From Bacteroidetes bacterium 43-93 (GTDB taxonomy: Bacteria > Bacteroidota > Bacteroidia > Chitinophagales > Chitinophagaceae), in NCBI GenBank assembly GCA_001897855.1, contig MKUO01000001.1, positions 434,001 through 498,000 of the forward strand: DNA of 64,000 nt, in the 5' to 3' direction. Within the stretch, counting starts at the first letter, position 1; each line of letters opens with the position of its first letter. This document shows, one piece after another, positions 1 through 64,000 of the stretch. A program made the translations under genes and the position numbers. The notes beneath the pieces were generated by a model. That model worked only from the letters and a program-made list of their open reading frames with translations, was not told where the DNA came from and did not search any database.

Positions 1-1869
1 AACAAGGGTATATGTGGCTTTTTCATTACCGCTTTGGAAATTATCATAGCAATAGAGCATGCCATACTTAGTGCCTATCAATAAATAGTCTTTACCGGAA
101 TTGTCTATTTTGCCAATGAAAGGGCTTAGGTAAGTATAGGCGTCCTCATCCTTAACTATGAAAATATGCCCGAGTGTATCTGTAACACGTCTGAAGAATG
201 GATTGGATCCGCCTGAATTACTATAATAATATAGGCGTCCCATATCGCAGCCGATGATCAGGTCATTATCGCCGTCCTTATCCAAGTCGTATATGCAAGG
301 TGAGGCATAGTTGCCGACATCCAGTGTGCCAAACTGGTCATTTAATATTTTAGTGAAAGTCCAAACTGGCTGCACCGATGCAGAAGCAGCGGTATTATGA
401 AAATAGAAAACCTGGCCATTTGCAGTGCCTATGATCATATCGTCTTTTCCGTCGGCATCAAGGTCGCCGAAAGCAAGTGTCCCTCCTCTATAATCATTAT
501 TGCCGGCTAACCCCATAAAATCGCGATTTTTCAAAGTATAAGCCGGCTTTAATGGAGTGCCGGTATTTTCATAATAGTATACAGAGGATCTCATAGTACC
601 GTTCCCCGACTGATAAAAGCCACGACTGTTGACAAAAAGATCCATCTTACCGTCTTTATTATAGTCATAAAATACAGGTGCAGAATTGCTTCCTACATCT
701 ACCATATCCTGCATAAGCAGGGTATCTGTTTGATAGACGTAGTTTGGATGCGCTGTTGTGCCTGTGTTTTTGAAGTAAGACAAGGATTTGTAATTCTCGA
801 AACCCTGTGCAAACGGCGCAACCGCAATATCTTTTACTCCATCGTTATTGATATCGAGCCAAAAAGCTACAGGCTTCATCGGCGCGAGGTTGGCACGTCC
901 CTGCCAGCTTGTATCCTGCGCTATAATGGAATCCTTATTATAACCATAGTCTACACGGCCATTTTTTAAGTATTGTATGTCCGAAAAGGAGACATTGCCA
1001 TTTAATACATCGTAGTCGCCATCGTTATCCATATCTATAAGACATACTGTATTACCACTGTGGGTTGTCTTTTCTCCACTATTGCAACCTTTACAGGACG
1101 GGGTTGTTATACCATCGCAATTTTGCGCTAAGGCTAACGTACGCTCGTAGTTTTGTTTCACTTTTCCCCAGCAGCCATCTTTCAGGCATATAGTAATGCT
1201 ATCGTTGGGGAGCCCGTCCTCTATCTGGCAATTACGGAAATAATACATGAAAGCGCCGTTTAGATCATAGGTCACAATGTCAAGATCGCCGTCTCCATCA
1301 ATATCTTCAACACCGGGATAGTCTGCAGTGGATACAAACACATTTGTCCAGCCGGATAGAGCATCATTATAATGCAATCCATCATAGCCATGAAATTTTG
1401 TACTCAGGTCAAATGAGATTCTGTCTTTATTGTTATTATCTTTTTGCCATCTGCCACGATACACGGTAATACCGGGATTCCCCCTGAATATCAGGTCCGG
1501 AATTCCATCCCTGTTAAAGTCCCTTAGCATCATGTACACATTTACATCCGGAAAATTATCTGCATATTCTGGTGCATAAACATATTGAGGGTTGCCGGGC
1601 GTTCTGCTCTTATTAAGAAACGTTCTAACTCCGCCATTAGGGTCAAAAATCACCAGGTCTTTGATGCCATCGTTATTGATATCGCCCATTGATAGTTGAG
1701 GATTGTCCAGGCCTCCGGCCCATGGAAATGCTAATACTCTGCCATTTTCAACGGTTACCGAAGGAGCATCAGCATAAGGTTGATAAATTTGCTGGCCCGA
1801 ACCGGACTGTGCATAAACAGAAGAAAACCCAATTAATCCGAGGCTTAGGTAAAGGATACAGTTTTTCAT
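1..1869 (-). CDS. FG-GAP/VCBS repeat secreted protein, 3' end outside window
   Basis: An open frame of 623 codons starts at ATG 1869 and runs off the left edge. A signal peptide (MKNCILYLSLGLIGFSSVYA) is followed by many calcium-loop-like FG-GAP/VCBS repeats such as DFNRDGIPDL, DIDGDGDLDI, DYNKDGKMDL and DLDKDGDNDL, the pattern of integrin-like beta-propeller surface proteins. A cysteine-rich insert (CLKDGCWGK, then CKGC) sits near the middle. It is a paralogue, in the same order throughout, of the gene ending 12 bp downstream of its start. By that comparison about 130 residues are missing, including an expected T9SS sorting domain. Role inferred: secreted or cell-surface protein; ligand unknown. 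Confidence 0.85.
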   Translation of the reverse strand, partial: MKNCILYLSLGLIGFSSVYAQSGSGQQIYQPYADAPSVTVENGRVLAFPWAGGLDNPQLSMGDINNDGIKDLVIFDPNGGVRTFLNKSRTPGNPQYVYAPEYADNFPDVNVYMMLRDFNRDGIPDLIFRGNPGITVYRGRWQKDNNNKDRISFDLSTKFHGYDGLHYNDALSGWTNVFVSTADYPGVEDIDGDGDLDIVTYDLNGAFMYYFRNCQIEDGLPNDSITICLKDGCWGKVKQNYERTLALAQNCDGITTPSCKGCNSGEKTTHSGNTVCLIDMDNDGDYDVLNGNVSFSDIQYLKNGRVDYGYNKDSIIAQDTSWQGRANLAPMKPVAFWLDINNDGVKDIAVAPFAQGFENYKSLSYFKNTGTTAHPNYVYQTDTLLMQDMVDVGSNSAPVFYDYNKDGKMDLFVNSRGFYQSGNGTMRSSVYYYENTGTPLKPAYTLKNRDFMGLAGNNDYRGGTLAFGDLDADGKDDMIIGTANGQVFYFHNTAASASVQPVWTFTKILNDQFGTLDVGNYASPCIYDLDKDGDNDLIIGCDMGRLYYYSNSGGSNPFFRRVTDTLGHIFIVKDEDAYTYLSPFIGKIDNSGKDYLLIGTKYGMLYCYDNFQSGNEKATYTLV

Positions 1870-1881
1870 ATGGTTTAGATA

Positions 1882-4167
1882 TTAGTGCATAATGCAAACA
1901 GGGGAGGATGCCTGTGCATCTGTAGTTCTTACAATACAATAATAAGTACCTGACGCAATTCCCGATACGTCTATTTGCGCATTGGTCCTGCTGGCATCTA
2001 TTGCGCCATCATACATTTTTTGCCCGGTAACAGATATGAGCGTAATATGCACCTCACCATTTCCAATACTTGGCAGCCAGCTGATATTGATCATGTTATT
2101 GGCAGGGTTGGGGAAGATTTTTATATCTCCGTTTGCTAACTGCTGAGCACTTATAAAAGTTTTGTAATACTGTTTATATAACGCAAGGCCGCCCACCTCG
2201 TTTCCTACAATCATTTCATAGCTGCCATCACCATCAATATCACCAACTGTCGGGTGCGCACGATCCCTAACATAGATACTGCTGTATGCAGAATCTACCC
2301 GTATATATTTAACGTTGGTATTACCACTTTGAAAATTATCATATCGGTAGATCGTACCATTTTTGCTTCCTATTAAAAGGTAATCCTTGTTCGAATTATC
2401 GATCTTGCCAATATAGGGAACTGCATAGCTATAAATATCGCCTTTTGCAGCATAATCGTTGATGACGACACCACCCAAGGTATCTGTGATCAGGTTGAAA
2501 TTTACAGAACCTGAGCCTCCGGTATTTTTATAATAATACAATGTTGCGAGCTGGCATCCTACAACCAGGTCATTCTTCCCGTCTTTGTTAAGATCGTAAA
2601 TAAATGGTGCCGCATAACCACGAACTTTAGCGGTGCCCGACTGGTCTGTAACAGGTGTAGGATTTTGAAATATGGGCTGAGTATTACCGGTGGCCGCTGT
2701 ATTATGAAAATAGGTCATTGTGCCATCCGCTCTACCTATTACAAGATCATCTTTACCATCGCCGTCAAGATCGCCAAAGGCAAGAGAAGAGGATATCAGG
2801 TTGGCACTCGCCAGGTTAAGGAAATCACGCGATCTCATAGTAAAAGAAAGAGAGGTAGGAGAGGTACTGGTATTTTCAAAATAATAGATAGCTGCTTTAG
2901 TAACGCCTGTTGCAGGATCAGTAAATCCTTCGCTACCTAAGAAAAGATCGGGTTTGCCATCTTTGTTGTAATCGTAGAGTGTAGGTGCGGCACCTGCACC
3001 GGCATCAATTACGTCGGAAGTAAAAATAGTATCGGACTGATACACATAATTTGGATGCTGGGTGGTGCCCATATTACGGAAGTATTGCAGGCATCTTTTG
3101 GCGCCTACATTTGGCACGAATGGAGAAAATATGAGGTCTGTATGGGTATCATTATCTACATCTACCCAATAGGCCGCAGGTTGTAATGGCAGGTTTATGC
3201 CAACACCGTTTGAAGTCCAAATGGTATCTTCATAAATCATGCTATCCCTAACATAAGACAATTCATTTTTGCCGTTTTTTAAATATTGTATATCGGGGAA
3301 GGATACATTACCGTCCAGCATATCATAGTCGCCGTCGCCATCCATATCCAGCAGTGTCAGTGCATTGCCTGAGTGTGTTGTTTTTGCACCACTATTATCA
3401 CAACCCTTGCAGGTAGTACCTGTAGTGCCACAGTAAACGCCCATTCTTATATTGCGTTCATTAAACTGCGATGTTTTGCCCCAGCAAACATCCTTCAGGC
3501 AAATAGTAATACTGTCTTTAGGCAGCTTATCTTCTACCTGGCAATTCCTATAAAAGCAAATGCCTATTCCGTTTAGGTCGTACGATAGAAAATCAAGATC
3601 GCCGTCGCCATCTACGTCTGCCATAGCTGGCAGATCGTTGGGTGCCACATAGGCATTCACCATGCCCGATCCGCCTGTTAGATAATAGAGGCCACGGTAG
3701 CCGCTGAATGTTGTTGTAGGGTCAAAATGCAATATTGAGTCATCTCCATAGAAACCTCTCAGGGGTGTAATTCCCGAATATCCACGATATATAAGGTCTG
3801 GCGTTCCGTCTCTGTTATAGTCAGCAAATTTCAGATACCCGTTGATCACAGGAAAACTATTAGCATATTCTGCGTGATATACATAGTGTGGTTGGCCCTT
3901 TACCTTGCTGGTGTTAATCAAAACCTTTACACCACTGGCTGGTTCAAATATCACCATGTCCTGGATGCCGTCCTTATTGAAATCAACATTAGCAAATTGA
4001 GGGTTTCGTAATGCTCCCGCCCATGCGTAGGCAAGCTCTTTACCATTGTCATCGTAAACCAGAGGCGGCTTACCATAAGGGAGATAAAGCGTTTCGCCTG
4101 ATATTTGGGCAAATGAGTGATTTCCCGCTAGCAGGCATAAGGATAGGTACAGTAATTTCTTTTTCAT
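1882..4167 (-). CDS. FG-GAP/VCBS repeat protein with T9SS type A sorting domain
   Basis: 761 residues. An N-terminal signal peptide (KKLLYLSLCLLAGNHSFAQ) is followed by repeated DxDxDGxxD loops (DFNKDGIQDM, DVDGDGDLDF, DMDGDGDYDM, DYNKDGKPDL, DLDGDGKDDL, DLNKDGKNDL, DIDGDGSYEM), which in FG-GAP/VCBS proteins bind calcium within beta-propeller blades. A cysteine-bearing insert (CLKDVCWGK, TTCKGCDNSG) lies around residues 220-255. The last ~80 residues (IFPNPANNMINISW, then ISVTGQKMYDG and SGTYYCIVRT) are a typical type IX secretion C-terminal sorting domain, so the mature protein should be released or anchored outside the cell. It precedes its paralogue by only 12 bp, so the two are probably co-transcribed duplicates. 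Confidence 0.92.
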   Translation of the reverse strand: MKKKLLYLSLCLLAGNHSFAQISGETLYLPYGKPPLVYDDNGKELAYAWAGALRNPQFANVDFNKDGIQDMVIFEPASGVKVLINTSKVKGQPHYVYHAEYANSFPVINGYLKFADYNRDGTPDLIYRGYSGITPLRGFYGDDSILHFDPTTTFSGYRGLYYLTGGSGMVNAYVAPNDLPAMADVDGDGDLDFLSYDLNGIGICFYRNCQVEDKLPKDSITICLKDVCWGKTSQFNERNIRMGVYCGTTGTTCKGCDNSGAKTTHSGNALTLLDMDGDGDYDMLDGNVSFPDIQYLKNGKNELSYVRDSMIYEDTIWTSNGVGINLPLQPAAYWVDVDNDTHTDLIFSPFVPNVGAKRCLQYFRNMGTTQHPNYVYQSDTIFTSDVIDAGAGAAPTLYDYNKDGKPDLFLGSEGFTDPATGVTKAAIYYFENTSTSPTSLSFTMRSRDFLNLASANLISSSLAFGDLDGDGKDDLVIGRADGTMTYFHNTAATGNTQPIFQNPTPVTDQSGTAKVRGYAAPFIYDLNKDGKNDLVVGCQLATLYYYKNTGGSGSVNFNLITDTLGGVVINDYAAKGDIYSYAVPYIGKIDNSNKDYLLIGSKNGTIYRYDNFQSGNTNVKYIRVDSAYSSIYVRDRAHPTVGDIDGDGSYEMIVGNEVGGLALYKQYYKTFISAQQLANGDIKIFPNPANNMINISWLPSIGNGEVHITLISVTGQKMYDGAIDASRTNAQIDVSGIASGTYYCIVRTTDAQASSPVCIMH

Positions 4168-4215
4168 TTTTATATATGTAAAAGGCCTATTTTAAAGTTA
4201 CGTAACATTCTCTAA

Positions 4216-5040
4216 TTAAGACGCTTTGTACTTTTGTAAAGGTGAGTTAGGCTCCATTAAAAAATGCTTAAAAACCAACTTGTCGGCTAAACGAGGGAAA
4301 AGTTTATTAATTAAAACGGTAAGTTTTCCCTGTCCGGTCATTACCACTGTTCGTTTTCTTTTTTGTATGCTGTCGCAAATGATTTTGGCACATTCGTCTG
4401 CAGTCATCAGTTTTGATTCGTCCAGTGGGGTTTCTGCCTGCGCAGATCCATCTGCACTCCGTGCCACATTGCGGATATTGCTCGCTGTAAAGCCGGGGGA
4501 AATCCACATTACGTTGGCGCCTGTAGATAACAATTCCGTTCTCAAAGCTTCCATAAAGCCCTGCATGGCAAATTTGGATGCTGAATACCCCGTACGGGCT
4601 GGCAGGCCCCTGTACCCTGCAATAGAGGATACACCTACAATTGTTCCCTTGTTTTCCCTGATGGATTTTACGGCGTATTTAGTGCAATAGACAGCCCCCC
4701 AGAAATTAATATCCATCAATTCGCGGATAACGGATAGGTCGGCATCTTCAAAAAGGGCGCGCATACTGATTCCTGCGTTATTTATCAGCACATCTATCCG
4801 CAGCCATTTATTGATTGCTGCTTTTATGAATAATTCGCAATCAGCTTCCTTGCTTACGTCTGCCTGTATATAAAGTACTTTCTCAGGATCATCAATTCCG
4901 ATTGCCTGCTTTAGTTTTTCTATATTGCGGGCGCAAACTGCTATTTTTGCACCACGATGCATTGCCTCGATAGCCAGAGCCTGGCCAATTCCTGATGAAG
5001 CGCCTGTAATTGCAACTATTTTGTTCTGCAGAGAATACAT
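4216..5040 (-). CDS. SDR family NAD(P)-dependent oxidoreductase
   Basis: 274 residues, the usual length of a classical short-chain dehydrogenase/reductase. Visible motifs are the Rossmann nucleotide motif TGASSGIG (12-19), NNAG (87-90), catalytic Ser138/139, and YSASK with Tyr152 and Lys156. The C-terminal part (VVMTGQGKLTVLINKLFPRL) resembles membrane-associated SDRs of the DHRS7 type rather than FabG. The substrate cannot be told from sequence. It is transcribed on its own, with 48 bp to the downstream VCBS gene and a ~190 bp AT-rich divergent region towards the PurE-like fragment. Confidence 0.9.
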   Translation of the reverse strand: MYSLQNKIVAITGASSGIGQALAIEAMHRGAKIAVCARNIEKLKQAIGIDDPEKVLYIQADVSKEADCELFIKAAINKWLRIDVLINNAGISMRALFEDADLSVIRELMDINFWGAVYCTKYAVKSIRENKGTIVGVSSIAGYRGLPARTGYSASKFAMQGFMEALRTELLSTGANVMWISPGFTASNIRNVARSADGSAQAETPLDESKLMTADECAKIICDSIQKRKRTVVMTGQGKLTVLINKLFPRLADKLVFKHFLMEPNSPLQKYKAS

Positions 5041-5142
5041 AAAGTTCTTTTAACGAGTCCGTAAAGTTAGCTGTATAGCCATATCGAAAATGGGTAGTAT
5101 GTAGTCAAATTAGTATATACACTAAAAAGATATACACAAGGG

Positions 5143-5167
5143 TTGAAAACTATATATATACTTCAAC
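5143..5167. repeat. AT-rich inverted repeat in a divergent intergenic region
   Basis: GTTGAA at 5143-5148 faces TTCAAC at 5162-5167 across an alternating TA spacer (ctatatatata). It lies between the divergent SDR gene and the PurE-like fragment and could be an operator, but the arms are only six bases and no regulator gene is adjacent. Low-confidence site. Confidence 0.25.
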
Positions 5168-5232
5168 AGGTTGTAGGAATAATATTTTATAATTTCCGTT
5201 AAACACGCAGTACAAATAGTTCAAAAACGATA

Positions 5233-5562
5233 ATGAAAGTAATGATCACGATGGGCTCGGTGGCAACTGCACAATCAAAAGGATATGGTGCTGTTGTAGC
5301 AGTTGCGCATATGCCTGTAGCATTTTCCGGAATTTGTGCCGCATATACATCGTTACCATTGCCAGATGTACATTTGGCTGGTGGCATAGATTCTTTATTC
5401 AGTAGTGTGCAGATGCGGGAGAGCCTGCCGGTTGGTACCCTGGCGGTAGGTAAGTTCGATGCGCAAAACGCGGCTGTAATGGCGGCGCGTATCTTTGCCC
5501 TCAGTAACAAGAATGTAATTGAGCGCGTAGAAGCATTTAAGCAGCAGGAGTACGAAATTTGA
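5233..5562 (+). CDS. truncated and diverged PurE-like protein
   Basis: 109 residues. The second half matches class I N5-carboxyaminoimidazole ribonucleotide mutase (PurE): GGIDSLFSSVQM, then LPVGTLAVGK, then AQNAAVMAARIFAL, equivalent to the DSLxSxVQM...PVxTxAxG...NAALLAAQIL core of PurE. PurE is normally about 160-170 residues. Here the initial MGSxSD motif is reduced to MGSVAT, and about 40 residues including the substrate-binding SAHRTP segment are absent. The GxGGAAHLPG loop is degraded to VAHMPVAFSG. The frame is open from ATG to stop. Most likely it is a decaying purE copy; a re-purposed small protein is possible. It is not expected to have mutase activity. Confidence 0.55.
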   Translation: MKVMITMGSVATAQSKGYGAVVAVAHMPVAFSGICAAYTSLPLPDVHLAGGIDSLFSSVQMRESLPVGTLAVGKFDAQNAAVMAARIFALSNKNVIERVEAFKQQEYEI

Positions 5563-5633
5563 TGTTGATTTAACACGGGATTATCATCCCTATAGCTATT
5601 TTTATTTGAGATAATACATAAACTGATCGCACA

Positions 5634-6656
5634 TTGACAGAAGCTATAATAAACCTGGACACGGTTAATCCAATTGAATTTTTTGGTGTTAACAACAGTA
5701 AGTTTGATATTTTAAAACGCAAATTCCCATTATTAAAAATTTTATCCCGCGGAACACAGATAAAGCTCTCCGGACAAGCAGATGAGGTATCGAACGCGCA
5801 AGGGCGTATCGGACAGCTAATAAAGTACCTGGAGCGTAATGGACACCTTTCTGAAAACTACTTTTCAGAGATTCTCGGCGACGATGAAAATGGGGAAACA
5901 CAGGTAACGGAAAATGAGAATAACAATGATATTCTTGTTTTCGGGCCAAATGGAAAGGTGATCAGGGCTAAGACTCAGAACCAGAAATTAATGGCCTCCG
6001 TATCTGAGAAAAACGACATCATCTTCGCCGTGGGCCCCGCAGGTACCGGTAAAACTTATACAGCCGTTGCACTGGCGGTACGGGCTCTGAAAAACAAATC
6101 GGTCCGTAAGATCATCCTTACCCGGCCCGCGGTAGAAGCAGGGGAGAGCCTTGGTTTTCTACCCGGGGATCTTAAGGAGAAGATCGATCCATATCTACGA
6201 CCACTGTATGATGCACTTGACGATATGATACCAAGCGACAAGCTGAGCTATTATATGGCTAACCGTATCATAGAAATAGCTCCGCTGGCATATATGCGTG
6301 GCCGTACATTGGATAATGCGTTTATCATCCTTGATGAGGCACAGAACTCTACCGACCTCCAATTGAAAATGTTCCTTACTCGTATTGGCGCACATGCAAA
6401 AGCAATCATCACCGGCGACCTTAGCCAGGTAGATCTGCCGAAGAATCAGAAATCCGGTTTGCTGAAGGCTACCAAAATATTGAAAGATATAGATGGTATT
6501 GCCCAGATACAACTGGATGAGGCAGACGTAGTGCGCCACAGGTTAGTGAAACAGATCATTCGCGCTTATGACAAAGAGCAGGAGCAGGAAGAAAAGCTGG
6601 AGCTGGAGAACCGGGAACGGTTCCGGAATTTGCCCAAAAACGGACAAAATAGCTAA
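5634..6656 (+). CDS. phoH: PhoH family ATPase
   Basis: 340 residues, a typical PhoH/PhoL length. An N-terminal RNA-binding-like region (about 1-100) precedes the P-loop ATPase core with Walker A GPAGTGKT (134-141) and Walker B FIILDEAQN (~232-240). RPAVEAGESLGFLPGDLKEK is the PhoH family signature. Family proteins are cytoplasmic NTPases linked to RNA metabolism. The start is TTG at 5634: the reading MTEAIINLDTVNPIEFFGV is where Bacteroidota PhoH proteins begin, and no ATG is nearby. It is followed directly by a strong terminator and is probably monocistronic. Confidence 0.93.
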   Translation: MTEAIINLDTVNPIEFFGVNNSKFDILKRKFPLLKILSRGTQIKLSGQADEVSNAQGRIGQLIKYLERNGHLSENYFSEILGDDENGETQVTENENNNDILVFGPNGKVIRAKTQNQKLMASVSEKNDIIFAVGPAGTGKTYTAVALAVRALKNKSVRKIILTRPAVEAGESLGFLPGDLKEKIDPYLRPLYDALDDMIPSDKLSYYMANRIIEIAPLAYMRGRTLDNAFIILDEAQNSTDLQLKMFLTRIGAHAKAIITGDLSQVDLPKNQKSGLLKATKILKDIDGIAQIQLDEADVVRHRLVKQIIRAYDKEQEQEEKLELENRERFRNLPKNGQNS

Positions 6657-6660
6657 AACG

Positions 6661-6687
6661 AAGCCGCTCTAAACGAGCGGCTTTTTT
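6661..6687 (+). terminator. rho-independent terminator after phoH
   Basis: A perfect 9-bp stem AAGCCGCTC / GAGCGGCTT with a five-base loop is followed by six T, four bases after the PhoH stop codon. Confidence 0.9.
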
Positions 6688-6832
6688 CATAATAAGGCAC
6701 TGTAACACCAGTTAAATCTTTTTTAACAGTAGATATTCCCGTTTCGGCATATTGTATATGATGCACGGTATAATGTTTTTGTGTGCTACCCTACATTTTA
6801 TAGAATTGATTGTTTAACTAAAATTGGATATT

Positions 6833-7543
6833 ATGAGAAGTGAATTATTAGTATGCGCAGCATTAGCAGTACTTGCAGTTTCGTCGTGCAAGAAAAACGA
6901 TAGTGTGAACCCATCTACAACCACAAAGAATACATCTGGCGCGGATATGAGCTACCAGTTGACAACTACCAACCGGACGGCTGAAATGAGGACAACAGCG
7001 GGTGCAAACCTGCAATGGACAGCAGGATATGCGAATCCATCTGTAGTGAAATTTGAGGCACAAAAAGGCGGTACTGAAATAGAGTATAAATCAAGCAATA
7101 CAGCGCAAATTGATCTTATGTCTCCGGTTGCGGTTAGTTTTGGCGGATTTACGATACCGAGCGGCACTTATGATAAGATAGAATTGAAAATAGATCTGGA
7201 TAAAAATGGACAAAATCCTGCAATGGAATTGGATGGGCAATATAGCAACGGAACCACCACGTTTCCTGTACAGCTGATCATAACTGACTTTATGGAACTA
7301 AAGACAGAGCAAACTAATGTAACTATTACGGACAACACCTCATTTACTGCAGTTACAATGCTTGATCTTTCTACAATCACCGCAGGAATATCAGAAACTA
7401 TGCTGCTTTCAGCAAAGCTTACAAATGGTACGCTTATCATATCATCAGGATCAAACAGGATGATCTATAATATGGTGCTGGATAATTTCAGGAACCACAA
7501 ACATCACTGTATGTTTGAGCATCACGATAAAGGTAAGAAGTAA
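6833..7543 (+). CDS. uncharacterised lipoprotein
   Basis: 236 residues from ATG 6833; a TTG nine bases upstream is in frame, but the ATG begins a clean lipoprotein signal (MRSELLVCAALAVLAVSSC, lipid-acceptor Cys19 followed by KK). The mature part is rich in Thr, Ser and Asn with alternating hydrophobic residues, suggesting a beta-sandwich. The tail is His-rich (FRNHKHHCMFEHHDKGKK), which might bind metal; that is inference. I recognise no named family. It stands alone between two strong terminators. Confidence 0.75.
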   Translation: MRSELLVCAALAVLAVSSCKKNDSVNPSTTTKNTSGADMSYQLTTTNRTAEMRTTAGANLQWTAGYANPSVVKFEAQKGGTEIEYKSSNTAQIDLMSPVAVSFGGFTIPSGTYDKIELKIDLDKNGQNPAMELDGQYSNGTTTFPVQLIITDFMELKTEQTNVTITDNTSFTAVTMLDLSTITAGISETMLLSAKLTNGTLIISSGSNRMIYNMVLDNFRNHKHHCMFEHHDKGKK

Positions 7544-7560
7544 CATTCACTGTATTTCAA

Positions 7561-7597
7561 AAGCAATAGCCATTCGATTTGAATGGCTATTGCTTTT
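7561..7597. terminator. shared bidirectional terminator
   Basis: A perfect 15-bp stem AAGCAATAGCCATTC / GAATGGCTATTGCTT with loop GATTT ends in TTTTT on the plus strand and is preceded by an A-containing run usable on the minus strand. It lies between two convergent lipoprotein genes. Confidence 0.88.
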
Positions 7598-7614
7598 TAT
7601 TAAAGAAATTTCGT

Positions 7615-8082
7615 TTAGTAAAGATAGATAGGCGGTGCCGTAATGGTATCGCTATTGTGGCCCGCGCGGTCTTTTACATATATTTTGTATACTACCGTGT
7701 CTGCCAGTTTGTGCACCGCATCATTTCTTTTTTGCAGGAAAAGCGCTGCAATAACTTTTACTGTGCAATGCGCGGTAATACCATCTTTAGCATTTTGAAG
7801 ATCAGACGGAATGCTTGGGAAAAAATATGGATTGGACTGGTTTACACGCGTGTCTATGAGGTACACATCGTGGTTGCCTGATGTAGGGTCGTTACCCAGG
7901 TCACCGTCGCCATCTACAACCTTGAAGGAGATAAAAACAGTATCTTTGGGAGACGATGCGGTAACAGAATTAGGTGTCAGGCTTTCAAAGTATACGAAAG
8001 GTGTTGAACTATTACTATTCTGTTTTTTACAGGCTCCCAGGCTTATAGCTAATACTGCTAATAAAATAAGTCTGACTTTCAT
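7615..8082 (-). CDS. small lipoprotein
   Basis: 155 residues from ATG 8082; an upstream in-frame TTG gives only three more residues before the same signal. Signal and lipobox: MKVRLILLAVLAISLGAC, Cys18. The mature part contains VFISFKVVDGDGDLGND, reminiscent of the strands and acidic turns of Ig-like or cadherin-like folds in Bacteroidota lipoproteins, and ends with YKIYVKDRAGHNSDT. No enzymatic motif is visible. It is divergent from the LuxE-like gene, with 21 bp between the start codons, so the promoters must overlap the opposite coding regions. Confidence 0.75.
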   Translation of the reverse strand: MKVRLILLAVLAISLGACKKQNSNSSTPFVYFESLTPNSVTASSPKDTVFISFKVVDGDGDLGNDPTSGNHDVYLIDTRVNQSNPYFFPSIPSDLQNAKDGITAHCTVKVIAALFLQKRNDAVHKLADTVVYKIYVKDRAGHNSDTITAPPIYLY

Positions 8083-8103
8083 AGCTACCAAAGTTATACA
8101 AAA

Positions 8104-9099
8104 GTGGTATTAAACAAAATAGGCTTACAAGGTATTAATTCCATAAATGATATAAGTTCTGAAAACTTTCAGGATATTGCCCTTGCGATCTTTAACTTTC
8201 AGTACCTGGGAAACCCTGTTTACCGTCAATTTGCAGATGCGTTACATAGACAGCCTCGTAATGTGCAAAGCCTTGAAGCGATCCCGTTCTTACCTATTTC
8301 GTTCTTTAAAAGCCATAAGGTAATAACAGGAGCCGATGCGCCAACCTTAATATTTGAGAGTAGCGGCACAACAGGGGAGGTGACCAGCAAACATTATGTA
8401 ACTGATGAGGCCATCTACAGGGCGTCTCTTTTACATGGTTTTAAGCAGTTTTACGGCGATCCCAAAGATTATGTGATCATTGCGTTGCTGCCATCTTACC
8501 TGGAGCGTAAAAATGCATCCCTGGTACACATGGCCAAGGTGCTGATGGAAGAAAGTCCGCACCCGGACAACGGTTTTTACCTGAATGAGTGGGAAAAGCT
8601 TGCCGACACGCTGCTGAGCCTGGAGGTGAGGAAACGGCCTGTTTTGTTACTGGGCGTTACGTTTGCCTTGCTCGATTTTGCAGAAAGCCATCCGCTAAAA
8701 TTAGAGCATACCATAGTGATGGAAACAGGGGGGATGAAGGGCCGGAGGGAAGAATGGACGAGGGCACAGGTGCACGCTTACCTAAAACAGCAATGGGGTG
8801 CAGCATCTGTACATTCTGAATACGGCATGACTGAACTATTATCACAAGCCTATTCAAAACATGACGGCATTTTTATGCCATCTGCAACGATGAAAGTGCT
8901 GGTGCGCGATGTCAATGATCCATTGGATGTAAGCAGTAGTGGCGCAGGCTGCCTTAATATAATAGACCTTGCTAATGTCAACAGTTGTTCTTTTATAGCA
9001 ACGGAAGATATCGGAAACATAAGCCTGGATGGTAGTTTCGAGGTTTTAGGACGGATGGATCATTCTGCTTTGCGAGGTTGTAGCTTAATGACTGCATAA
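8104..9099 (+). CDS. LuxE-like acyl-protein synthetase family protein
   Basis: 331 residues from GTG 8104. It belongs to the adenylate-forming LuxE/acyl-protein synthetase group: SSGTTGEVTSKH (86-97) is the P-loop-like ATP/phosphate motif, and HSEYGMTEL (237-245) is the adenylation motif shared with the AMP-forming ligases. LuxE activates fatty acids as acyl-AMP and transfers them to its own Cys and then to the LuxC reductase. There are no luxC or luxAB neighbours, so bioluminescence is not implied; Bacteroidota carry such stand-alone enzymes. Acyl substrate unknown. Confidence 0.8.
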   Translation: MVLNKIGLQGINSINDISSENFQDIALAIFNFQYLGNPVYRQFADALHRQPRNVQSLEAIPFLPISFFKSHKVITGADAPTLIFESSGTTGEVTSKHYVTDEAIYRASLLHGFKQFYGDPKDYVIIALLPSYLERKNASLVHMAKVLMEESPHPDNGFYLNEWEKLADTLLSLEVRKRPVLLLGVTFALLDFAESHPLKLEHTIVMETGGMKGRREEWTRAQVHAYLKQQWGAASVHSEYGMTELLSQAYSKHDGIFMPSATMKVLVRDVNDPLDVSSSGAGCLNIIDLANVNSCSFIATEDIGNISLDGSFEVLGRMDHSALRGCSLMTA

Positions 9100-9103
9100 A
9101 ATA

Positions 9104-9134
9104 TTTGTTTGTTTTAGAAACGTGATTATCTTTG
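9104..9134 (+). promoter_or_regulatory. Bacteroidota-type promoter of tRNA-Leu
   Basis: TTTG at 9104-9107, a 19-base spacer, and TATCTTTG at 9127-9134 match the Bacteroidota sigma-A consensus TTTG / TAnnTTTG. The tRNA begins 26 bases after the -7 box. Confidence 0.8.
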
Positions 9135-9160
9135 CAGCCCTGAATCACAAAAAAGTAGCT

Positions 9161-9244
9161 GCCCAGGTGGCGAAATTGGTAGACGCACTGTGTTCAGGTC
9201 GCAGCGCCTGCAAGGGTGTGATGGTTCGAATCCATTCCTGGGCA
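9161..9244 (+). tRNA. tRNA-Leu (anticodon CAG)
   Basis: 84 nt type II tRNA. The acceptor stem GCCCAGG pairs with CCTGGGC. The anticodon arm CTGTG-TTCAGGT-CGCAG gives anticodon CAG (reads CUG). A long variable arm follows (about 15 bases), typical of Leu, then the T arm GATGG-TTCGAAT-CCATT. The discriminator base is A and CCA is not encoded. It is followed at once by a terminator. Confidence 0.95.
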
Positions 9245-9247
9245 CAA

Positions 9248-9291
9248 AACGGGGCAAGTCATGTTTAACATAACTTGCCCCGTTCTTTTTT
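9248..9291 (+). terminator. terminator after tRNA-Leu
   Basis: A 12-bp perfect stem AACGGGGCAAGT / ACTTGCCCCGTT, with a further small internal pairing, is followed by C and six T. Confidence 0.9.
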
Positions 9292-9303
9292 GAGTTATCT
9301 ATT

Positions 9304-9639
9304 TTATTTCAAACTGGCTATCACTGTTTTAATCTTATGGCCTTTAAAAGTAAAATCAAAAGTGCCGCCAATTCTTCCTTCTGGAAATTCCCCGCTAAAT
9401 TCAACTTCGATGAATACTTTGTTTGGGTTTATAATATTTAGCTTAACAAGTCTTGTTTGTGTTTTGTATTTGATGAAATAATCTTCAAAGTATTTGCGTA
9501 TACCGGAATGCCCCTTGAAAATGTGTCCGATGGATACATCGTCCAATTCGGCATCTTCTTGATACATCTTTAAATATGCGTTTGTATCGTACGAATTGCT
9601 TGCCCAAAGCCAATCCGTTATAAAATCTTTGAGGTCCAT
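9304..9639 (-). CDS. SnoaL/NTF2-like family protein
   Basis: 111 residues. The pattern of an N-terminal helix (DFITDWLWASNSYDTNAYLKMY), an acidic turn (QEDAELDD), IFKGHSGIRKYFEDY and three amphipathic strands ending in FDFTFKGHKI is that of the SnoaL-like/NTF2-like cone fold, which binds small hydrophobic ligands or catalyses isomerisation. Function not predictable. It starts 9 bp after the AraC regulator stop, so it probably shares its transcript. Confidence 0.78.
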   Translation of the reverse strand: MDLKDFITDWLWASNSYDTNAYLKMYQEDAELDDVSIGHIFKGHSGIRKYFEDYFIKYKTQTRLVKLNIINPNKVFIEVEFSGEFPEGRIGGTFDFTFKGHKIKTVIASLK

Positions 9640-9648
9640 TTTCTAATA

Positions 9649-10566
9649 TTAAATGAATGATTGTTTAAATTCCAGTGGAGTTGTGTCAGTCTTCTTTTTG
9701 AAAATTTTATTGAATGATTGCGGATGCTCAAAACCCAATTGATAGGCGATTTCTGCCACTGTAAGCTCCGTTGTGGTCAGGTATTCTTTCGCTTTCTCTA
9801 TTAATTTTTCGTGAATATGCTGTTGCGCATTATGGCCGGTAAGGGAGCGTAACATATCACTTAAATACCGTGGTGAAAGATGAAGTTGGTTCGCCAGATA
9901 TTCAACCGTTGGGAGTCCTTTTGTCAACGATTCTTGTTTGTCAAAATACTCATTCAACAAATGTTCCATTTGAGTTATTAAATCATGGTTTACAGCCTTT
10001 CGCGTAATAAACTGTCGCTTATAAAAGCGGTTACCGTAATTAAGCAGCACTTCTATAAGCGATAAAACGACATCCTGGCTGAAATCATCTATGGTGCTGT
10101 GTAATTCATTGTTTATATTTTCAAAAATGGAAAGAATTACTTGCTTCTCCTTATCAGACAAAAACAAAGCCTCATTAGCCGAATAAGAAAAGAAACCGTA
10201 TTGTTTTATTTTTGTTGCTAATGGATAATTTCGGATAAAATCAGGGTGAATTAGCAGCGTATAGCCTGAATAGTCTTTTTCGTTTTCTCCTGCAGCAATC
10301 ACCTGATTAGGAGAAACGAACGATATGCCGCCTTCATCAAAATCGTAATAATGCTGTCCGTATTTTATTTTGCCTGTAAAATGAAATTTATAAGAAATTT
10401 TATAAAAATTCAAAAATAAGGCTTTCGGTAATTCATGAGCGGATACTTTGATTTCGGCATAATTTACCAAGCTAATCAACGGATGCAAAGGTTTAGGAAA
10501 GCCTAATGCCCTATGCAAGTCTGAAATGGAATTATATTTCTGTGGTGTATTTTCAGATGTTTTCAT
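9649..10566 (-). CDS. AraC family transcriptional regulator
   Basis: 305 residues. The N-terminal half is a cupin-like sensor region (FHFTGKIKYGQHYYDFDEGG). The C-terminal ~100 residues are the two helix-turn-helix motifs of AraC/XylS: VEYLANQLHLSPRYLSDMLR and LTVAEIAYQLGFEHPQSFNK followed by FKKKTDTTPLEF. Ligand unknown. It lies between the SDR gene upstream (128 bp gap) and the SnoaL-like gene downstream, so it is probably the local regulator of the SDR and SnoaL-like genes. A second, only distantly similar AraC gene lies at 13.5 kb. Confidence 0.92.
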   Translation of the reverse strand: MKTSENTPQKYNSISDLHRALGFPKPLHPLISLVNYAEIKVSAHELPKALFLNFYKISYKFHFTGKIKYGQHYYDFDEGGISFVSPNQVIAAGENEKDYSGYTLLIHPDFIRNYPLATKIKQYGFFSYSANEALFLSDKEKQVILSIFENINNELHSTIDDFSQDVVLSLIEVLLNYGNRFYKRQFITRKAVNHDLITQMEHLLNEYFDKQESLTKGLPTVEYLANQLHLSPRYLSDMLRSLTGHNAQQHIHEKLIEKAKEYLTTTELTVAEIAYQLGFEHPQSFNKIFKKKTDTTPLEFKQSFI

Positions 10567-10694
10567 TACAATAAATTTATTGAGCGCCTTTCTTTCTCTT
10601 CCCGCACCTTACGAAACCAATAATATTATCAATTTAACATAACTACAAACGTAATAACAGACCTCCATTTCATTGCGTGTTATTTTGTACGGAA

Positions 10695-11501
10695 TTAGAA
10701 AGAGAATATTTCCTGTATTTTTTTATACTGTCCTTCAGGACTGATATTTAATCGTTCGTTGTATAAAGCCTCTGCATCCGATCCGACAATATATCGTAAT
10801 TGGTTGTTATTGTCTGTTGCCGCTTTGAAAATAGCATTGGCTACCATTTCCGGTGTGGAATACCGCTTTATGCTTTCTTCGTTGTATCCTTCGCTTACTT
10901 TATCTATTAGCCCCTGATAGGCATCATATGTTGCTGTATCCATCGAGCGCCCGGAGAAATCAGTCTGGATACCACCCGGAGCGATAATTTTTACTTTAAC
11001 GCCGAAATGCGATAAATCGTAAGCCAGACTCTCAGAAAAACCGTCCAATGCAAATTTAGATGCGACATACATAGAGCACGTTGGATAGCCTATCATACCA
11101 AACATTGAAGTGATATTGATAAACATCCCTGTTTTCTTTTCACGGAAATAGGGAACAAAGGATTTTGTAACCCGGATAGGCCCCATTAAATTAGTTTCTA
11201 TTTGTCGGGTAATCTGCTCATCTGTGAAGGCTTCCAATGGTCCTATTAGTCCATAGCCGGCATTATTTAGTACTACATCTACAGAATGCTCCGAAATCGT
11301 CTTATTGACGACTTCCTTGATGTTTTTGGGGTTTGTCACATCTAACTCAAATAGTGTGATGTTATCAAGTTTTTTCAACTCCATTTCTTTATCAGGATAG
11401 CGCATAGTGGCAATAACATGCCAGCCTTTTGATTGGAATAGTATGACGGTTGCTTTCCCCAGCCCCGAAGAAGTTCCGGTAATAAAAATTGTTCTTTGCA
11501 T
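10695..11501 (-). CDS. SDR family oxidoreductase
   Basis: 268 residues, classical SDR: TGTSSGLG (8-15), NNAGYG around 79-84, catalytic Ser in NITSM, and YVASK with the Tyr/Lys pair. It is not closely similar to the SDR at 4.2 kb: the cofactor segment (ATMRYPDKE) and C-terminus differ. The Arg after the second strand suggests NADP(H). It is grouped with an AraC regulator and a SnoaL-like protein, an arrangement common for small accessory redox operons. Confidence 0.9.
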   Translation of the reverse strand: MQRTIFITGTSSGLGKATVILFQSKGWHVIATMRYPDKEMELKKLDNITLFELDVTNPKNIKEVVNKTISEHSVDVVLNNAGYGLIGPLEAFTDEQITRQIETNLMGPIRVTKSFVPYFREKKTGMFINITSMFGMIGYPTCSMYVASKFALDGFSESLAYDLSHFGVKVKIIAPGGIQTDFSGRSMDTATYDAYQGLIDKVSEGYNEESIKRYSTPEMVANAIFKAATDNNNQLRYIVGSDAEALYNERLNISPEGQYKKIQEIFSF

Positions 11502-11788
11502 TTAATTAAAATTAATATTGCAAAAGTCAGCAACCGGTTGAGCATTAGTGTTGCCAAACTGAGTTTAATCGTATCCAAAATGACGCAGTGATAAATGTTT
11601 TATTCGGTTTAAATCCTTACAAAGAGGTTAGAAGGTTCATCTTCACTTATTTTGACCATGGTTAAAGTTTCCGAAGCGCAGGCTTACATCTGTCCTTCGC
11701 ATTTTGCCACCAAGATTGTCGCATTTACACAGCAGTCATGCAGCTTTTGTTGATGAGATTTGTATCGAACAAATAAAAATCGACACTA
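11502..11788. other. 287-bp AT-rich intergenic region
   Basis: Divergent region between the SDR gene (minus) and the DHFR-like gene (plus). It contains only a 31-codon open frame at 11658-11753 that I do not support as a gene, and no clear TAnnTTTG box. It must hold the two divergent promoters. Confidence 0.5.
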
Positions 11789-12355
11789 ATGAGGAAAATG
11801 AAATTGCAAATGCAAATGACCATAAACGGATATGTAGGAGGTATAAATGGCGAAAACAACTGGATGACATGGGAGTCTGATGCAGAATTTATATCGTTCC
11901 TTAGCTCCCTGATAGATACCTCAGACACACTTTTACTAGGCAGAAAAACGGCCGAAGGTATCATCAGCTATTGGGAAAAAGAGGCGGCTCAAAATCCTGC
12001 TCATCCATTTGCCCAAAAAATAACGGACATACACAAGGTTGTCTTTACCAAAACGCTCGACAAATCGACCTGGAGCAATACGACCCTGGCGAAAGGTGAT
12101 TTTGTGAAAGAAATTGCTGACCTGAAAAAGCAAAACGGCAAAGATATCCTTGTTTTTGGTGGTGCCGGTTTTGTTTCTTCGCTAATAAAAGAAGGGCTTA
12201 TTGACGAGTATCATCTTATTATAAACCCAACAGCTATGCGTGAAGGCATGACTATTTTCGGTGACCTCGATAAAATACAAAGATTCACCCCTTTACAATC
12301 CAAGCTTTATCCCGGTGGGAAAACCGTTTTAAGCTTCATACCAAAAAATGATTGA
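11789..12355 (+). CDS. dihydrofolate reductase / RibD C-terminal family protein
   Basis: 188 residues. The layout is that of the RibD C-terminal/DHFR-like family: the initial strand MKLQMQMTINGYVGG, the dinucleotide-loop motif LLLGRKTAEGI around 50-60, and FGGAGFVSSLIKEGLIDEYHL around 127-147. These are NADPH-binding reductases; YyaP/YwjB-like members usually have no known substrate. The gene stands alone and ends at a symmetrical terminator. It is too short and lacks the deaminase domain of true RibD, so riboflavin synthesis is not implied. Confidence 0.85.
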   Translation: MRKMKLQMQMTINGYVGGINGENNWMTWESDAEFISFLSSLIDTSDTLLLGRKTAEGIISYWEKEAAQNPAHPFAQKITDIHKVVFTKTLDKSTWSNTTLAKGDFVKEIADLKKQNGKDILVFGGAGFVSSLIKEGLIDEYHLIINPTAMREGMTIFGDLDKIQRFTPLQSKLYPGGKTVLSFIPKND

Positions 12356-12388
12356 AGGAATTCATTAAAAGCAGATTGATAGAGATAT

Positions 12389-12418
12389 GTAAAAACTCGC
12401 ACTAGTACGGGTTTTTAC
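12389..12418. terminator. bidirectional terminator
   Basis: Stem GTAAAAACTCG / CGGGTTTTTAC with one G-T pair and an 8-base loop, A-rich on the left arm and T-rich on the right. It lies between the convergent DHFR-like and aldo/keto reductase genes. Confidence 0.7.
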
Positions 12419-12438
12419 ATATGGTCTTGTATGTTTCG

Positions 12439-13455
12439 TTACAAAGTTCTGTCCATAGCGGTCACTTCCAGCATCCATCCGGGGTATTCCCTAGTTAGCT
12501 TGCTAATTTCATCTAACTGATTTAATTCATCAGCGGTAAAAACAATGTCCACGGCTTTCAGGTTGTCCTCCAATTGTTCCGGTTTATTGGCACCTATAAT
12601 TACACTGGTAGTTACCGGCTGATGTAACAGCCATGCGAGAGATAGTTGCGCTACTGTGGCACCCTTGGCTGCCGCCATTGGCTCCAGTACCTCTACTATA
12701 TCAAACAGCTTTTCTTTGTTTACCTGTACGAAATCGAAACGCGATAAACGGCCATCTTCAGGTGTTACGCCACGCTTGTATTTACCGGTCAATAATCCAC
12801 CGGCCAATGGGCTCCATACCAGTAATCCCAGCTTCTGGTCCGTCATTAGCGGTACTAGTTCCCGTTCAAGTTCGCGGGTAGCAATGGTATAATGCGCCTG
12901 TAGAGAAACGAACTTAGCTACCTGGTTGTAAGCAGAATAATCCAGCGCCTTCATCAGTTGCCATGCGGCGAAATTGCTGGCGCCTATATAGCGAACTTTG
13001 CCACTGCGTACCAAGTCATCCAGCGCTCTTAATGTTTCTTCCAATGGTGTCAGGGGGTCGAAGCTGTGTACCTGGTACAGGTCGATATAATCCAGTTGCA
13101 GTCTTTCCAGGCTGGCATCAACCTGTTGCATAATATGTTTGCGCGTGAGGCCCTTATCATTAGGACCGGGTCCCATAGTACCGCGTACTTTTGTTGCAAT
13201 AATAAGGTCGTCCCTGTTAATGCCTGTGTTACGTATTGCCTGCCCCGTAAGTTCTTCTGATAATCCTTCTGAATAGATATTTGCAGTGTCGATAAAGTTA
13301 ATGCCCGCGTCTATCGAGCGCCTCAATAAGTGGTCAATGGTTTGCTGGTCTAAATTCCCTACTGCGGCAAAGCGCCCTTTGCCGCCAAAAGTCATGGTGC
13401 CGAGGCATAATTCTGAAACCTTCAATCCGGTGTTGCCTAATAATTTATACTTCAT
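12439..13455 (-). CDS. aldo/keto reductase
   Basis: 338 residues, a TIM-barrel NADPH-dependent reductase. It starts with MKYKLLGNTGLKVSELCLGT. The catalytic tetrad is visible: Asp and Tyr in FIDTANIYSEG, Lys in LIIATKVRG, and His in IDLYQVHSFD. The cofactor segment VIIGANKPEQLEDNL is near the C-terminus. Closest in style to the AKR11/YajO-type group with an N-terminal (L/F)G..GLxVS motif. Its upstream neighbour on the same strand is an AraC regulator, so aldehyde-responsive control is a reasonable guess. Confidence 0.93.
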   Translation of the reverse strand: MKYKLLGNTGLKVSELCLGTMTFGGKGRFAAVGNLDQQTIDHLLRRSIDAGINFIDTANIYSEGLSEELTGQAIRNTGINRDDLIIATKVRGTMGPGPNDKGLTRKHIMQQVDASLERLQLDYIDLYQVHSFDPLTPLEETLRALDDLVRSGKVRYIGASNFAAWQLMKALDYSAYNQVAKFVSLQAHYTIATRELERELVPLMTDQKLGLLVWSPLAGGLLTGKYKRGVTPEDGRLSRFDFVQVNKEKLFDIVEVLEPMAAAKGATVAQLSLAWLLHQPVTTSVIIGANKPEQLEDNLKAVDIVFTADELNQLDEISKLTREYPGWMLEVTAMDRTL

Positions 13456-13544
13456 CTCGTCGTTCTTTTAATGAAGCAAAATTACCCGGGTGGCATGCAC
13501 CTGAATAACTGGTTTCAAAGGAATGATTATAAAAATCAAATAAT

Positions 13545-14411
13545 TTATCGTCGCAGCGAAAGAGGTGTCACCCCGGTATTCTTTTTAAAGAAGTTATTGA
13601 AGTAGGTAGGGTACTCAAAACCAAGACTATAGGCAATGGTCGCAATATTCCAGTCGGTGTGCTTCAGTAACGCCTTTGCTTCGTTGATGATCCTTTCTGA
13701 TATATGTACGCTCGTTGATTTGCCTGTGATTTCTTTCACTGCATGGTTCAGATGATTCACATGCACCGACAAACTCTCTGCATAGTCATTAGCCTTTCTT
13801 AATTTTAATTCTCTATCAGGCGAATCAATTGGGAACTGCCGCTCCAGTAACTCTATAAATAATGATGCAATACGGGTAGATGCATTTGGATGCGTGGATG
13901 CCGATATGGTGGGTTGTAATTTCATAGTTTCATGTATCAGCAGGTTGATGTAGTTGCGTATTGCATCATACTTGTAGGTATAGTCTGAAGATAGCTCCTG
14001 TAATATGTTTTCGTAAATATTGCAAACAGATTTAAGTTGTTCATCATTAAGAAAGAATACCTTATCGCTACCGGGTTTGAAGAGGGTAGATTGCTGAATG
14101 CTTTTGATGCGGTCGTTTTCTTTCATAAACTCTTCTGTGAAGATGCACATGTAACCCCACCTCCCTTCCGTATTACTTTCGAAAGAATAGGGGACTAACG
14201 GGTTAGATAGTATGAGTGCGGGTTGACTAATGTCAATGCTTTTATCGGCGTAGTGTATTTTGCTGTCACCAACAGTTAGCCATATTTTATAATAATCCCT
14301 GCGATTATAAGGAATGAGTACAGTTGTGACGGATGTTTCAAATTTCTGCGCATTGAATGGGTTTTGCTTTTTCAGATCAAAAAAATGCCTGTTCTCTGGT
14401 TTGCTCGTCAT
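13545..14411 (-). CDS. AraC family transcriptional regulator
   Basis: 288 residues. The N-terminal sensor region (DKSIDISQPALILSNPLVPYSF) resembles cupin arms of AraC regulators. The C-terminus carries two helix-turn-helix motifs, ANDYAESLSVHVNHLNHAVKE and WNIATIAYSLGFEYPTYFNN, ending FFKKNTGVTPLSLRR. It is located 89 bp upstream of the aldo/keto reductase gene in the same orientation; probably its regulator. A CAAAATTA sequence at 14416-14423 (TAATTTTG read on its strand) could be its -7 box. Confidence 0.92.
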   Translation of the reverse strand: MTSKPENRHFFDLKKQNPFNAQKFETSVTTVLIPYNRRDYYKIWLTVGDSKIHYADKSIDISQPALILSNPLVPYSFESNTEGRWGYMCIFTEEFMKENDRIKSIQQSTLFKPGSDKVFFLNDEQLKSVCNIYENILQELSSDYTYKYDAIRNYINLLIHETMKLQPTISASTHPNASTRIASLFIELLERQFPIDSPDRELKLRKANDYAESLSVHVNHLNHAVKEITGKSTSVHISERIINEAKALLKHTDWNIATIAYSLGFEYPTYFNNFFKKNTGVTPLSLRR

Positions 14412-14534
14412 GTAGCAAAATTAAGAAAATCAAAGAATCAAATATTGTTCACGGCTTCCTGCGTGATAGGCCGTTGTCCTGTTATTTTTAAAGTACTTAC
14501 ATTTACAACATCACCCATTATGTACAATTACCCG

Positions 14535-14927
14535 ATGAAAAAGATTTTAATAGCAGTAAGTTCCCTGGTTATATTTTCCGCTTGTCATGATAAACGCGAT
14601 AGGTATGCAAAGCCCGTAATTCCCCTTGGAGGGGGTATCGGAGGTAACTACAGCATAGTTGTATTTCCCAGGCTACATGATACAGGAGTAATTGCCCGCA
14701 TATTCATAAAATATGCGAGCAATACCGCCCCGTCTGATACAAATAGTTATGATATGGCGAAGACATCAGTAACCGCTACAGGTAAAGAACCGCAAGTGCA
14801 TTTCGATAGCCTGTACACAGGTACCTATTTTATAAGGGCAATATACGGCGCTGCATACGCAGACACCATTATCGCTATCGATTCAAAAGCGCCTGCGGAA
14901 ACAGATGCTTACTTGCATTTGAAATAA
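14535..14927 (+). CDS. small lipoprotein
   Basis: 130 residues from ATG 14535; longer in-frame starts run into the AraC gene on the other strand and are rejected. Signal and lipobox MKKILIAVSSLVIFSAC (Cys17). The mature region has a Gly-rich start (VIPLGGGIGGNYSI) and ends in an amphipathic pattern (FDSLYTGTYFIRAIYGAAYADT) like the carboxypeptidase-regulatory beta-sandwich of Bacteroidota lipoproteins. No catalytic motif seen. Convergent with the ClC gene, 4 bp apart. Confidence 0.7.
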   Translation: MKKILIAVSSLVIFSACHDKRDRYAKPVIPLGGGIGGNYSIVVFPRLHDTGVIARIFIKYASNTAPSDTNSYDMAKTSVTATGKEPQVHFDSLYTGTYFIRAIYGAAYADTIIAIDSKAPAETDAYLHLK

Positions 14928-14931
14928 CCAT

Positions 14932-16815
14932 TTACTTATCCAGTATCTGCTTGCCTTTGATGATCATCCGTTTGCTCCTGTGTTTTAGTGATATGGAACG
15001 TACGAATGTATCTTCTGCATCACTGCGTTTGCTATAGGCAGTAAATACTTCTTTATAGGATATTAAGCCTATCACTTTTTGCGATGTGGAATCCTCCAAT
15101 ACCGGCAATAAAGGCAGGTCGTATTTATGCATCATCTCTACGGCAGTACTAACAGTGCTGCCTGTATAGATGTAAGGACAATGTGTTTCTGTTAACGCAC
15201 TAACCGGGAGCATGTCGTCATGCTGCTTATCAAAAATAGCGGCCCTGTCTATTATGCCGTAAAGATTATGCTGCTCATCAGTTACAATATAGTATAGCTC
15301 CGATGTTGATGAACTATTTTGCTTGATCCATTCACGAGCCTGTTTCAGGGTGTTATCTATAGATAGTAGGGTCATTTCTTCTGTAAATACTTCTTTTACG
15401 GCAAGGTTCTGTAAGGCATCCGGTTCGTAAGAATGTGGGGTAAATACACCGCGGCGTTCTATCTTTTCCGTCATGATGCTTCCTTTCATCAGGAAGAATG
15501 ATACAAAATAGGCGGCGGTACAAGCTGCCAGTAGAGGAAGGATCCCATGAGGCTGCATTGTAGCTTCCAGTGCAAATATGATGGATGTAAGCAATGCGCG
15601 TGATGCACCTGCAAACATACCAGCCATACCAATTAGTACACAGGTTGCAATGTTAACATCTGCTACAGGGAAGTATGTAGTAACTATCAGGCCCAGCAAA
15701 CCGCCCAATGCGCCGCCTATGGTGAGGAGTGGTGCCAGCGTACCACCGGAAGTACCACTGCCCAGGGATATCACCCAGGATACGAACTTCAGGAAAAAGA
15801 GAGACAGCATTATAGTGAGCGGTGCGTTTCCTGAAAGCAGGTAGGTAATATTAGTGTACCCAACACCCAGTGTGCGCGGAGCAAAATATCCTGTAACACC
15901 TACAGCTACTGCCCCAATTGCAGGCCACCACATCCAGTGTATGGGCAGCTTTTCGAAAAGTTCCTCAACATAATAAACACCCTTAGATACCAAAGCTGCA
16001 ACTACGCCGATAATAAGTCCCAGGATGGTGTAGGTAAATACTGCGACACCTGTAGGCTCAGGAATATTCAGCATGGCAAATACCGGCTCAGTGCCAAATA
16101 AAGTAAAGTGCATCGCGGCACCCGTAGCACAAGACAGGGCAACCGGAATTATAGAACGTGGAGAGAATTCGAACAGCAGTAATTCTATTGCAAGGAGCAC
16201 TGCCGCAACGGGTGTACCAAAGATGGCCGACATACCTGCAGTTGCACCAGCAGCCAGCATAATCTTCCTTTCTGTTGCTGTGATGCGCATTACCTGGCCC
16301 GTTACAGAACCAAAGGCGCCGCCCGTAGCAATGATGGGGCCTTCTGCACCAAACGGACCGCCTGTACCAATAGATATGGCTGCCGATATAGGCTTCAAAA
16401 AAGTGATGATAGGTTTTATCTTACTCTCGTTGGTCAATACTTGTTCCATAGCTTCCGGTATGCCGTGGCCACGTATCGCTGCAGATCCGTATTTTGCCAT
16501 CACACCCACAATCAACCCGCCGACAACGGGAATCAATATCACCAATAATCCTAAATGATTATCAGCAGGAGAAGATTCTGCGAATGAGAATTTTCCATAA
16601 AACGATAAATTGGTAATAAGCGTGATGAGTGCGACAAGCAGCTTTGCGATAGCGCCTATAATAATAGCATTCACTACTGCCTGAAGACTAAGATAGAATA
16701 CGCGCCTGGTTACAGGCATACTCTTTTCTGCGTGCAAAGCCTGCATTTCAGATAAAAGGATGGGAGATATGGGTATGGCGTTTTGAGTAGTTGTATTTGA
16801 TGACGTTTTTGACAT
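14932..16815 (-). CDS. ClC chloride channel/transporter with C-terminal CBS pair
   Basis: 627 residues. The ClC membrane domain spans about 25-450 with the three ion-path motifs RGHGIPEAM (GxGIP), GPFGAEGP (GxEGP, the gating Glu retained) and GTSGGTLAPLL (a GxFxP variant with Leu). It is followed by two CBS repeats (about 480-600), normally regulatory adenosine-nucleotide sensors. Ser of GSGIP is replaced by His here, seen in other prokaryotic ClC-CBS proteins. Whether it is a channel or a H+/anion exchanger cannot be stated from motifs alone. The upstream gene, 19 bp away, encodes a second ClC without CBS domains. Confidence 0.93.
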   Translation of the reverse strand: MSKTSSNTTTQNAIPISPILLSEMQALHAEKSMPVTRRVFYLSLQAVVNAIIIGAIAKLLVALITLITNLSFYGKFSFAESSPADNHLGLLVILIPVVGGLIVGVMAKYGSAAIRGHGIPEAMEQVLTNESKIKPIITFLKPISAAISIGTGGPFGAEGPIIATGGAFGSVTGQVMRITATERKIMLAAGATAGMSAIFGTPVAAVLLAIELLLFEFSPRSIIPVALSCATGAAMHFTLFGTEPVFAMLNIPEPTGVAVFTYTILGLIIGVVAALVSKGVYYVEELFEKLPIHWMWWPAIGAVAVGVTGYFAPRTLGVGYTNITYLLSGNAPLTIMLSLFFLKFVSWVISLGSGTSGGTLAPLLTIGGALGGLLGLIVTTYFPVADVNIATCVLIGMAGMFAGASRALLTSIIFALEATMQPHGILPLLAACTAAYFVSFFLMKGSIMTEKIERRGVFTPHSYEPDALQNLAVKEVFTEEMTLLSIDNTLKQAREWIKQNSSSTSELYYIVTDEQHNLYGIIDRAAIFDKQHDDMLPVSALTETHCPYIYTGSTVSTAVEMMHKYDLPLLPVLEDSTSQKVIGLISYKEVFTAYSKRSDAEDTFVRSISLKHRSKRMIIKGKQILDK

Positions 16816-16834
16816 TTTATTTTTAGAATTAAAA

Positions 16835-18181
16835 TCAGGAATGTGTCGAAGTTTCTTCGAGATATTGTTTTTTTAGTTGTTCATAGAGCGAGTGTTTGTC
16901 AATAACCAACGCTGCAATGTTAGCCACCATCGCGGCCAGCATCAGGTGAAAGATGACGCTGTGGCGATCAGTCATTTCCAGCACCAGGATCGCCGATGTA
17001 AATGGAGTGCGTGTAACGCCGGTCAGGAATCCCACCATGCCACTTAGTATCAGGATGTTTGCATTGGCGCCTATTACACCAAATAAGCCGGACAAAAATG
17101 AACCAACTGATGCTCCTGCAGCCAATGAAGGTGCGAATATGCCTCCAGCGGCACCTGTATTAAACGATACTACCGGCCCTAACACACGCAACAGTACTGA
17201 ATGCCAAGGCATATATTTATCCTGTGTGAACAGAGAACGTACCATCAGGTCTTTACCGGAACCCAAAACATGATCATTAAAAAAGAAGGCGACAGCGGCA
17301 ACAGCTAACCCGGCAATGAGTATAAAAGCCATGGACTGAGTATTATTGAAGGTGCGTTTCCAGGCCATCAGTTTAAGAATGAGCTTGCACATAATAGCGC
17401 CCAACAGCCCGGCAATCACGGCAGCAACAAAAACGCCGATATAGGTGATATTACTGAGGCTTTTTACATCGGGGTATCCGAGATATAGATAGGGCCCCAG
17501 GAAACCTTGTGCCGCCATGCCCGAAATAATGACGGCGCTGAACAGGGCAGTTCTGAAAAAGCTTATATGGACACGGGCCAGTTCTTCTATGGCAAAAACA
17601 ATACCCCCCAATGGCGTGTTGAATGCCGCAGCCAGGCCCGCCGCTGCGCCGGTAAGTATAAAGCTTTTCTGCGATAGCTTGGGCCAGGAAGCAGGTATCC
17701 ACCTGTTAACCAAGCGGAATATAGAGCCGGCTACTTGTATTGTGGGTCCCTCCCGGCCTATGGCGCCACCGCCAAGCACCATCAGCAGGCTGGATAGTAT
17801 CTTAACTACAATGATCTTAAGGCTCAATAACTTCTTTGTATTCTGCTCCTGGTAGCGGGCCGGTATCTCTATCGCGGCCATTACCTGCGGTATACCACTG
17901 CCTCTTGCTGCCGGTGCCCAGCGGACAACAAGCCTTGCCAGCAGAAAACAGATTGGGGTAAGCAAAAAGATATACCATTTATGTATGCTTAGTATATACC
18001 GCATAACATCCTCAGCATAGGTAAACAGTTTTGTGTACGCTACTGCCACAATACCTGTAATGAGGGACGCTATCCAAAAGGGTAGTGCCTGCAGCAAGTT
18101 TTCGCGCACACTGTCGTGCGTTATTATATCAAAAAAGTTTTTGGCCCGAAGCCTTATGTTCTCTATAAATTTATTTCTCAC
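16835..18181 (-). CDS. ClC chloride channel/transporter without CBS domains
   Basis: 448 residues with canonical motifs ARGSGIPQV (GSGIP), AIGREGPTIQ (GREGP with gating Glu) and GAAGGIFAPSL (GxFAP). Multiple hydrophobic helices cover the whole length, and there is no C-terminal CBS region. It is first of the two-gene ClC operon. ClC proteins are homodimers with one pore per subunit; two diverged subunits side by side could form separate homodimers or a mixed one (inference). Confidence 0.93.
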   Translation of the reverse strand: MRNKFIENIRLRAKNFFDIITHDSVRENLLQALPFWIASLITGIVAVAYTKLFTYAEDVMRYILSIHKWYIFLLTPICFLLARLVVRWAPAARGSGIPQVMAAIEIPARYQEQNTKKLLSLKIIVVKILSSLLMVLGGGAIGREGPTIQVAGSIFRLVNRWIPASWPKLSQKSFILTGAAAGLAAAFNTPLGGIVFAIEELARVHISFFRTALFSAVIISGMAAQGFLGPYLYLGYPDVKSLSNITYIGVFVAAVIAGLLGAIMCKLILKLMAWKRTFNNTQSMAFILIAGLAVAAVAFFFNDHVLGSGKDLMVRSLFTQDKYMPWHSVLLRVLGPVVSFNTGAAGGIFAPSLAAGASVGSFLSGLFGVIGANANILILSGMVGFLTGVTRTPFTSAILVLEMTDRHSVIFHLMLAAMVANIAALVIDKHSLYEQLKKQYLEETSTHS

Positions 18182-18320
18182 GAAAAATTATTTTTCATAT
18201 CTGCTTGCATTGATATTGCCAGGTGATATACAAGCGCAATGGCAAAATGAATACTCATTCTGCAGAAGTAGTCCTGGTCGTATATTATATTGATAAAGCC
18301 GGTAATGACCGATATGCAAA

Positions 18321-18334
18321 TGCAAAGCTTTGCA
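18321..18334. repeat. 14-bp perfect palindrome
   Basis: TGCAAAGCTTTGCA is self-complementary over 14 bases with no loop. It sits between the ClC gene start and the small hypothetical gene. It could be a dimeric-regulator site; there is no T-run, so it is not a standard terminator. Confidence 0.35.
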
Positions 18335-18349
18335 CTGCATGAAGAATAA

Positions 18350-18697
18350 TTATGCCAATACAGGGGGGCCTCTTAAAAAGAAGGATGATATACTATAGTT
18401 ATCAACAAAAGAGTCCTTTAATGAGAACTTCATGCGCTGCTCCGGGAAGACAACTTGTGGAGCCGCGATAAATTGTAATGGTATTCGTTGTCCCTCGCAG
18501 TGCTTGATACGGATCTTAACATACTGTTGCAGATCGCGTGATTTGTTAATGCTATGGGTTCGTGTGCTTAGGTGCGCCTTGGCACTTTTATAAAAAAAGG
18601 GGAGGCTCGAATAAGAATTGACGTCAGCATATTGGTTGCTAACGAAATAGATGCATACAGCTAAAATGTATAGCAATATTTTTTGTGTATAGCGCAT
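18350..18697 (-). CDS. hypothetical small exported or membrane-anchored protein
   Basis: 115 residues from ATG 18697. A hydrophobic N-terminus (MRYTQKILLYILAVCIYFVS) could be a signal peptide or a single anchor. The rest is basic and polar with no recognised domain (KIRIKHCEGQRIPLQFIAAP). It fills the space between the glycan operon and the ClC operon and has no homologue I can name. It could be a chance open frame; the hydrophobic N-terminus and the absence of any competing gene favour a real one. Confidence 0.45.
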   Translation of the reverse strand: MRYTQKILLYILAVCIYFVSNQYADVNSYSSLPFFYKSAKAHLSTRTHSINKSRDLQQYVKIRIKHCEGQRIPLQFIAAPQVVFPEQRMKFSLKDSFVDNYSISSFFLRGPPVLA

Positions 18698-18807
18698 CTA
18701 TTGGTTTGCCGCAAAATTACAGCAAATAGAATATGTCCGGTGTTAAAATCAGGTACATTTTATCCGTACACACATATTATTAACAGTTTTATGAGCAAAT
18801 ACGAATC

Positions 18808-19584
18808 TTATACGTTTTCTATAAGGCTGCGATGTGTGGCAAACGTTCCGTATTTGCCAAGGTACGTCATGATATCATCCAGGCGATTAACCAGCCCGTC
18901 ACCATCAATACGGCGTACCATTTTGGGCAGGTTGTGCCCGATCAGATCGGTAAACTCCCATGGATGGACATAAAATACGATGTATCCATCATGGTTTAGG
19001 ATCCGTTTACATAGCATTTTATAAAATGCTACAGGAAAATTCTTTAATGCAAGCCAAAATATAGGGATCCGCAAAACAGGTGTAACGCTGGCTGGCAATT
19101 CCCATACACCGTCATTCTGATGCAATGTCCTCGGTTTGTTCAGATGATTGTAGCGTCCCGGTAACCATGTAGGATGCAATGAAGAATCATATAAATAGCC
19201 CGCAGAACGGACATCAGTACGGCTTACATCGCTCATCCGGGGCATCCGTAATCCTACAACATCGGTATTGGTAATGTCTTGCAGGGTTTCCCTTGATTTC
19301 CTTAAGTCTTCTGTCTTAAAGGAATTATGGTAATAGGTATGAGAAGCGATCTCATGTTTTTGTGCAAGGTTTTGCACATGCAACGGATAATGCGTAGCCC
19401 AAAACGCAGTAGTAAAGATGGTGGCCACGACGTTGTGTTTATCCATCAGCACCTCCAGCTTTTGCAGTCCATGCAGGCTGGTTTCCAGTTTTTGTTTCAA
19501 AGGCAGGGTTTGCCCGTATTCTTCCGGGATGTCAAACTCTTCCAGGTCTATACTGAATAATATCTTTTTTGTACTGCTTTTCAT
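18808..19584 (-). CDS. polysaccharide deacetylase family protein
   Basis: 258 residues, NodB-like fold. FSIDLEEF places the metal/catalytic Asp at residue 13, and SHTYYHNS gives the metal-binding HxxxH pair (His82, His86). PRMSDVSRTDVRSAGYLYDSS and IVFYVHPWEF are the later catalytic-barrel motifs. There is no signal peptide, so it probably acts on lipid-linked sugars at the inner membrane or in the cytoplasm. Its first 53 bases overlap the GT2 gene, indicating translational coupling in the glycan operon. Confidence 0.88.
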   Translation of the reverse strand: MKSSTKKILFSIDLEEFDIPEEYGQTLPLKQKLETSLHGLQKLEVLMDKHNVVATIFTTAFWATHYPLHVQNLAQKHEIASHTYYHNSFKTEDLRKSRETLQDITNTDVVGLRMPRMSDVSRTDVRSAGYLYDSSLHPTWLPGRYNHLNKPRTLHQNDGVWELPASVTPVLRIPIFWLALKNFPVAFYKMLCKRILNHDGYIVFYVHPWEFTDLIGHNLPKMVRRIDGDGLVNRLDDIMTYLGKYGTFATHRSLIENV

Positions 19585-20299
19585 TTTTCTTTTTGAATAC
19601 CACTTGCAAGAGGTTCTTTAATTCCTGCTGCATTACTTTCATGCCAAAATCGCTAAGCTTGGTTTCGTGCGTGATGTTTACACTCAGTGATTTGATGTGC
19701 ATATCGGTAACCTTGCTGGCAAGTAATATAAACTCCATATCGAACAGGAACCTGTTAATGGTAGTTTGAAGAAATACTACTTTCCCGTATTGGTTGAATC
19801 CTTTTATCCCTGCCTGTGTATCTGTAACCGGTAATTGCAGAAAGCGCTTATTAAATATAATAAGCCCCTTAGATACTATTCTCCTTTTGAATGGCAGGGA
19901 ATCGAAATAGTTCCCTTTTTTGCGGCATCCTGTAACAATGTCTGTACCAGCCACTAATTCTTTATACATATCGCTCACTATCTGCAAGCCAAACGGGAAA
20001 TCATAATCAGAGTAAATGCAGTAATCTGTTACTGCTTTTTTTACGCCTTCACGCAGCGCATATCCTTTTCCCTGGTTTTGGCTATAGCTCACAATTTCAA
20101 TATGCGGGATCTCAGCTTTAAGATAAGCTAGCTCCTTTTCAGTGAAGTTTTTTGTAGAACCATCGTTCACGACAACCAGGTTGATGAGCTCCCGTTTGCC
20201 ATCAAAATAAGTATCTACCAGTTTGCCGAATTTATCCGCAAACTTTTTTTCCCATCCCACCGATGGGTTATAGAAAGGTATCACCAGGTCAAAAATCAT
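19532..20299 (-). CDS. glycosyltransferase family 2
   Basis: 255 residues. GT-A fold features: the N-terminal strand DLVIPFYNPS, NDGSTKNF, GKGYALREGVKKAV, and the acidic SDYDFPFGL replacing DxD. The order matches polyprenyl-phosphate (dolichyl-phosphate-like) beta-glycosyltransferases, which charge a lipid phosphate with one sugar. No C-terminal membrane helix is apparent. It overlaps the membrane protein upstream by 4 bp (ATGA) and the deacetylase downstream by 53 bp. Confidence 0.9.
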   Translation of the reverse strand: MIFDLVIPFYNPSVGWEKKFADKFGKLVDTYFDGKRELINLVVVNDGSTKNFTEKELAYLKAEIPHIEIVSYSQNQGKGYALREGVKKAVTDYCIYSDYDFPFGLQIVSDMYKELVAGTDIVTGCRKKGNYFDSLPFKRRIVSKGLIIFNKRFLQLPVTDTQAGIKGFNQYGKVVFLQTTINRFLFDMEFILLASKVTDMHIKSLSVNITHETKLSDFGMKVMQQELKNLLQVVFKKKNEKQYKKDIIQYRPGRV

Positions 20300-21438
20300 A
20301 TCCGCGCTGCGTTTTTGGGGGGTGTAGGGAGTGTGAGTCTTTTTGCTGTAAATACTACAATATCAAGCAATACAAACATGCACAAAATACTCTTTAAATA
20401 GTATTCGTAACGCAATTTGTCGAAAAAAGCTGATATATCAGTAGGTATGATAGAAGCACTTAGAATAGTAATCCAAAACAATGTTGTGGAAAACAATGTT
20501 TTAGGACGGGCAAGGTACCATATTATAACACCTGCAATTGCTATGATATACGTAGCAGGTTCGGATGCGCGGTTAAAGACAATTACCCATATTAGTAAAA
20601 ACGCAACAATATGTTCCCGCCTCCTGTGTTTTAAGAAAATTTGCATGCTGAGGAAGATCGCCAGGATAATTCCTGCAATTGCCAAAATATAGCCTTCCGG
20701 TATTGCCAGGTGCAAATTGGTTACCACGCCATAAACAGAACAGCTTTCCTTAATAGTGTCGCTGGATATGATATGTATCCAATCAGTGTAATACTGTATC
20801 ATCAGTTGCGGAGATATGAAAAGTAGCAATAATGCATGCAATGCTATTAACCATGCAATGCTATAGAGAACCACTTTATACCACGATTTATAGAAAAGAC
20901 ACAAAATGCCTATAATACCCCCATAACCTTTTATTAAAAAACTAAGTACAGCAAACAAGGCTGCCCATACCGGCTTTTCTCTTTCCATAAATACCCATGT
21001 TAATAGCATGAATGATAGAAATACCGGGTTAGTTTGTGTATGGGTGATATTGTTCAGCAGATCAAATACCATTAGCAGTATGAAGATCTTCTTTTGCTGA
21101 TCGTCCAGCGGCAACGCCTTGTAAGTAACAAAGGCAAGGGCCATTGTAAAGCTCATCCACGTGATGATTCCCAGCTTCACCGGCAACAGGGCAAAGGGCA
21201 GGAATAACATAGGGAAAGTAGGGTTGTAATAAAAGAGGTCGAAATACTCTTTAGGATATTCTACATACAAAGGCAATTTTTGAAGCATGTGATGGCTGGA
21301 TCCGCGGAATATTGCGAAATTATTGACATGTCCAAAGCCTATTATCTGTGCAATGCCGATTATTGTTGCCAGGACATATAATATCGCTAAAACCTTGTAC
21401 TGAAGAATAAAAGACTTTATTGCGGAGAGCGCTTTCAT
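20296..21438 (-). CDS. GT87/DUF2029-like membrane glycosyltransferase
   Basis: 380 residues with about ten hydrophobic segments. The arrangement (YYNPTFPMLFLPFALLPVKLG, then NNITHTQTNPVFLSFMLLTW and LSFLIKGYGGI) is that of DUF2029/GT87 polyprenyl-phosphate-dependent sugar transferases of the GT-C type. It heads an operon with a GT2 and a polysaccharide deacetylase, fitting a scheme in which the GT2 makes a lipid-phosphate sugar, the deacetylase modifies it, and this enzyme transfers it outside the membrane (inference). Confidence 0.78.
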   Translation of the reverse strand: MKALSAIKSFILQYKVLAILYVLATIIGIAQIIGFGHVNNFAIFRGSSHHMLQKLPLYVEYPKEYFDLFYYNPTFPMLFLPFALLPVKLGIITWMSFTMALAFVTYKALPLDDQQKKIFILLMVFDLLNNITHTQTNPVFLSFMLLTWVFMEREKPVWAALFAVLSFLIKGYGGIIGILCLFYKSWYKVVLYSIAWLIALHALLLLFISPQLMIQYYTDWIHIISSDTIKESCSVYGVVTNLHLAIPEGYILAIAGIILAIFLSMQIFLKHRRREHIVAFLLIWVIVFNRASEPATYIIAIAGVIIWYLARPKTLFSTTLFWITILSASIIPTDISAFFDKLRYEYYLKSILCMFVLLDIVVFTAKRLTLPTPPKNAARI

Positions 21439-21492
21439 TTAATGGTATGCCTGATAAACGCGCAAAGGTAGATTATATTTACTGAGGATATG

Positions 21493-21526
21493 AAAAAAGG
21501 AGCCTGCATATAGAGGCTCCTTTTTT
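21493..21526 (-). terminator. terminator after the DUF1579 lipoprotein gene
   Basis: Stem AAAAAAGGAGCCT / AGGCTCCTTTTTT, 13 bp, loop of 8. On the minus strand it ends in six T, 19 bases after the stop codon of the gene to its right. Confidence 0.88.
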
Positions 21527-21544
21527 ACAAAATTCATCAGTTAA

Positions 21545-22213
21545 TTACATTTTCGTGTATTTGATCTCCATATTTTTAAATTCTTTTCCGCCCGGCATGG
21601 TGCTATACATCTCCATGGTCATATTTTTATCGTCAGTTATTTTTATTACTTCACGGCAATCAAAATCTTTTTGTGTCGTTGGGTCATACATTTTGCCCTT
21701 CATATTGTAACATTTGGCTGCATCATCCCATGTGCCGGTAAAAGTAGTTAAGCCTGTGCCCATATTATCTATCCACGTGCTAATGAACATTTTTTTGTCA
21801 TTGTCATACGCCATAGTGCTTTGTCCCTCGAAAGGCATCCCCATCATATTGCTCTTGAAGGATGCCTGTTGGTAGCGGCCGGCCATTATCATTTTGTATT
21901 CCGCGGTGCCTGTGCTGGTCATCGGTGGCTTGTCCTGCTCCATCCAGCTCGTGGTCTCAACCTTCCATTTGCCCGTAGCTGCGGCAAGTTGTTTCTGTGC
22001 ATCTCCGGGGGTCATATATGCCTGCCATCTTTTCATAGCAGTCGCAGAATCTACTTTTTCGGCAGGTTTTTCAGTAACAGGTGCAGCAACAGCCGTATCA
22101 GTAGCAGGTGTAGAGAGCGGGGTAGTGTCCGTTATTTCCTTGGTTTTTGGTTCGTTATTACAGGCAGCGAGCGCCAAGATGCATATTGCAGAAAAAAATA
22201 GTGTCTTCTTCAT
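21545..22213 (-). CDS. DUF1579 domain lipoprotein
   Basis: 222 residues from ATG 22213; an in-frame TTG 18 bases upstream is less likely because MKKTLFFSAICILALAAC is a complete lipoprotein signal. After a Thr/Pro/Ala-rich linker the DUF1579 domain starts near LAAATGKWKVETTSWM and includes AEYKMIMAGRYQQ, GTGLTTFTGTWDDA and FDCREVIKITDDKNMTMEM. The family is of unknown function, forming a lipocalin-like barrel. It should be anchored to the outer membrane. Confidence 0.88.
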   Translation of the reverse strand: MKKTLFFSAICILALAACNNEPKTKEITDTTPLSTPATDTAVAAPVTEKPAEKVDSATAMKRWQAYMTPGDAQKQLAAATGKWKVETTSWMEQDKPPMTSTGTAEYKMIMAGRYQQASFKSNMMGMPFEGQSTMAYDNDKKMFISTWIDNMGTGLTTFTGTWDDAAKCYNMKGKMYDPTTQKDFDCREVIKITDDKNMTMEMYSTMPGGKEFKNMEIKYTKM

Positions 22214-22275
22214 ACGTAGCTTTTTGCGCAATGTATGGAAAATTATTTTATAGAAATAAAAATCAAATGTGTTAT

Positions 22276-22632
22276 TTAGTAAAAAGCATCTTCTATATGT
22301 AGAATTTCCTTCACAATGTCGTTAACAAAAATGATACTTATTACATCGAAGCGTACTTCAGAGAACTGAACATGTGCAGCTATGTATGCTTCTGCACTTA
22401 ATTTCATAAAATCCTGTTTGCTCGCAGAAACTGCATCTTCAGGATAGCCAAAGTAAGTGGTAGCCCTCGTTTTCACCTCTACGAAAACCAGCAAGCCATT
22501 GGTTTCAGCTATAATATCTATCTCTTTTTTACCGAAGCGCCAATTTCTTTCAAGGATGGTATAACCTTTTCTTAGTAAAAAGTTTTCAGCGATTTGTTCG
22601 CCTTTTATGCCAGTTTCCTTATGTTTGGTCAT
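22276..22632 (-). CDS. YraN/UPF0102 family nuclease-fold protein
   Basis: 118 residues from ATG 22632; the longer frame to 22662 is rejected because it enters the divergent gene's leader and family members begin MxxHxETGxxGE. Family signature: GIKGEQIAENFLLRKGY, then ILERNWRFGKKEIDII and LLVFVEVKTR, giving the restriction-endonuclease-like E/D...ExK centre. Usual length is about 120. Function is unknown; linked to Holliday-junction-resolvase-like folds. Divergent from the isomerase gene with about 21 bp between starts. Confidence 0.9.
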   Translation of the reverse strand: MTKHKETGIKGEQIAENFLLRKGYTILERNWRFGKKEIDIIAETNGLLVFVEVKTRATTYFGYPEDAVSASKQDFMKLSAEAYIAAHVQFSEVRFDVISIIFVNDIVKEILHIEDAFY

Positions 22633-22653
22633 CGAAAAAAAGATAGTATTGTA

Positions 22654-23637
22654 ATGAAGCAATTAGTAACAGACTTTCCCATTCAACTGCACGAGGCCCT
22701 TATCATCGGGCAAAATTACCGTTTCCTTTCAGCAAAAAAATCCTTCAGCAATGTTGTACTCACCGGTCTTGGTGGCAGTGGGATAGGCGGTTCTATCATT
22801 CAAAACTATGTTTTTGATAAACTGAAAGTACCTTTTGTGGTAAATAAAGATTACTTTCTTCCTGCTTTTGTAAACAACAATTCCCTTGTAATAGTTTCTT
22901 CCTATTCGGGTAATACAGAAGAAACATTAGCAGCTATGCAACAGGCCATCAAAGCCAGGGCTACGGTGGTATGCATCACATCGGGCGGCAAAGTGGCGGA
23001 GCTTGCAAAGAAGAAAAAAATAGATTGCATCCTGGTACCGGCAGGTATGCCTCCACGTTCGTGCGTGGGCTATTCTATGGTGCAGGCTATGTTTGTGCTA
23101 AAGCACTTTGGACTTGTAAAAGACAATTTTGAGAAGGATGTGAAATCGTCCATCAAGCTGATAAAAGATGAGGTAAAAGATATCCATAAAAAGGCTAAAG
23201 CCATTGCCGCCAAACTGAATGGCAAACTCCCCATCATATACGCTGCAGCAGATTTTGAAGGTGTAGCGATTCGTTTCCGCCAGCAAATAAATGAGAACAG
23301 TAAAATGCTTTGCTGGCATCATGTAATACCCGAAATGAACCACAACGAATTAGTGGGTTGGAGAGATAAAGACAAAAACAAGGCGGTAGTAATATTGCGT
23401 AACGACGATGATTACGAACGGGTGAAATTGCGTATGGATCTGAACAAGCAGATTATTAAAAAATATACACCGAACATTATAGAGATTACCTCAAAAGGTA
23501 AGAGCTACTGGGAGAAAGTATTTTACTTTATTCATCTTACCGATTGGGTATCCGTTTACCTGGCCGACCTGCATAAGCAAGATGCTACCGAGGTGAAAGT
23601 GATAGACTTTTTAAAAGGCGAACTCGCAAAGGCATAA
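22654..23637 (+). CDS. bifunctional phosphoglucose/phosphomannose isomerase
   Basis: 327 residues from ATG 22654. SIS-fold motifs: VLTGLGGSGIGGS near 35-47, SSYSGNTEET (phosphate-binding loop) and the C-terminal catalytic region WHHVIPEMNHNELVGW. This is the archaeal/bacterial PGI/PMI group that interconverts fructose-6-P with glucose-6-P and mannose-6-P, cytoplasmic. A terminator follows, then SRP RNA and transaldolase, so sugar-phosphate genes flank the RNA. The longer frame upstream (22594) lies in the YraN gene and is rejected. Confidence 0.9.
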   Translation: MKQLVTDFPIQLHEALIIGQNYRFLSAKKSFSNVVLTGLGGSGIGGSIIQNYVFDKLKVPFVVNKDYFLPAFVNNNSLVIVSSYSGNTEETLAAMQQAIKARATVVCITSGGKVAELAKKKKIDCILVPAGMPPRSCVGYSMVQAMFVLKHFGLVKDNFEKDVKSSIKLIKDEVKDIHKKAKAIAAKLNGKLPIIYAAADFEGVAIRFRQQINENSKMLCWHHVIPEMNHNELVGWRDKDKNKAVVILRNDDDYERVKLRMDLNKQIIKKYTPNIIEITSKGKSYWEKVFYFIHLTDWVSVYLADLHKQDATEVKVIDFLKGELAKA

Positions 23638-23658
23638 CTGTTTAACATTAACTGTATG

Positions 23659-23688
23659 AACGTCCCGAAAATTTCGGGACGTTTTTTT
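23659..23688 (+). terminator. terminator after PGI/PMI
   Basis: Stem AACGTCCCGAAA / TTTCGGGACGTT with a tight loop, followed by a T run. Confidence 0.9.
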
Positions 23689-23697
23689 GCGAAATGT

Positions 23698-23729
23698 TTT
23701 GCACAGACAGGATAAATGCTATACATTTG
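23698..23729 (+). promoter_or_regulatory. promoter of the SRP RNA gene
   Basis: TTTG at 23698-23701, a 20-base spacer, and TACATTTG at 23722-23729: an exact TTTG / TAnnTTTG Bacteroidota promoter five bases before the mature RNA's 5' stem. Confidence 0.88.
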
Positions 23730-23734
23730 CAGCC

Positions 23735-23839
23735 CTGGCAAGTCTTACACGGCCAGCTCCTGCTGAATCCCCCAGGACAGGAATGTAGCAAGGGTAGGCG
23801 GTTGTAGCGGCGCGATGTGAGTAACTTGCCAGTTTTTTT
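23735..23839 (+). ncRNA. ffs: signal recognition particle RNA (small bacterial type)
   Basis: About 98 nt plus T-run. The 5' end CTGGCAAGT pairs with the 3' end ACTTGCCAG, followed by seven T as terminator. Inner helices: CTTACA/TGTGAG, CCTGC/GTAGG and CCC/GGG. The apex carries GGAA between ACA and TGT, with AGCAAGGGTAGG on the 3' side, which is the conserved Ffh-binding domain with its GGAA tetraloop and asymmetric loop. There is no protein-coding gene here. The RNA works with Ffh and FtsY in co-translational membrane targeting. Confidence 0.9.
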
Positions 23840-23910
23840 ATGCCCATATGTGTTTACTTTGTAATGGGAAATCAACCAATCAAAAATCAGAATAATAAAT
23901 AACGATAACT

Positions 23911-24564
23911 ATGAAGTTTTTTATCGACACGGCTAATCTTGCGCAAATTAAAGAAGCACACGATCTGGGTATTCTTGATGGTGTTACTACTAACCCATCA
24001 CTGATGGCTAAGGAAGGCATAAAAGGACATGATGCTATTATGCAGCATTATATCGACATCTGCAACATTGTAGATGGCCCTGTTAGCGCCGAAGTGCTGG
24101 GTACTGATTTTGCAGGCATATTAGAGGAAGGTAAAAAACTGGCTGCATTGCACGAGAACATCGTAGTAAAAGTACCGATGATAAAGGATGGTGTTAAAGC
24201 AATCAAATGGTTTACTGACAATGGTATCCGCACTAACTGTACGCTCGTATTTTCAGCAGGTCAGGCAATTCTTGCTGCAAAGGCAGGCGCAAGTTTTGTA
24301 TCGCCATTCATTGGCCGTATAGACGATAGCAACTGGGATGGCGTTCAGCTGATTGAGCAGATTGTTAGTATATACAACAGCCAGGGCTTTATGACAGAAG
24401 TACTTGCAGCGTCTATCCGTACACCTATGCACATTGTCCGTTGTGCTGAAGCAGGTGCAGATGTATGTACTTGTCCATTAAGTTCTATACTGGGTCTATT
24501 AAAACATCCTTTGACTGACCTGGGATTGGAGCAGTTCCTGAAGGATGCTAATTCTTTGCATTAA
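23911..24564 (+). CDS. tal: transaldolase (short, FSA/TalC-type)
   Basis: 217 residues. MKFFIDTANLAQIKEAHDLG and GVTTNPSLMAKEG are the family start. The Schiff-base lysine is Lys87 in NIVVKVPM, and TLVFSAGQAILAAKAGASFVSPFIGRIDD is diagnostic of the small transaldolase/fructose-6-phosphate aldolase group. It exchanges dihydroxyacetone units between sugar phosphates in the pentose phosphate pathway; the aldolase-only activity of FSA cannot be excluded from sequence. Followed by a terminator. Confidence 0.94.
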   Translation: MKFFIDTANLAQIKEAHDLGILDGVTTNPSLMAKEGIKGHDAIMQHYIDICNIVDGPVSAEVLGTDFAGILEEGKKLAALHENIVVKVPMIKDGVKAIKWFTDNGIRTNCTLVFSAGQAILAAKAGASFVSPFIGRIDDSNWDGVQLIEQIVSIYNSQGFMTEVLAASIRTPMHIVRCAEAGADVCTCPLSSILGLLKHPLTDLGLEQFLKDANSLH

Positions 24565-24585
24565 TTGGTAACCAAATATTTAGAT

Positions 24586-24606
24586 AAAGCCCCATTCGGG
24601 GCTTTT
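24586..24606 (+). terminator. terminator after transaldolase
   Basis: Stem AAAGCCCC / GGGGCTTT with loop ATTC and four T; it may also serve the convergent small lipoprotein gene. Confidence 0.82.
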
Positions 24607-24611
24607 ATTAT

Positions 24612-24824
24612 TTACTTAGGTCTTACATTCTTTTCCTTCGGGTTCACAACCGGCATATTGTTTTTCATCGTATCGATCTTTTTTAATACCGGTGTGTTAT
24701 ATTTTACAGTGTCACCCGGTATAGATTTTACAAACGGGGGCGGCTTTGTTGTGTCTTGTTGCTGAGCTTCACAACTTGTTGATGCTATTAATAATAACGC
24801 AGCGATGATGATAGTATCTTTCAT
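24612..24824 (-). CDS. small Pro/Lys-rich lipoprotein
   Basis: 70 residues. Signal and lipobox MKDTIIIAALLLIASTSC (Cys18). The mature 52 residues are polar, Pro- and Lys-rich without a fold (QQQDTTKPPPFVKSIPGD, then KKIDTMKNNMPVVNPKEK). No named family. Its short length, clean lipobox and position between genes with a shared terminator support a real gene. Confidence 0.6.
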   Translation of the reverse strand: MKDTIIIAALLLIASTSCEAQQQDTTKPPPFVKSIPGDTVKYNTPVLKKIDTMKNNMPVVNPKEKNVRPK

Positions 24825-24914
24825 AAATTCAGCTTTTGTTCTCTTAAAGGATAAAAAATTCTTGCCAGTGTGCTGCCTTACATGTTAATTTTATAATTAT
24901 TCTATCAATATCTT

Positions 24915-25328
24915 ATGTGGGTAGCATACGCTTTACTTTCTGCTTTCTTTGCTGCGCTTGTAGCCATATTTGCCAAAAAAGGTATTAAAGGTGTAGATAG
25001 CGATCTTGCCACGGCTATACGAACCGTTATCATCCTATTTATTGCATGGGGTATAGTATTTTTCAAAGGCAGTTATAATACCATGGGTAGTATAACAAAG
25101 CATAGCTGGTTGTTTCTTATATTATCCGGTGCGGCAACCGGTATGTCCTGGTTGTTTTATTTTAGAGCGTTGCAGCTAGGTAAGGTATCGCAAGTAGCGC
25201 CTATAGATAAGTTGAGTGTGGCATTAGCTCTTATCTTATCCTATTTTATATTGGGGGAGTATATGTCTCTGAAGGAGACCATTGGTGCGCTGTTGGTAAT
25301 AGCGGGTACGCTGGTTTTAGCTTTGTAA
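24915..25328 (+). CDS. EamA family transporter (single-domain)
   Basis: 137 residues, about five hydrophobic helices. The sequence from MWVAYALLSAFFAALVAIFAKKG through GAATGMSWLFYFRALQLGKVSQVAPIDKLS to the C-terminal TLVLAL is one EamA unit; most DMT transporters have two, so this half-size protein should act as a dimer. It starts at ATG 24915. The gene is convergent and directly abutting (no gap) the oxidoreductase downstream. Substrate unknown. Confidence 0.88.
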   Translation: MWVAYALLSAFFAALVAIFAKKGIKGVDSDLATAIRTVIILFIAWGIVFFKGSYNTMGSITKHSWLFLILSGAATGMSWLFYFRALQLGKVSQVAPIDKLSVALALILSYFILGEYMSLKETIGALLVIAGTLVLAL

Positions 25329-26849
25329 TTATTTCATTGAATTGATCCTGGTAAGGATGTGGTCGATGCCAAGTAGTTCGGCGCAAGTTGCAACTGCTGT
25401 GATGCTTACGCCCAGGACTCCATGCAGGTTTACATTCTGGCCGGTTAGCAGCAGGTTTGGTATCTTCGTCCTTACGGCTATTTGTGTTTCATTGGGTTTA
25501 TTTACGTCTTTCAAAACGCCGTATAGCGAGCCTTCGGGCGATGCTGTATAGTCTCTATAAGTGAGTGGTGTAGCTGCACTTTTATCCGCTACATTGCCTT
25601 TTAATCCTGGTATTTGTTTATGCAATTTCTCAAGCAGCAGTTCTGACTGACGCTGCTTAAACGTTTCATATTCTCTCCCACGTTCCTGTTCGTGCGATGT
25701 ATAGTTGATGGTTTGCTCCCACTGTTTTACCTCGTCATAGTGCATATAGCTCAATATCGAAATGCTTTCTGCATATCCTTTATGATGCTCATCTTCTGTA
25801 AAGAAAGCTGCATAATTAGCAGGCCATGCATCGGGGGTATAATGTATGGCAGACCAGGCATTGTCTTTTGCATGCCAGTAGATATTATGATGCCGCATTG
25901 GTACTGTTCCCGGCTGCAATACCAGGTTTAGCATAAAGCAGGACGTTGTTTGTTCCAATCCCCGGATGCGTTTTTTATAGGCAGGCCTTATCAGCGAACT
26001 ATCCAATATACCTAACAATACGTCGGGGTGCATAGCGGCAATAAACTGCTTACCGTAAAAACGCCTGCCATCTGCTGTTTGGGCATACTGCACTTTCCCA
26101 TTCTCTTCTTTCATCACAGTTACAGGATTGTCCCTGTAGACCTCTCCGCCGTAACTTTGCAACTGCTTCCATAAAAGCTTAGATATCTGCGAACTTCCTG
26201 GTATTACCTTATGACTGCTGTGAATATAGCTTTCTGTTGCCAGTGCATGTACATAAAATGGCGTTCGGCCTTTTATGCCTGCATATAGCAAATTGTTGCC
26301 TGCTAATACATGTTGCAGCTTTTCATTTTTTGTTATCCCGGCTATAGTTTTACTCACTTCCCACGACGATACAGTAGTCTTCTCATAAGCATCACCGTTT
26401 CGCAGACGGTATAAAGGGAACCGGTCGCCAACAAAGCTTATAGTGTTAATATAGCTTTCTAGTGCTTTACGCTCTTCAGGAAAGAAGGAAGCAAGTTGTT
26501 CTACAAAGTTTTCCTTGCCTTGTGCATGCGGGTATAGAGTAGGGTCTTCACCAAACGCTATGGCATCAAAGCAGTTGGTATCGTATGTAGCAAGCTTTAA
26601 CTGTTCAGTTATCCCTGCGTATTTTAAAATGCTATGTTGCGTATGGCCTTCTCCAAGCCCGCCTATATAATGTACGCAGCTGTCAAATACTTTTTTGTGT
26701 ACAGAGAAGGTCTGCAGGCATCCGCCAATTTGTTTGTCGCGTTCCAATACACATACTTTCATACCTTCTTTGGCAAGCAATACTGCACAGAGCATGCCCC
26801 CTAAGCCACCGCCTGTAATTACAACATCATATGTATTTACAGGCGGCAA
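25329..26849 (-). CDS. FAD-dependent phytoene desaturase/retinol-saturase-like oxidoreductase
   Basis: 506 residues. FAD-binding Rossmann motif DVVITGGGLGGMLCAVLLAKEG (8-29) is followed by CVLERDKQIGGCLQTF. The C-terminal second dinucleotide site reads NLLLTGQNVNLHGVLGVSITAV, the usual ending of the CrtI/retinol 13,14-reductase group. The substrate could be a carotenoid or other polyene; no crtB/crtY neighbours are present, so pigment synthesis is not established. Downstream of the phosphohexomutase on the same strand with a 25-bp gap, so possibly co-transcribed. Confidence 0.85.
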   Translation of the reverse strand: MPPVNTYDVVITGGGLGGMLCAVLLAKEGMKVCVLERDKQIGGCLQTFSVHKKVFDSCVHYIGGLGEGHTQHSILKYAGITEQLKLATYDTNCFDAIAFGEDPTLYPHAQGKENFVEQLASFFPEERKALESYINTISFVGDRFPLYRLRNGDAYEKTTVSSWEVSKTIAGITKNEKLQHVLAGNNLLYAGIKGRTPFYVHALATESYIHSSHKVIPGSSQISKLLWKQLQSYGGEVYRDNPVTVMKEENGKVQYAQTADGRRFYGKQFIAAMHPDVLLGILDSSLIRPAYKKRIRGLEQTTSCFMLNLVLQPGTVPMRHHNIYWHAKDNAWSAIHYTPDAWPANYAAFFTEDEHHKGYAESISILSYMHYDEVKQWEQTINYTSHEQERGREYETFKQRQSELLLEKLHKQIPGLKGNVADKSAATPLTYRDYTASPEGSLYGVLKDVNKPNETQIAVRTKIPNLLLTGQNVNLHGVLGVSITAVATCAELLGIDHILTRINSMK

Positions 26850-26874
26850 TTATAAGAAGTGTATTAAATTATTT

Positions 26875-28269
26875 TTATTCGGCACTGGCAAACATCATCT
26901 CACGGATGTCGCTCATAATGCGTTTGGCAATATTGTCAGAAGTGGTTTCGCTGGTACTTTCAGCGTATATGCGTATGATAGGCTCTGTGTTAGATGTACG
27001 CAGGTGCACCCAGTCTGTATCGAAATCTATTCGCAATCCATCTTCGGTATTAATAGGCTGCTTTTTATACTTCTTCTTTATCTGTTCAAATATCTTTTTA
27101 ACATTCACCCCTTCATTCAGTTCTATTTTATTTTTGGAGATAAAATAATCGGGGTATGTGCCACGAAGGGCTTTTGCAGTTTTGCCACTTTTAGCCAGGT
27201 GGGTCAGGAATAAGCCTATGCCAATTAGGGCGTCGCGACCATAGTGCAATTCCGGCACAATGATACCGCCATTACCTTCGCCACCGATTACTGCATTCAC
27301 CTCTTTCATCTTTTTTACCACATTTACCTCACCAACGGCGCTTGGAAAATATTCACCGCCATGTTTCTCTGTTATATCTCGTAAAGCCCTTGTAGAAGAA
27401 AGATTGGAAACAGTATTGCCCTTTTTATGCGACAATACATAATCGGCTATCGCTACAAGCGTATATTCCTCCCCAAAAAGGTTGCCATCTTCACACACAA
27501 AACAAAGCCTGTCCACGTCAGGGTCAACCGCTATACCCAGGTGCGCGTTTTTCTTAGATACCTGTCCACACAGTTCGCGAAGGTTTTCAGGCAATGGTTC
27601 GGGATTGTGGGCAAATTTCCCGGTAACTTCTTCATTGATCACGGTAATGTTGTCTACGCCCAGCGCTTTTAGCACTTCCGGTACGGCAATTGCACCTGTT
27701 GAATTCACAGGGTCAACTATTATAGTAAAATTCCTTTCCCTGATAGCTTTGACATCCACAAGAGGGTGGGCCAGTATGGCATCTATATGTTTTTGTATAT
27801 AGCTATCGTCGTGATGTAGTTTTCCTATCTTATTAATATCCTCATAAACCAGCTCGGTTTTGTCCGCATGATCCAGTATCCATTGTCCGTCTTCCCCACT
27901 CAAAAACTCACCCTCGTTATTCAGCAATTTTAATGCATTCCATTCTTTGGGGTTATGGCTGGCGGTAAGAATAATGCCGCCTGCAGCCTCTTCCATTTTT
28001 ACTGCCATCTCTACAGTAGGGGTTGTGCTTAATCCCAGGTCGGTAACGTCCATTCCGCAGGATTGTAACGTAGCTGTTACCAGGTTTCTAACCAATTCCC
28101 CGGAGATACGGCCATCGCGGCCCACTATTACCTTTTTACCTTTGTTTTGATTTTTTGCCCATGCGGCATACGCTGTAGTATATTTTACAATATCCACCGG
28201 CGTAAGGCCCTTGCCTGGTGTTCCTCCTATGGTGCCGCGAATACCAGATATCGATTTTATTAGTGCCAT
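26875..28269 (-). CDS. glmM: phosphohexomutase, probable phosphoglucosamine mutase
   Basis: 464 residues. Alpha-D-phosphohexomutase with the phosphoserine loop TASHNPKEWN (Ser104), the metal loop DPDVDRLCF near 247 and a C-terminal phosphate-binding LRTSNTEPIIRIYAES. Length and the AGGIILTASHNP context fit the GlmM-type of Bacteroidota (glucosamine-6-P to glucosamine-1-P for peptidoglycan and LPS). The SNTEP rather than TGTEP motif leaves phosphoglucomutase/phosphomannomutase open. Essential cytoplasmic enzyme. Confidence 0.85.
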   Translation of the reverse strand: MALIKSISGIRGTIGGTPGKGLTPVDIVKYTTAYAAWAKNQNKGKKVIVGRDGRISGELVRNLVTATLQSCGMDVTDLGLSTTPTVEMAVKMEEAAGGIILTASHNPKEWNALKLLNNEGEFLSGEDGQWILDHADKTELVYEDINKIGKLHHDDSYIQKHIDAILAHPLVDVKAIRERNFTIIVDPVNSTGAIAVPEVLKALGVDNITVINEEVTGKFAHNPEPLPENLRELCGQVSKKNAHLGIAVDPDVDRLCFVCEDGNLFGEEYTLVAIADYVLSHKKGNTVSNLSSTRALRDITEKHGGEYFPSAVGEVNVVKKMKEVNAVIGGEGNGGIIVPELHYGRDALIGIGLFLTHLAKSGKTAKALRGTYPDYFISKNKIELNEGVNVKKIFEQIKKKYKKQPINTEDGLRIDFDTDWVHLRTSNTEPIIRIYAESTSETTSDNIAKRIMSDIREMMFASAE

Positions 28270-28430
28270 TATGAGAACGATTCTATCGCTGATTTATTAA
28301 ACCGCTAAGATAAGCACTTTAAGGTCAGGGGACTAAATATTTGGCAACCTTGTTTAACGGTACCTTAAATTCTAGGTTATTTTAGGGGTATTTTATCGCT
28401 TTTACAATATCAGATAAACCTTAAATTGCG

Positions 28431-28438
28431 TTTCTTTG
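28431..28438 (+). promoter_or_regulatory. probable -7 box of the M16 protease gene
   Basis: TTTCTTTG, one mismatch from TAnnTTTG, 20 bases before ATG 28459; the upstream GCTTTTAC could supply a weak -33. This makes the alternative start at 28426 unlikely. Confidence 0.5.
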
Positions 28439-28458
28439 CAATACTTCAAATTTATTTT

Positions 28459-31284
28459 ATGCAACCCTCGACTAATTCTCTGATGCGCAGGTTACTGGCA
28501 GGTGCCATACTTGTAGCCGGCGTGTGCAATGTCGCCATCGCTCAGGATCTGAGCGCTAAAATGCCCGTTGATCCAAAAGTAAAAAAAGGTAAACTCCCTA
28601 ACGGATTGACTTACTACATCCGACCTAACTCTAAACCTGAAAAAAAGGTAGAGATAAGGCTAATGGTAAATGTCGGTTCTATAGTAGAGGATGACGATCA
28701 GCTGGGCCTGGCGCATTTTATGGAGCACATGAACTTTAATGGTATCAAAGGCTTCCAGAAAAATGATATGGTAAGCTACCTCCAATCAATTGGTGTTCAG
28801 TTTGGTGCCGATCTTAATGCAACAACCGGTTTTGATGAAACCTTCTATTATCTCCCAATTCCAACAGACAAGCCTGAAAACCTGGATAAAGCTTTCCAAA
28901 TTGCTGAAGGATGGGCGCACGACGCTTTGCTTACAGATAAGGATATTGATGAAGAACGCAATGTGGTACTGGAAGAAAGCCGCCTTGGTAAAGGCGCTGA
29001 AGACCGCATGTTGAAAAAATACCTGCCTGTAGTATTGGAAGGTTCCCGTTATAAAGACCGCCTACCTATCGGTAAAGACGAAACACTGAAGACATTCAAA
29101 TATGATGTTCTGCGTCGTTTCCATAAAGATTGGTACCGTCCCGATCTGCAGGCAATAGCTATAGTGGGCGATATTGATGAGGCTACCGCTATGAAGTATC
29201 TCAATAAGTATTTTGCTCCGTTGAAAAATCCTGCAAAGGAACGTCCGCGTACTTTGTTTGAAATACCGGGCCGAACAAAACCCGGTGCAATGGTAGTTAC
29301 AGATAAAGAGGCAATACGCTACAACGTGCAGATACTGTTCCCGTCTGTAAAAAAAACTATAGAAACAACAGTAGGCGATTATAAAAAAGATATTGAGCGT
29401 AACCTCATCACCTCTATGTGGAGGCGCAGGCTCAATGAACTCTCTCGCGGAAGCAATCCTCCGTTTACTTTTGCCGCCGTTGGTTATGATAACTGGGGAC
29501 GTGGCTACGAAAACCTGGTAGCCCAGGCAGGCTTTGGTGCTGATGGAGCAGAGAAAGCTGTTAATGCCCTTACGGCAGAATTGATACGCGTGAAGAATTT
29601 CGGTTTTACAGCGAATGAGCTGGAGCTGTCAAAAAGAGATGTAGCCAGTACCTATGAAAAAATGTACAATGAGCGCAACACAACAGAAAGCGCTGAATAC
29701 GTAGATGAGTACATGGGCAATTTCTTTGAAAACGAGCCTATTCCGGGTATTGAAAATGAATATAATTATTCAAAAGAATTATTGCCAACCATTACCGTAG
29801 CAGATCTGAATGCTGAAGCTAAAAGCTGGTTGAACAATATGAATAATTTCTTTGCATTGATCACTGGCCCTGAAGCAGGTTCAAAATTGCCTACGGATGC
29901 AGAACTGCTGACAATGACTCAAAAAGGCTTACTGCAGGATGTAAAACCGCTTGAAGAGAAGAAGATAGCTGACAATCTGTTGGATAAGATGCCAACACCG
30001 GGCAAGGTAGTTTCTAAAGAAGAAGATAAGGAACTTGCCGCTACCACTTATACTTTAAGCAATGGTGTAAAGGTTACAATTAAATCTACTGAGTTTAAGA
30101 GTGATGAAATACTATTTCGTGGCATCAGAAAGGGTGGCATTAACAACTACGATGTTGCCGATAAGTATAATGTAAATTATGCTACCGCTGTTGTAGGTGC
30201 TATGGGTTTTGGTAGCTTTACACCTACCGACCTGGAAAAAGCCCTTTCCGGCAAGACAGCTAAAGCGGGTGTATCTATTGGCGAGATACAGGACCAGGTG
30301 GCAGGCAGCAGCAGCGTAAAGGATTTTGAAACTATGTTACAGTTGACTTATCTGAAGCTCACATCTCCGCGCATGGATAAGGATTTGTTCAATGCCTTTA
30401 AGAATAAACAAAAAATGCAGATGCAGTTTTTATCTGCAAATCCGCAGATAGCTTTTGTAGATACATTGTATAGTGTTCTATATCAAAAAAATCCGCTGGC
30501 TCCTATTGCAATTCCTAAAGCAGCTTATTTTGACGCAATAAATCCCGACAGGGCTGTAGAGATATACAAGAAAGAGGTATGCAGCGCAGATGGTTATCAG
30601 TTCTTCCTTGTCGGCAATATCAAACAGGAAACTGCGATCCCGCTGATCGAAAAATACCTGGGCGGCTTACCATCAAACAATACTACGCCGTCATTTAAAG
30701 ATAATGGCGTGCGCCCTGTAACCGGCGGATCGCTTAATTTCAAAAAAGGTACAGAAAAGAAAAGCCTGATCTTGGGTATTTACGAAGGTGATATGCCATA
30801 TTCCGAAGAAGCTGATCTAAAAGCAAATATGCTTGCTGAGATACTGAACATCAGGGTAGTAGAAGAATTGCGCGAAAAACTGGGTGGTATTTATGGTGGT
30901 GGTTACGGCGCTTCATTAGAGCCTTATCCTTATTCACATTATACTGTTCAATTGCAATTGCCTTGCGGTCCTGAAAATGTAGATAAGCTGGTTAAAGCCG
31001 CTAATGAGGTTGTAGCTGCCATTAAAAAAGATGGCCCTTCTCTCGAGGATTTGAATAAAGTAAAAGCTGAAATGCACGAGCAGATCCGCCAGCAGGAAAA
31101 AGAAAATGGTTATTGGCTTGAAAATCTGCAGGAAATTCTGTTTTGGAATAAGCAGCAAAAAAGCACATTTCTGAACTATAATGCTATGATCGATAAGATC
31201 ACGGTAAATGATATCAAAGACATCACTAACCAGATGTTTACTGATAAAAACCAGTTCATGGCAATTTTAAATCCTGAATCTTAA
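28459..31284 (+). CDS. M16 family zinc metallopeptidase, secreted
   Basis: 941 residues from ATG 28459; the earlier start at 28426 overlaps the promoter. Signal peptide ending near NVAIAQ. The first M16 domain (~30-240) has the inverted zinc motif HFMEH (86-90) and the downstream Glu in ERNVVLEESR. M16 inactive-type domains follow, with the C-terminal partner ELREKLGGIYGGGYGAS giving the RxxxY-like substrate-binding motif. This is the ~100 kDa PqqL-like secreted class with both halves in one chain, located in the periplasm. Length is typical. Confidence 0.93.
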   Translation: MQPSTNSLMRRLLAGAILVAGVCNVAIAQDLSAKMPVDPKVKKGKLPNGLTYYIRPNSKPEKKVEIRLMVNVGSIVEDDDQLGLAHFMEHMNFNGIKGFQKNDMVSYLQSIGVQFGADLNATTGFDETFYYLPIPTDKPENLDKAFQIAEGWAHDALLTDKDIDEERNVVLEESRLGKGAEDRMLKKYLPVVLEGSRYKDRLPIGKDETLKTFKYDVLRRFHKDWYRPDLQAIAIVGDIDEATAMKYLNKYFAPLKNPAKERPRTLFEIPGRTKPGAMVVTDKEAIRYNVQILFPSVKKTIETTVGDYKKDIERNLITSMWRRRLNELSRGSNPPFTFAAVGYDNWGRGYENLVAQAGFGADGAEKAVNALTAELIRVKNFGFTANELELSKRDVASTYEKMYNERNTTESAEYVDEYMGNFFENEPIPGIENEYNYSKELLPTITVADLNAEAKSWLNNMNNFFALITGPEAGSKLPTDAELLTMTQKGLLQDVKPLEEKKIADNLLDKMPTPGKVVSKEEDKELAATTYTLSNGVKVTIKSTEFKSDEILFRGIRKGGINNYDVADKYNVNYATAVVGAMGFGSFTPTDLEKALSGKTAKAGVSIGEIQDQVAGSSSVKDFETMLQLTYLKLTSPRMDKDLFNAFKNKQKMQMQFLSANPQIAFVDTLYSVLYQKNPLAPIAIPKAAYFDAINPDRAVEIYKKEVCSADGYQFFLVGNIKQETAIPLIEKYLGGLPSNNTTPSFKDNGVRPVTGGSLNFKKGTEKKSLILGIYEGDMPYSEEADLKANMLAEILNIRVVEELREKLGGIYGGGYGASLEPYPYSHYTVQLQLPCGPENVDKLVKAANEVVAAIKKDGPSLEDLNKVKAEMHEQIRQQEKENGYWLENLQEILFWNKQQKSTFLNYNAMIDKITVNDIKDITNQMFTDKNQFMAILNPES

Positions 31285-31308
31285 TTAAGGACATTCATAA
31301 AATGGATA

Positions 31309-31338
31309 ACGCCCCGCAGAAGCGGGGCGTCCTTTTTT
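31309..31338 (+). terminator. terminator after the M16 gene
   Basis: Stem ACGCCCCGC / GCGGGGCGT with loop AGAA, then CCTTTTTT. Confidence 0.9.
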
Positions 31339-31371
31339 GTTTACTAACCCAAAAATAAATTTTGTTATTAA

Positions 31372-32370
31372 CTACTCGGCTGGTTGTAATGCCGCGCGAA
31401 TTTTATTTTCTACATCTTCAGCTACTTCCGGGTTGTCTGCCAGGAATTGTTTCACCGAATCACGTCCTTGTCCTATTTTGCTATCATTATAGCTAAACCA
31501 TGAGCCGCTTTTTTGTAATATACCCAGCTCTACACCCATGTCAATGATCTCACCGATCTTGCTGATACCCTCACCAAATATAATGTCGAACTCTACCTGG
31601 CGGAATGGGGGAGCTACTTTGTTTTTAACCACCTTTACACGGGTACGGTTACCACTCGCTACATCTCCATCTTTTATCTGGCTTATACGACGTATATCTA
31701 AACGCACAGAAGCATAGAACTTAAGGGCGTTACCACCTGTTGTGGTTTCCGGGTTGCCAAACATAACACCTATCTTCTCGCGAAGCTGGTTGATGAAGAT
31801 ACAGCAGCAGCCTGTACGGTTGATCGTTGCCGTAAGCTTACGTAATGCCTGGCTCATAAGGCGCGCTTGCAGGCCCATTTTACTGTCGCCCATTTCGCCT
31901 TCCAGTTCACCTTTCGGTACCAATGCGGCTACAGAGTCAATTACTACTACATCTACAGCACCCGAAGAGATCAGCCTGTCCGCAATTTCAAGGGCTTGTT
32001 CACCATAATCCGGCTGAGAGATGATCAGGTTATCTACATCTACTCCCAGCTTGCGTGCATAGCTGGCATCGAAAGCATGTTCTGCATCTATTATAGCGCA
32101 GATGCCACCTTTCTTTTGTGCTTCTGCTATGGTATGTATGGCAATGGTTGTTTTACCTGAAGATTCCGGGCCATATATTTCTATGATACGGCCACGTGGA
32201 AACCCACCAACGCCTAAAGCAACATCCAATCCCAGGGAACCGGTACTGATTACATCTATTTTATCCTGCTGTTTATCACCCAGCATCATCACAGACCCCT
32301 TACCATAATCCTTTTCTATCTTGTCTATCGCCAGCTTTAAAACCTTTAATTTATCGTCTGCTACTGCCAT
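31372..32370 (-). CDS. recA: recombinase RecA
   Basis: 332 residues. Walker [10 protein letters not shown] (67-75), Walker [14 protein letters not shown], loop L1 after [21 protein letters not shown], loop L2 near [20 protein letters not shown], and the catalytic Glu96-equivalent in IDAEHAFD. It forms ATP-dependent filaments on single-stranded DNA for homologous recombination and SOS co-protease activity. No intein. Monocistronic; the promoter with a perfect TAnnTTTG box is seen on the minus strand at 32406-32413. Confidence 0.98.
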
Positions 32371-32405
32371 TTTATTTCTATTTAGTTGCTAAAGTAATTT
32401 TTTTT

Positions 32406-32413
32406 CAAATATA
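32406..32413 (-). promoter_or_regulatory. -7 box of recA
   Basis: CAAATATA on the plus strand is TATATTTG on the minus strand, 36 bases before the RecA start codon. A CAAA at 32438 gives a -33 element only with a long 24-base spacer. No LexA-type palindrome seen. Confidence 0.6.
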
Positions 32414-32482
32414 GACAAATTTTCGACACTAATTGAACAAATGTGCAAATATTTATACACATTTGTTTTGTTTTAATTTTAA

Positions 32483-33151
32483 CTACTTCTCGAATACTAC
32501 GGTATCCGGATCGGCTCCCAGATCTTTTAATATTGCTGTAATGTCCTGGATCATCTTATCCGGCCCGCAGATGTAAAAAGGCTTTTTGAAATTCTTGATG
32601 TGATTCAAAAGGTATGCTTTATCTATACGGCCATGCTCATAACCGGCTGCTTCTTCAGCAGAGAGTATATAATGCGCATTTGTGCCAAGCATTTGGTCAA
32701 GCTCGTTATGTAATATGATATCATCAACGGTCTTGTTGGAGAAAAAGAGCTGGTTGTTTCCAATGGCACCGTCGCTATGCAATTGACGTAATATTGCTAT
32801 GAATGGAGTAATGCCTGCACCGCCTGCAATAAAATAGCCCTCGCCCTTATATGCAATAGCACCCCACACATCGCGGATATACAATTCATCACCCGGCTGC
32901 AGCAGGCCTATTTGTTTGGTAACACCATCATGATCGGGATAGGACTTAATAGTAAACTGCAAATGGTTCCAGTCATTTAATGAGGTAAATGTAAATGGCC
33001 GCTTTTCATCTTCCCAGCCTTCTTTATTCACAGACACTTCTGTAGCCTGTCCGGGGATAAAACGATAACCCTTCGGCTTTTCTACCACGTACGAGCGTAC
33101 ATCATGTGTTACAGGTATAATGTCTACGATCTTTACAAGATGCTTTTCCAT
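32483..33151 (-). CDS. ferredoxin reductase-like FAD/NAD(P)-binding oxidoreductase
   Basis: 222 residues. FNR fold: FAD motif RPFTFTS near 51-57, then YPDHDGVTKQI. The NAD(P) motif GGAGITPFIAILRQL is near 111-125 and the C-terminal ICGPDKMIQDI. There is no [2Fe-2S] ferredoxin domain, so it should take electrons to or from a separate carrier. Closest family style is the short flavodoxin reductase/FAD-binding domain group. Its partner is not encoded nearby. It sits alone. Confidence 0.9.
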   Translation of the reverse strand: MEKHLVKIVDIIPVTHDVRSYVVEKPKGYRFIPGQATEVSVNKEGWEDEKRPFTFTSLNDWNHLQFTIKSYPDHDGVTKQIGLLQPGDELYIRDVWGAIAYKGEGYFIAGGAGITPFIAILRQLHSDGAIGNNQLFFSNKTVDDIILHNELDQMLGTNAHYILSAEEAAGYEHGRIDKAYLLNHIKNFKKPFYICGPDKMIQDITAILKDLGADPDTVVFEK

Positions 33152-33186
33152 ATATTAAATATACGACTACAAACCATGCTAAAACA

Positions 33187-33216
33187 AACAAGCTGCAACT
33201 AAGGTTGCAGCTTGTT
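33187..33216 (-). terminator. terminator after the MFS gene
   Basis: A 13-bp perfect stem AACAAGCTGCAAC / GTTGCAGCTTGTT with loop TAAG. On the minus strand it is followed by TGTTTT, a weak U-tract. Confidence 0.75.
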
Positions 33217-33238
33217 AAATATAAAAGGGATGTAGCGT

Positions 33239-34552
33239 CTATGCTGTAATTTCCTGGAGGCCGGCGGTTGACTGTTTGCTGGCCAGAACAGCGTTGATCT
33301 TTTCCAGTTCTCTTTCTGCATCTCTCTTCTTTACCACCACGCTAATGCGGTAAATAAGATAGATGCTCAGTAAAGAGACACACGATACTACGATACCGAG
33401 GGTGGGATAGTGCTCAAGGGGGCTGGTCTTGGTTTGTTGCGATATGATCTTACCTGCTATAACGGCTGCGATACCGCCGGATATCTGCTGCAGGGAAGAT
33501 GTAATGCTCATATATGCGCCACGGTCTTTCATATCAGGTATGCTCGTGTTAAGCGTTGTTGCTGGTACAACACGGCTCATAATGCCTGCAAACATGATCA
33601 CGTTAACAATGAGTATCTCCCAAAGCGGCACAGGTGGCAGGTTGGTATAAATCAATATCATAATGATAGCGAGGATAGAACCTGCTGCAAACAAATAGAA
33701 CTTATCTATCTTATCGCTGAGTTTACCTACTAAAGGCATGATAACAACAGATGAAAGCCCCGTGATCATAAATATCTTAGGCAGGTCTTGCTGTGTTATT
33801 TTGATGTTGTTAATGAGAAAAGCGCTGCCAAATGGCATCATCATAAATCCGCCGACTGATAATAAAGCTATAGCCGTGAAGCCAACTTTGTAAGTAGGGT
33901 GCTGCAATGTATGCCAAAGGTGTAGCAACGGGCTCTTATCCGATTGCAGTGCCAGGTGCTTGTTTACCGGTTTCATACGCAGGATAACAGCAACGCCGAT
34001 GGCTAATGCCAATACAACGATCATCAGGAAGGTGGCATGCCATCCCCAGTTATTGGCAATAACAATGCCTATTGGTATACCTAATATCTGGCTGGCTGCA
34101 AAGGCCATCTGCACAAAACCCATAACACGGCCACGTTGATGTACAGCAAACATGTCTGTAATGATGGCCATAGATATAGAGCCTATCACGCCGCCAAATA
34201 AGCCGGTAATAATACGCGCTGCAAGCAGTGTAACAAAGTTATTGGCCATAGAGCAGAAGAATGTGCCTGCAATGAAACCTGCGTAAAAAAACAAAAGCAT
34301 TTTTTTACGGTCGAATTTATCTGCAAAGCCCGCAGCAAGTATACCTGAGATACCTGCGCTGAATGCGTAAGCTGATACTACATATCCGAATTGAGATGGG
34401 GTAATGTTCAGCGTCTTCATCAGCACATCGCCAAGGGGAGACAGTACCATAAAGTCTAGTATCACCGTGAATTGCAGTAGCGCAAGTATAGCAATAAGAA
34501 ACTTTTGATACCCGCTAAATGGGATCAGTTCCTCTTTTGATTTTTGTTCCAT
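33239..34552 (-). CDS. MFS efflux-type transporter
   Basis: 437 residues from ATG 34552; an upstream in-frame TTG directly following the preceding stop is less likely. Twelve hydrophobic helices, with the motif A-like GFADKFDRKKMLLFF after helix 2 and motif-C-like GPIGIV near SQILGIPIG. The sequence FTVILDFMVLSPLGDVLM in helix 1 is typical of the drug/sugar efflux DHA1 group (AraJ/Bcr style). It is last gene of the TetR / HMA-like / MFS operon, so it is probably TetR-controlled efflux. Substrate unknown. Confidence 0.9.
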   Translation of the reverse strand: MEQKSKEELIPFSGYQKFLIAILALLQFTVILDFMVLSPLGDVLMKTLNITPSQFGYVVSAYAFSAGISGILAAGFADKFDRKKMLLFFYAGFIAGTFFCSMANNFVTLLAARIITGLFGGVIGSISMAIITDMFAVHQRGRVMGFVQMAFAASQILGIPIGIVIANNWGWHATFLMIVVLALAIGVAVILRMKPVNKHLALQSDKSPLLHLWHTLQHPTYKVGFTAIALLSVGGFMMMPFGSAFLINNIKITQQDLPKIFMITGLSSVVIMPLVGKLSDKIDKFYLFAAGSILAIIMILIYTNLPPVPLWEILIVNVIMFAGIMSRVVPATTLNTSIPDMKDRGAYMSITSSLQQISGGIAAVIAGKIISQQTKTSPLEHYPTLGIVVSCVSLLSIYLIYRISVVVKKRDAERELEKINAVLASKQSTAGLQEITA

Positions 34553-34558
34553 AAACAA

Positions 34559-34789
34559 CTATTGTAGTTCAGAGCATTGATAGCCCTGTTGGTTAATTAA
34601 TGAGATAATATCAGATTGGTGAAGGCTGCAGGTGACGATTCTCAATACGCGATCTACATCATTGAGGTCTACGCTCCAGTGCATCACATCTTCATGTGTA
34701 TTCAAGACCTCACCTACTATTTGAGAATCTGTTTCTGTATCGATGTTAGTCTTAAATACATGGATGTCGTATTGAATGGCTGGTGACAT
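34559..34789 (-). CDS. HMA-like ferredoxin-fold protein lacking CxxC
   Basis: 76 residues. The order beta (DIHVFKTNI), helix (DSQIVGEVLNTH), beta (VMHWSVDL), beta (RVLRIVTCSL), helix (QSDIISLINQQGY) and a final strand (QCSEL) is that of the heavy-metal-associated domain, but the metal-binding CxxC in the first loop is missing; single Cys residues remain at the ends. So it may no longer carry copper. Located between the TetR regulator (42 bp) and the MFS gene (adjacent), within one operon. Confidence 0.7.
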   Translation of the reverse strand: MSPAIQYDIHVFKTNIDTETDSQIVGEVLNTHEDVMHWSVDLNDVDRVLRIVTCSLHQSDIISLINQQGYQCSELQ

Positions 34790-34831
34790 AATTGGTGGTG
34801 CATTTGGTTTTTTTGATTTAAATGGATTTTT

Positions 34832-35422
34832 TTACTTTTTAAGGGCTTTAAGTACCAGGTCGAAAGTTTGCCACATGATCTCGTCCGTCATTCGAAATGG
34901 TTTGCCGGCCAGGCTGCGGCCTTCCACATGAAAGCGAATGAGGTTGTAGAGTGGGGCAAAGGCTACCGACCAGTATACTTCAATAGGTAGGGGATCAATC
35001 TCACCTCGTTCTATGGCATTGGTCATGAATCTTCCCATAGCATCGCGAAATACTGAACCAAAAGTTTCGTGTACCTTCTCTTCGTACGACGATGTGCGGA
35101 GTTGTTCAAAAAAGCGAATGTTTACGGTGTTATTCAGCATCTGGGCTGCCCGGTTTTTCCACTGCTGTCTTAATCCTTCTTCAAAAGGCAACTCAGGATC
35201 AAAATCCTGCAGCATCTGGCTACCCATTTTTTCTGCTTCGTCCACTGCTATAGAGATGATGAGGTCATCCTTGTCTTTGTAATAGATGTACAAGGTCGCT
35301 ACAGAAATACCACAGGCTTTGGCCAGTTTGTTCAGGCTAAAACTTTCCAGACCGTTTTCTACGATCATTTGTATAGCAGTTTGTTTTACCAGTTCCTGTT
35401 TGTCTGTATCTCTTGTTCTCAT
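34832..35422 (-). CDS. TetR family transcriptional regulator
   Basis: 196 residues. N-terminal helix-turn-helix: ESFSLNKLAKACGISVATLYIYYKDKDDL (about 25-53), the TetR consensus with YxYYxxKxxL. The C-terminal helical domain (MLNNTVNIRFFEQLRTSSYEEK) binds an unknown ligand. It is the first gene of an operon with an HMA-like protein and an MFS pump. A near-perfect palindrome lies in its promoter (35440-35459), so it probably represses itself and the pump until the ligand arrives. Confidence 0.95.
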   Translation of the reverse strand: MRTRDTDKQELVKQTAIQMIVENGLESFSLNKLAKACGISVATLYIYYKDKDDLIISIAVDEAEKMGSQMLQDFDPELPFEEGLRQQWKNRAAQMLNNTVNIRFFEQLRTSSYEEKVHETFGSVFRDAMGRFMTNAIERGEIDPLPIEVYWSVAFAPLYNLIRFHVEGRSLAGKPFRMTDEIMWQTFDLVLKALKK

Positions 35423-35434
35423 CTTTTACGTTGG

Positions 35435-35459
35435 CAAAGATAAGTGAATATTCATTTAT
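35435..35459 (-). promoter_or_regulatory. TetR operon promoter with overlapping operator palindrome
   Basis: CAAAGATA at 35435-35442 reads TATCTTTG on the minus strand, an exact -7 box, 13 bases before the TetR start codon. Overlapping it is ATAAGTGAATATTCATTTAT (35440-35459), a 20-bp palindrome with one mismatched pair around a perfect TGAATATTCA core. A regulator bound here would block the polymerase. No -33 TTTG is clear, as usual for regulated genes. Confidence 0.7.
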
Positions 35460-35548
35460 TTATGAAATAAATTTTTATTGTCGCCATATAAGAAAATAGC
35501 CATCCACATTTGTGAATAGCTATTTCAGTAAATAATATCAACTCTATT

Positions 35549-36118
35549 TTACTGCTTTATCACCGTTTCAAACTTACCATTAGTAAAATGTAAAGTATCT
35601 CCAAATCCTTGTGTTTGCGGATGCGTGGTTCTATCAACCCTAAAAAAAGTAAGATCAAAACTGCCTTTTATAGCTCCGGTTGTTTTATCATAACTTTCTA
35701 TATTAAGGATATTTCTTGCAGAATCCTGGAGATAGTATGTATTCTCCGCTTCATCGTAAAAAGAAAGGAAAAACATAGCATTACAAAGGGCTGTATTAAG
35801 CGACTGATACTTATCACCGCCAATATTAATCATATTGGAATAAACCCGCTGATTTGTAACCGATGGGTTTATTTTTACGATTGTCAATTCCTGCCTTTCA
35901 AAGCCATCAATATAAACACTTAGGCTCAACCCGAATTTCCCTGGAAAGTTGTTTTCCCATCCCGCATTGGTTATGGAACTTATATAAGGACGTCCATTAA
36001 CAAGGGCATAAGAGGCACCGCTATTTAAACCTTTGTTGAGATCGTATTGTGTGCCATCCCTTGGGGTGCAACCGGCCAACGTGATAACACTCATGCCCAG
36101 GATTAAAAGTTTTTTCAT
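35549..36118 (-). CDS. uncharacterised lipoprotein
   Basis: 189 residues from ATG 36118; the longer frame adds 20 residues with no signal character. Signal and lipobox MKKLLILGMSVITLAGC (Cys17). The mature part (RPYISSITNAGWENNF, then TGAIKGSFDLTFF) resembles Bacteroidota lipoproteins of the DUF6252-like kind, which share the late TGxIxGxFxL pattern; family assignment is tentative. Expected to be an outer-membrane-anchored beta protein. Confidence 0.75.
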   Translation of the reverse strand: MKKLLILGMSVITLAGCTPRDGTQYDLNKGLNSGASYALVNGRPYISSITNAGWENNFPGKFGLSLSVYIDGFERQELTIVKINPSVTNQRVYSNMINIGGDKYQSLNTALCNAMFFLSFYDEAENTYYLQDSARNILNIESYDKTTGAIKGSFDLTFFRVDRTTHPQTQGFGDTLHFTNGKFETVIKQ

Positions 36119-36162
36119 AGCAGAGGATTTCAAGTATTCTAAATTAAACAAATGGTACAAAA

Positions 36163-36198
36163 CCCAAAAGCCGTCCACAGATGTAGACAGCTTTTGGG
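36163..36198 (-). terminator. terminator after rpsG
   Basis: CCCAAAAGC / GCTTTTGGG with extra GTC/GAC pairing and a 10-base loop. On the minus strand it ends in TTTTGT, 22 bases after the rpsG stop. Confidence 0.7.
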
Positions 36199-36219
36199 AG
36201 TAAGTATTTTTGGTATAGA

Positions 36220-36687
36220 TTATACTTTGAAGTGAGAGAACGCCTTGTTGGCTTCAGCCATACGGTGCGTATCTTCTTTCTTTTTGAAAGCGCCGCCTTC
36301 ACCCTTAGATGCAGCAACGATTTCGTTAGCCAGTTTATCAGCGATAGTACGACCATTACGTTCGCGGCTGTAACGGATCAGCCATTTCATGCTCAGGGAT
36401 ATTTTACGGTCAGGACGTACTTCAGCAGGGATCTGGAAAGTAGCACCACCAATACGGCGGCTACGAACCTCAACAGCCGGAGTAACGTTAGCCAAAGCGC
36501 GTTTCCACACTTCGTAACCATTTTCACCTGTCATCTGGCTCACTTTATCCAGTGCATCGTAGAATGCACTCAGAACCACAGTTTTGTTACCACCCCACAT
36601 CAGGCAGTTAACGAAACGTGTAACGTGTTTATCGTTGAATTTAGGATCTGGAGCTAAAGGGAGCTTTTTTGCTTGTGCCTTCCTCAT
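36220..36687 (-). CDS. rpsG: 30S ribosomal protein S7
   Basis: 155 residues. MRKAQAKKLPLAPDPKFNDK, then TRFVNCLMWGGNKTVVLSAFYDAL, VEVRSRRIGGATFQIPAEVRP and the basic C-terminal helix. Primary 16S-binding protein of the small-subunit head. It follows rpsL by 30 bp, as in the str operon. Unlike the usual order, fusA does not come next: a hairpin and a lipoprotein gene do. Confidence 0.97.
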   Translation of the reverse strand: MRKAQAKKLPLAPDPKFNDKHVTRFVNCLMWGGNKTVVLSAFYDALDKVSQMTGENGYEVWKRALANVTPAVEVRSRRIGGATFQIPAEVRPDRKISLSMKWLIRYSRERNGRTIADKLANEIVAASKGEGGAFKKKEDTHRMAEANKAFSHFKV

Positions 36688-36717
36688 GTTTGGCTATAAA
36701 TTACTTGAATGAATTAA

Positions 36718-37098
36718 TTATTTTTTAGCTTTTTCGCGTTTAGTACCGTATTTAGAGCGGCTTTGCTTACGGTCTTTTACACCCGCAGTATCCAGCGCAC
36801 CACGTACGATATGGTAACGTACACCCGGTAAGTCCTTCACACGACCACCGCGTATCAGCACGATAGAGTGCTCTTGCAGGTTGTGGCCTTCACCAGGGAT
36901 ATATGCGATAACTTCTACCTTATTGGTAAGACGCACTTTGGCAACTTTACGCAGGGCAGAGTTTGGTTTCTTTGGAGTAGTCGTGTACACACGTGTGCAA
37001 ACACCGCGGCGTTGAGGACAAGCATCCAAAGCACGAGACTTTGATTTTGCGCGTATTTGTGTACGACCTTTACGAACTAATTGCTGAATAGTAGGCAT
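36718..37098 (-). CDS. rpsL: 30S ribosomal protein S12
   Basis: 126 residues. [32 protein letters not shown] and [29 protein letters not shown], including the aspartate normally methylthiolated by RimO in VKDLPGV. Decoding-centre protein. The residues linked to streptomycin resistance (Lys in TPKKP and Lys in RVKDLP) have the wild-type form. Heads the rpsL-rpsG operon and has a strong promoter. Confidence 0.97.
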
Positions 37099-37131
37099 TA
37101 TCTATACCGTTAATGTAATTTTTAAGGACTG

Positions 37132-37162
37132 CAAAGGTAATATATTTTGATAAACCAACAAA
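37132..37162 (-). promoter_or_regulatory. promoter of rpsL-rpsG
   Basis: On the minus strand TACCTTTG (37132-37139) and TTTG (37159-37162) with a 19-base spacer, an exact Bacteroidota consensus, 33 bases before the rpsL start. Confidence 0.85.
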
Positions 37163-37174
37163 AAAATAAACCTT

Positions 37175-37606
37175 TTAATATCGGTTTTTTTCTTCCTCTT
37201 TTTTATCCGAACCATTCATATTGGTTGGGTTCAGGGTAATGGTATACAAAATATACATCATAAAATAGGGCACCGGGCTACCCAAAAACAGGCGGACTGA
37301 GCTTATTACATCCAGGAATCCGACGCCGAAAAGTTCCGTTTTCCATTGTATCAGCCCTATGATTCCTATAATAGATATGGTTAGCCCATAGCTATATACC
37401 CAAACTCGTTTAGGCCAAGGCAAAACTTGCTTTGCCCAGCCCCAATACCCGGCGGCGAGTATCAGTAATAGCACTATAAGATGCCCCAATTGCCTGATGA
37501 CAGCTGGAAAAAAATCAGCGTGTCCTTCGGTGAAATATTGATAATCGAGCCAGCTGAATAATATGATAATGGAAAAAGCCAGCCAGAAACGTAGCTTATG
37601 CCGCAT
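37175..37606 (-). CDS. exosortase-associated membrane protein
   Basis: 143 residues from ATG 37606 (MRHKLRFWLAF), whose first bases overlap the exosortase stop by 11 bp; the longer frame to 37729 is buried in the exosortase gene. Four hydrophobic helices (about 6-20, 38-57, 67-86, 101-125), and a Lys/Glu-rich cytosolic tail (GSDKKEEEKNRY). Bacteroidota exosortases of the XrtX kind are known to have a dedicated membrane partner of this size; I assign it by context and topology, not by a motif. Function unknown. Confidence 0.7.
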   Translation of the reverse strand: MRHKLRFWLAFSIIILFSWLDYQYFTEGHADFFPAVIRQLGHLIVLLLILAAGYWGWAKQVLPWPKRVWVYSYGLTISIIGIIGLIQWKTELFGVGFLDVISSVRLFLGSPVPYFMMYILYTITLNPTNMNGSDKKEEEKNRY

Positions 37607-38120
37607 TCCGGAAGGCATTTTTAGCATAAAGCACCCAACCATAAAATACCACACCGTAAATCGCCAGCTTGAATGCGTAATGGTGGGCAAAATCGGTAAG
37701 GTAATGGTGGGTATAAAACATTTCGGCAAGTACTGCGCAGCGAATTACATTGAGTATATATATCACAACGCTGCCGGCAAGGGAAAAAAGAAGCATCCTG
37801 CGCCAGTTGGTAGGTATGCACAGTATAAAGCCTATATACAGTACCATTAGCTCCAGGCCATTGCACTGCGGAGCGATAGTTACTGATTCAACACCGTTTA
37901 TGTAAACGCTGTTTCCTACCCAGGTAGCCTTTATAAAAAGATCCAGCAGCTTTGCGGTGCCATATTGTACTGCAGATGTCAATTGAGCATCCGGAATGCC
38001 GATAGGGCCCAGCCACAATTTGTAAAGCAGGTTCCAGCCAATAACTAATGCCAGGCCCTTTAAAATAAAAGGCCGGGCATTGTCTGGAATTACTTTATGT
38101 AAGGAGGCTGCTTTAGACAT
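37596..38120 (-). CDS. exosortase family transpeptidase-like protein (XrtX-like)
   Basis: 174 residues from ATG 38120, four bases after the substrate gene's stop; the longer frame to 38174 overlaps that gene. Multi-span membrane protein with the exosortase/archaeosortase triad: Cys86 in APQCNGLELM, Arg127 in NVIRCAVLAEMFYT, His146/147 in DFAHHYAFK. Such enzymes cut CTERM tails of exported proteins and may attach them to another molecule. The adjoining gene encodes a small CTERM-like protein, and a membrane partner follows. Bacteroidota form resembling XrtX; the exact subtype is inferred. Confidence 0.9.
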   Translation of the reverse strand: MSKAASLHKVIPDNARPFILKGLALVIGWNLLYKLWLGPIGIPDAQLTSAVQYGTAKLLDLFIKATWVGNSVYINGVESVTIAPQCNGLELMVLYIGFILCIPTNWRRMLLFSLAGSVVIYILNVIRCAVLAEMFYTHHYLTDFAHHYAFKLAIYGVVFYGWVLYAKNAFRNAA

Positions 38121-38124
38121 GCCT

Positions 38125-38325
38125 TTATTTTTCAGCATTTTTCTTTTTAGACTGGGCATAGCGCTTAATGCCATACCCCGCGCCTGCAGCTAGCAGAAGA
38201 CTTAATCCGCCATCCAAAGGTGCATTATTGGTAGGGGGCTTATAATTGTCCCAGTGTCCCCAGCCTGCAGAAGCTGCCAGAGGTAAGCTTAATGTGATGA
38301 TAAGTGCAAAGAGGATAGATTTCAT
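38125..38325 (-). CDS. tiny CTERM (PID-CTERM-like) exosortase substrate
   Basis: 66 residues. Signal peptide MKSILFALIITLSLPLAASA (cleavage after residue 20), then a 15-residue mature segment (GWGHWDNYKPPTNNA), then a sorting tail: PLDGG at 36-40, a short hydrophobic stretch LSLLLAAGAGYGI (41-53) and a basic end (KRYAQSKKKN). This is the layout of the Bacteroidota PID-CTERM motif, with Leu for Ile. Almost nothing is left once the tail is removed. First gene of the exosortase operon; it ends four bases before the exosortase start. Confidence 0.85.
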   Translation of the reverse strand: MKSILFALIITLSLPLAASAGWGHWDNYKPPTNNAPLDGGLSLLLAAGAGYGIKRYAQSKKKNAEK

Positions 38326-38451
38326 GAATATTATTTTTTGTCTATGAAAGATGGGTCAAAGATGCAACTTAATATGAAAATATAGAAATTTCAGTACCTG
38401 CTTAACATTAGATTAATGAATGGTTAACGATAGCTACTGATTATCAACGGG

Positions 38452-39780
38452 TTATTGCTTAGGGCCGGGCAATATCCATGGTTTATGCGTTAAGCTTTGC
38501 CAGGGTGTAGCGGCAAGATCAACCGAAGTATCAATTAAAGGCTGCGGAATCCGTCCGTTTAAACTCACTTCGCTGTTAACAAAAATCTTCACTTTCTGCC
38601 CCAATCCGGTATATAGTTTTTTTAGGTACTGCGCATACTGCCAGCATAGTTCCGGCGAACCGGGTATATCAATAGCCTGTCTTTCGGGCAATCTTTGTGC
38701 CGGCTGTTCTATGCGCATTTCCCTGGTTCTTATATTCACTATTTCAAAAAAGGCAAAGCCTCTTTTATCGCGCAGCATCATTCGCCAGGCCATTTTATGC
38801 CCTTCATCCGTCCAGGTGACATCGCCTTTTATGAAAAAATGCCGGATGGGCAGTATTAATTGAAGGAGTATATAAACAGATATTAACGAGATGATCATTT
38901 TCTGTTTTTGACCGGAGGTTTGCGCTGGCACACCTACAGTTTTTTCTTCCGGTAAAAAACTATCATAGAACGATGCAGGGAAGAAAAACAGGGTAGAGGA
39001 CAAAGCCATAAATGGGAAAATGCCTATCTGGAATATCTGCTGGTTGAAGAAGTTAAAGATCAAAGCAGCGATAAAGGCGGTGTTACGGGTGCGTTTAAAA
39101 CATAAGGCAGGTATTAATAATAGATCGAAGATGATTCCGAGCCAGGAGAATACGACAGGCGCCCATGATTGCCTTACGATATAGCCAAAGTAGAGATTAC
39201 CGGTCTCTTCAGCAAACCATAATTTCAACGGCAGTCCGTGCATCCAGTCCGGGTACAATTTTGCAATAGCTGCGAACACAAACACACAGCTTACCTGGAA
39301 CTGGAATAGAAAAGTACACCATCTGGGGCAGGTGTTTGATGCTATTGCTCTTCCTTGTTTCACATCCATTGACAATCGCCTGTTTGCGGGTGTCAGCGCC
39401 AGCATCCAGCAGAGCAGTACCATCAGGTAATAGTGATTATTATAATTGATCTGCTGCGCCAGGTAGAAGAAGGTCCATAATGTTGCCATTACTATGGATG
39501 AAATGCGGAAGTACAAACCCGCCGCCACGGCGAGCGCAGCAATAGCCATAACCGCTACGTAAAAAAACATAACCGGCCCGTGTAAAACCTGCAGCCATTC
39601 AAAACCAATAGCGGGAAAGAGCAGGGGTGGATCTACAAACGCTTCTTTAACACCTCCCGCAACTATTTGCATCAGGCATTCTACAAACATCATCAGTCCA
39701 AATAATATCCGGAATACAACGAGTGCGCCATTATCGGTTTCTTCAAATGCTTTGGTCCTGATGCTTGTGTTTTGACTCAT
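38452..39780 (-). CDS. HTTM (vitamin K-dependent gamma-carboxylase-like) membrane protein
   Basis: 442 residues. The N-terminal half is the HTTM domain with four paired hydrophobic segments: RILFGLMMFVECLMQIVAGG, HGPVMFFYVAVMAIAALAV, FYLAQQINYNNHYYLMVLL and FQFQVSCVFVFAAIAKLYP. The C-terminal ~150 residues are soluble (WRMMLRDKRGFAFFEIVN, HKPWILPGP). Bacterial HTTM proteins resemble eukaryotic gamma-glutamyl carboxylase but their reaction is mostly unknown. It lies 126 bp upstream of the exosortase operon on the same strand; partnership unproven. Confidence 0.87.
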   Translation of the reverse strand: MSQNTSIRTKAFEETDNGALVVFRILFGLMMFVECLMQIVAGGVKEAFVDPPLLFPAIGFEWLQVLHGPVMFFYVAVMAIAALAVAAGLYFRISSIVMATLWTFFYLAQQINYNNHYYLMVLLCWMLALTPANRRLSMDVKQGRAIASNTCPRWCTFLFQFQVSCVFVFAAIAKLYPDWMHGLPLKLWFAEETGNLYFGYIVRQSWAPVVFSWLGIIFDLLLIPALCFKRTRNTAFIAALIFNFFNQQIFQIGIFPFMALSSTLFFFPASFYDSFLPEEKTVGVPAQTSGQKQKMIISLISVYILLQLILPIRHFFIKGDVTWTDEGHKMAWRMMLRDKRGFAFFEIVNIRTREMRIEQPAQRLPERQAIDIPGSPELCWQYAQYLKKLYTGLGQKVKIFVNSEVSLNGRIPQPLIDTSVDLAATPWQSLTHKPWILPGPKQ

Positions 39781-39804
39781 TGATGCCCAAGATACAACCC
39801 TAAT

Positions 39805-39827
39805 AAAAAAGCCTGCAATGCAGGCTT
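39805..39827 (-). terminator. terminator after the cysteine desulfurase gene
   Basis: AAGCCTGCA / TGCAGGCTT hairpin; on the minus strand it is followed by six T (39805-39810), 7 bases after the stop. Confidence 0.85.
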
Positions 39828-39833
39828 CAGTTT

Positions 39834-40967
39834 TTATACGAGTTCTTTAAGTTTTTCAATTACAGTATCTATTTCCTCCCGGGTGTTTTGCTTACTGAAA
39901 GAAAACCTGATTGGCACCATGTTTTCGCTGCGGCCGTTGTATAGCGCTTTAATAACATGGCTGATGGAATTAGCGCCGCTGCTGCAGGCGCTGCCACCGC
40001 TTACACAAATACCTGCCATATCCAGGTTAAAGAGCAGCATTTCAGATTTGTCAGTCTTAGGGAAGGAAATATTTAAAACCGTATATAAAGCCTTGCTTCC
40101 GTTCTCGCCGTTAATAGTTGCTCCGGGGAAAGATTCAGTCACCTTTTGTGCCATATAATCCTTCAAGCCCCGCACATAGTCACTATCCTCTTGTTGCTTT
40201 TGCATGGCCAGTTCCAGGGCTTTTGCATACCCCACAATACCATACAGGTTCTCGGTTCCCGCGCGCATATTGCGCTCCTGTGCCCCGCCATTCAGCATTG
40301 GGTGTATCTTGATCTCTTCATTAATAAAGAGGATACCCACACCTTTAGGCCCGTGGAATTTATGCCCTGCAGAGCTGGCAAAATGTATATGCAGCGACCG
40401 GAGATCTATAGGGTAGTGGCCAATGGTTTGCACCATATCGCAATGGAAGAGCGCGCCATACTTCTTACACAGTTCGCCAACAGCGGCAACGTCCAGCAGG
40501 TTGCCTATCTCGTTATTGGCGTGCATCAGCGTTACCAGCGTTTTTTCCGGGCTATCTGCAAGTAAACTTTCCAAATGCGTAAGATCTACCTGGCCATTTT
40601 CTGTAAGGTCTACAAAGCTCAGCCTCGCCTGTCCCGACTTTGCTATATTCTCTGCCGTATGCAGGGTAGCATGGTGTTCTATCGGGGATGTGATGACGTG
40701 CCCGCAGCCAAGATCGCGTACCGAAGCAGTGATGGCTGTATTACTACTCTCTGTACCTCCGGAGGTAAAGAATATTTCTCCCGGGTTGCAATGCAGCAGT
40801 TTCGCCACGGTTTTGCGTGCGTTCTCAATGGCCATTTTGGTTTCACGGCCATAAGAATATATGGAAGACGGATTGCCGAACTTTTCTGTAAGATAGGGCA
40901 TCATAGCTTCCAGCACCTGCGGATCGAGGGACGTGGTGGCTGCATTATCAAAGTAAATACGCTGCAT
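39834..40967 (-). CDS. cysteine desulfurase (NifS/IscS-like)
   Basis: 377 residues. Class V PLP enzyme: FTSGGTESSNTA, HCDMVQTIGHYPID with the PLP-contacting Asp, the Schiff-base lysine K203 in SSAGHKFHG, and the active-site loop CVSGGSACSSGAN with the sulfur-accepting Cys. It removes sulfur from cysteine for Fe-S clusters or thionucleosides. A tRNA-modification partner or an iscU is not next to it, so its acceptor is open. A minus-strand TAACTTTG at 40988-40995 is a good -7 box. Confidence 0.92.
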   Translation of the reverse strand: MQRIYFDNAATTSLDPQVLEAMMPYLTEKFGNPSSIYSYGRETKMAIENARKTVAKLLHCNPGEIFFTSGGTESSNTAITASVRDLGCGHVITSPIEHHATLHTAENIAKSGQARLSFVDLTENGQVDLTHLESLLADSPEKTLVTLMHANNEIGNLLDVAAVGELCKKYGALFHCDMVQTIGHYPIDLRSLHIHFASSAGHKFHGPKGVGILFINEEIKIHPMLNGGAQERNMRAGTENLYGIVGYAKALELAMQKQQEDSDYVRGLKDYMAQKVTESFPGATINGENGSKALYTVLNISFPKTDKSEMLLFNLDMAGICVSGGSACSSGANSISHVIKALYNGRSENMVPIRFSFSKQNTREEIDTVIEKLKELV

Positions 40968-40987
40968 TGTAGTAGTATTACAGGCTG

Positions 40988-40995
40988 CAAAGTTA
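40988..40995 (-). promoter_or_regulatory. -7 box of the cysteine desulfurase gene
   Basis: CAAAGTTA on the plus strand is TAACTTTG on the minus strand, matching TAnnTTTG, 20 bases before the start codon. No clear -33. Confidence 0.55.
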
Positions 40996-41052
40996 CTGTA
41001 AATCAGGCTTTATTGCGGTAGTCTTTACAGCCTGTAGTACTATTTGTAAATT

Positions 41053-41544
41053 TTAACGTTCATCTGCCGAAGGGCCGAACATACCTGGCACCGGTACATC
41101 CAGCAAGCGCAGGTACACGCTAAGTTGGCCTCTGTGATGCACCATATGTTGCTGCTCACGGTGCAGTATAGCAGTGCGTGGCAGGTCATATATTATGTGG
41201 TCACCTCTTCTAAGGCTCCAGTTCTTCTGCAGATCTTCGTCTGTGGCTTTGCTTAAGGCTTCTACTGCTGCCGCCAGCTTGTTGTCATATTCTGCCAGTA
41301 TCTGTTCCTTATTTTCCGGCATGTTGGGTTTATACACAATGCTGGCAAAGTCAAAACCATCAGAATCCAGCAACCTGTTGACCCATAAAGGTAATTCGGC
41401 CAAGTGCATGGCCAGTCTGCCCAGCGTCATCGATTTTTCATGCGGGCGCCATTCAAGCTTATCTTCCGGTAAACGTTCCAGTATCTTTTTATTACCCGCA
41501 GCAACTGCCTGCAATTGCTGCACATAGGTTTGCGCTAAACTCAT
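41053..41544 (-). CDS. DinB family protein
   Basis: 163 residues from ATG 41544 (MSLAQTYVQQLQ). DinB/YfiT four-helix-bundle proteins bind a metal with three His, here seen in GRLAMHLAELP and AILHREQQHMVHHRGQ. Members include thiol transferases and uncharacterised enzymes. No activity can be stated. The frame can be extended upstream to 41619 by 25 residues of no family character. Located directly downstream of a SPOUT methyltransferase gene. Confidence 0.88.
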   Translation of the reverse strand: MSLAQTYVQQLQAVAAGNKKILERLPEDKLEWRPHEKSMTLGRLAMHLAELPLWVNRLLDSDGFDFASIVYKPNMPENKEQILAEYDNKLAAAVEALSKATDEDLQKNWSLRRGDHIIYDLPRTAILHREQQHMVHHRGQLSVYLRLLDVPVPGMFGPSADER

Positions 41545-41619
41545 AGTATCAAAAATTTTACCCGAAAGTAATGATGCTATTGCAACTGAATGATTGCTAT
41601 AGCTGATACGGGTATTCAA

Positions 41620-42144
41620 TTATTTTCTCACCAATTCCCAAAGAACCACCCCCACGCTCACAGATATATTCAGAGAATGTTTTGATCCCCATTGCGGTAT
41701 CTCTATACAGCCATCGGCAATAGCCAATACTTCATCATTCACCCCGGTTACTTCGTTGCCAAATACAAGGGCAATGCGCTCACCTTCATTCATGCCGAAT
41801 TGCTCGAGCGAAATGCTGTTATGGGCCTGTTCTACGGCATATATCCTGTAGCCATCATCCTTAGCAGCTTTTACAGCATCCATAGTGGTAGCAAAATGCT
41901 TCCATGCCACAGTCTCTGTAGCGCCGAGTGCCGTTTTCTGTATATCGCGATGGGGCGGTGCCGGTGTATAACCGCATAAATAGATACCCTCGGCAGCGAA
42001 CGCATCGCAGGTGCGAAACGTAGACCCTACGTTATGCATACTGCGCACATCGTCCAGTATTACCAATACTGGTTTTTTAGCTGCCTGCTGTATGGCTGCG
42101 GCATCTATCCTGCCCAATTCGTCCATTGTTTTCTTTGTAAACAT
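41620..42144 (-). CDS. TrmH/SpoU family RNA 2'-O-methyltransferase
   Basis: 174 residues. SPOUT trefoil-knot motifs: motif 1 LDDVRSMHNVGSTFRTCDAF, motif 2 ALVFGNEVTGVNDEV, motif 3 CIEIPQWGSKHSLNISVSVGVVLWE. It transfers methyl from AdoMet to a ribose 2'-OH of tRNA or rRNA. The short N-terminus lacks the extra RNA-binding domain of RlmB, so tRNA is likelier. A CAAAAATA at 42164-42171 on the plus strand is a minus-strand TATTTTTG -7 box. Confidence 0.92.
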   Translation of the reverse strand: MFTKKTMDELGRIDAAAIQQAAKKPVLVILDDVRSMHNVGSTFRTCDAFAAEGIYLCGYTPAPPHRDIQKTALGATETVAWKHFATTMDAVKAAKDDGYRIYAVEQAHNSISLEQFGMNEGERIALVFGNEVTGVNDEVLAIADGCIEIPQWGSKHSLNISVSVGVVLWELVRK

Positions 42145-42214
42145 CGCGCTCTAAAGTTGCCGGCAAAAATAAGACGCGTCCGCACGGCAAAAGCAATATT
42201 TTTTGTGTCATTAT

Positions 42215-42247
42215 TTTGTAATGATATAGTGCTTAATCGTATATTTG
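42215..42247 (+). promoter_or_regulatory. promoter of clpS
   Basis: TTTG at 42215-42218, a 21-base spacer, TATATTTG at 42240-42247, 20 bases before ATG 42268. Confidence 0.8.
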
Positions 42248-42267
42248 CAGCCAAATCACAACTATTT

Positions 42268-42567
42268 ATGAACACTCGGGAATATCAGAATGGTATTCAG
42301 TGGCAAACCCAGGAAGAGGAAGAACTCGCCGTCCTTACGGAAGAATTTCATAACCTTATTGTTTGGAATGACGATGTGAATACGTTCGACCATGTGATCG
42401 CATCCTTAATGGAGATATGCGATCATCATCCGGAGCAGGCAGAACAATGCGCCCTAATCATTCATCACAAAGGTAAATGCGGCGTAAAAAAGGGCAGCTT
42501 TGATATATTGCGGCCAATGGCGGAAGCCCTTATTGACAGGGGCATACAGGCTACTATAGATTATTAG
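42268..42567 (+). CDS. clpS: Clp protease adaptor ClpS
   Basis: 99 residues from ATG 42268; a longer frame upstream to 42034 is rejected because it overlaps the promoter and the other gene. The ClpS core is seen in FHNLIVWNDDVNTFDHVIASL (with the N-degron pocket NDD-T-FDxV), and the end HHKGKCGVKKGSFDIL. It delivers N-end-rule substrates to ClpAP. clpA is not in the window. Followed by a good terminator. Confidence 0.92.
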   Translation: MNTREYQNGIQWQTQEEEELAVLTEEFHNLIVWNDDVNTFDHVIASLMEICDHHPEQAEQCALIIHHKGKCGVKKGSFDILRPMAEALIDRGIQATIDY

Positions 42568-42588
42568 TAATATGAAATATATACAGTA

Positions 42589-42617
42589 AGCGCCCTGGAA
42601 ACAGGGCGCTTTTTTTG
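42589..42617 (+). terminator. terminator after clpS
   Basis: AGCGCCCTG / CAGGGCGCT, 9-bp stem, GAAA tetraloop, eight T. Confidence 0.92.
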
Positions 42618-42620
42618 GCA

Positions 42621-43115
42621 CTACTTTTTCGATCTATACTCTACTAAGTAGCGCTGCAGTACATTGTTTTTAAACTGGAGCTCTACCATGTCATTATCAA
42701 ACGTATAGCGCAGTTGTTGATTATTGAGGTCAATGGACATATTCTGTGGTATCCCCAGTTGTTTAATTACTTCGTCCATGGTAGCTTTACCCGGTTCCAG
42801 GTACTGTGCTTTCCCTGCATTCCATGTGCCTGAGTTTTGGTGTTTGGCACTAAACTGGTAACGAGCAACACGGTTTACTTTCATGTCCCATTCTATTTGC
42901 AGTGAATAGTCCGTCATGGCATAGCTCCAGCGCATCGTATTATTTGCGGTCATACTTGTTGTAGGCTTGCCTATCAATGCTTCCACGTCGTCTGTGGTAG
43001 ATTGATAAGGCTTAATAGAGGTCACGTTGGGAAGCTTTGCGGCCTGCGCTTTATCGGCGGCAAAGCTGTTTGCTGCAACCAGTAAGATGCAGCATAGCAG
43101 GATTATCTTTTTCAT
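42621..43115 (-). CDS. periplasmic BamE/SmpA-like protein
   Basis: 164 residues from ATG 43115. Signal peptide MKKIILLCCILLVAANSFAA. Two SmpA/OmlA-like halves are visible: STTDDVEALIGKPTT...WSYA and ATMDEVIKQLGIPQN...RYTF, each a helix followed by strands, as in BamE-type folds with a recurrent (M/T)xxVxxLxGxP motif. It has no lipobox, unlike BamE, so it is probably a soluble periplasmic relative. Function unknown. Confidence 0.78.
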   Translation of the reverse strand: MKKIILLCCILLVAANSFAADKAQAAKLPNVTSIKPYQSTTDDVEALIGKPTTSMTANNTMRWSYAMTDYSLQIEWDMKVNRVARYQFSAKHQNSGTWNAGKAQYLEPGKATMDEVIKQLGIPQNMSIDLNNQQLRYTFDNDMVELQFKNNVLQRYLVEYRSKK

Positions 43116-43251
43116 AAGCTGGTTTCCATCATCAACGGAGGATAAGGTTTTTATATTGTTCCTTTCCCCCATATTATCACCCTTTTAAGAATTCTTTATG
43201 CTTTCAACTCTAGCCCGTAGACCTTATTTTTGACCCTGCTCAATTTTGGTT

Positions 43252-45429
43252 ATGAAGTATTTATTATTACTGCCTTTAGCATTACTATCATTCATCAGCT
43301 ATGCTCAAATTGCAAAGAAGAACATTTCGCCCGATGATCTTTTTGTCAACAATACGTTCAGTATTAAAAGTGTTCCGGGCTTCAACGCCATGAAGGACGG
43401 CCGACGATATACCAAAATTGATCAAAAAGACGGTGTACAAACAATCAGGGTGTACGATCTGCAGACGGGCAAAGCCGTTAAAGAGATTGTTACCAATGAA
43501 GCTTTTACAGAGAACGGAAAAGCTATACATATAGATGATTACACTTTTAGTACTGATGAAACCAAAATAATGCTGAAGTCGGAAAGCCAGAATATCTATC
43601 GTCGCTCTGTACTAAACAAAGTATATATATATGATATTGCTACCGGTAAAAAATACATGATAGATGACGAAAAAGTGTTGCATGCCACCTTTTCTCCCGA
43701 TGGCAGTAAAGTGGCCTTTGTAAAAAATAATAACCTCTACTATCGCGATCTGGAAAGTGGTAAAACGATTGCCATTACTGGTGATGGCGAAAAAAATAAG
43801 ATCATCAATGGTAATTGCGACTGGGTGTATGAAGAAGAATTCTCATTTACCCGGGCTTTCGAATGGGCCCCGGATAATAAGCGTATAGCCTATTACCGAT
43901 TTGATGAAAGCCAAGTGCCGGAGTATACAATTCCTATGTATACAGGTTTGTATCCTGATAACTATACTTATAAATACCCTAAGGCAGGGGAACCCAACTC
44001 CATTATCCGCATCAGGATATACAATTTAAGATCACAGAAGACGGTAGACGCCGAACTGGGCAAGGAAACAGACCAGTACATTCCGCGAATCAAATGGACG
44101 CTCGATCCTAAACAGCTTTGTGTGTACAGGCTCAACAGGCTGCAAAACAAACTGGAATTCATGCTGGTGAACGCCACTAATGGGGAATCTGATGTAATAG
44201 GTACAGATAAGAATAAGTATTTCGTCGATATCAATAATACCCTTGAATTTTTGCCCGATGGAAAATCTTTCATCTTTAGCAGCGACAGGTCGGGTTATAC
44301 AAATCTCTACCGGTGGCACTGGGAAAAACGTAAACTCACAAACCTTACCCCATTTGATTACGACGTGGCAGATCTTGTAGCGGTAGATAAGGAAAAAGAA
44401 CTGGTATATTATACAGCCGCAGCGCATTCCCCGATGGAACGTAAACTCTATTCCGTAAAATGGAATGGCAGGCATACGGAAACCATCACACCCGAAGATG
44501 GCACGCACAGCATTACACCAATAGAAGGCAACCATTTCTTCCTCGATAAATATTCAAGGTTGAATGAACCTCCCGTTTATTACTTGAGGGATGCAAGGGG
44601 AGCTATCATCCGGACGCTGGAAGATAATAAAGCACTCCGTTCAAAAATGGAAGAATATAACCTGGGCAAGATCAGGTTTAAGAAAATGAAGATACGCGAG
44701 GGTGAATATTATAATGCGTGGATGATAACACCTCCGGGTTTCGATGAGCATAAAAAGTATCCGGTTCTAATGTATCAATATAGCGGTCCTGGCTCACAGG
44801 AAGTGGCAGATCGCTTCCCAATACGCGATTTCTTTTGGCACCAGATGCTGGCGGAAAAAGGTTACATCATTGTATGCGCAGATGGTATTGGCACCGGCTT
44901 CAGAGGTGAGGAATTCCGCAAAAAGACCTACCTGCAGCTAGGCAAGCTGGAAAGTGAATCACAGATAGATGTTGCGCGCTACCTTAGTACATTGCCTTAT
45001 GTTGATAAGGACAGGATAGGTATCTGGGGTTGGAGCTTTGGTGGCTTTATGAGCAGCACTTGTATATTTAAAGGTGCCGATGTGTTTAAAATGGCGATAG
45101 CTGTTGCGCCTGTAACTAACTGGAGGTATTATGATAATATCTATACAGAGCGTTATATGCGCACCCCTGCAGAAAACCAGGCCGGTTATGATGAGAACGC
45201 CCCGGAAAAAATGGTAGGTAAGCTCAAAGGTAAATTCCTGCTGATACATGGTACCGCTGACGACAATGTACATTTTCAAAATTCGGTGATGATGGTGGAT
45301 GAAATGATCAAAGCCAATAGGAAGTTTGATAGTGAATATTATCCTAATAAAACACACGGCATTTCCGGAGGTAACACCCGTAATCACTTGTATAACAGAA
45401 TGACTGATTTCATTCTCAGCAATCTTTGA
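43252..45429 (+). CDS. S9 family dipeptidyl peptidase IV-type protease
   Basis: 725 residues from ATG 43252; an in-frame TTG is six bases upstream. Signal peptide MKYLLLLPLALLSFISYAQ. The N-terminal beta-propeller (about 40-450) carries WVYEEEFSFTRAFEW, the Glu-Glu motif of DPP IV that holds the substrate N-terminus. The hydrolase domain has Ser595 in GWSFGGF, Asp in GTADDNVHFQN (670-671) and His702 in KTHGISG. It cleaves Xaa-Pro from peptides in the periplasm. It is first in a run with the BrkB and cytochrome genes. Confidence 0.95.
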   Translation: MKYLLLLPLALLSFISYAQIAKKNISPDDLFVNNTFSIKSVPGFNAMKDGRRYTKIDQKDGVQTIRVYDLQTGKAVKEIVTNEAFTENGKAIHIDDYTFSTDETKIMLKSESQNIYRRSVLNKVYIYDIATGKKYMIDDEKVLHATFSPDGSKVAFVKNNNLYYRDLESGKTIAITGDGEKNKIINGNCDWVYEEEFSFTRAFEWAPDNKRIAYYRFDESQVPEYTIPMYTGLYPDNYTYKYPKAGEPNSIIRIRIYNLRSQKTVDAELGKETDQYIPRIKWTLDPKQLCVYRLNRLQNKLEFMLVNATNGESDVIGTDKNKYFVDINNTLEFLPDGKSFIFSSDRSGYTNLYRWHWEKRKLTNLTPFDYDVADLVAVDKEKELVYYTAAAHSPMERKLYSVKWNGRHTETITPEDGTHSITPIEGNHFFLDKYSRLNEPPVYYLRDARGAIIRTLEDNKALRSKMEEYNLGKIRFKKMKIREGEYYNAWMITPPGFDEHKKYPVLMYQYSGPGSQEVADRFPIRDFFWHQMLAEKGYIIVCADGIGTGFRGEEFRKKTYLQLGKLESESQIDVARYLSTLPYVDKDRIGIWGWSFGGFMSSTCIFKGADVFKMAIAVAPVTNWRYYDNIYTERYMRTPAENQAGYDENAPEKMVGKLKGKFLLIHGTADDNVHFQNSVMMVDEMIKANRKFDSEYYPNKTHGISGGNTRNHLYNRMTDFILSNL

Positions 45430-45443
45430 CCGTAATTTGCGGT

Positions 45444-46388
45444 ATGACAAGACTGGAAACGCGTATCATTAACTCGATGCCCGTACGTATACTTACGGGA
45501 TGGACACGCAGGGTTACCGTGCCGGGGAGTACAGGTTTGTCGCTTTACGAGATAGGAAGGTTTTTTATACGTGAAACGCGTAATGCTAAGTTGAATGTGC
45601 GTTGTGCGGCAGTGACCTATAACTTCCTGATGGCCATTCCACCCACTATGCTGTTCTTTTTCTCCCTGATACCTTATTTGCCATTGAAAGGGGTACAAAA
45701 GACGATATTGGACACCATGAGGATCATTATCCCCAATGCCAAAATATATCAGAATCTAAAAGGGGTTATTGTTGACTTTATGAACCACCAGCGTGGCGAT
45801 GTATTGTCCATAGGTATCTTATTTACCCTGTTTTATTCGTCCAACGGTATGATGGGGTTGATACGCAGTTTTGAAAAAAGCCACCTTACCATGCACCAGC
45901 AACGCTCTGGCTTCAAGCGTCGCTGGGTGGCTATTAAACTCACCATGATGCTGATAGGGGTGATACTGATGAGTATCGTCGCGCTCATCATTCAGCGAAA
46001 CGATATCAATGACATCCTTACGCACTTGATAGGTAATGTGGCTTGGATCAAAATATCCAGTATCATTATAGTGATATTAATGATATTCAGTGCCATCTCG
46101 GTTATCTATCGCTATGGTCCTTCATTCGAGGAAAAAGTAAATTTTGTATCAGCAGGCTCTGTGTTTGCTACCATTATGTGCATCGTGTCAACCGTGGTAT
46201 TCTTCTTCCTGGTAAACAACTTTATTAATTATAATAAAGTGTACGGCTCCATTGGTACCTTAATGGCGTTTATGGTGTGGATGTGGCTGAATACATTGAT
46301 CATATTGATAGGATACGAATTGAACGTAAGTATATTATTGGGTAGAATATCTCGTGAGGAAAATGCAATACGTAAAGCAAAGAAATAG
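45444..46388 (+). CDS. YihY/BrkB family membrane protein
   Basis: 314 residues from ATG 45444, 14 bp after the protease stop. Six hydrophobic helices; the family signature is NVRCAAVTYNFLMAIPPTML early and the terminal MVWMWLNTLIILIGYELN. BrkB/YihY proteins are inner-membrane proteins once thought to be RNase BN; the real function is unknown, with possible roles in membrane permeability or lipid transport. It overlaps the next gene by 26 bp. Confidence 0.9.
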   Translation: MTRLETRIINSMPVRILTGWTRRVTVPGSTGLSLYEIGRFFIRETRNAKLNVRCAAVTYNFLMAIPPTMLFFFSLIPYLPLKGVQKTILDTMRIIIPNAKIYQNLKGVIVDFMNHQRGDVLSIGILFTLFYSSNGMMGLIRSFEKSHLTMHQQRSGFKRRWVAIKLTMMLIGVILMSIVALIIQRNDINDILTHLIGNVAWIKISSIIIVILMIFSAISVIYRYGPSFEEKVNFVSAGSVFATIMCIVSTVVFFFLVNNFINYNKVYGSIGTLMAFMVWMWLNTLIILIGYELNVSILLGRISREENAIRKAKK

Positions 46389-47742
46389 CATCATTATCAT
46401 ATTGTTCTTAGCGTTGATGCTGCACGCATGTAAGAACGAGAACCGCATGCCCGACAGGGTGACTTTTACGGAACACATTGCGCCTATACTGTATAACAAC
46501 TGTACGATCTGCCACCGTCCGGGTGGTACTGCGCATTTCGACCTGGTTACTTATCAGCAAGCGAAGAATTCCGGGTCTGCTTTGGCTTATGTTTGCCGGC
46601 AGGGCATTATGCCACCTTGGCCTGCTGACCCACATTATACAGAGTTTGTAGGACAGCGCACTATTAGCGAGCATGAGATACGCCTGCTGGAAAAATGGGT
46701 ACTCGACGGAATGGAAGAGGGGCCTAAAGACAAGATGCCGAAACTTCCCGAATTCCCGACGGGCTCATTGATCGGCAAGCCGGATATGCGCATACCTGTG
46801 CAACCATACACTTTACCGGCCAACAGTGTCGATAAATTTCTCATTATTAAAGTACCGTTTGAGCTGCCACGTGATACTTATGCAAGTGTAGTGGAGTTTA
46901 TGCCCGGTTCTAACAATATCGTACATCATGTGAATGGCGATATGGTAGAATATGATTTTGATAAAAAGAAAAATGTATTTGAAGGTGATCGAATTGTAGA
47001 TATGGTTAACGACAGTACCATAAAACAGGCATTTGAGAAATTGGGCTTACCAAATGATGATGGTACTTATCCCAAGCTGAAGAAATCTGTAGTGAACTAT
47101 CTGCCGGGTGTATATGGCCAGCGCTATCCGGAAGGTATCGGTGGTTTCAGGCTGCCGCGCAAAGGTGCCTTTCTGTTGAACGATCTGCATTACGGTTTCA
47201 CAAAAGACAAGGCTATTACAGATAGCTCTTACATCAATATCTTTTTTGCTAAAACACCACCTAACAGGCCAGTTGAAGAATTTCAGCTTGGTACTATAGG
47301 TATATCTCCCGTTTTGCCCGACCTGGTGATACAACCCAATACAGTAAAGAGCGTGTATAGTAAATTCACTGTTCCCGAGGATATTTCTGTACTTACGGTA
47401 AATCCGCACATGCACCTTTTAGGCAAAAGTTTTAAAGCCTATGCCCTGCAGCCAAACGGAGATACCATCCGCCTGATATCCATTCCACGGTGGGATTTCA
47501 ACTGGCAGTATTTCTACACCTTTAAGCACATGGTTAAAATACCGAAGGGTAGTACCATAGTGGCAGAAGGGGTATATGACAACACCAAACAAAACCTGAA
47601 TAATCCGTTTACGCCTCCACGTTTGATAAGGGACAATAATGGTAGTATGAAGGCTACAGATGAGATGTTCCAATTCATTATCACGTACTTACCTTACCAG
47701 TCGGGTGACGAGAATATCAGCCTCGATCCCAATGCGAAATAG
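46363..47742 (+). CDS. c-type cytochrome fused to Cu-monooxygenase-like domain, lipoprotein
   Basis: 459 residues from ATG 46363 (GTG nine bases upstream possible). Lipobox LALMLHAC. A single heme c site NNCTICHRPGG lies near residue 45-55, followed by the Met-rich GIMPPWPADP of the distal ligand side. The C-terminal part has NIVHHVNGDM (His-His) and NPHMHLLGKSFKAYA (HxH) like the copper sites of the type II copper-ascorbate monooxygenases (PHM/DBM). The reaction is unknown. The cytochrome could feed electrons to the copper site within one chain. Confidence 0.78.
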   Translation: MQYVKQRNSIIIILFLALMLHACKNENRMPDRVTFTEHIAPILYNNCTICHRPGGTAHFDLVTYQQAKNSGSALAYVCRQGIMPPWPADPHYTEFVGQRTISEHEIRLLEKWVLDGMEEGPKDKMPKLPEFPTGSLIGKPDMRIPVQPYTLPANSVDKFLIIKVPFELPRDTYASVVEFMPGSNNIVHHVNGDMVEYDFDKKKNVFEGDRIVDMVNDSTIKQAFEKLGLPNDDGTYPKLKKSVVNYLPGVYGQRYPEGIGGFRLPRKGAFLLNDLHYGFTKDKAITDSSYINIFFAKTPPNRPVEEFQLGTIGISPVLPDLVIQPNTVKSVYSKFTVPEDISVLTVNPHMHLLGKSFKAYALQPNGDTIRLISIPRWDFNWQYFYTFKHMVKIPKGSTIVAEGVYDNTKQNLNNPFTPPRLIRDNNGSMKATDEMFQFIITYLPYQSGDENISLDPNAK

Positions 47743-47803
47743 TTAAAGAGTTTTAGCATTTTTATAATGCCTGTTCTCCCTAATTTTAGAGAAACAAAAA
47801 CTC

Positions 47804-48406
47804 ATGAAAAAGATATTACTTGCAGGTTTGCTATTTACTGCAGTACAGTCGTATGCGCAATCCACATTTGAAACACTTGCCATTGGTAGCACCATACCAA
47901 TGGGCGATGTGAATATGAAATCTACTGATGGCAAGCAGGTATCATTGAATAACGCTAAAACCGACAATGGACTTATCGTGATGTTCTCCTGCAATACTTG
48001 TCCATACGTGATCAAAAGCCAGCCCCGTACCAAAGAAGTGATGGAATATGCAAAGGCACACGAAATTGGTATGGTCATTATCAATTCCAATGAAGCACAG
48101 CGGGGCGAAGCAGATTCTTATGAAGCGATGGTGAAATATGCAAAGAAGCAGGGTTATACCGTTCCTTATGTGGTCGATGAAAAATCGAAACTGGCAGATG
48201 CATTTGGCGCAAGCCATACTCCTGAGGTATTTCTCTTTGATGCTAATGGCAAACTGATATATAAAGGCGCAATGGAAGATAACCCCGGCAGCCCTGCAGA
48301 CTCAAAAGAAATGTACCTGAAGAAAGCAATGGACAATATGCTGGCAGAATTGCCGGTAGATCCTAATACAACTAAATCGATTGGTTGCAGTATCAAAAGA
48401 AGCTAA
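47804..48406 (+). CDS. secreted thioredoxin-fold peroxiredoxin-like protein
   Basis: 200 residues. Signal peptide MKKILLAGLLFTAVQSYA. Redoxin core with CNTCPYV (Cys63 and Cys66) and the cis-Pro in ASHTPEVFLF. The loop NSNEAQRGEADSYEAM and the end ELPVDPNTTKSIGCSIKR are those of the AhpC/TSA-related thioredoxin-like group seen in Bacteroidota. Periplasmic thiol-disulfide or peroxide chemistry. It stands apart from the upstream cytochrome gene by 61 bp and ends at a terminator. Confidence 0.9.
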   Translation: MKKILLAGLLFTAVQSYAQSTFETLAIGSTIPMGDVNMKSTDGKQVSLNNAKTDNGLIVMFSCNTCPYVIKSQPRTKEVMEYAKAHEIGMVIINSNEAQRGEADSYEAMVKYAKKQGYTVPYVVDEKSKLADAFGASHTPEVFLFDANGKLIYKGAMEDNPGSPADSKEMYLKKAMDNMLAELPVDPNTTKSIGCSIKRS

Positions 48407-48427
48407 TTAGTATAAGTTAGATCTGTG

Positions 48428-48457
48428 AAGCCATCCGCCTGGATGGCTTTCCCTTTT
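48428..48457 (+). terminator. terminator after thioredoxin-like gene
   Basis: AAGCCATCC / GGATGGCTT with loop GCCT then TCCCTTTT; it lies against the stop of the convergent DUF763 gene. Confidence 0.75.
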
Positions 48458-49667
48458 AAAACAAGCTCAACTGGTTATTTCCCGGCTTATCCTTCGGTGG
48501 CTTTGCCTTTCCAAACACCGTCCTTCCGCCATACTTCCACGATTCGTTTCGCTCTTTTTGCACCAGTTGCTCAAAGTTGTTATTCGGTACAAACGTTTCT
48601 TCTACGCGCATCGCAGTCTTGTGCAATGCTTTGATGGCTTCATTCTTATCGCTATCGCCCATCTTTGCCAGTCGTATCGCCTTGTCCAGTACTTCAATGG
48701 CCTCGTCATACACTTTAGTTGGCACAGGGAAGGGATGTCCGTCCTTGCCACCATGGGCAAAAGAATAACGGGCAGGGTCTTCAAATCTGCTGGGCGTACC
48801 ATGTATCACTTCACTCACCAACACCAGCGATTGCAAAGTACGTGGACCTACACCTTCCAGTAACAACAATGATTCCATATCCAGCAACTCTTTTTCATGC
48901 GCCACCGCCAGTACGCTCCCCAGTCGTTTAAGATTTACATCCTTGGCTTTTACATCGTGATGTGCAGGCATGTATAGTTGCCGTGCTTCATCCAGGATGA
49001 TATCGGGATTTTCTTTGGTTAGTTGCAGCACCCCGTTTCGTGTAGTATCTGCGTGTATATCCGTCAGGTTAATGATAAGTCCCTGGTTGTGGCCATAGAT
49101 GGAAGTGTGCGGCGCTTCTACAAATGATTTGATCCCGGGCGAATGCCAGTGATACCTTCTTGCCATACCGTTGGCGTCATTCATCCCTTGTTGTATCACA
49201 GCCCATTCCCCTTCGTTGCTTACAATAAATGAATGTAGGTATATCTGGTACCCATCCTGCACGGCAGTATTATCTACTTTGGCAGATAGTTTACTGCTGC
49301 GCACCAGTAGGTCGCCGTTTAGTCCGGTTGTTTCCGCAATCTTTAATAATTCATTGGGAGTTTCACGTGAGTGCTTGCCCTTGCCACCGCATATGTAGAT
49401 ACCTAATTCTTTGGAGCGTTTGTTTACCGTATGCTTTAAAGCTCCCATCACTGAGGTAGTAATGCCCGATGAGTGCCAGTCCATACCTAATACAGCCCCA
49501 AGAGATTGAAACCAGAACGGATCACTCATTCTCTGCAGCAATGCACTCTTGCCGTATTCCATGATAACGGCCTCCACTATAGCTTCTCCTAATTTGCCCA
49601 TCCGTGTGTACAGCCAGGCAGGTACCTGTCCGTAGTGCAGGGGCAAATCTGCATGCGCACGACTCAT
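48456..49667 (-). CDS. DUF763 domain-containing protein
   Basis: 403 residues, the standard length. Diagnostic stretches: ADLPLHYGQVPAWLYTRM at the start, DWHSSGITTSVMGALK and ICGGKGKHSRETP, then LLLEGVGPRTLQSLVLVSEVIHGTPSRF with a helix-hairpin-helix-like GVGPRT. The family is of unknown function; the HhH-like motif hints at nucleic-acid binding. It is not a recognised nuclease. Monocistronic. Confidence 0.92.
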   Translation of the reverse strand: MSRAHADLPLHYGQVPAWLYTRMGKLGEAIVEAVIMEYGKSALLQRMSDPFWFQSLGAVLGMDWHSSGITTSVMGALKHTVNKRSKELGIYICGGKGKHSRETPNELLKIAETTGLNGDLLVRSSKLSAKVDNTAVQDGYQIYLHSFIVSNEGEWAVIQQGMNDANGMARRYHWHSPGIKSFVEAPHTSIYGHNQGLIINLTDIHADTTRNGVLQLTKENPDIILDEARQLYMPAHHDVKAKDVNLKRLGSVLAVAHEKELLDMESLLLLEGVGPRTLQSLVLVSEVIHGTPSRFEDPARYSFAHGGKDGHPFPVPTKVYDEAIEVLDKAIRLAKMGDSDKNEAIKALHKTAMRVEETFVPNNNFEQLVQKERNESWKYGGRTVFGKAKPPKDKPGNNQLSLF

Positions 49668-49716
49668 ACCTTAAAATTACGGCTAATAAATGAATTGCCC
49701 TGATGTATTAATGGGC

Positions 49717-49743
49717 AAAAAGGAAGCTACTTATGAGTAGCTT
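49717..49743 (-). terminator. terminator of the lipid operon
   Basis: AAGCTACT / AGTAGCTT with loop TATG; minus strand continues CCTTTTTG, 6 bases after the stop of the small gene. Confidence 0.82.
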
Positions 49744-49748
49744 ATCTA

Positions 49749-50015
49749 TTATTGATTTGCTTCATGTATCCAGGCAGATATTTTTTCATCCAGCTCTTCC
49801 ATGTCCGTTTCCCACAATATCTCTACCTGGTGCTTTTCAACAAGCGCAGCAGGATTACCATTCAGGTTCACCAAAAAATCGTCTTCGTCACTCGTTTCCT
49901 GTGCAGATAATTGTTCAGAGATGTAATCAATGATCTTTTTGATCTCAGCATTTGCTGCTCTATTCAGGGCACTATCTTCCGGCAGGTAAGTTGTTATATC
50001 GTTGATCTCGATCAT
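49749..50015 (-). CDS. small acidic hypothetical protein
   Basis: 88 residues, no signal peptide. Mostly helical and acidic (SALNRAANAEIKKIIDYISEQ, TDMEELDEKISAWIH), cytoplasmic. No family recognised. It begins within the last four bases of the desaturase gene (ATGA), so it belongs to the lipid operon and is probably translated with it. Confidence 0.65.
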   Translation of the reverse strand: MIEINDITTYLPEDSALNRAANAEIKKIIDYISEQLSAQETSDEDDFLVNLNGNPAALVEKHQVEILWETDMEELDEKISAWIHEANQ

Positions 50016-51010
50016 ACCGCAAAGATAGGTTCCTCTCTTAATTCCCTGAAGCCGATCATTTTATTTCTTTCAGGATCCCATACCTTCAGGCGAAAGCAGG
50101 CTGCTATCTCTTTAGGATGTAATGATGTAGTCCTTGCCGCCTGTAATTCCGGTATCGCTTCCATTGCTTCTTTCAAACGATAAAAGGGTATGCGGCAATT
50201 GAGATGATGAATATGATGATAACCTATATTACCGGTCATAAATTCCATAAACGGGTTCATCACCATATAGCTCGATGATTCCATCGCTGCCATTTCATAT
50301 TTCCAATCTTCTTTATCGCTAAATGTGGTGGCGGGAAAATTATGCTGTGCATAGAACAGGTAAGCACCCATAGCACAGGCAATAAATATCGGCAGGAATA
50401 TGGCAAGCAACCATGTCTCCCAGCCAAACAGGCTAATAACAAAATAACTGATCACCCCATGCGCTATTAATGTGATCAGTGAATCGTAGTGTTTTTTCGG
50501 TGCGCTTACAAATGAGCTGATACACATACCGAAGATGAACATGGTAAAATAACCCATTAATATGGTGAAAGGATGGCGTACAAAGAGATACAATCTCCTT
50601 TCGCCAGGCGTCATCGATAAAAATTTTTGCTTGGTAGCTATAGGGTAGGAGCCTATGCTGGCACTAAACAGCTTTGAGTTATGGTTATGATGATAATCGT
50701 GTGAACGCTTCCAGATACTTGAGGGAACCAATACATACATACCATACAAAGTCATGATAACATCTGCCAGCACCGACCTATGTAATATAGCATGATGCTG
50801 AAAATCGTGGTAGATGATAAACATACGTACCATAAGCAGGCCAGCAAGCACACTAAAAACTATTTTGGCCAACAGATACGGTATTAGAATGGTTCCCGCT
50901 ATTGCAGTTGCCAGCAGCAATAGGGTGGAGACAAGGTACATCCAGCTGCGAAACCTGTCTTCCTTTGTAAAGGGTTTTGTAGCTAATATCAGCTCTCTGC
51001 CTGTTCTCAT
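50012..51010 (-). CDS. membrane fatty acid desaturase
   Basis: 332 residues with four to six hydrophobic helices and the three diiron His boxes: HDFQHH (68-73), HDYHHNH (104-110) and HHIHHL near 270. The double-bond position and acyl substrate are not fixed by these motifs; acyl-lipid desaturases of Bacteroidota have this layout. Overlaps the LpxL-like gene upstream and the small gene downstream by 4 bp each. Confidence 0.92.
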   Translation of the reverse strand: MRTGRELILATKPFTKEDRFRSWMYLVSTLLLLATAIAGTILIPYLLAKIVFSVLAGLLMVRMFIIYHDFQHHAILHRSVLADVIMTLYGMYVLVPSSIWKRSHDYHHNHNSKLFSASIGSYPIATKQKFLSMTPGERRLYLFVRHPFTILMGYFTMFIFGMCISSFVSAPKKHYDSLITLIAHGVISYFVISLFGWETWLLAIFLPIFIACAMGAYLFYAQHNFPATTFSDKEDWKYEMAAMESSSYMVMNPFMEFMTGNIGYHHIHHLNCRIPFYRLKEAMEAIPELQAARTTSLHPKEIAACFRLKVWDPERNKMIGFRELREEPIFAV

Positions 51011-51909
51011 TGTTCCACTAAAGTATTTTCAGTTTGTTTGATGCGTTTGTGTTTCCACCTGCGGTGCGACCATAGCCATATTTCCGGTTGGGCAATGATA
51101 TCCCTTTCCAGTTTGCGGGTGTGTAATTCAGATATTTCTCCTTCTGCAGTTGCTTTAGGTACGTCGCAGAGCATCTCGGCAAATAACTCATACTCACCTC
51201 TTTTTACCCTTTTTACGGTTGCATATACAACCGGGTAATTGATCTTGCGTGCTATCAGCTCGGTGCCTTTAAATACAGGTGTATCCTGGTTCAGGAAGGT
51301 GGTCCAGTAGGCGCTTTCAGGTGCCGGCGTCTGGTCTGCGATAAATGCCGTAGCGTTTAGTTCAGCCCTGTTCTCCAGCATTTCTCTAAAGGTATCTTTC
51401 ATGGCAATGAGCTTCGTGCCAAAGCGTGTACGCATCTTATACATCAGCCAATCAAAATATTTATTGCTGATAGGATGATATATAACGTACAACTGCTGCT
51501 TTAATTGCAGGCTTACGGTATTGCCTGCCCATTCCCAGTTGCCCAGGTGGCCAAGGACTAAAATGATACTTTTATTTTCTTCTGCCAGCTTATCAAACAA
51601 TGCTTTTGCTTTCGGATTGAAATAGCAATGCTTCAGCATTGTCTTTTTATTGATCGTCAGCGTTTTGAATGTCTCGAGAAACAGATCGCACAGATACTTG
51701 TAATAGTTTTTGGCAATACGTTGTATCTCTTCGTCTGTTTTATCGGGAAATGAATTGCACAGGTTAGCAAGAACCACATCCTTACGGTATCCTAGTACGC
51801 GATATAATAACAGGTATAAACCATCAGACACCGCGTACAAAGCAGGGAAGGGGAGCAGGGATATCAGGTAAATAAATGGCAGTGCCAGGTAGTATATTAT
51901 AGCTGACAA
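51007..51909 (-). CDS. lysophospholipid/lipid A acyltransferase (LpxL/HtrB-like)
   Basis: 300 residues. N-terminal hydrophobic anchor, then the catalytic HxxxxE in LGHLGNWEWAG (His121, Glu126) and the substrate motif YHPISNKYFDWLMYKMR. Later ADQTPAPESAYWTTFLNQDTPVF is the NxxGR/ADQ-type site. This enzyme transfers a secondary acyl chain to lipid A or a related lipid at the inner membrane. First gene of the operon with the desaturase; together they could make unsaturated lipid A chains (inference). Confidence 0.93.
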   Translation of the reverse strand: MSAIIYYLALPFIYLISLLPFPALYAVSDGLYLLLYRVLGYRKDVVLANLCNSFPDKTDEEIQRIAKNYYKYLCDLFLETFKTLTINKKTMLKHCYFNPKAKALFDKLAEENKSIILVLGHLGNWEWAGNTVSLQLKQQLYVIYHPISNKYFDWLMYKMRTRFGTKLIAMKDTFREMLENRAELNATAFIADQTPAPESAYWTTFLNQDTPVFKGTELIARKINYPVVYATVKRVKRGEYELFAEMLCDVPKATAEGEISELHTRKLERDIIAQPEIWLWSHRRWKHKRIKQTENTLVEQ

Positions 51910-51986
51910 TTAAAATTATTTTAGACTATTAGTAAATGCTATAGTGCTAAAGATAATGTTTATAATGTAATTGAAATGTAAAAAAC

Positions 51987-54299
51987 CTAGGCTAACGATT
52001 TACGTATTTTTAAAATCACCATCTTAGATGTTGGTGTATTACTTTTATCTGCCACGCTGCCTATGGGTACCAGCACATTGGTTTCCGGGAAATAGGTAGC
52101 AGTACATTTTTCCGGTATGCTAAAGGGTATCACCAGGAATTTATGCGCTACGCGTTCCACCCCGTCGTGATAATTGTAAAGATCTACCACATCATTGGCT
52201 TTCAGTCCTGCACGGGTCATATCATATTCATTCATAAATATTACCCTGCGTTCGTTGTACACACCACGATAGCGATCATCCAAACCGTAAATCGTTGTAT
52301 TGAACTGGTCATGACTGCGAATGGTCATCATCATATACTCATCCGGTGCTAATCTTTGTACGGTGATGTCCGCTGAGTTGAATACCGCTTTGCCAGAGAA
52401 CGTGTTGAACTTGCCGGAACGTGCGCCGTTGGGCAGGTAAAAACCACCAAGGTGTCTTACTCTTTCATTATAGTTCTCAAATCCCGGTATCACTAATTCT
52501 ATATCGTTGCGTATGTAGTCATAGTTTTCTTCATAAAGATTCCAGTTGACTTTACTCCTCGAGCCTAATGTTGCTTTAGCCATCTTGCAAACGATCACAG
52601 GTTCACTCAGCAGGTTGGCAGATATTGGCTTCAGGTTACCCTTCGACATCTGTATCACACCCATTGAGTTCTCACAGCTCACAAATTGCTCTTTACCGTT
52701 CATCACGTCCTTGTCGCTACGGCCATACACCGGTAATATCAGTGCTTCCTCGCCATGTACCAGGTGGCTGCGGTTCAGCTTGGTAGATATATGAACGGTG
52801 AGTTTACATTTACGTAGTGCTTCTGCAGTGTACAAAGTATCCGGTGTGGCAGAAAGAAAATTGCCACCCATAGCAATGAACACTTTTGCCATTCCTTCAT
52901 GCATTGCCTTGATGCAGTCCACAACATCAAAGCCATGATTGCGGGGTGGTGCAAAACCATAAGTTGCCTGCAATTTATTCAGGAATGCTTCAGATGGCTT
53001 TTCATAGATTCCCATCGTACGATCGCCCTGCACATTGCTGTGCCCGCGTACCGGGCAGGTACCCGCACCAGGCTTTCCTATACTGCCTTTAAGCAGAAGC
53101 AGGTTTACTACTTCCTTAATAGTATCTACGGCATTCTTATGCTGGGTCAGTCCCATTGCCCAGCAGGCAATGATCTTTTTCTTATTCTTGAGTACGTTAG
53201 CGGTTTCCTTTATTTGCGGGATGGAGATGCCACTTGCATCAGACAGTTCGTCCAGCGAATATTTATGAACGTTAGCAATATAATTGTCATACCCGCTGGT
53301 ATGTTCTTTAATAAACTCATGATCAAAAACAGACCCGGGTGCTTGCTCATCTTCTTTGGCCAACAAGGAAATTATAGCTTTCAGCAAAGCCATATCCCCA
53401 TTGATCTTCACCTGCAGGAAGATATCTGTCAACCTCGACTTAATGCCTAATACGCCTTTTACTTTCTGGGGGTTGTTGAATCCCATCAAGCCGGTTTCCG
53501 GCAGTGGGTTTACAGATATGATCGTCGCGCCGTTTTCTTTCGCCTTCTGTAATGCAGAAAGCATACGTGGATGGTTGGTACCCGGGTTTTGCCCTAATAT
53601 AATGATAGCTTCCGCTTCGTAGAAATCTTCCAGCGTTACAGAACCCTTGCCAATACCGAGAGATTCATTTAGTGCAACGCCGCTCGATTCGTGACACATG
53701 TTCGAGCAGTCGGGTAGATTATTGGTGCCGTATTCGCGTACAAACAACTGGTATAGAAAAGCAGCCTCGTTGCTGGTGCGACCAGATGTATAGAACACAG
53801 CTTCATCCGGTGTAGAAAGCGAGTTCAGGTGCGTTCCTATTTTCTTAAAGGCATCTTCCCAACTGATAGGTTGGTAGTGAGTCGCACCTTTAGGCAGGTA
53901 CATAGGATCAGTGATACGTCCTTTTTTGCCAATGCCATAATCGTCTAGCTCTGCCAGTTCCTTCACACTGTATTTCGCAAAGAATGCCGGATCAACACGT
54001 TTAGTAGTTGCTTCCTCGGCGATTGCCTTAGCGCCATTCTCGCAATATTCAGCGATAGAAGAGCGATGTCCGTCGGGATCAGGCCATGCACAGCCGGGGC
54101 AGTCATAACCATCTTTTTGGTTCAATGCCAGCAATGCCTTCATACCACGGGCTACATCCATTTCACCAAAAACATGTTTCGCACTCGATATCACGGCAGG
54201 GATACCTGCTGCCACATCCTTAGGCTTACCCAGTTTGATGCCCGTAAATGTTTCGGGGTTCTCTGCATTGGGCTGTATGTCTTTTCTTTCTTCGCTCAT
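51987..54299 (-). CDS. FdhF/YdeP family molybdopterin oxidoreductase
   Basis: 770 residues. Mo/W-bisPGD fold. The N-terminal CPGCAWP (Cys67, Cys70) and YCENGAK are features of the YdeP-type (alpha subunit) subfamily. FYTSGRTSNEAAFLYQLFVREYG, NCHESSG-like CSNMCHESSGVALN and CPVRGHSNVQGDR follow. E. coli YdeP is linked to acid resistance. True formate dehydrogenase activity should not be assumed; the electron partner is not encoded here. It overlaps the DUF7009-like gene by one base. Confidence 0.92.
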   Translation of the reverse strand: MSEERKDIQPNAENPETFTGIKLGKPKDVAAGIPAVISSAKHVFGEMDVARGMKALLALNQKDGYDCPGCAWPDPDGHRSSIAEYCENGAKAIAEEATTKRVDPAFFAKYSVKELAELDDYGIGKKGRITDPMYLPKGATHYQPISWEDAFKKIGTHLNSLSTPDEAVFYTSGRTSNEAAFLYQLFVREYGTNNLPDCSNMCHESSGVALNESLGIGKGSVTLEDFYEAEAIIILGQNPGTNHPRMLSALQKAKENGATIISVNPLPETGLMGFNNPQKVKGVLGIKSRLTDIFLQVKINGDMALLKAIISLLAKEDEQAPGSVFDHEFIKEHTSGYDNYIANVHKYSLDELSDASGISIPQIKETANVLKNKKKIIACWAMGLTQHKNAVDTIKEVVNLLLLKGSIGKPGAGTCPVRGHSNVQGDRTMGIYEKPSEAFLNKLQATYGFAPPRNHGFDVVDCIKAMHEGMAKVFIAMGGNFLSATPDTLYTAEALRKCKLTVHISTKLNRSHLVHGEEALILPVYGRSDKDVMNGKEQFVSCENSMGVIQMSKGNLKPISANLLSEPVIVCKMAKATLGSRSKVNWNLYEENYDYIRNDIELVIPGFENYNERVRHLGGFYLPNGARSGKFNTFSGKAVFNSADITVQRLAPDEYMMMTIRSHDQFNTTIYGLDDRYRGVYNERRVIFMNEYDMTRAGLKANDVVDLYNYHDGVERVAHKFLVIPFSIPEKCTATYFPETNVLVPIGSVADKSNTPTSKMVILKIRKSLA

Positions 54300-54670
54300 T
54301 ATTCGTGTTTTAATAATGGGTTGTCGTATTGGTCAGATTGATCTTCTGTAATATTTTCATCGAGGCACTTAAAATCCTTCTCGATCAAAATATACAATTT
54401 TTTACCGTTTGCCAGTTCATGCTCATATTCAAATCCTACTTTTTGGCTGTTGGCCCACTCATGTGCCAGTGCTGCCGGCATGTACACGGTCACCACGCCA
54501 TTTTCAAGATCTGCGGAAAGATTTGGGCCATCATATTGTTGCAGTGCGTATACCAGGTATTGCGTGCTGAATTCCGTACGCTCATCGATATATCCCTCCT
54601 TGCCGAATCGCTCCACTTCGGATTTTGTCAATCGCAACCTTATTGAATTTCCTTTTATCCTGAGTTTCAT
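54299..54670 (-). CDS. DUF7009-like small protein
   Basis: 123 residues. MKLRIKGNSIRLRLTKSEVERF begins a strand-rich domain with YALQQYDGPNLSADLENG, VTVYMPAALAHEWA and YILIEKDFKCL. This resembles a family of unknown function (DUF7009-like; tentative) found next to molybdenum enzyme genes. Lies between fdhD (10 bp) and the oxidoreductase (1-base overlap), so it is probably an accessory to that enzyme. Confidence 0.72.
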   Translation of the reverse strand: MKLRIKGNSIRLRLTKSEVERFGKEGYIDERTEFSTQYLVYALQQYDGPNLSADLENGVVTVYMPAALAHEWANSQKVGFEYEHELANGKKLYILIEKDFKCLDENITEDQSDQYDNPLLKHE

Positions 54671-54680
54671 TTGCTTTGTT

Positions 54681-55505
54681 TTAAAAATTGATACGTTCCG
54701 CCCCTGTATAGATATTAAACCTTTGATCTCGTAAAAAGCCTATCAGGCTGATCCCGAATTCCTTTGCCGTGCTTACTGCAAGGCTCGATGGTGCCCCAAC
54801 CGCGGCAACTATTTTAATGCCCGCCATGGCTGCCTTCTGCACGAGTTCAAAGCTGGCACGCCCGCTTAGCAGTAACAAATAATTATCTAAAGGCAACATA
54901 TTACGTTCCAAAGCAACGCCTATCAGTTTGTCCAGCGCGTTGTGCCTGCCCACATCTTCGCGCGTTAGTACCAGGTTACCATAGGTATCAAATAAGGCAG
55001 ATGCATGTAATCCCCCCGTGCTATCAAATACCTGTTGATGTTGGCGCAATATATCCGGTAATTTATATATCAGTCCCGCATCAAAGCGTAGTGTATCGCT
55101 CATGGCAGTAATATCACAAGCAGTTTTCACCGCATCTATAGAAGATTTACCGCACACACCACAACTGGAAGTAGTATAAAAATTACGTTCCAGCTTTGAC
55201 AGATCAAGCGGGATGTCTTCTTTAAGAACAACCTGTACTATGTTATCCGGAACTGTGAAAGCGCCTTTTACCTGGTCGTAACTTTTCAGGATACCTTCTG
55301 TGTAGAGGAAACCGATCGCAAGTTCTGTGTCATTGCCCGGTGTGCGCATCGTAACAGATATGCTTTTTTGAATCCTGCTATTAGCAGGCCCATAGTTCAG
55401 GCGTATTTCAAGCGGCTCTTCAACTGCCAATACATCTTCCTTATCGGCCACATTACCGGTATTTACTTTCTTGATAGCAACCTGTGTAATTGCATTATCG
55501 GGCAT
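54681..55505 (-). CDS. fdhD: sulfurtransferase FdhD
   Basis: 274 residues. FdhD motifs: TELAIGFLYTEGIL, the sulfur-carrying CGVC (Cys115, Cys118) in TTSSCGVCGKSS, the substrate loop TGGLHASALFDTYGN and REDVGRHNALDKLIG. FdhD passes sulfur to the molybdenum cofactor of FdhF-type enzymes, so its presence upstream indicates the neighbouring enzyme needs a sulfido-Mo cofactor. First gene of a three-gene operon. Confidence 0.95.
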   Translation of the reverse strand: MPDNAITQVAIKKVNTGNVADKEDVLAVEEPLEIRLNYGPANSRIQKSISVTMRTPGNDTELAIGFLYTEGILKSYDQVKGAFTVPDNIVQVVLKEDIPLDLSKLERNFYTTSSCGVCGKSSIDAVKTACDITAMSDTLRFDAGLIYKLPDILRQHQQVFDSTGGLHASALFDTYGNLVLTREDVGRHNALDKLIGVALERNMLPLDNYLLLLSGRASFELVQKAAMAGIKIVAAVGAPSSLAVSTAKEFGISLIGFLRDQRFNIYTGAERINF

Positions 55506-55589
55506 TCTTCAAAATTACTGAAAACGCTACAGTTATAATATGTTTCGCGGATTTGTTATTACTTTTGGGCTCCTTACCAAAATAACATT

Positions 55590-57191
55590 ATGAAACTAAA
55601 CACATTTCTTGCCATTCCTATGGTATTGATAAGCATGTCTTCCGGATATGCGCAGTCTAACTCAGGCCTTATAGCCCATTGGCCATTCAATGGTAACGCT
55701 AACGATTCATCAGGCAACGGGCATACCGGCACAGCATATAATACTTCGTCAGGGACAGGAATAACGGGGAAACCCAATACAGCCTATTATTTTGATGGTT
55801 CGAGCAGTTATATTACAGTTCCTTACCAGTCAGATTTAAATATCACCCGTTACAGCTTGTGTGCTGTGGTCAAGCCGACTGGCTTTTATCCCGGCCTTTG
55901 CCAGGGTAATATCATTATGGAACGCGGCTGGGAATATTCTGCTGGCAATTATGAATTGGAGTTCACTGATAACCCATATAACGATTGTTATACTGATGAT
56001 TCTACGAAATATGTTTTTGCTTTAGCAACAGGAAATGTTACAAATAATGGCTCGATTAGTAACTGGCAATATTCACCGCAAATTGTCCGCGATAATTGGT
56101 ATGTCGTTGTCGGCACTTTTAATGGAACGGATACATTTAAAGTCTACATAAATGGGGTTCTCAAATCTGTCTATCCCGCGGCTGGCTCAATTGGTAGCTC
56201 TACTTATGGCATTAGCATTGGTGCTGGTATGATAAATAGTTCGTATCCATACTGGTATAAGGGATTTATTGATGATATACGAATCTATAACCGCGTTTTG
56301 GATGATTCTGAAATCAAACAATATGCCACGGGTATTTATCTGCCGGAGCCAGATACCGTTTGTCAAGGCAAATCTCTCTCAGTTATAACTAATCTTATTA
56401 ATGGAAATTTTGTTCAGGTGCCTGGCACCGTGTTCACTGCAGAGATATCTGATGCATCCGGCAGTTTTGCTTCACCTACCGTTATCGGTACTTATACAGT
56501 TGGTTCTGTAAGTACACCTAATGTCGTAACCATTCCTTGTACCGTATCTGCGTCTTTAGCTCCTGGTGTTTATAAGCTGCGTGTAAAAACTACAACACTG
56601 GCTATGACATCAGATCTGAGTGATTTGTATGTTTTTGCCGATTCTACGCCAACACTTGCCTTATCAAGTTCTGCGGGTACAACTGTTGCGCAGGGTACAA
56701 CTGTTGTTTTTACGGCCAATCCATCCAGTGCAGGAGCAAATCCGTCTTTCAAATGGTATAAAAATGGTGTATTGGTCGCGGGGCAGGCATCGGCCACGTA
56801 CACTGCTATAGCAGGCGTCGATTTTGTAAACGGAGATACGATAACTTCCTTTGTTAAGAGTTCTTTGCCATGCGCTACTGTCGATTCTGCAATAGATAAA
56901 ATAATAATGAATGTAACGCTTGGCGTTAAAAATGTGACGCCCGATTGCAACATTCGTATATCACCTAATCCTAGTAATGGCAGCTTCCTGCTAAAGGGTT
57001 ATGTAAATGCAAATGATGTTAAAATGAACATTGTAAATGAATTGGGACAGGTTATTTATTCTCAAAACATAAATGTTGTCAATAATGTATTAGTGAGTGA
57101 GGTGAAACTTGATAATGTGAGGAGCGGAGTATATTTCGTTAGGTTACAAGCTGAAGGCATTTCACAAATTGCCCGCTTAATCATTCAATAG
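55590..57191 (+). CDS. LamG domain protein with T9SS sorting domain
   Basis: 533 residues. Signal peptide MKLNTFLAIPMVLISMSSGYA. A LamG/concanavalin-like domain (about 25-250: ALIAHWPFNGNANDSSGNGH, then DDIRIYNRVLDDSEI) is followed by Ig-like modules rich in Thr/Ser (about 255-450). The type IX C-terminal sorting domain (about 455-533: ISPNPSNGSFLLKG, VNELGQVIYSQN, SGVYFVRLQ) completes it. It is probably a surface-attached carbohydrate- or adhesion-related protein. No catalytic residues seen. Monocistronic. Confidence 0.93.
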   Translation: MKLNTFLAIPMVLISMSSGYAQSNSGLIAHWPFNGNANDSSGNGHTGTAYNTSSGTGITGKPNTAYYFDGSSSYITVPYQSDLNITRYSLCAVVKPTGFYPGLCQGNIIMERGWEYSAGNYELEFTDNPYNDCYTDDSTKYVFALATGNVTNNGSISNWQYSPQIVRDNWYVVVGTFNGTDTFKVYINGVLKSVYPAAGSIGSSTYGISIGAGMINSSYPYWYKGFIDDIRIYNRVLDDSEIKQYATGIYLPEPDTVCQGKSLSVITNLINGNFVQVPGTVFTAEISDASGSFASPTVIGTYTVGSVSTPNVVTIPCTVSASLAPGVYKLRVKTTTLAMTSDLSDLYVFADSTPTLALSSSAGTTVAQGTTVVFTANPSSAGANPSFKWYKNGVLVAGQASATYTAIAGVDFVNGDTITSFVKSSLPCATVDSAIDKIIMNVTLGVKNVTPDCNIRISPNPSNGSFLLKGYVNANDVKMNIVNELGQVIYSQNINVVNNVLVSEVKLDNVRSGVYFVRLQAEGISQIARLIIQ

Positions 57192-57218
57192 ATCATTTAG
57201 TTCTATCTTATAATAAGC

Positions 57219-57247
57219 ACGGCCTTCATTTGAGGGCCGTTCTTGTT
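57219..57247 (+). terminator. terminator after the LamG gene
   Basis: ACGGCCTTCA pairs with TGAGGGCCGT (one G-T pair), followed by TCTTGTT. The U-tract is weak, and it is 28 bp downstream of the stop. Confidence 0.65.
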
Positions 57248-57258
57248 ATTGGTATATT

Positions 57259-58542
57259 TTATTTATTGTATTCAGCCAAACGCCGTTCTATCAATCGCCT
57301 TTCCGCCTCAGAAGGCACTAAATTCAATGCCTTTTCAAAATGTCGTTTGGATGCGGCAATATCATGGTTCTCGGCATACAGATCTCCAAGGATGGCGTGC
57401 AGTAAATAGTAGTTTTCCAAATATTGCAGATGTGGTATTCGTTGGATTTCCTTTAATGCCTCTGCCGACCCTGATAATTCTTTGATCGCTATTGCACGGT
57501 TAAGTAATACGATTGGTGAAGGGAGCAGTTGACTCAGCAGGTCGTAATAAGAAAGTATCGTTTCCCAGTCGGTATCTGCGTAAGTTATTGCTTTGCAGTG
57601 TTCATAAGCAATCGCTGCTTCCAGGTGGTATCTGTTAATACGATCTCCTGTTGCTGCCTTTTCCAGGTAATATTTGCCTGGCAGTATCATTTCTTTATCC
57701 CATAGGCTTCTGTCCTGGTCTTTCATCAATACCAGGTTCCCTGCTGCATCTATGCGCGATGGCATCCTGCTGGTATGAAAGTATAGTAAGGCAAGCAAAG
57801 CATAGGTTTCAGGCAGGGCGGTGGGTGGATAGTTGATGAGTAATTTGCACAAGTATATAGTATCAAAAGCCATATCAGGCCGTATGAGCGTATCCTGGTG
57901 CGATGTACTGTGCGCTTCGTTAAAAACCAGGTATATAGTTTCCAGCAGGTTATTCAGCCTGTTGGTGAGTGCGTTGCCTTCGGGTATTTCGAAGGAGATA
58001 TTATGTTCACGAAATACCTGCCTGGCTCGGTATAGCCTCTTTTCTATGGTATCGTTGCTGGTTATAAACGCTCTTGCTATTTGGGCTACAGAAAATCCGC
58101 ACAGCGTTTTTAGGATCAATGCTATCTGACCTTCACGGCTAATGAGGGGATGGCAGCAGGCAAACATCATACGCAACTGGTCATCAAAAACCTCTTCATC
58201 TTTAAAATACCCGTCGATAGCTACTGCTGCGGTATATTCAGACTCCAGCAACGGGTCTATACCCGGCATAAAGGTTTGCTGTCGCCTGTTTTTGCGGATG
58301 ATGTCGATGGCCTTATTCTTGGCAGCACGAAAAAGCCACGCTTCAGGATTATCAGGGATGCCCTTCGCCTGCCATGTTTCCAGCGCTTTAATCAATATAT
58401 CCTGTACAGCGTCTTCTGCTGTTTCTATGTTATGGGTGCCGAAAATGCGTGTGAGCACAGATACCAGTTTCCCTGCATCTGAGCGGGTAATGTCGGCAAT
58501 AACCTTCTGTACTCCTGTGGCGATATATTTGGCGCTGCTCAT
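57259..58542 (-). CDS. ECF RNA polymerase sigma factor, ECF42-type
   Basis: 427 residues, far longer than a plain ECF factor. Sigma region 2 (VLTRIFGTHNIETAEDAVQDILIKAL, then WLFRAAKNKAIDIIR), region 4 (GFSVAQIARAFITSNDTIEKRLYRARQ), and a long C-terminal helical extension with TPR-like repeats (SGSAEALKEIQRIPHL). This is the ECF42 group, which lacks an anti-sigma factor and usually sits next to DGPF/YciI-like proteins, as here. The extension probably controls activity. Confidence 0.92.
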   Translation of the reverse strand: MSSAKYIATGVQKVIADITRSDAGKLVSVLTRIFGTHNIETAEDAVQDILIKALETWQAKGIPDNPEAWLFRAAKNKAIDIIRKNRRQQTFMPGIDPLLESEYTAAVAIDGYFKDEEVFDDQLRMMFACCHPLISREGQIALILKTLCGFSVAQIARAFITSNDTIEKRLYRARQVFREHNISFEIPEGNALTNRLNNLLETIYLVFNEAHSTSHQDTLIRPDMAFDTIYLCKLLINYPPTALPETYALLALLYFHTSRMPSRIDAAGNLVLMKDQDRSLWDKEMILPGKYYLEKAATGDRINRYHLEAAIAYEHCKAITYADTDWETILSYYDLLSQLLPSPIVLLNRAIAIKELSGSAEALKEIQRIPHLQYLENYYLLHAILGDLYAENHDIAASKRHFEKALNLVPSEAERRLIERRLAEYNK

Positions 58543-58554
58543 AAGCTTACAAAC

Positions 58555-58583
58555 AAAAATACAGCCATTGCGGCTGTATTTTT
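58555..58583 (-). terminator. hairpin between the YciI-like gene and the sigma factor
   Basis: AAAAATACAGCC / GGCTGTATTTTT, 12-bp stem, loop ATTGC; on the minus strand it has a T run. Located after the stop of the YciI-like gene and just ahead of the sigma factor start codon (58542), so it may attenuate transcription into the sigma gene. Confidence 0.8.
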
Positions 58584-58597
58584 GTTGCAGGGCATAA

Positions 58598-58951
58598 TTA
58601 CATGCCGTCCATTACCATGATTTCCCGTACTTCTACACTGCCGCCGGAGTCACCGAAAATAGGACACGCGGAAGCTATCTTGCAGGCCTCATCATAGCCG
58701 CCGGCTTTTATAAGCAAGTAGCCGTTCACTACTTCTTTGCCTTCTGCAAACGGTGCGTCTGTTATTTTGTTAGCCGCTGGCATGTGCCTGCCATCTGTGG
58801 CAAGGGGCTGGCCTGCTACCAGTTTCCCTTCCTTTGCAATGTCGGCCATCCAGCCTCTCCATGCTTCCATACTGGCCTGCAGTTCTTCAGGAGTGGTAGA
58901 AGTTTCATAGGCGCCGTTGTGCGATCTGAACAACAAAAGATACTCTTTCAT
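58598..58951 (-). CDS. YciI/DGPF domain protein
   Basis: 117 residues from ATG 58951. YciI-like ferredoxin fold: YLLLFRSHNGAYETS, then MADIAKEGKLVAGQPLATDGRH, and GGYDEACKIASACPIFGDSGG. It belongs to the DGPF group that is the conserved partner of ECF42 sigma factors and is commonly their target. The catalytic role is unknown. It is upstream of the sigma factor on the same strand with a hairpin between. Confidence 0.88.
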   Translation of the reverse strand: MKEYLLLFRSHNGAYETSTTPEELQASMEAWRGWMADIAKEGKLVAGQPLATDGRHMPAANKITDAPFAEGKEVVNGYLLIKAGGYDEACKIASACPIFGDSGGSVEVREIMVMDGM

Positions 58952-59048
58952 AAACAAAATGATTTAAGATGAATAATGAATTTGATAGTATGACGAATGG
59001 GATATTACAATCCGGACAAGATTCTAAAAAAATCATTAAAAATTACAC

Positions 59049-59071
59049 GATAATGATGATTATCATGTTTG
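59049..59071 (+). promoter_or_regulatory. Fur/PerR-like palindrome over the peroxidase promoter
   Basis: GATAATGATGATTATC (59049-59064) is an inverted repeat, GATAAT / ATTATC with a 4-base centre, and matches the classical Fur box at about 14 of 19 positions. It abuts CATGTTTG (59064-59071), one mismatch from the TAnnTTTG -7 box and 30 bases before ATG 59102. A metal- or peroxide-responsive repressor could act here. Confidence 0.5.
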
Positions 59072-59101
59072 ATAGCAACTAATTTATTAACTTTATATAC
59101 A

Positions 59102-60169
59102 ATGAAAAGTGCTCGCAAAAAGTCCTATTTACTAATACTATTGGCAACAATTGGTATTGTTGTATCCTGTAAGAAAACCAATACTAACAATGGCAACGAT
59201 GGCGGAGGAAATTCCGGTTGCTCTGTTGTGGAGATGAAGCCGTATGTATGGACCAATCCCTCGCGTTTCCCTTTAGCGAATATCCCGTCTGATAACCAGT
59301 TTACAGAAGAACGTATTGCTTTAGGTAAGCAATTGTATTACGATGCCCGCCTGTCAAATAACGGAGAATCGTGCAATAGCTGTCATAAGCAGAATATGGG
59401 TTTTGCAGGCGATAGCGTTTCTACTTTTGACAATGGCCTTTCCAAACCGCCATTGGTAAACCTCGCCTGGTATAATATATTCATGTGGACGGGCAGGCTA
59501 CAGGGCACTTTGGAAGATGTGATGTTTGCTGAGATCACTAAACGTTTCAATACCGACATAGGTAAGATCAATGCTATCCAGGATTATCGCGATAAGTTTT
59601 GTAAGTATTATGGTGTAAGCAATATCACAGCACAAGACTTGGCCAAGCCACTTGCACAGTTTATGCGGGTGCTGACATCAAGTAATAGTAAGTATGATAA
59701 ATTTGTAAGAGGCGAGAGTGGCTTGACTGATTATGAAATGAAAGGATATGATATCTTTTTCAGTGAAAAAGGAGATTGTTTTCACTGTCATGCTGCCGTG
59801 GTGCTCACCGACGATATGATGCACAATAATGGTATTGACAGCGTTTACGCAAAAGATATAGATAAAGGCTATTACAATGTAACGCATAGTGAGTACGACC
59901 TGGGTAAGTTTAAAACACCTAACCTCAGGAATGTGGCATTACGTACAGAGTTTATGCACGATGGCCGTTTTAAAACTTTGATGGATGTAGTTAATTTTTA
60001 CGATCATGGTGTGCATATAGGAGTTCCTTCTATCGACCCCATTATGACTAAACCAGCCAAGTTAAACGGCGGGCTGCATCTAACAGACGAAGAGAAGGCA
60101 CAACTGATCGCTTTCCTGAATACATTTACAGATACTACAATGACCAATAACCCATTCTTCAAACAATAG
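59102..60169 (+). CDS. diheme cytochrome c peroxidase/MauG family lipoprotein
   Basis: 355 residues from ATG 59102; a start at 59069 adds 11 residues before the lipoprotein signal. Lipobox GIVVSC (Cys23) followed by KK. Two heme c sites: CNSCH (91-95) and CFHCH near 225. The segment FKTPNLRNVALRTEFMHDGRF is the family core. It reduces hydrogen peroxide or oxidises a protein partner in the periplasm. Tail-to-tail with its paralogue, with only 2 bp between stops. A Fur/PerR-like palindrome lies upstream. Confidence 0.93.
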   Translation: MKSARKKSYLLILLATIGIVVSCKKTNTNNGNDGGGNSGCSVVEMKPYVWTNPSRFPLANIPSDNQFTEERIALGKQLYYDARLSNNGESCNSCHKQNMGFAGDSVSTFDNGLSKPPLVNLAWYNIFMWTGRLQGTLEDVMFAEITKRFNTDIGKINAIQDYRDKFCKYYGVSNITAQDLAKPLAQFMRVLTSSNSKYDKFVRGESGLTDYEMKGYDIFFSEKGDCFHCHAAVVLTDDMMHNNGIDSVYAKDIDKGYYNVTHSEYDLGKFKTPNLRNVALRTEFMHDGRFKTLMDVVNFYDHGVHIGVPSIDPIMTKPAKLNGGLHLTDEEKAQLIAFLNTFTDTTMTNNPFFKQ

Positions 60170-60171
60170 GG

Positions 60172-61203
60172 TTATTGTTTATAATTGCTGTTATTAATTA
60201 ACGTACTGTCGGTAAGGGTATGAAGAAAGGCTATCACCTTACTTTGTTCCTCATTAGTAAGCGCCAATCCCGGCTTGCCGTTTTTAATTAATTTATCTGA
60301 TAAGGTAGCAGAAGATGTTATTCCCGAAGCATAATGCTTCAATACTTCATTAAGTGTGGCAAATCGCCCGTCGTGCATATATGGATAAGTAACCACCACA
60401 TTCCTAAGTGTAGGTACTTTAAATTTACCCATATCAGCAGCGTTTTGCGTCACGCGATAGCGGCCGGAATCGGCAAACGTCGTATCAAGCCCATTATTCT
60501 GAAAGCTATAATCAGTAAACAATGGCTCTTTATGGCAGGATGCACAATTGGTTTTAAATAATGCGTAACCTTCTTGCTCATCCTGTGTAAACTTATCTTC
60601 ACCGGCCACTACACGATCATATTTGGAATGTGCAGATACCAGGTTGCTCATATATTGTGCAAGCGCCCAAAACATCTGCTGGTCATTGATGCTATCTCTA
60701 TGGAAAATATTTTTGAAAAGGGTGGGGTATTCAGGTGCACGGTTCAGTTTATAAATAATATGCTTTATGGTTTCCCCCATTTCTGCAGGATTGGTAAGTG
60801 GAGCCAGTGGCATTACTTCCAGGTTATTAACGCCGCCATCCCACATAAAACTGGCATTCCATGCCATGTTGAATATAGCCGGTGCATTCCTTTTACCGGT
60901 TTGGCCATCAATACCCTTGCTAAGAGATAGGCCACCGTCAGAAAAAGCAAATTCCTGTTTATGGCAGCTGGCGCACGATACCGTATTGTTTACGGATAGG
61001 AGCGGGTCATGAAATAATTTGCGCCCAAGTTCAAACCCTGCATTGCTGTAAGTATTAGGATCGTGCCTGTAGTAGGCAGCCGGAAAAGAAGCCGGCCTTT
61101 CAGGAGCATCCGCAGGTGGCATTGTGGTAATGCTTTCTTCCCGCTTTTTACATGCTACTAAAAGGCCGCTCCATAAAATAATATAAAGAATGCGCTTGCG
61201 CAT
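60172..61203 (-). CDS. diheme peroxidase, MbnH-like partner of MbnP
   Basis: 343 residues from ATG 61203 (one base after the MbnP stop region); the frame to 61239 overlaps mbnP. Lipobox GLLVAC (Cys18). Heme sites CASCH (77-81) and NCASCH near 215, then GKFKVPTLRNVVVTYPYMHDGRF. Adjacency to an MbnP-type gene marks it as the MbnH type of diheme enzyme, which in methanotroph relatives oxidises a Trp of MbnP to kynurenine. Homologous to the peroxidase facing it. Confidence 0.9.
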   Translation of the reverse strand: MRKRILYIILWSGLLVACKKREESITTMPPADAPERPASFPAAYYRHDPNTYSNAGFELGRKLFHDPLLSVNNTVSCASCHKQEFAFSDGGLSLSKGIDGQTGKRNAPAIFNMAWNASFMWDGGVNNLEVMPLAPLTNPAEMGETIKHIIYKLNRAPEYPTLFKNIFHRDSINDQQMFWALAQYMSNLVSAHSKYDRVVAGEDKFTQDEQEGYALFKTNCASCHKEPLFTDYSFQNNGLDTTFADSGRYRVTQNAADMGKFKVPTLRNVVVTYPYMHDGRFATLNEVLKHYASGITSSATLSDKLIKNGKPGLALTNEEQSKVIAFLHTLTDSTLINNSNYKQ

Positions 61204-61204
61204 A

Positions 61205-61969
61205 TTACTTGCTAACAGCGGAAAGGTATATACCACCATAGAACCCTTTTGCCATAGCTAACGCGTAGGCGCCGGGCATGTGTATTACACTGTTGACTTT
61301 AACACTTGGTGCATTGTCCCACAGGTCCGACGGATTGGTAACCATCGTTATGGTTGGGTTAGCACCATTGCCAATTTGCACAGTCTTGCCAAATTCTGCG
61401 GTATTTACGGTTACTACATTGTATTGTCCGCTAAAACCACCCATGTGCAGTGCGAATGAACCTGTCGGGCTATTGGGTGATCGTCCTTCAGCTTTCATCA
61501 TAATGTAGCCGCTGTTCCAATCCCAGAACATACCGTTTTGTAACGACAACGCTCCTGTTTGTGCCCCCGATACATTGTGCAGGCTATCCACACCCATAGT
61601 GTATTGAACCGCAGTATAATTCATAAAAGGTACATCAGGAATAGTAATGGTTGATGCTTCGGCAGATTGAGCATCCAGTAAGAAATAGCTGTCAGGCATC
61701 GACCACCATACTCCGTCTGCCCTTTTTAGTTTAATGTTAGAGACATAGTATCTTATATTGGTAAATATCAAGGTATCGCCTGTCTTTTCCTGTACCACCT
61801 TCTGTTCCAGCGCCAGCGGTGTTTCATTTTTACCCCAAACATAGGTAAACTGCATTTTTACAGTACCGTTGGCTGGCGTCCATACAGTGGGGCTTTTTTC
61901 GCAAGATGAAAACATAGCGCCTATTGCTGCTATCGATAACAGGGTCAGTGTGTATATAGCTTTTTTCAT
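61205..61969 (-). CDS. MbnP family copper-binding lipoprotein
   Basis: 254 residues. Lipobox GAMFSSC (Cys23). The beta-rich body has TNIRYYVSNIKLKRADG, TMGVDSLHNVSGA, and the family core NGMFWDWNSGYIMMKAEG with Trp149 and Trp151; later His residues (FALHMGG, SVIHMPGAYALAMAKGFYGG) could bind metal. In characterised MbnPs a Trp becomes kynurenine through the MbnH partner and this allows copper binding. Which Trp would be modified here is inference. Co-transcribed with the diheme enzyme. Confidence 0.9.
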   Translation of the reverse strand: MKKAIYTLTLLSIAAIGAMFSSCEKSPTVWTPANGTVKMQFTYVWGKNETPLALEQKVVQEKTGDTLIFTNIRYYVSNIKLKRADGVWWSMPDSYFLLDAQSAEASTITIPDVPFMNYTAVQYTMGVDSLHNVSGAQTGALSLQNGMFWDWNSGYIMMKAEGRSPNSPTGSFALHMGGFSGQYNVVTVNTAEFGKTVQIGNGANPTITMVTNPSDLWDNAPSVKVNSVIHMPGAYALAMAKGFYGGIYLSAVSK

Positions 61970-62075
61970 AACAAAAATTAAGAATTATCTCTTGTTTTTA
62001 AAGTTACGTAATACCGTTCATCGTTAATATGACGGGAGGCAGAAATTTACTACGATGAATGATTTTAACACTGTT

Positions 62076-63524
62076 TTAATTTATCCTCGCAAACATGTAA
62101 TCCTCGCCTACCCGAAACACCTTTTTTATATATACGGGATGCTCTTCGTTGTAGATTTTATTAGCTAAAAGCAGTAATTGCCCGCTGTGGTATCGGGCAT
62201 CTGAGATATTGTCGATTTTCAGCATGGGTTTTTGCTGCCATTCGGCATATAATAAGATGTTTTGATAAGGGGCGCCTAAACAAATGATTGTATCACAGCT
62301 ATGCAGCGTATCCGCATTTTCTTTGATAGCCAGGTGTAATTCCTCGGGCTCGGTAACGATATTAATAACATGCCTTACGGTAAGCGCTAACCACAGGCCT
62401 AAGAATAAATACCCGGCTTGTCTCCTCCTTGCTGCGAAATATTGCATCCCGCTAACTAAGATAATGGTTAACTGGGGCCAAACTGGTGCCAGGTACCAGT
62501 CGTGCTGGTTCATAGATAGTGTTAGGAAAAGGATAGGTAGTACGCTAAGAGAAATAGCAAAAAATATCGCTGGATGGTGTTGGGTGTAATTTCTCAGGTC
62601 TTTGCGATGTTTATATAATAGTATACAGCCGGTGAATGCTATTAGGTAAAAAATATAGTTCCAGATGTTCATTCGCACATCAAAAGCATGTGCACAGAAA
62701 AAATAGTCTCTTATATATTTGCCATGATCAAAATCGGCATCTGTAAAACGCCTTACCACATCATGCCAGAGCAATACTTCTATTGAGCTATTACTCCCGT
62801 ATCTTGATTGCCCCGGATCAGTTCGGAGCCCATAGAGGCTTTGCAGTAAAAGCCACGATGCTGCAATTAATATAGAAAGTGCCACCGCTAACCAGGTAAG
62901 TTTGTCCTTTAGTATTTGTTTCCATTTACCGCTATAGATGGCGTAAAGCATAAGACCCGGTATAAATAAAAACGCGGCAGGCCCTTTTGCATAAAAAGCA
63001 AGCCCGGTAAATGCTCCGGTTAGGAGTATGGCAGCCCGGTTACCCCCATCAATATATCTCACAAAATAGTAGGCGGATGCAGTCAGAAACCAGGTAAGTA
63101 GTATATCAAAATCGCCTGTTAACCCCACATGCATACCCAAAATAGCTTTGCATGAGAGTAGCAATAGGCAACAGTACATAGCTGTTCGCCGGTCTTTTAA
63201 GTTCTTCACCAGCAAATAGAAATAAGTAAAGAATGCTAGAGTAAACACGAACGAAGGGAAACGAAGCCCCCATTCATTATATCCAAAAAGATTATACGAG
63301 GCAACAATACACCAGGTTAGTAATGGCGGTTTGGCGTTCCATGTATCTGGTTCACCGGCATAATAGAGATTGAAATAGTCGTGGTTTTGAGCCATTTCGT
63401 AGGCGTTCACTCCATTTCTGGCTTCATCCCATTCCTGTACATTAAAATGGCCAATGTTTGGCAAGACAAAAACTGTTACAAGGACAAGGGTAATTAGTAA
63501 GTAGTAGTTTTCAAGTTTTTTCAT
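62076..63524 (-). CDS. GT39/ArnT-like membrane glycosyltransferase
   Basis: 482 residues, GT-C fold with about 11 hydrophobic segments. The first periplasmic loop has VQEWDEARNGVNAYEMAQN with the catalytic Asp-Glu, then WNAKPPLLTW and GLRFPSFVF, the layout of the polyprenyl-phosphate-dependent PMT/ArnT family. It transfers a sugar from a lipid carrier to a lipid or protein at the outer face of the inner membrane. Target unknown. No linked sugar-nucleotide genes. Confidence 0.92.
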   Translation of the reverse strand: MKKLENYYLLITLVLVTVFVLPNIGHFNVQEWDEARNGVNAYEMAQNHDYFNLYYAGEPDTWNAKPPLLTWCIVASYNLFGYNEWGLRFPSFVFTLAFFTYFYLLVKNLKDRRTAMYCCLLLLSCKAILGMHVGLTGDFDILLTWFLTASAYYFVRYIDGGNRAAILLTGAFTGLAFYAKGPAAFLFIPGLMLYAIYSGKWKQILKDKLTWLAVALSILIAASWLLLQSLYGLRTDPGQSRYGSNSSIEVLLWHDVVRRFTDADFDHGKYIRDYFFCAHAFDVRMNIWNYIFYLIAFTGCILLYKHRKDLRNYTQHHPAIFFAISLSVLPILFLTLSMNQHDWYLAPVWPQLTIILVSGMQYFAARRRQAGYLFLGLWLALTVRHVINIVTEPEELHLAIKENADTLHSCDTIICLGAPYQNILLYAEWQQKPMLKIDNISDARYHSGQLLLLANKIYNEEHPVYIKKVFRVGEDYMFARIN

Positions 63525-63600
63525 ACCTGGGGCAGCGATTGAAAATATGTAAAAAACATTAAAAACTCTCGGTAACTGCGCTTTTTATAGATTTTATTAA

Positions 63601-63608
63601 TATCTTTG
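63601..63608 (+). promoter_or_regulatory. -7 box of rpsA
   Basis: TATCTTTG matches TAnnTTTG; the -33 side (CTTTTTAT near 63581) is a weak match. The leader would be about 33 bases. Confidence 0.65.
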
Positions 63609-63631
63609 CCGTCCCAAAAATTTCACTTAAA

Positions 63632-63637
63632 AGGAGG
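63632..63637 (+). promoter_or_regulatory. strong Shine-Dalgarno before rpsA
   Basis: AGGAGG at 63632-63637 is a full anti-SD match nine bases before a TTG start at 63647. Bacteroidota seldom use SD sequences; this site fixes the start codon, as no ATG lies in the region. Confidence 0.75.
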
Positions 63638-63646
63638 GACTAAACA

Positions 63647-64000
63647 TTGGAAGAAAACCAAATTATTAACCAAACTGCGGCTCTGCCAGACAGCCAGAGC
63701 GGCGCTCACGACGATTTCGATTGGAGCGTAGACAAAAGGAACGTAGCTTCTTACAGTAAAGATAAGCGCGTTGAAATGGAAAAAGTGTATGACAGCACTT
63801 TTAAAACTATTGACGAAGCACAACTGTTGCAAGGTACTATCGTAGGCCTTACAAAAACAGATGCTATCGTTAACATCGGTTTCAAATCAGATGGCCTGAT
63901 CTCTCTGAACGAATTCCGCGATATGCCTGATGTTAAGATCGGTGAAGATATCGAGGTAATGGTTGTAGAGAAAGAAGACAGGAATGGCCACTTGCACCTG
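63647..64000 (+). CDS. rpsA: 30S ribosomal protein S1, 5' part
   Basis: 118 codons from TTG 63647 to the window edge, no stop. The N-terminus is acidic and polar, DDFDWSVDKRNVASYSKDKR, then the first S1 domain: LLQGTIVGLTKTDAIVNIGF, SDGLISLNEFRDMPDVKIGE and EVMVVEKEDRNGHLHL. S1 binds mRNA leaders and brings them to the ribosome, the key role in a group that rarely uses SD pairing. Most of the protein lies outside the window. Confidence 0.93.
   Translation, partial: MEENQIINQTAALPDSQSGAHDDFDWSVDKRNVASYSKDKRVEMEKVYDSTFKTIDEAQLLQGTIVGLTKTDAIVNIGFKSDGLISLNEFRDMPDVKIGEDIEVMVVEKEDRNGHLHL

Follow-up and report, generated by a model that had tools for sequence, protein, structure and literature searches.

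A compact exosortase module with one mini-substrate that probably yields a short capped peptide, in a family whose tiny genes in relatives commonly follow T9SS cargo genes

The window, a 64,000-nucleotide stretch from Bacteroidetes bacterium 43-93, carries what is probably a complete exosortase module with one dedicated mini-substrate, which would clip and cap a short secreted peptide serving T9SS-delivered surface proteins; we favour this reading with reasonable, though limited, confidence. The three adjacent genes on the minus strand (Table 1) match the original prediction in coordinates and sizes, as do the 4-bp gap between the small gene and the exosortase gene and the 11-bp overlap of the latter with the membrane-protein gene. 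This spacing supports joint expression of all three genes, as had been proposed. A search for a Bacteroidetes-type promoter in front of the small gene returned one-mismatch matches only. The module had been described as a closed unit; across the wider family the tiny gene is linked with genes for T9SS cargo, a link not seen in the window.

Table 1 Genes of the exosortase module in the window and PLEGA-type tiny genes in related loci
Feature	Position	Strand	Evidence
PID-CTERM small secreted protein, 66 aa, presumed exosortase substrate	38125-38325	-	NF046080 match, dN/dS, L062 orthologue
Exosortase, 174 aa, C86/R127/H146, unnamed clade next to XrtX	37596-38120	-	TIGR04178 and PF09721 matches
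Membrane partner of the exosortase, 143 aa; R-x5-P motif (R105, P111), C-terminal	37175-37606	-	Position directly 3' of exosortase
PLEGA-type tiny genes	L065:10318-10584, L066:14944-15210, L067:9088-9381, L068:9968-10270, L069:9754-9981		

The small protein consists of MKSILFALIITLSLPLAASA, GWGHWDNYKPPTNNA, PLDGG, LSLLLAAGAGYGI and KRYAQSKKKNAEK, i.e., a signal peptide ending in A-S-A, a stretch of ~15 residues (GWGHWDNYKPPTNNA), the PLDGG motif, 13 hydrophobic residues and a basic end, with signal peptide and tail judged from sequence and hydropathy. It passes the NCBIfam model NF046080 (PID_CTERM; 40.9 bits against a cut-off of 26), and the predicted 66-residue secreted protein with its motif, hydrophobic stretch and basic tail was confirmed; the remainder of ~15 residues left after both predicted cuts likewise follows from the sequence. 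In the nearest relative found, locus L062 of genome G014, the orthologue is 94% identical. Because dN/dS against L062 is low (0.045), the small gene is real and constrained, a genuine protein gene under strong purifying selection.

For the module as a whole we propose the following route. The genes, their motifs, selection, the conserved pair of exosortase and partner, the co-occurrence with PID-CTERM proteins and the T9SS pairing in relatives are observed; cleavage at either end, capping, what the partner does and the T9SS function are inferred. Sec would export the 66-residue protein, signal peptidase I would remove the first ~20 residues at the presumed A-S-A site, and the C-terminal helix would keep the remainder in the inner membrane. 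The exosortase (with Cys86 as putative nucleophile, Arg127 and His146), together with its presumably four-helix partner, would then cut at the PLDGG region and pass the new C-terminus to an acceptor, by analogy with the chemistry of the exosortase/archaeosortase family. This would leave a capped peptide of ~15–20 residues, which, judging from the gene pairing in relatives, would most likely help T9SS-delivered proteins to be displayed or retained at the surface; with no adjacent cargo gene in the window genome, the peptide would act there in trans. We give little credence to a more far-reaching version, in which capped mini-peptides are dedicated T9SS accessories that, once tagged at the C-terminus in the inner membrane, anchor, retain or are joined to the large cargo encoded just upstream, an exosortase in the inner membrane and the T9SS sortase of the outer membrane thus working one after the other, and the window holds a stripped-down, in-trans version with one peptide.

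The T9SS component of the proposal derives from the relatives. From 105 tiny-gene candidates we retained 98 PID-CTERM genes at E ≤ 1e-6 (78 loci; the seven with higher E values were left out), 81 of which entered the comparison, as for 16 no frame of ≥100 aa lay upstream on the same strand near enough to fall inside the distance limit, and the sequence of L175 was masked; one counted candidate, at L083:3119, has a degraded motif. The gene directly upstream carried the T9SS sorting domain TIGR04183 (E ≤ 0.01) in 65 of these 81 cases, many of them paralogues within the genus, versus 6/81 control genes of the same loci (Fisher p = 2e-22), the controls being the first 81 scanned of 148 drawn at random from 331 other frames of ≥250 aa. 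Upstream neighbours of ≥400 aa were separated from the tiny gene by a median of 36 bp. Across four whole genomes with few T9SS genes (95 TIGR04183 matches in all), 15 of the 17 PID-CTERM genes listed, out of 19 matches, lay ≤700 bp downstream of a TIGR04183 match on the same strand, with 0.05 expected. One of the two unpaired genes (G146:C16) lies at a contig start and the other (G103:C2) follows a gene without a detected domain. The order cargo, tiny gene, exosortase, partner was found in L079, L080, L128 and L131 (cargo tails of the last two judged by eye), and cargo, tiny gene, exosortase in L094. As a separate observation, L082, L083, L085, L089 and L090 contain repeated cassettes, several per genome, in which a large T9SS-type protein is followed ~30 bp later by a near-identical tiny PID-CTERM gene (QGPGFDDDVVDEV).

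The tiny gene of the window itself has no T9SS gene adjacent, and in the orthologous rpsL loci of the genus the exosortase-adjacent tiny genes mostly follow a cysteine desulfurase. Because the window copy does not adjoin a T9SS gene, its T9SS link is drawn from the family. This leaves room for an alternative that we regard as a real, if minor, possibility, namely that the capped peptide stands alone, with a function in matrix, adhesion or signalling, and that its T9SS neighbourhood in relatives reflects the hitchhiking of duplicated cassettes. It would accommodate the window genome, which has at least 150 TIGR04183 matches and yet one PID-CTERM gene that adjoins none of them, as well as the difference in type between the substrates of the genus rpsL loci, whose mature stretches are in many cases Cys-rich (e.g., HTTWCYSKYGWGCNCGGGG), and the cargo-paired substrates of type QGPGFDDDVVDEV. 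Hitchhiking is harder to square with a pairing that is seen across genera and with both exosortase types at so short a median gap, that recurs in T9SS-poor genomes (4/4 in G089 and 7/7 of those listed in G174) and that includes the full cargo-to-exosortase orders given above. Elsewhere in the window, two large secreted proteins with T9SS-like ends (by eye) are encoded at 1882-4167 (minus strand) and 55590-57191 (plus strand), and no tiny PID-CTERM gene was found beside them.

The size of the substrate had been presented as a special feature of the module. A size survey led us to reject this notion: small substrates are usual in the family. The 98 genes have a median frame of 70.5 aa, with 96 of them ≤120 aa, and the stretch between the predicted signal cleavage and PxDGG has a median of 13 residues in 85 distinct proteins (quartiles 11 and 18, range 7-133; sites assigned by a simple rule of our own with a Gln bonus, a few long values being wrong sites). 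The 15-residue mature stretch of the window is typical for the family. Exceptions to tininess occur in L073, where two PID-CTERM proteins (9712-10131 and 10797-11363) have long Gly/Asn-rich mature stretches of 84 and 133 residues and their genes adjoin two exosortase copies.

A substrate consisting almost wholly of signal and tail might instead remain uncut or half-cut, as a two-helix membrane hairpin that is neither cargo nor hormone and acts as adaptor or regulator of exosortase and partner, with the PLDGG tail as a docking signal only. The stronger conservation of the C-terminal tail relative to the mature stretch would suit such a hairpin, as would the existence of mature stretches of 7–9 residues, too short for most functions, and the adjacency of tiny gene, exosortase and partner. 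We nevertheless consider it unlikely: the up to 12 copies found far from the exosortase do not suit an enzyme subunit, and Gln is the first mature residue, after AxA-type signal sites, in 56/85 proteins (a count inflated by the Gln bonus in the scoring), which fits the 'Q-rule' described for signal peptidase I products of Bacteroidetes (PMC5837995). In addition, because the motif PGFxxx[VT] recurs in 30 of 88 distinct mature stretches, the mature part is not a mere spacer. Clipping to a short peptide remains our preferred reading.

Two further kinds of tiny gene came to light in the relatives. One is a second tiny gene beside the exosortase; its motif reads PLEGA instead of PLDGG, its mature stretch is rich in Cys, and it scores poorly with the PID-CTERM model (Table 1). 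The other, in L065-L069 (e.g., L065:7976-8173), is of type FGPGFDPDV, has PIDEG in some copies and adjoins a T9SS-type protein of ~1000 aa beyond rpsL-rpsG.

The claim of a single dedicated substrate holds for the window genome (98.84% complete), in which a search at E ≤ 1 returned one PID-CTERM match over the cut-off, next to a weak second one below it (E = 0.36, within a 648-aa frame), and in which one exosortase was found (TIGR04178 at E ≤ 1; P0002 at E ≤ 0.01). It is not a special trait, as 3 of 15 genus genomes (G000, G005 and G014) have exactly one PID-CTERM match over the cut-off. The highest number among the 15 is 12, in G002; 14 combine an exosortase relative with PID-CTERM over the cut-off and G011 has neither. 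Several other CTERM proteins in the genome, which had been named as grounds for refutation, were not seen over the cut-off in the window genome but are present in many relatives, where the tail serves many proteins, all the same tiny. Of 147 family genomes, 46 carry both exosortase (profile A1, E ≤ 1e-5) and PID-CTERM (E ≤ 1e-3), 3 have the exosortase by itself, 4 have PID-CTERM by itself and 94 have neither, a strong co-occurrence of the kind anticipated; its p value of 1e-29 overstates independence, because the genomes are related. Exosortase and partner without a detected PID-CTERM protein were present in G019 and G141.

In the exosortase/archaeosortase family, Cys, Arg and His are the defining catalytic residues. 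The predicted exosortase with Cys86, Arg127 and His146 was upheld: it passes TIGR04178 (51.1 against 23 bits) and Pfam PF09721 (29.3 against 25.7 bits), and C86, N87, R127, H146 and H147 are invariant in 20 aligned relatives. Its dN/dS against L062 is 0.019. Translation from another ATG in the same frame, at 38174, would yield an exosortase of 192 aa whose gene overlaps the small gene; the 174-aa start appears preferable, as it better fits the aligned length. Among named families, XrtX (NF046081) scores best at 124.5 bits, below its cut-off of 170, which was passed in two genomes among 59 relatives, and XrtF (TIGR04128) follows with 69 bits, below a cut-off of 90. Membership in either family was rejected on these grounds, and the enzyme belongs to a sister clade of XrtX. 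The term XrtX-like is apt as a statement of resemblance and not of membership. Solved structures compared with the exosortase profile gave one chance-level match (E = 0.21).

The 143-aa membrane protein has no NCBIfam match at E ≤ 1 and sub-threshold noise only in Pfam. Seventeen aligned partners likewise returned scattered single NCBIfam matches at E ≤ 1 (best E = 0.0048), none of them common and TIGR04127 absent. Even so, a profile of the partner matched 36 places at E ≤ 1e-5 among 147 genomes, of which 35 lie directly 3' of a window-clade exosortase, the distance between match ends ranging from −5 to +58 bp; 8 of 44 matches fell above this threshold and were left out, including one (G084:C82) that also adjoins an exosortase. 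Conversely, 37 of 42 window-clade exosortases in the loci examined have the partner directly behind, and none was found in L072, L074, L075, L076 and behind one of the two in L073; upon inspection of 14 of 32 named loci, 13 had the partner directly behind the exosortase. P111 is invariant in 37 sequences. As to topology, the four helices predicted originally are plausible, but hydropathy (19-residue window, 1.4) shows three segments. Compared with the exosortase gene that it overlaps, the partner gene shows a much higher rate of evolution (dN/dS 0.177 versus 0.019 against L062), with 82% versus 99% identity to L062.

Behind XrtX-type (L095, L096) and XrtF-type exosortases, the same position is taken by a small membrane protein of another kind, an observation that is circular for the XrtF-type loci, which were fetched by their membrane protein; behind XrtY-like exosortases in the loci examined, no small membrane protein was found. 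By profile comparison, the XrtX-type partner (A6) looks clearly related to TIGR04127 (hhalign probability 97.5 against the TIGR04127 set). For the window type, kinship with either appears doubtful: A6 against the P0003 type gave hhalign probabilities of 2.1 and 7.9, and an A6 profile search picked up a single P0003-type partner at 4e-5, further ones scoring no better than 0.09 and standing among unrelated ORFs. Set against TIGR04127 itself, the window partner gave hhalign E values of 0.15 and 0.27 (17, then 37 sequences), which do not relate it to that family, and membership in TIGR04127 was rejected; together with a combined A5 and A6 profile, these comparisons are at most suggestive of a distant relationship. 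Descent from a degenerate exosortase copy was rejected (hhalign E = 0.49). Without an NCBIfam model, the partner offers annotators a new, well-defined family.

The surroundings of the module are partly shared with its relatives. It lies directly upstream of rpsL-rpsG (36220-37098, minus strand) on the same strand, an order also present in the genus loci L062, L064, L065-L069 and L071. On its other side, at 38452-39780 (minus strand) and 126 bp upstream of the small gene, lies a gene for a protein of 442 aa in which Pfam recognises an HTTM domain (E = 1e-68) and a vitamin K-dependent gamma-carboxylase lumenal domain (E = 7e-42), and the window and L062 have in common the order of this gene and the small gene. 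A role for it in making modified Glu in the peptide was dropped, since the mature stretch has no Glu, and we also rejected it as a part of the module, since among the other loci it stands beside the tiny gene in the nearest relative L062 only. Farther away, two neighbouring genes that converge on each other, at 59069-60169 (plus strand) and 60172-61239 (minus strand), encode di-heme proteins of the cytochrome c peroxidase/MauG-like kind, with CxxCH motifs recognised by eye.

The module is of a known kind, since NCBI already has named families for PID-CTERM and the exosortases that go with it (PID-CTERM, XrtX and XrtY being NCBIfam models). Literature searches for PID-CTERM, XrtX, XrtY, NF046080 and NF046081 found no paper, and searches that combined exosortases with either T9SS or small proteins of Bacteroidota gave no description of the pairing, both being weak absences with subscription papers and preprints outside their scope. 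Within that scope, we found no description of the exosortase clade that is sister to XrtX and scores under its cut-off, of the partner lacking a model, or of the tiny gene usually following T9SS cargo in relatives. That the locus is an ordinary PID-CTERM/exosortase locus as catalogued by NCBI, with nothing more to explain, agrees with the existence and matching of NF046080 and NF046081 and is improbable given an exosortase below the XrtX cut-off, a partner with no model and a literature in which neither a PID-CTERM/XrtX paper nor the T9SS pairing was found. Of the two points that had seemed most striking at the outset, tininess is usual and singleness local; the findings of greater interest come from the relatives.

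In Flavobacterium johnsoniae, deletion mutants of xrtF or of the partner gene next to it colonised sand less well, formed less biofilm and made no zorbs (PMC10936215). These mutants share a table row with porU and porZ mutants; because two unrelated mutants, 0334 and 0651, stand in that row too, the phenotype is not specific (PMC10936215). The exosortase substrates were not known to the authors, and the purpose of exosortases in Bacteroidota and their substrates in species such as F. johnsoniae is there an open question (PMC10936215). A shared sugar chemistry of exosortase and T9SS systems via VimA relatives has been offered as speculation (PMC7468200). In this context, a substrate with little besides signal and tail provides a clean route to the acceptor, with a product small enough for direct mass spectrometry. 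The strong pairing with T9SS cargo, in turn, suggests a testable link between two sorting systems that are treated apart in the papers searched, a search whose scope excluded subscription papers and preprints.

Compared with known systems, the small protein is a PID-CTERM member by the curated cut-off (NF046080), with size and architecture as in most listed members. It differs in having a mature stretch without the PGF motif and without the cysteines found in many relatives, and in being the sole copy detected in its genome. With XrtX (NF046081) the module shares PID-CTERM partner proteins and a small membrane protein behind the exosortase, yet its partner is of a different sequence type (A7/P0003, as against the A6 type behind the exosortases of L095 and L096). 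XrtF and its associated protein (TIGR04128/TIGR04127; Fjoh_1448-1449) likewise comprise an exosortase with a small multi-helix membrane protein directly behind it, although XrtF represents a different clade from the window exosortase. The PEP-CTERM/EpsH system has in common with the module a signal peptide, a sorting tail made up of a short motif, hydrophobic stretch and basic end, and an exosortase fold family; in contrast, the window substrate is almost free of cargo and, unlike in PEP-CTERM/EpsH, no exopolysaccharide cluster lies beside the module, the neighbours at the locus being rpsL/rpsG and a cysteine desulfurase. In relation to T9SS, PID-CTERM genes of relatives usually have a cargo gene as their upstream neighbour, whereas the window module does not adjoin a cargo gene. 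Finally, T9SS type A cargo and its sortase PorU employ a different enzyme and a different signal, and likewise act on surface proteins in the same phylum.
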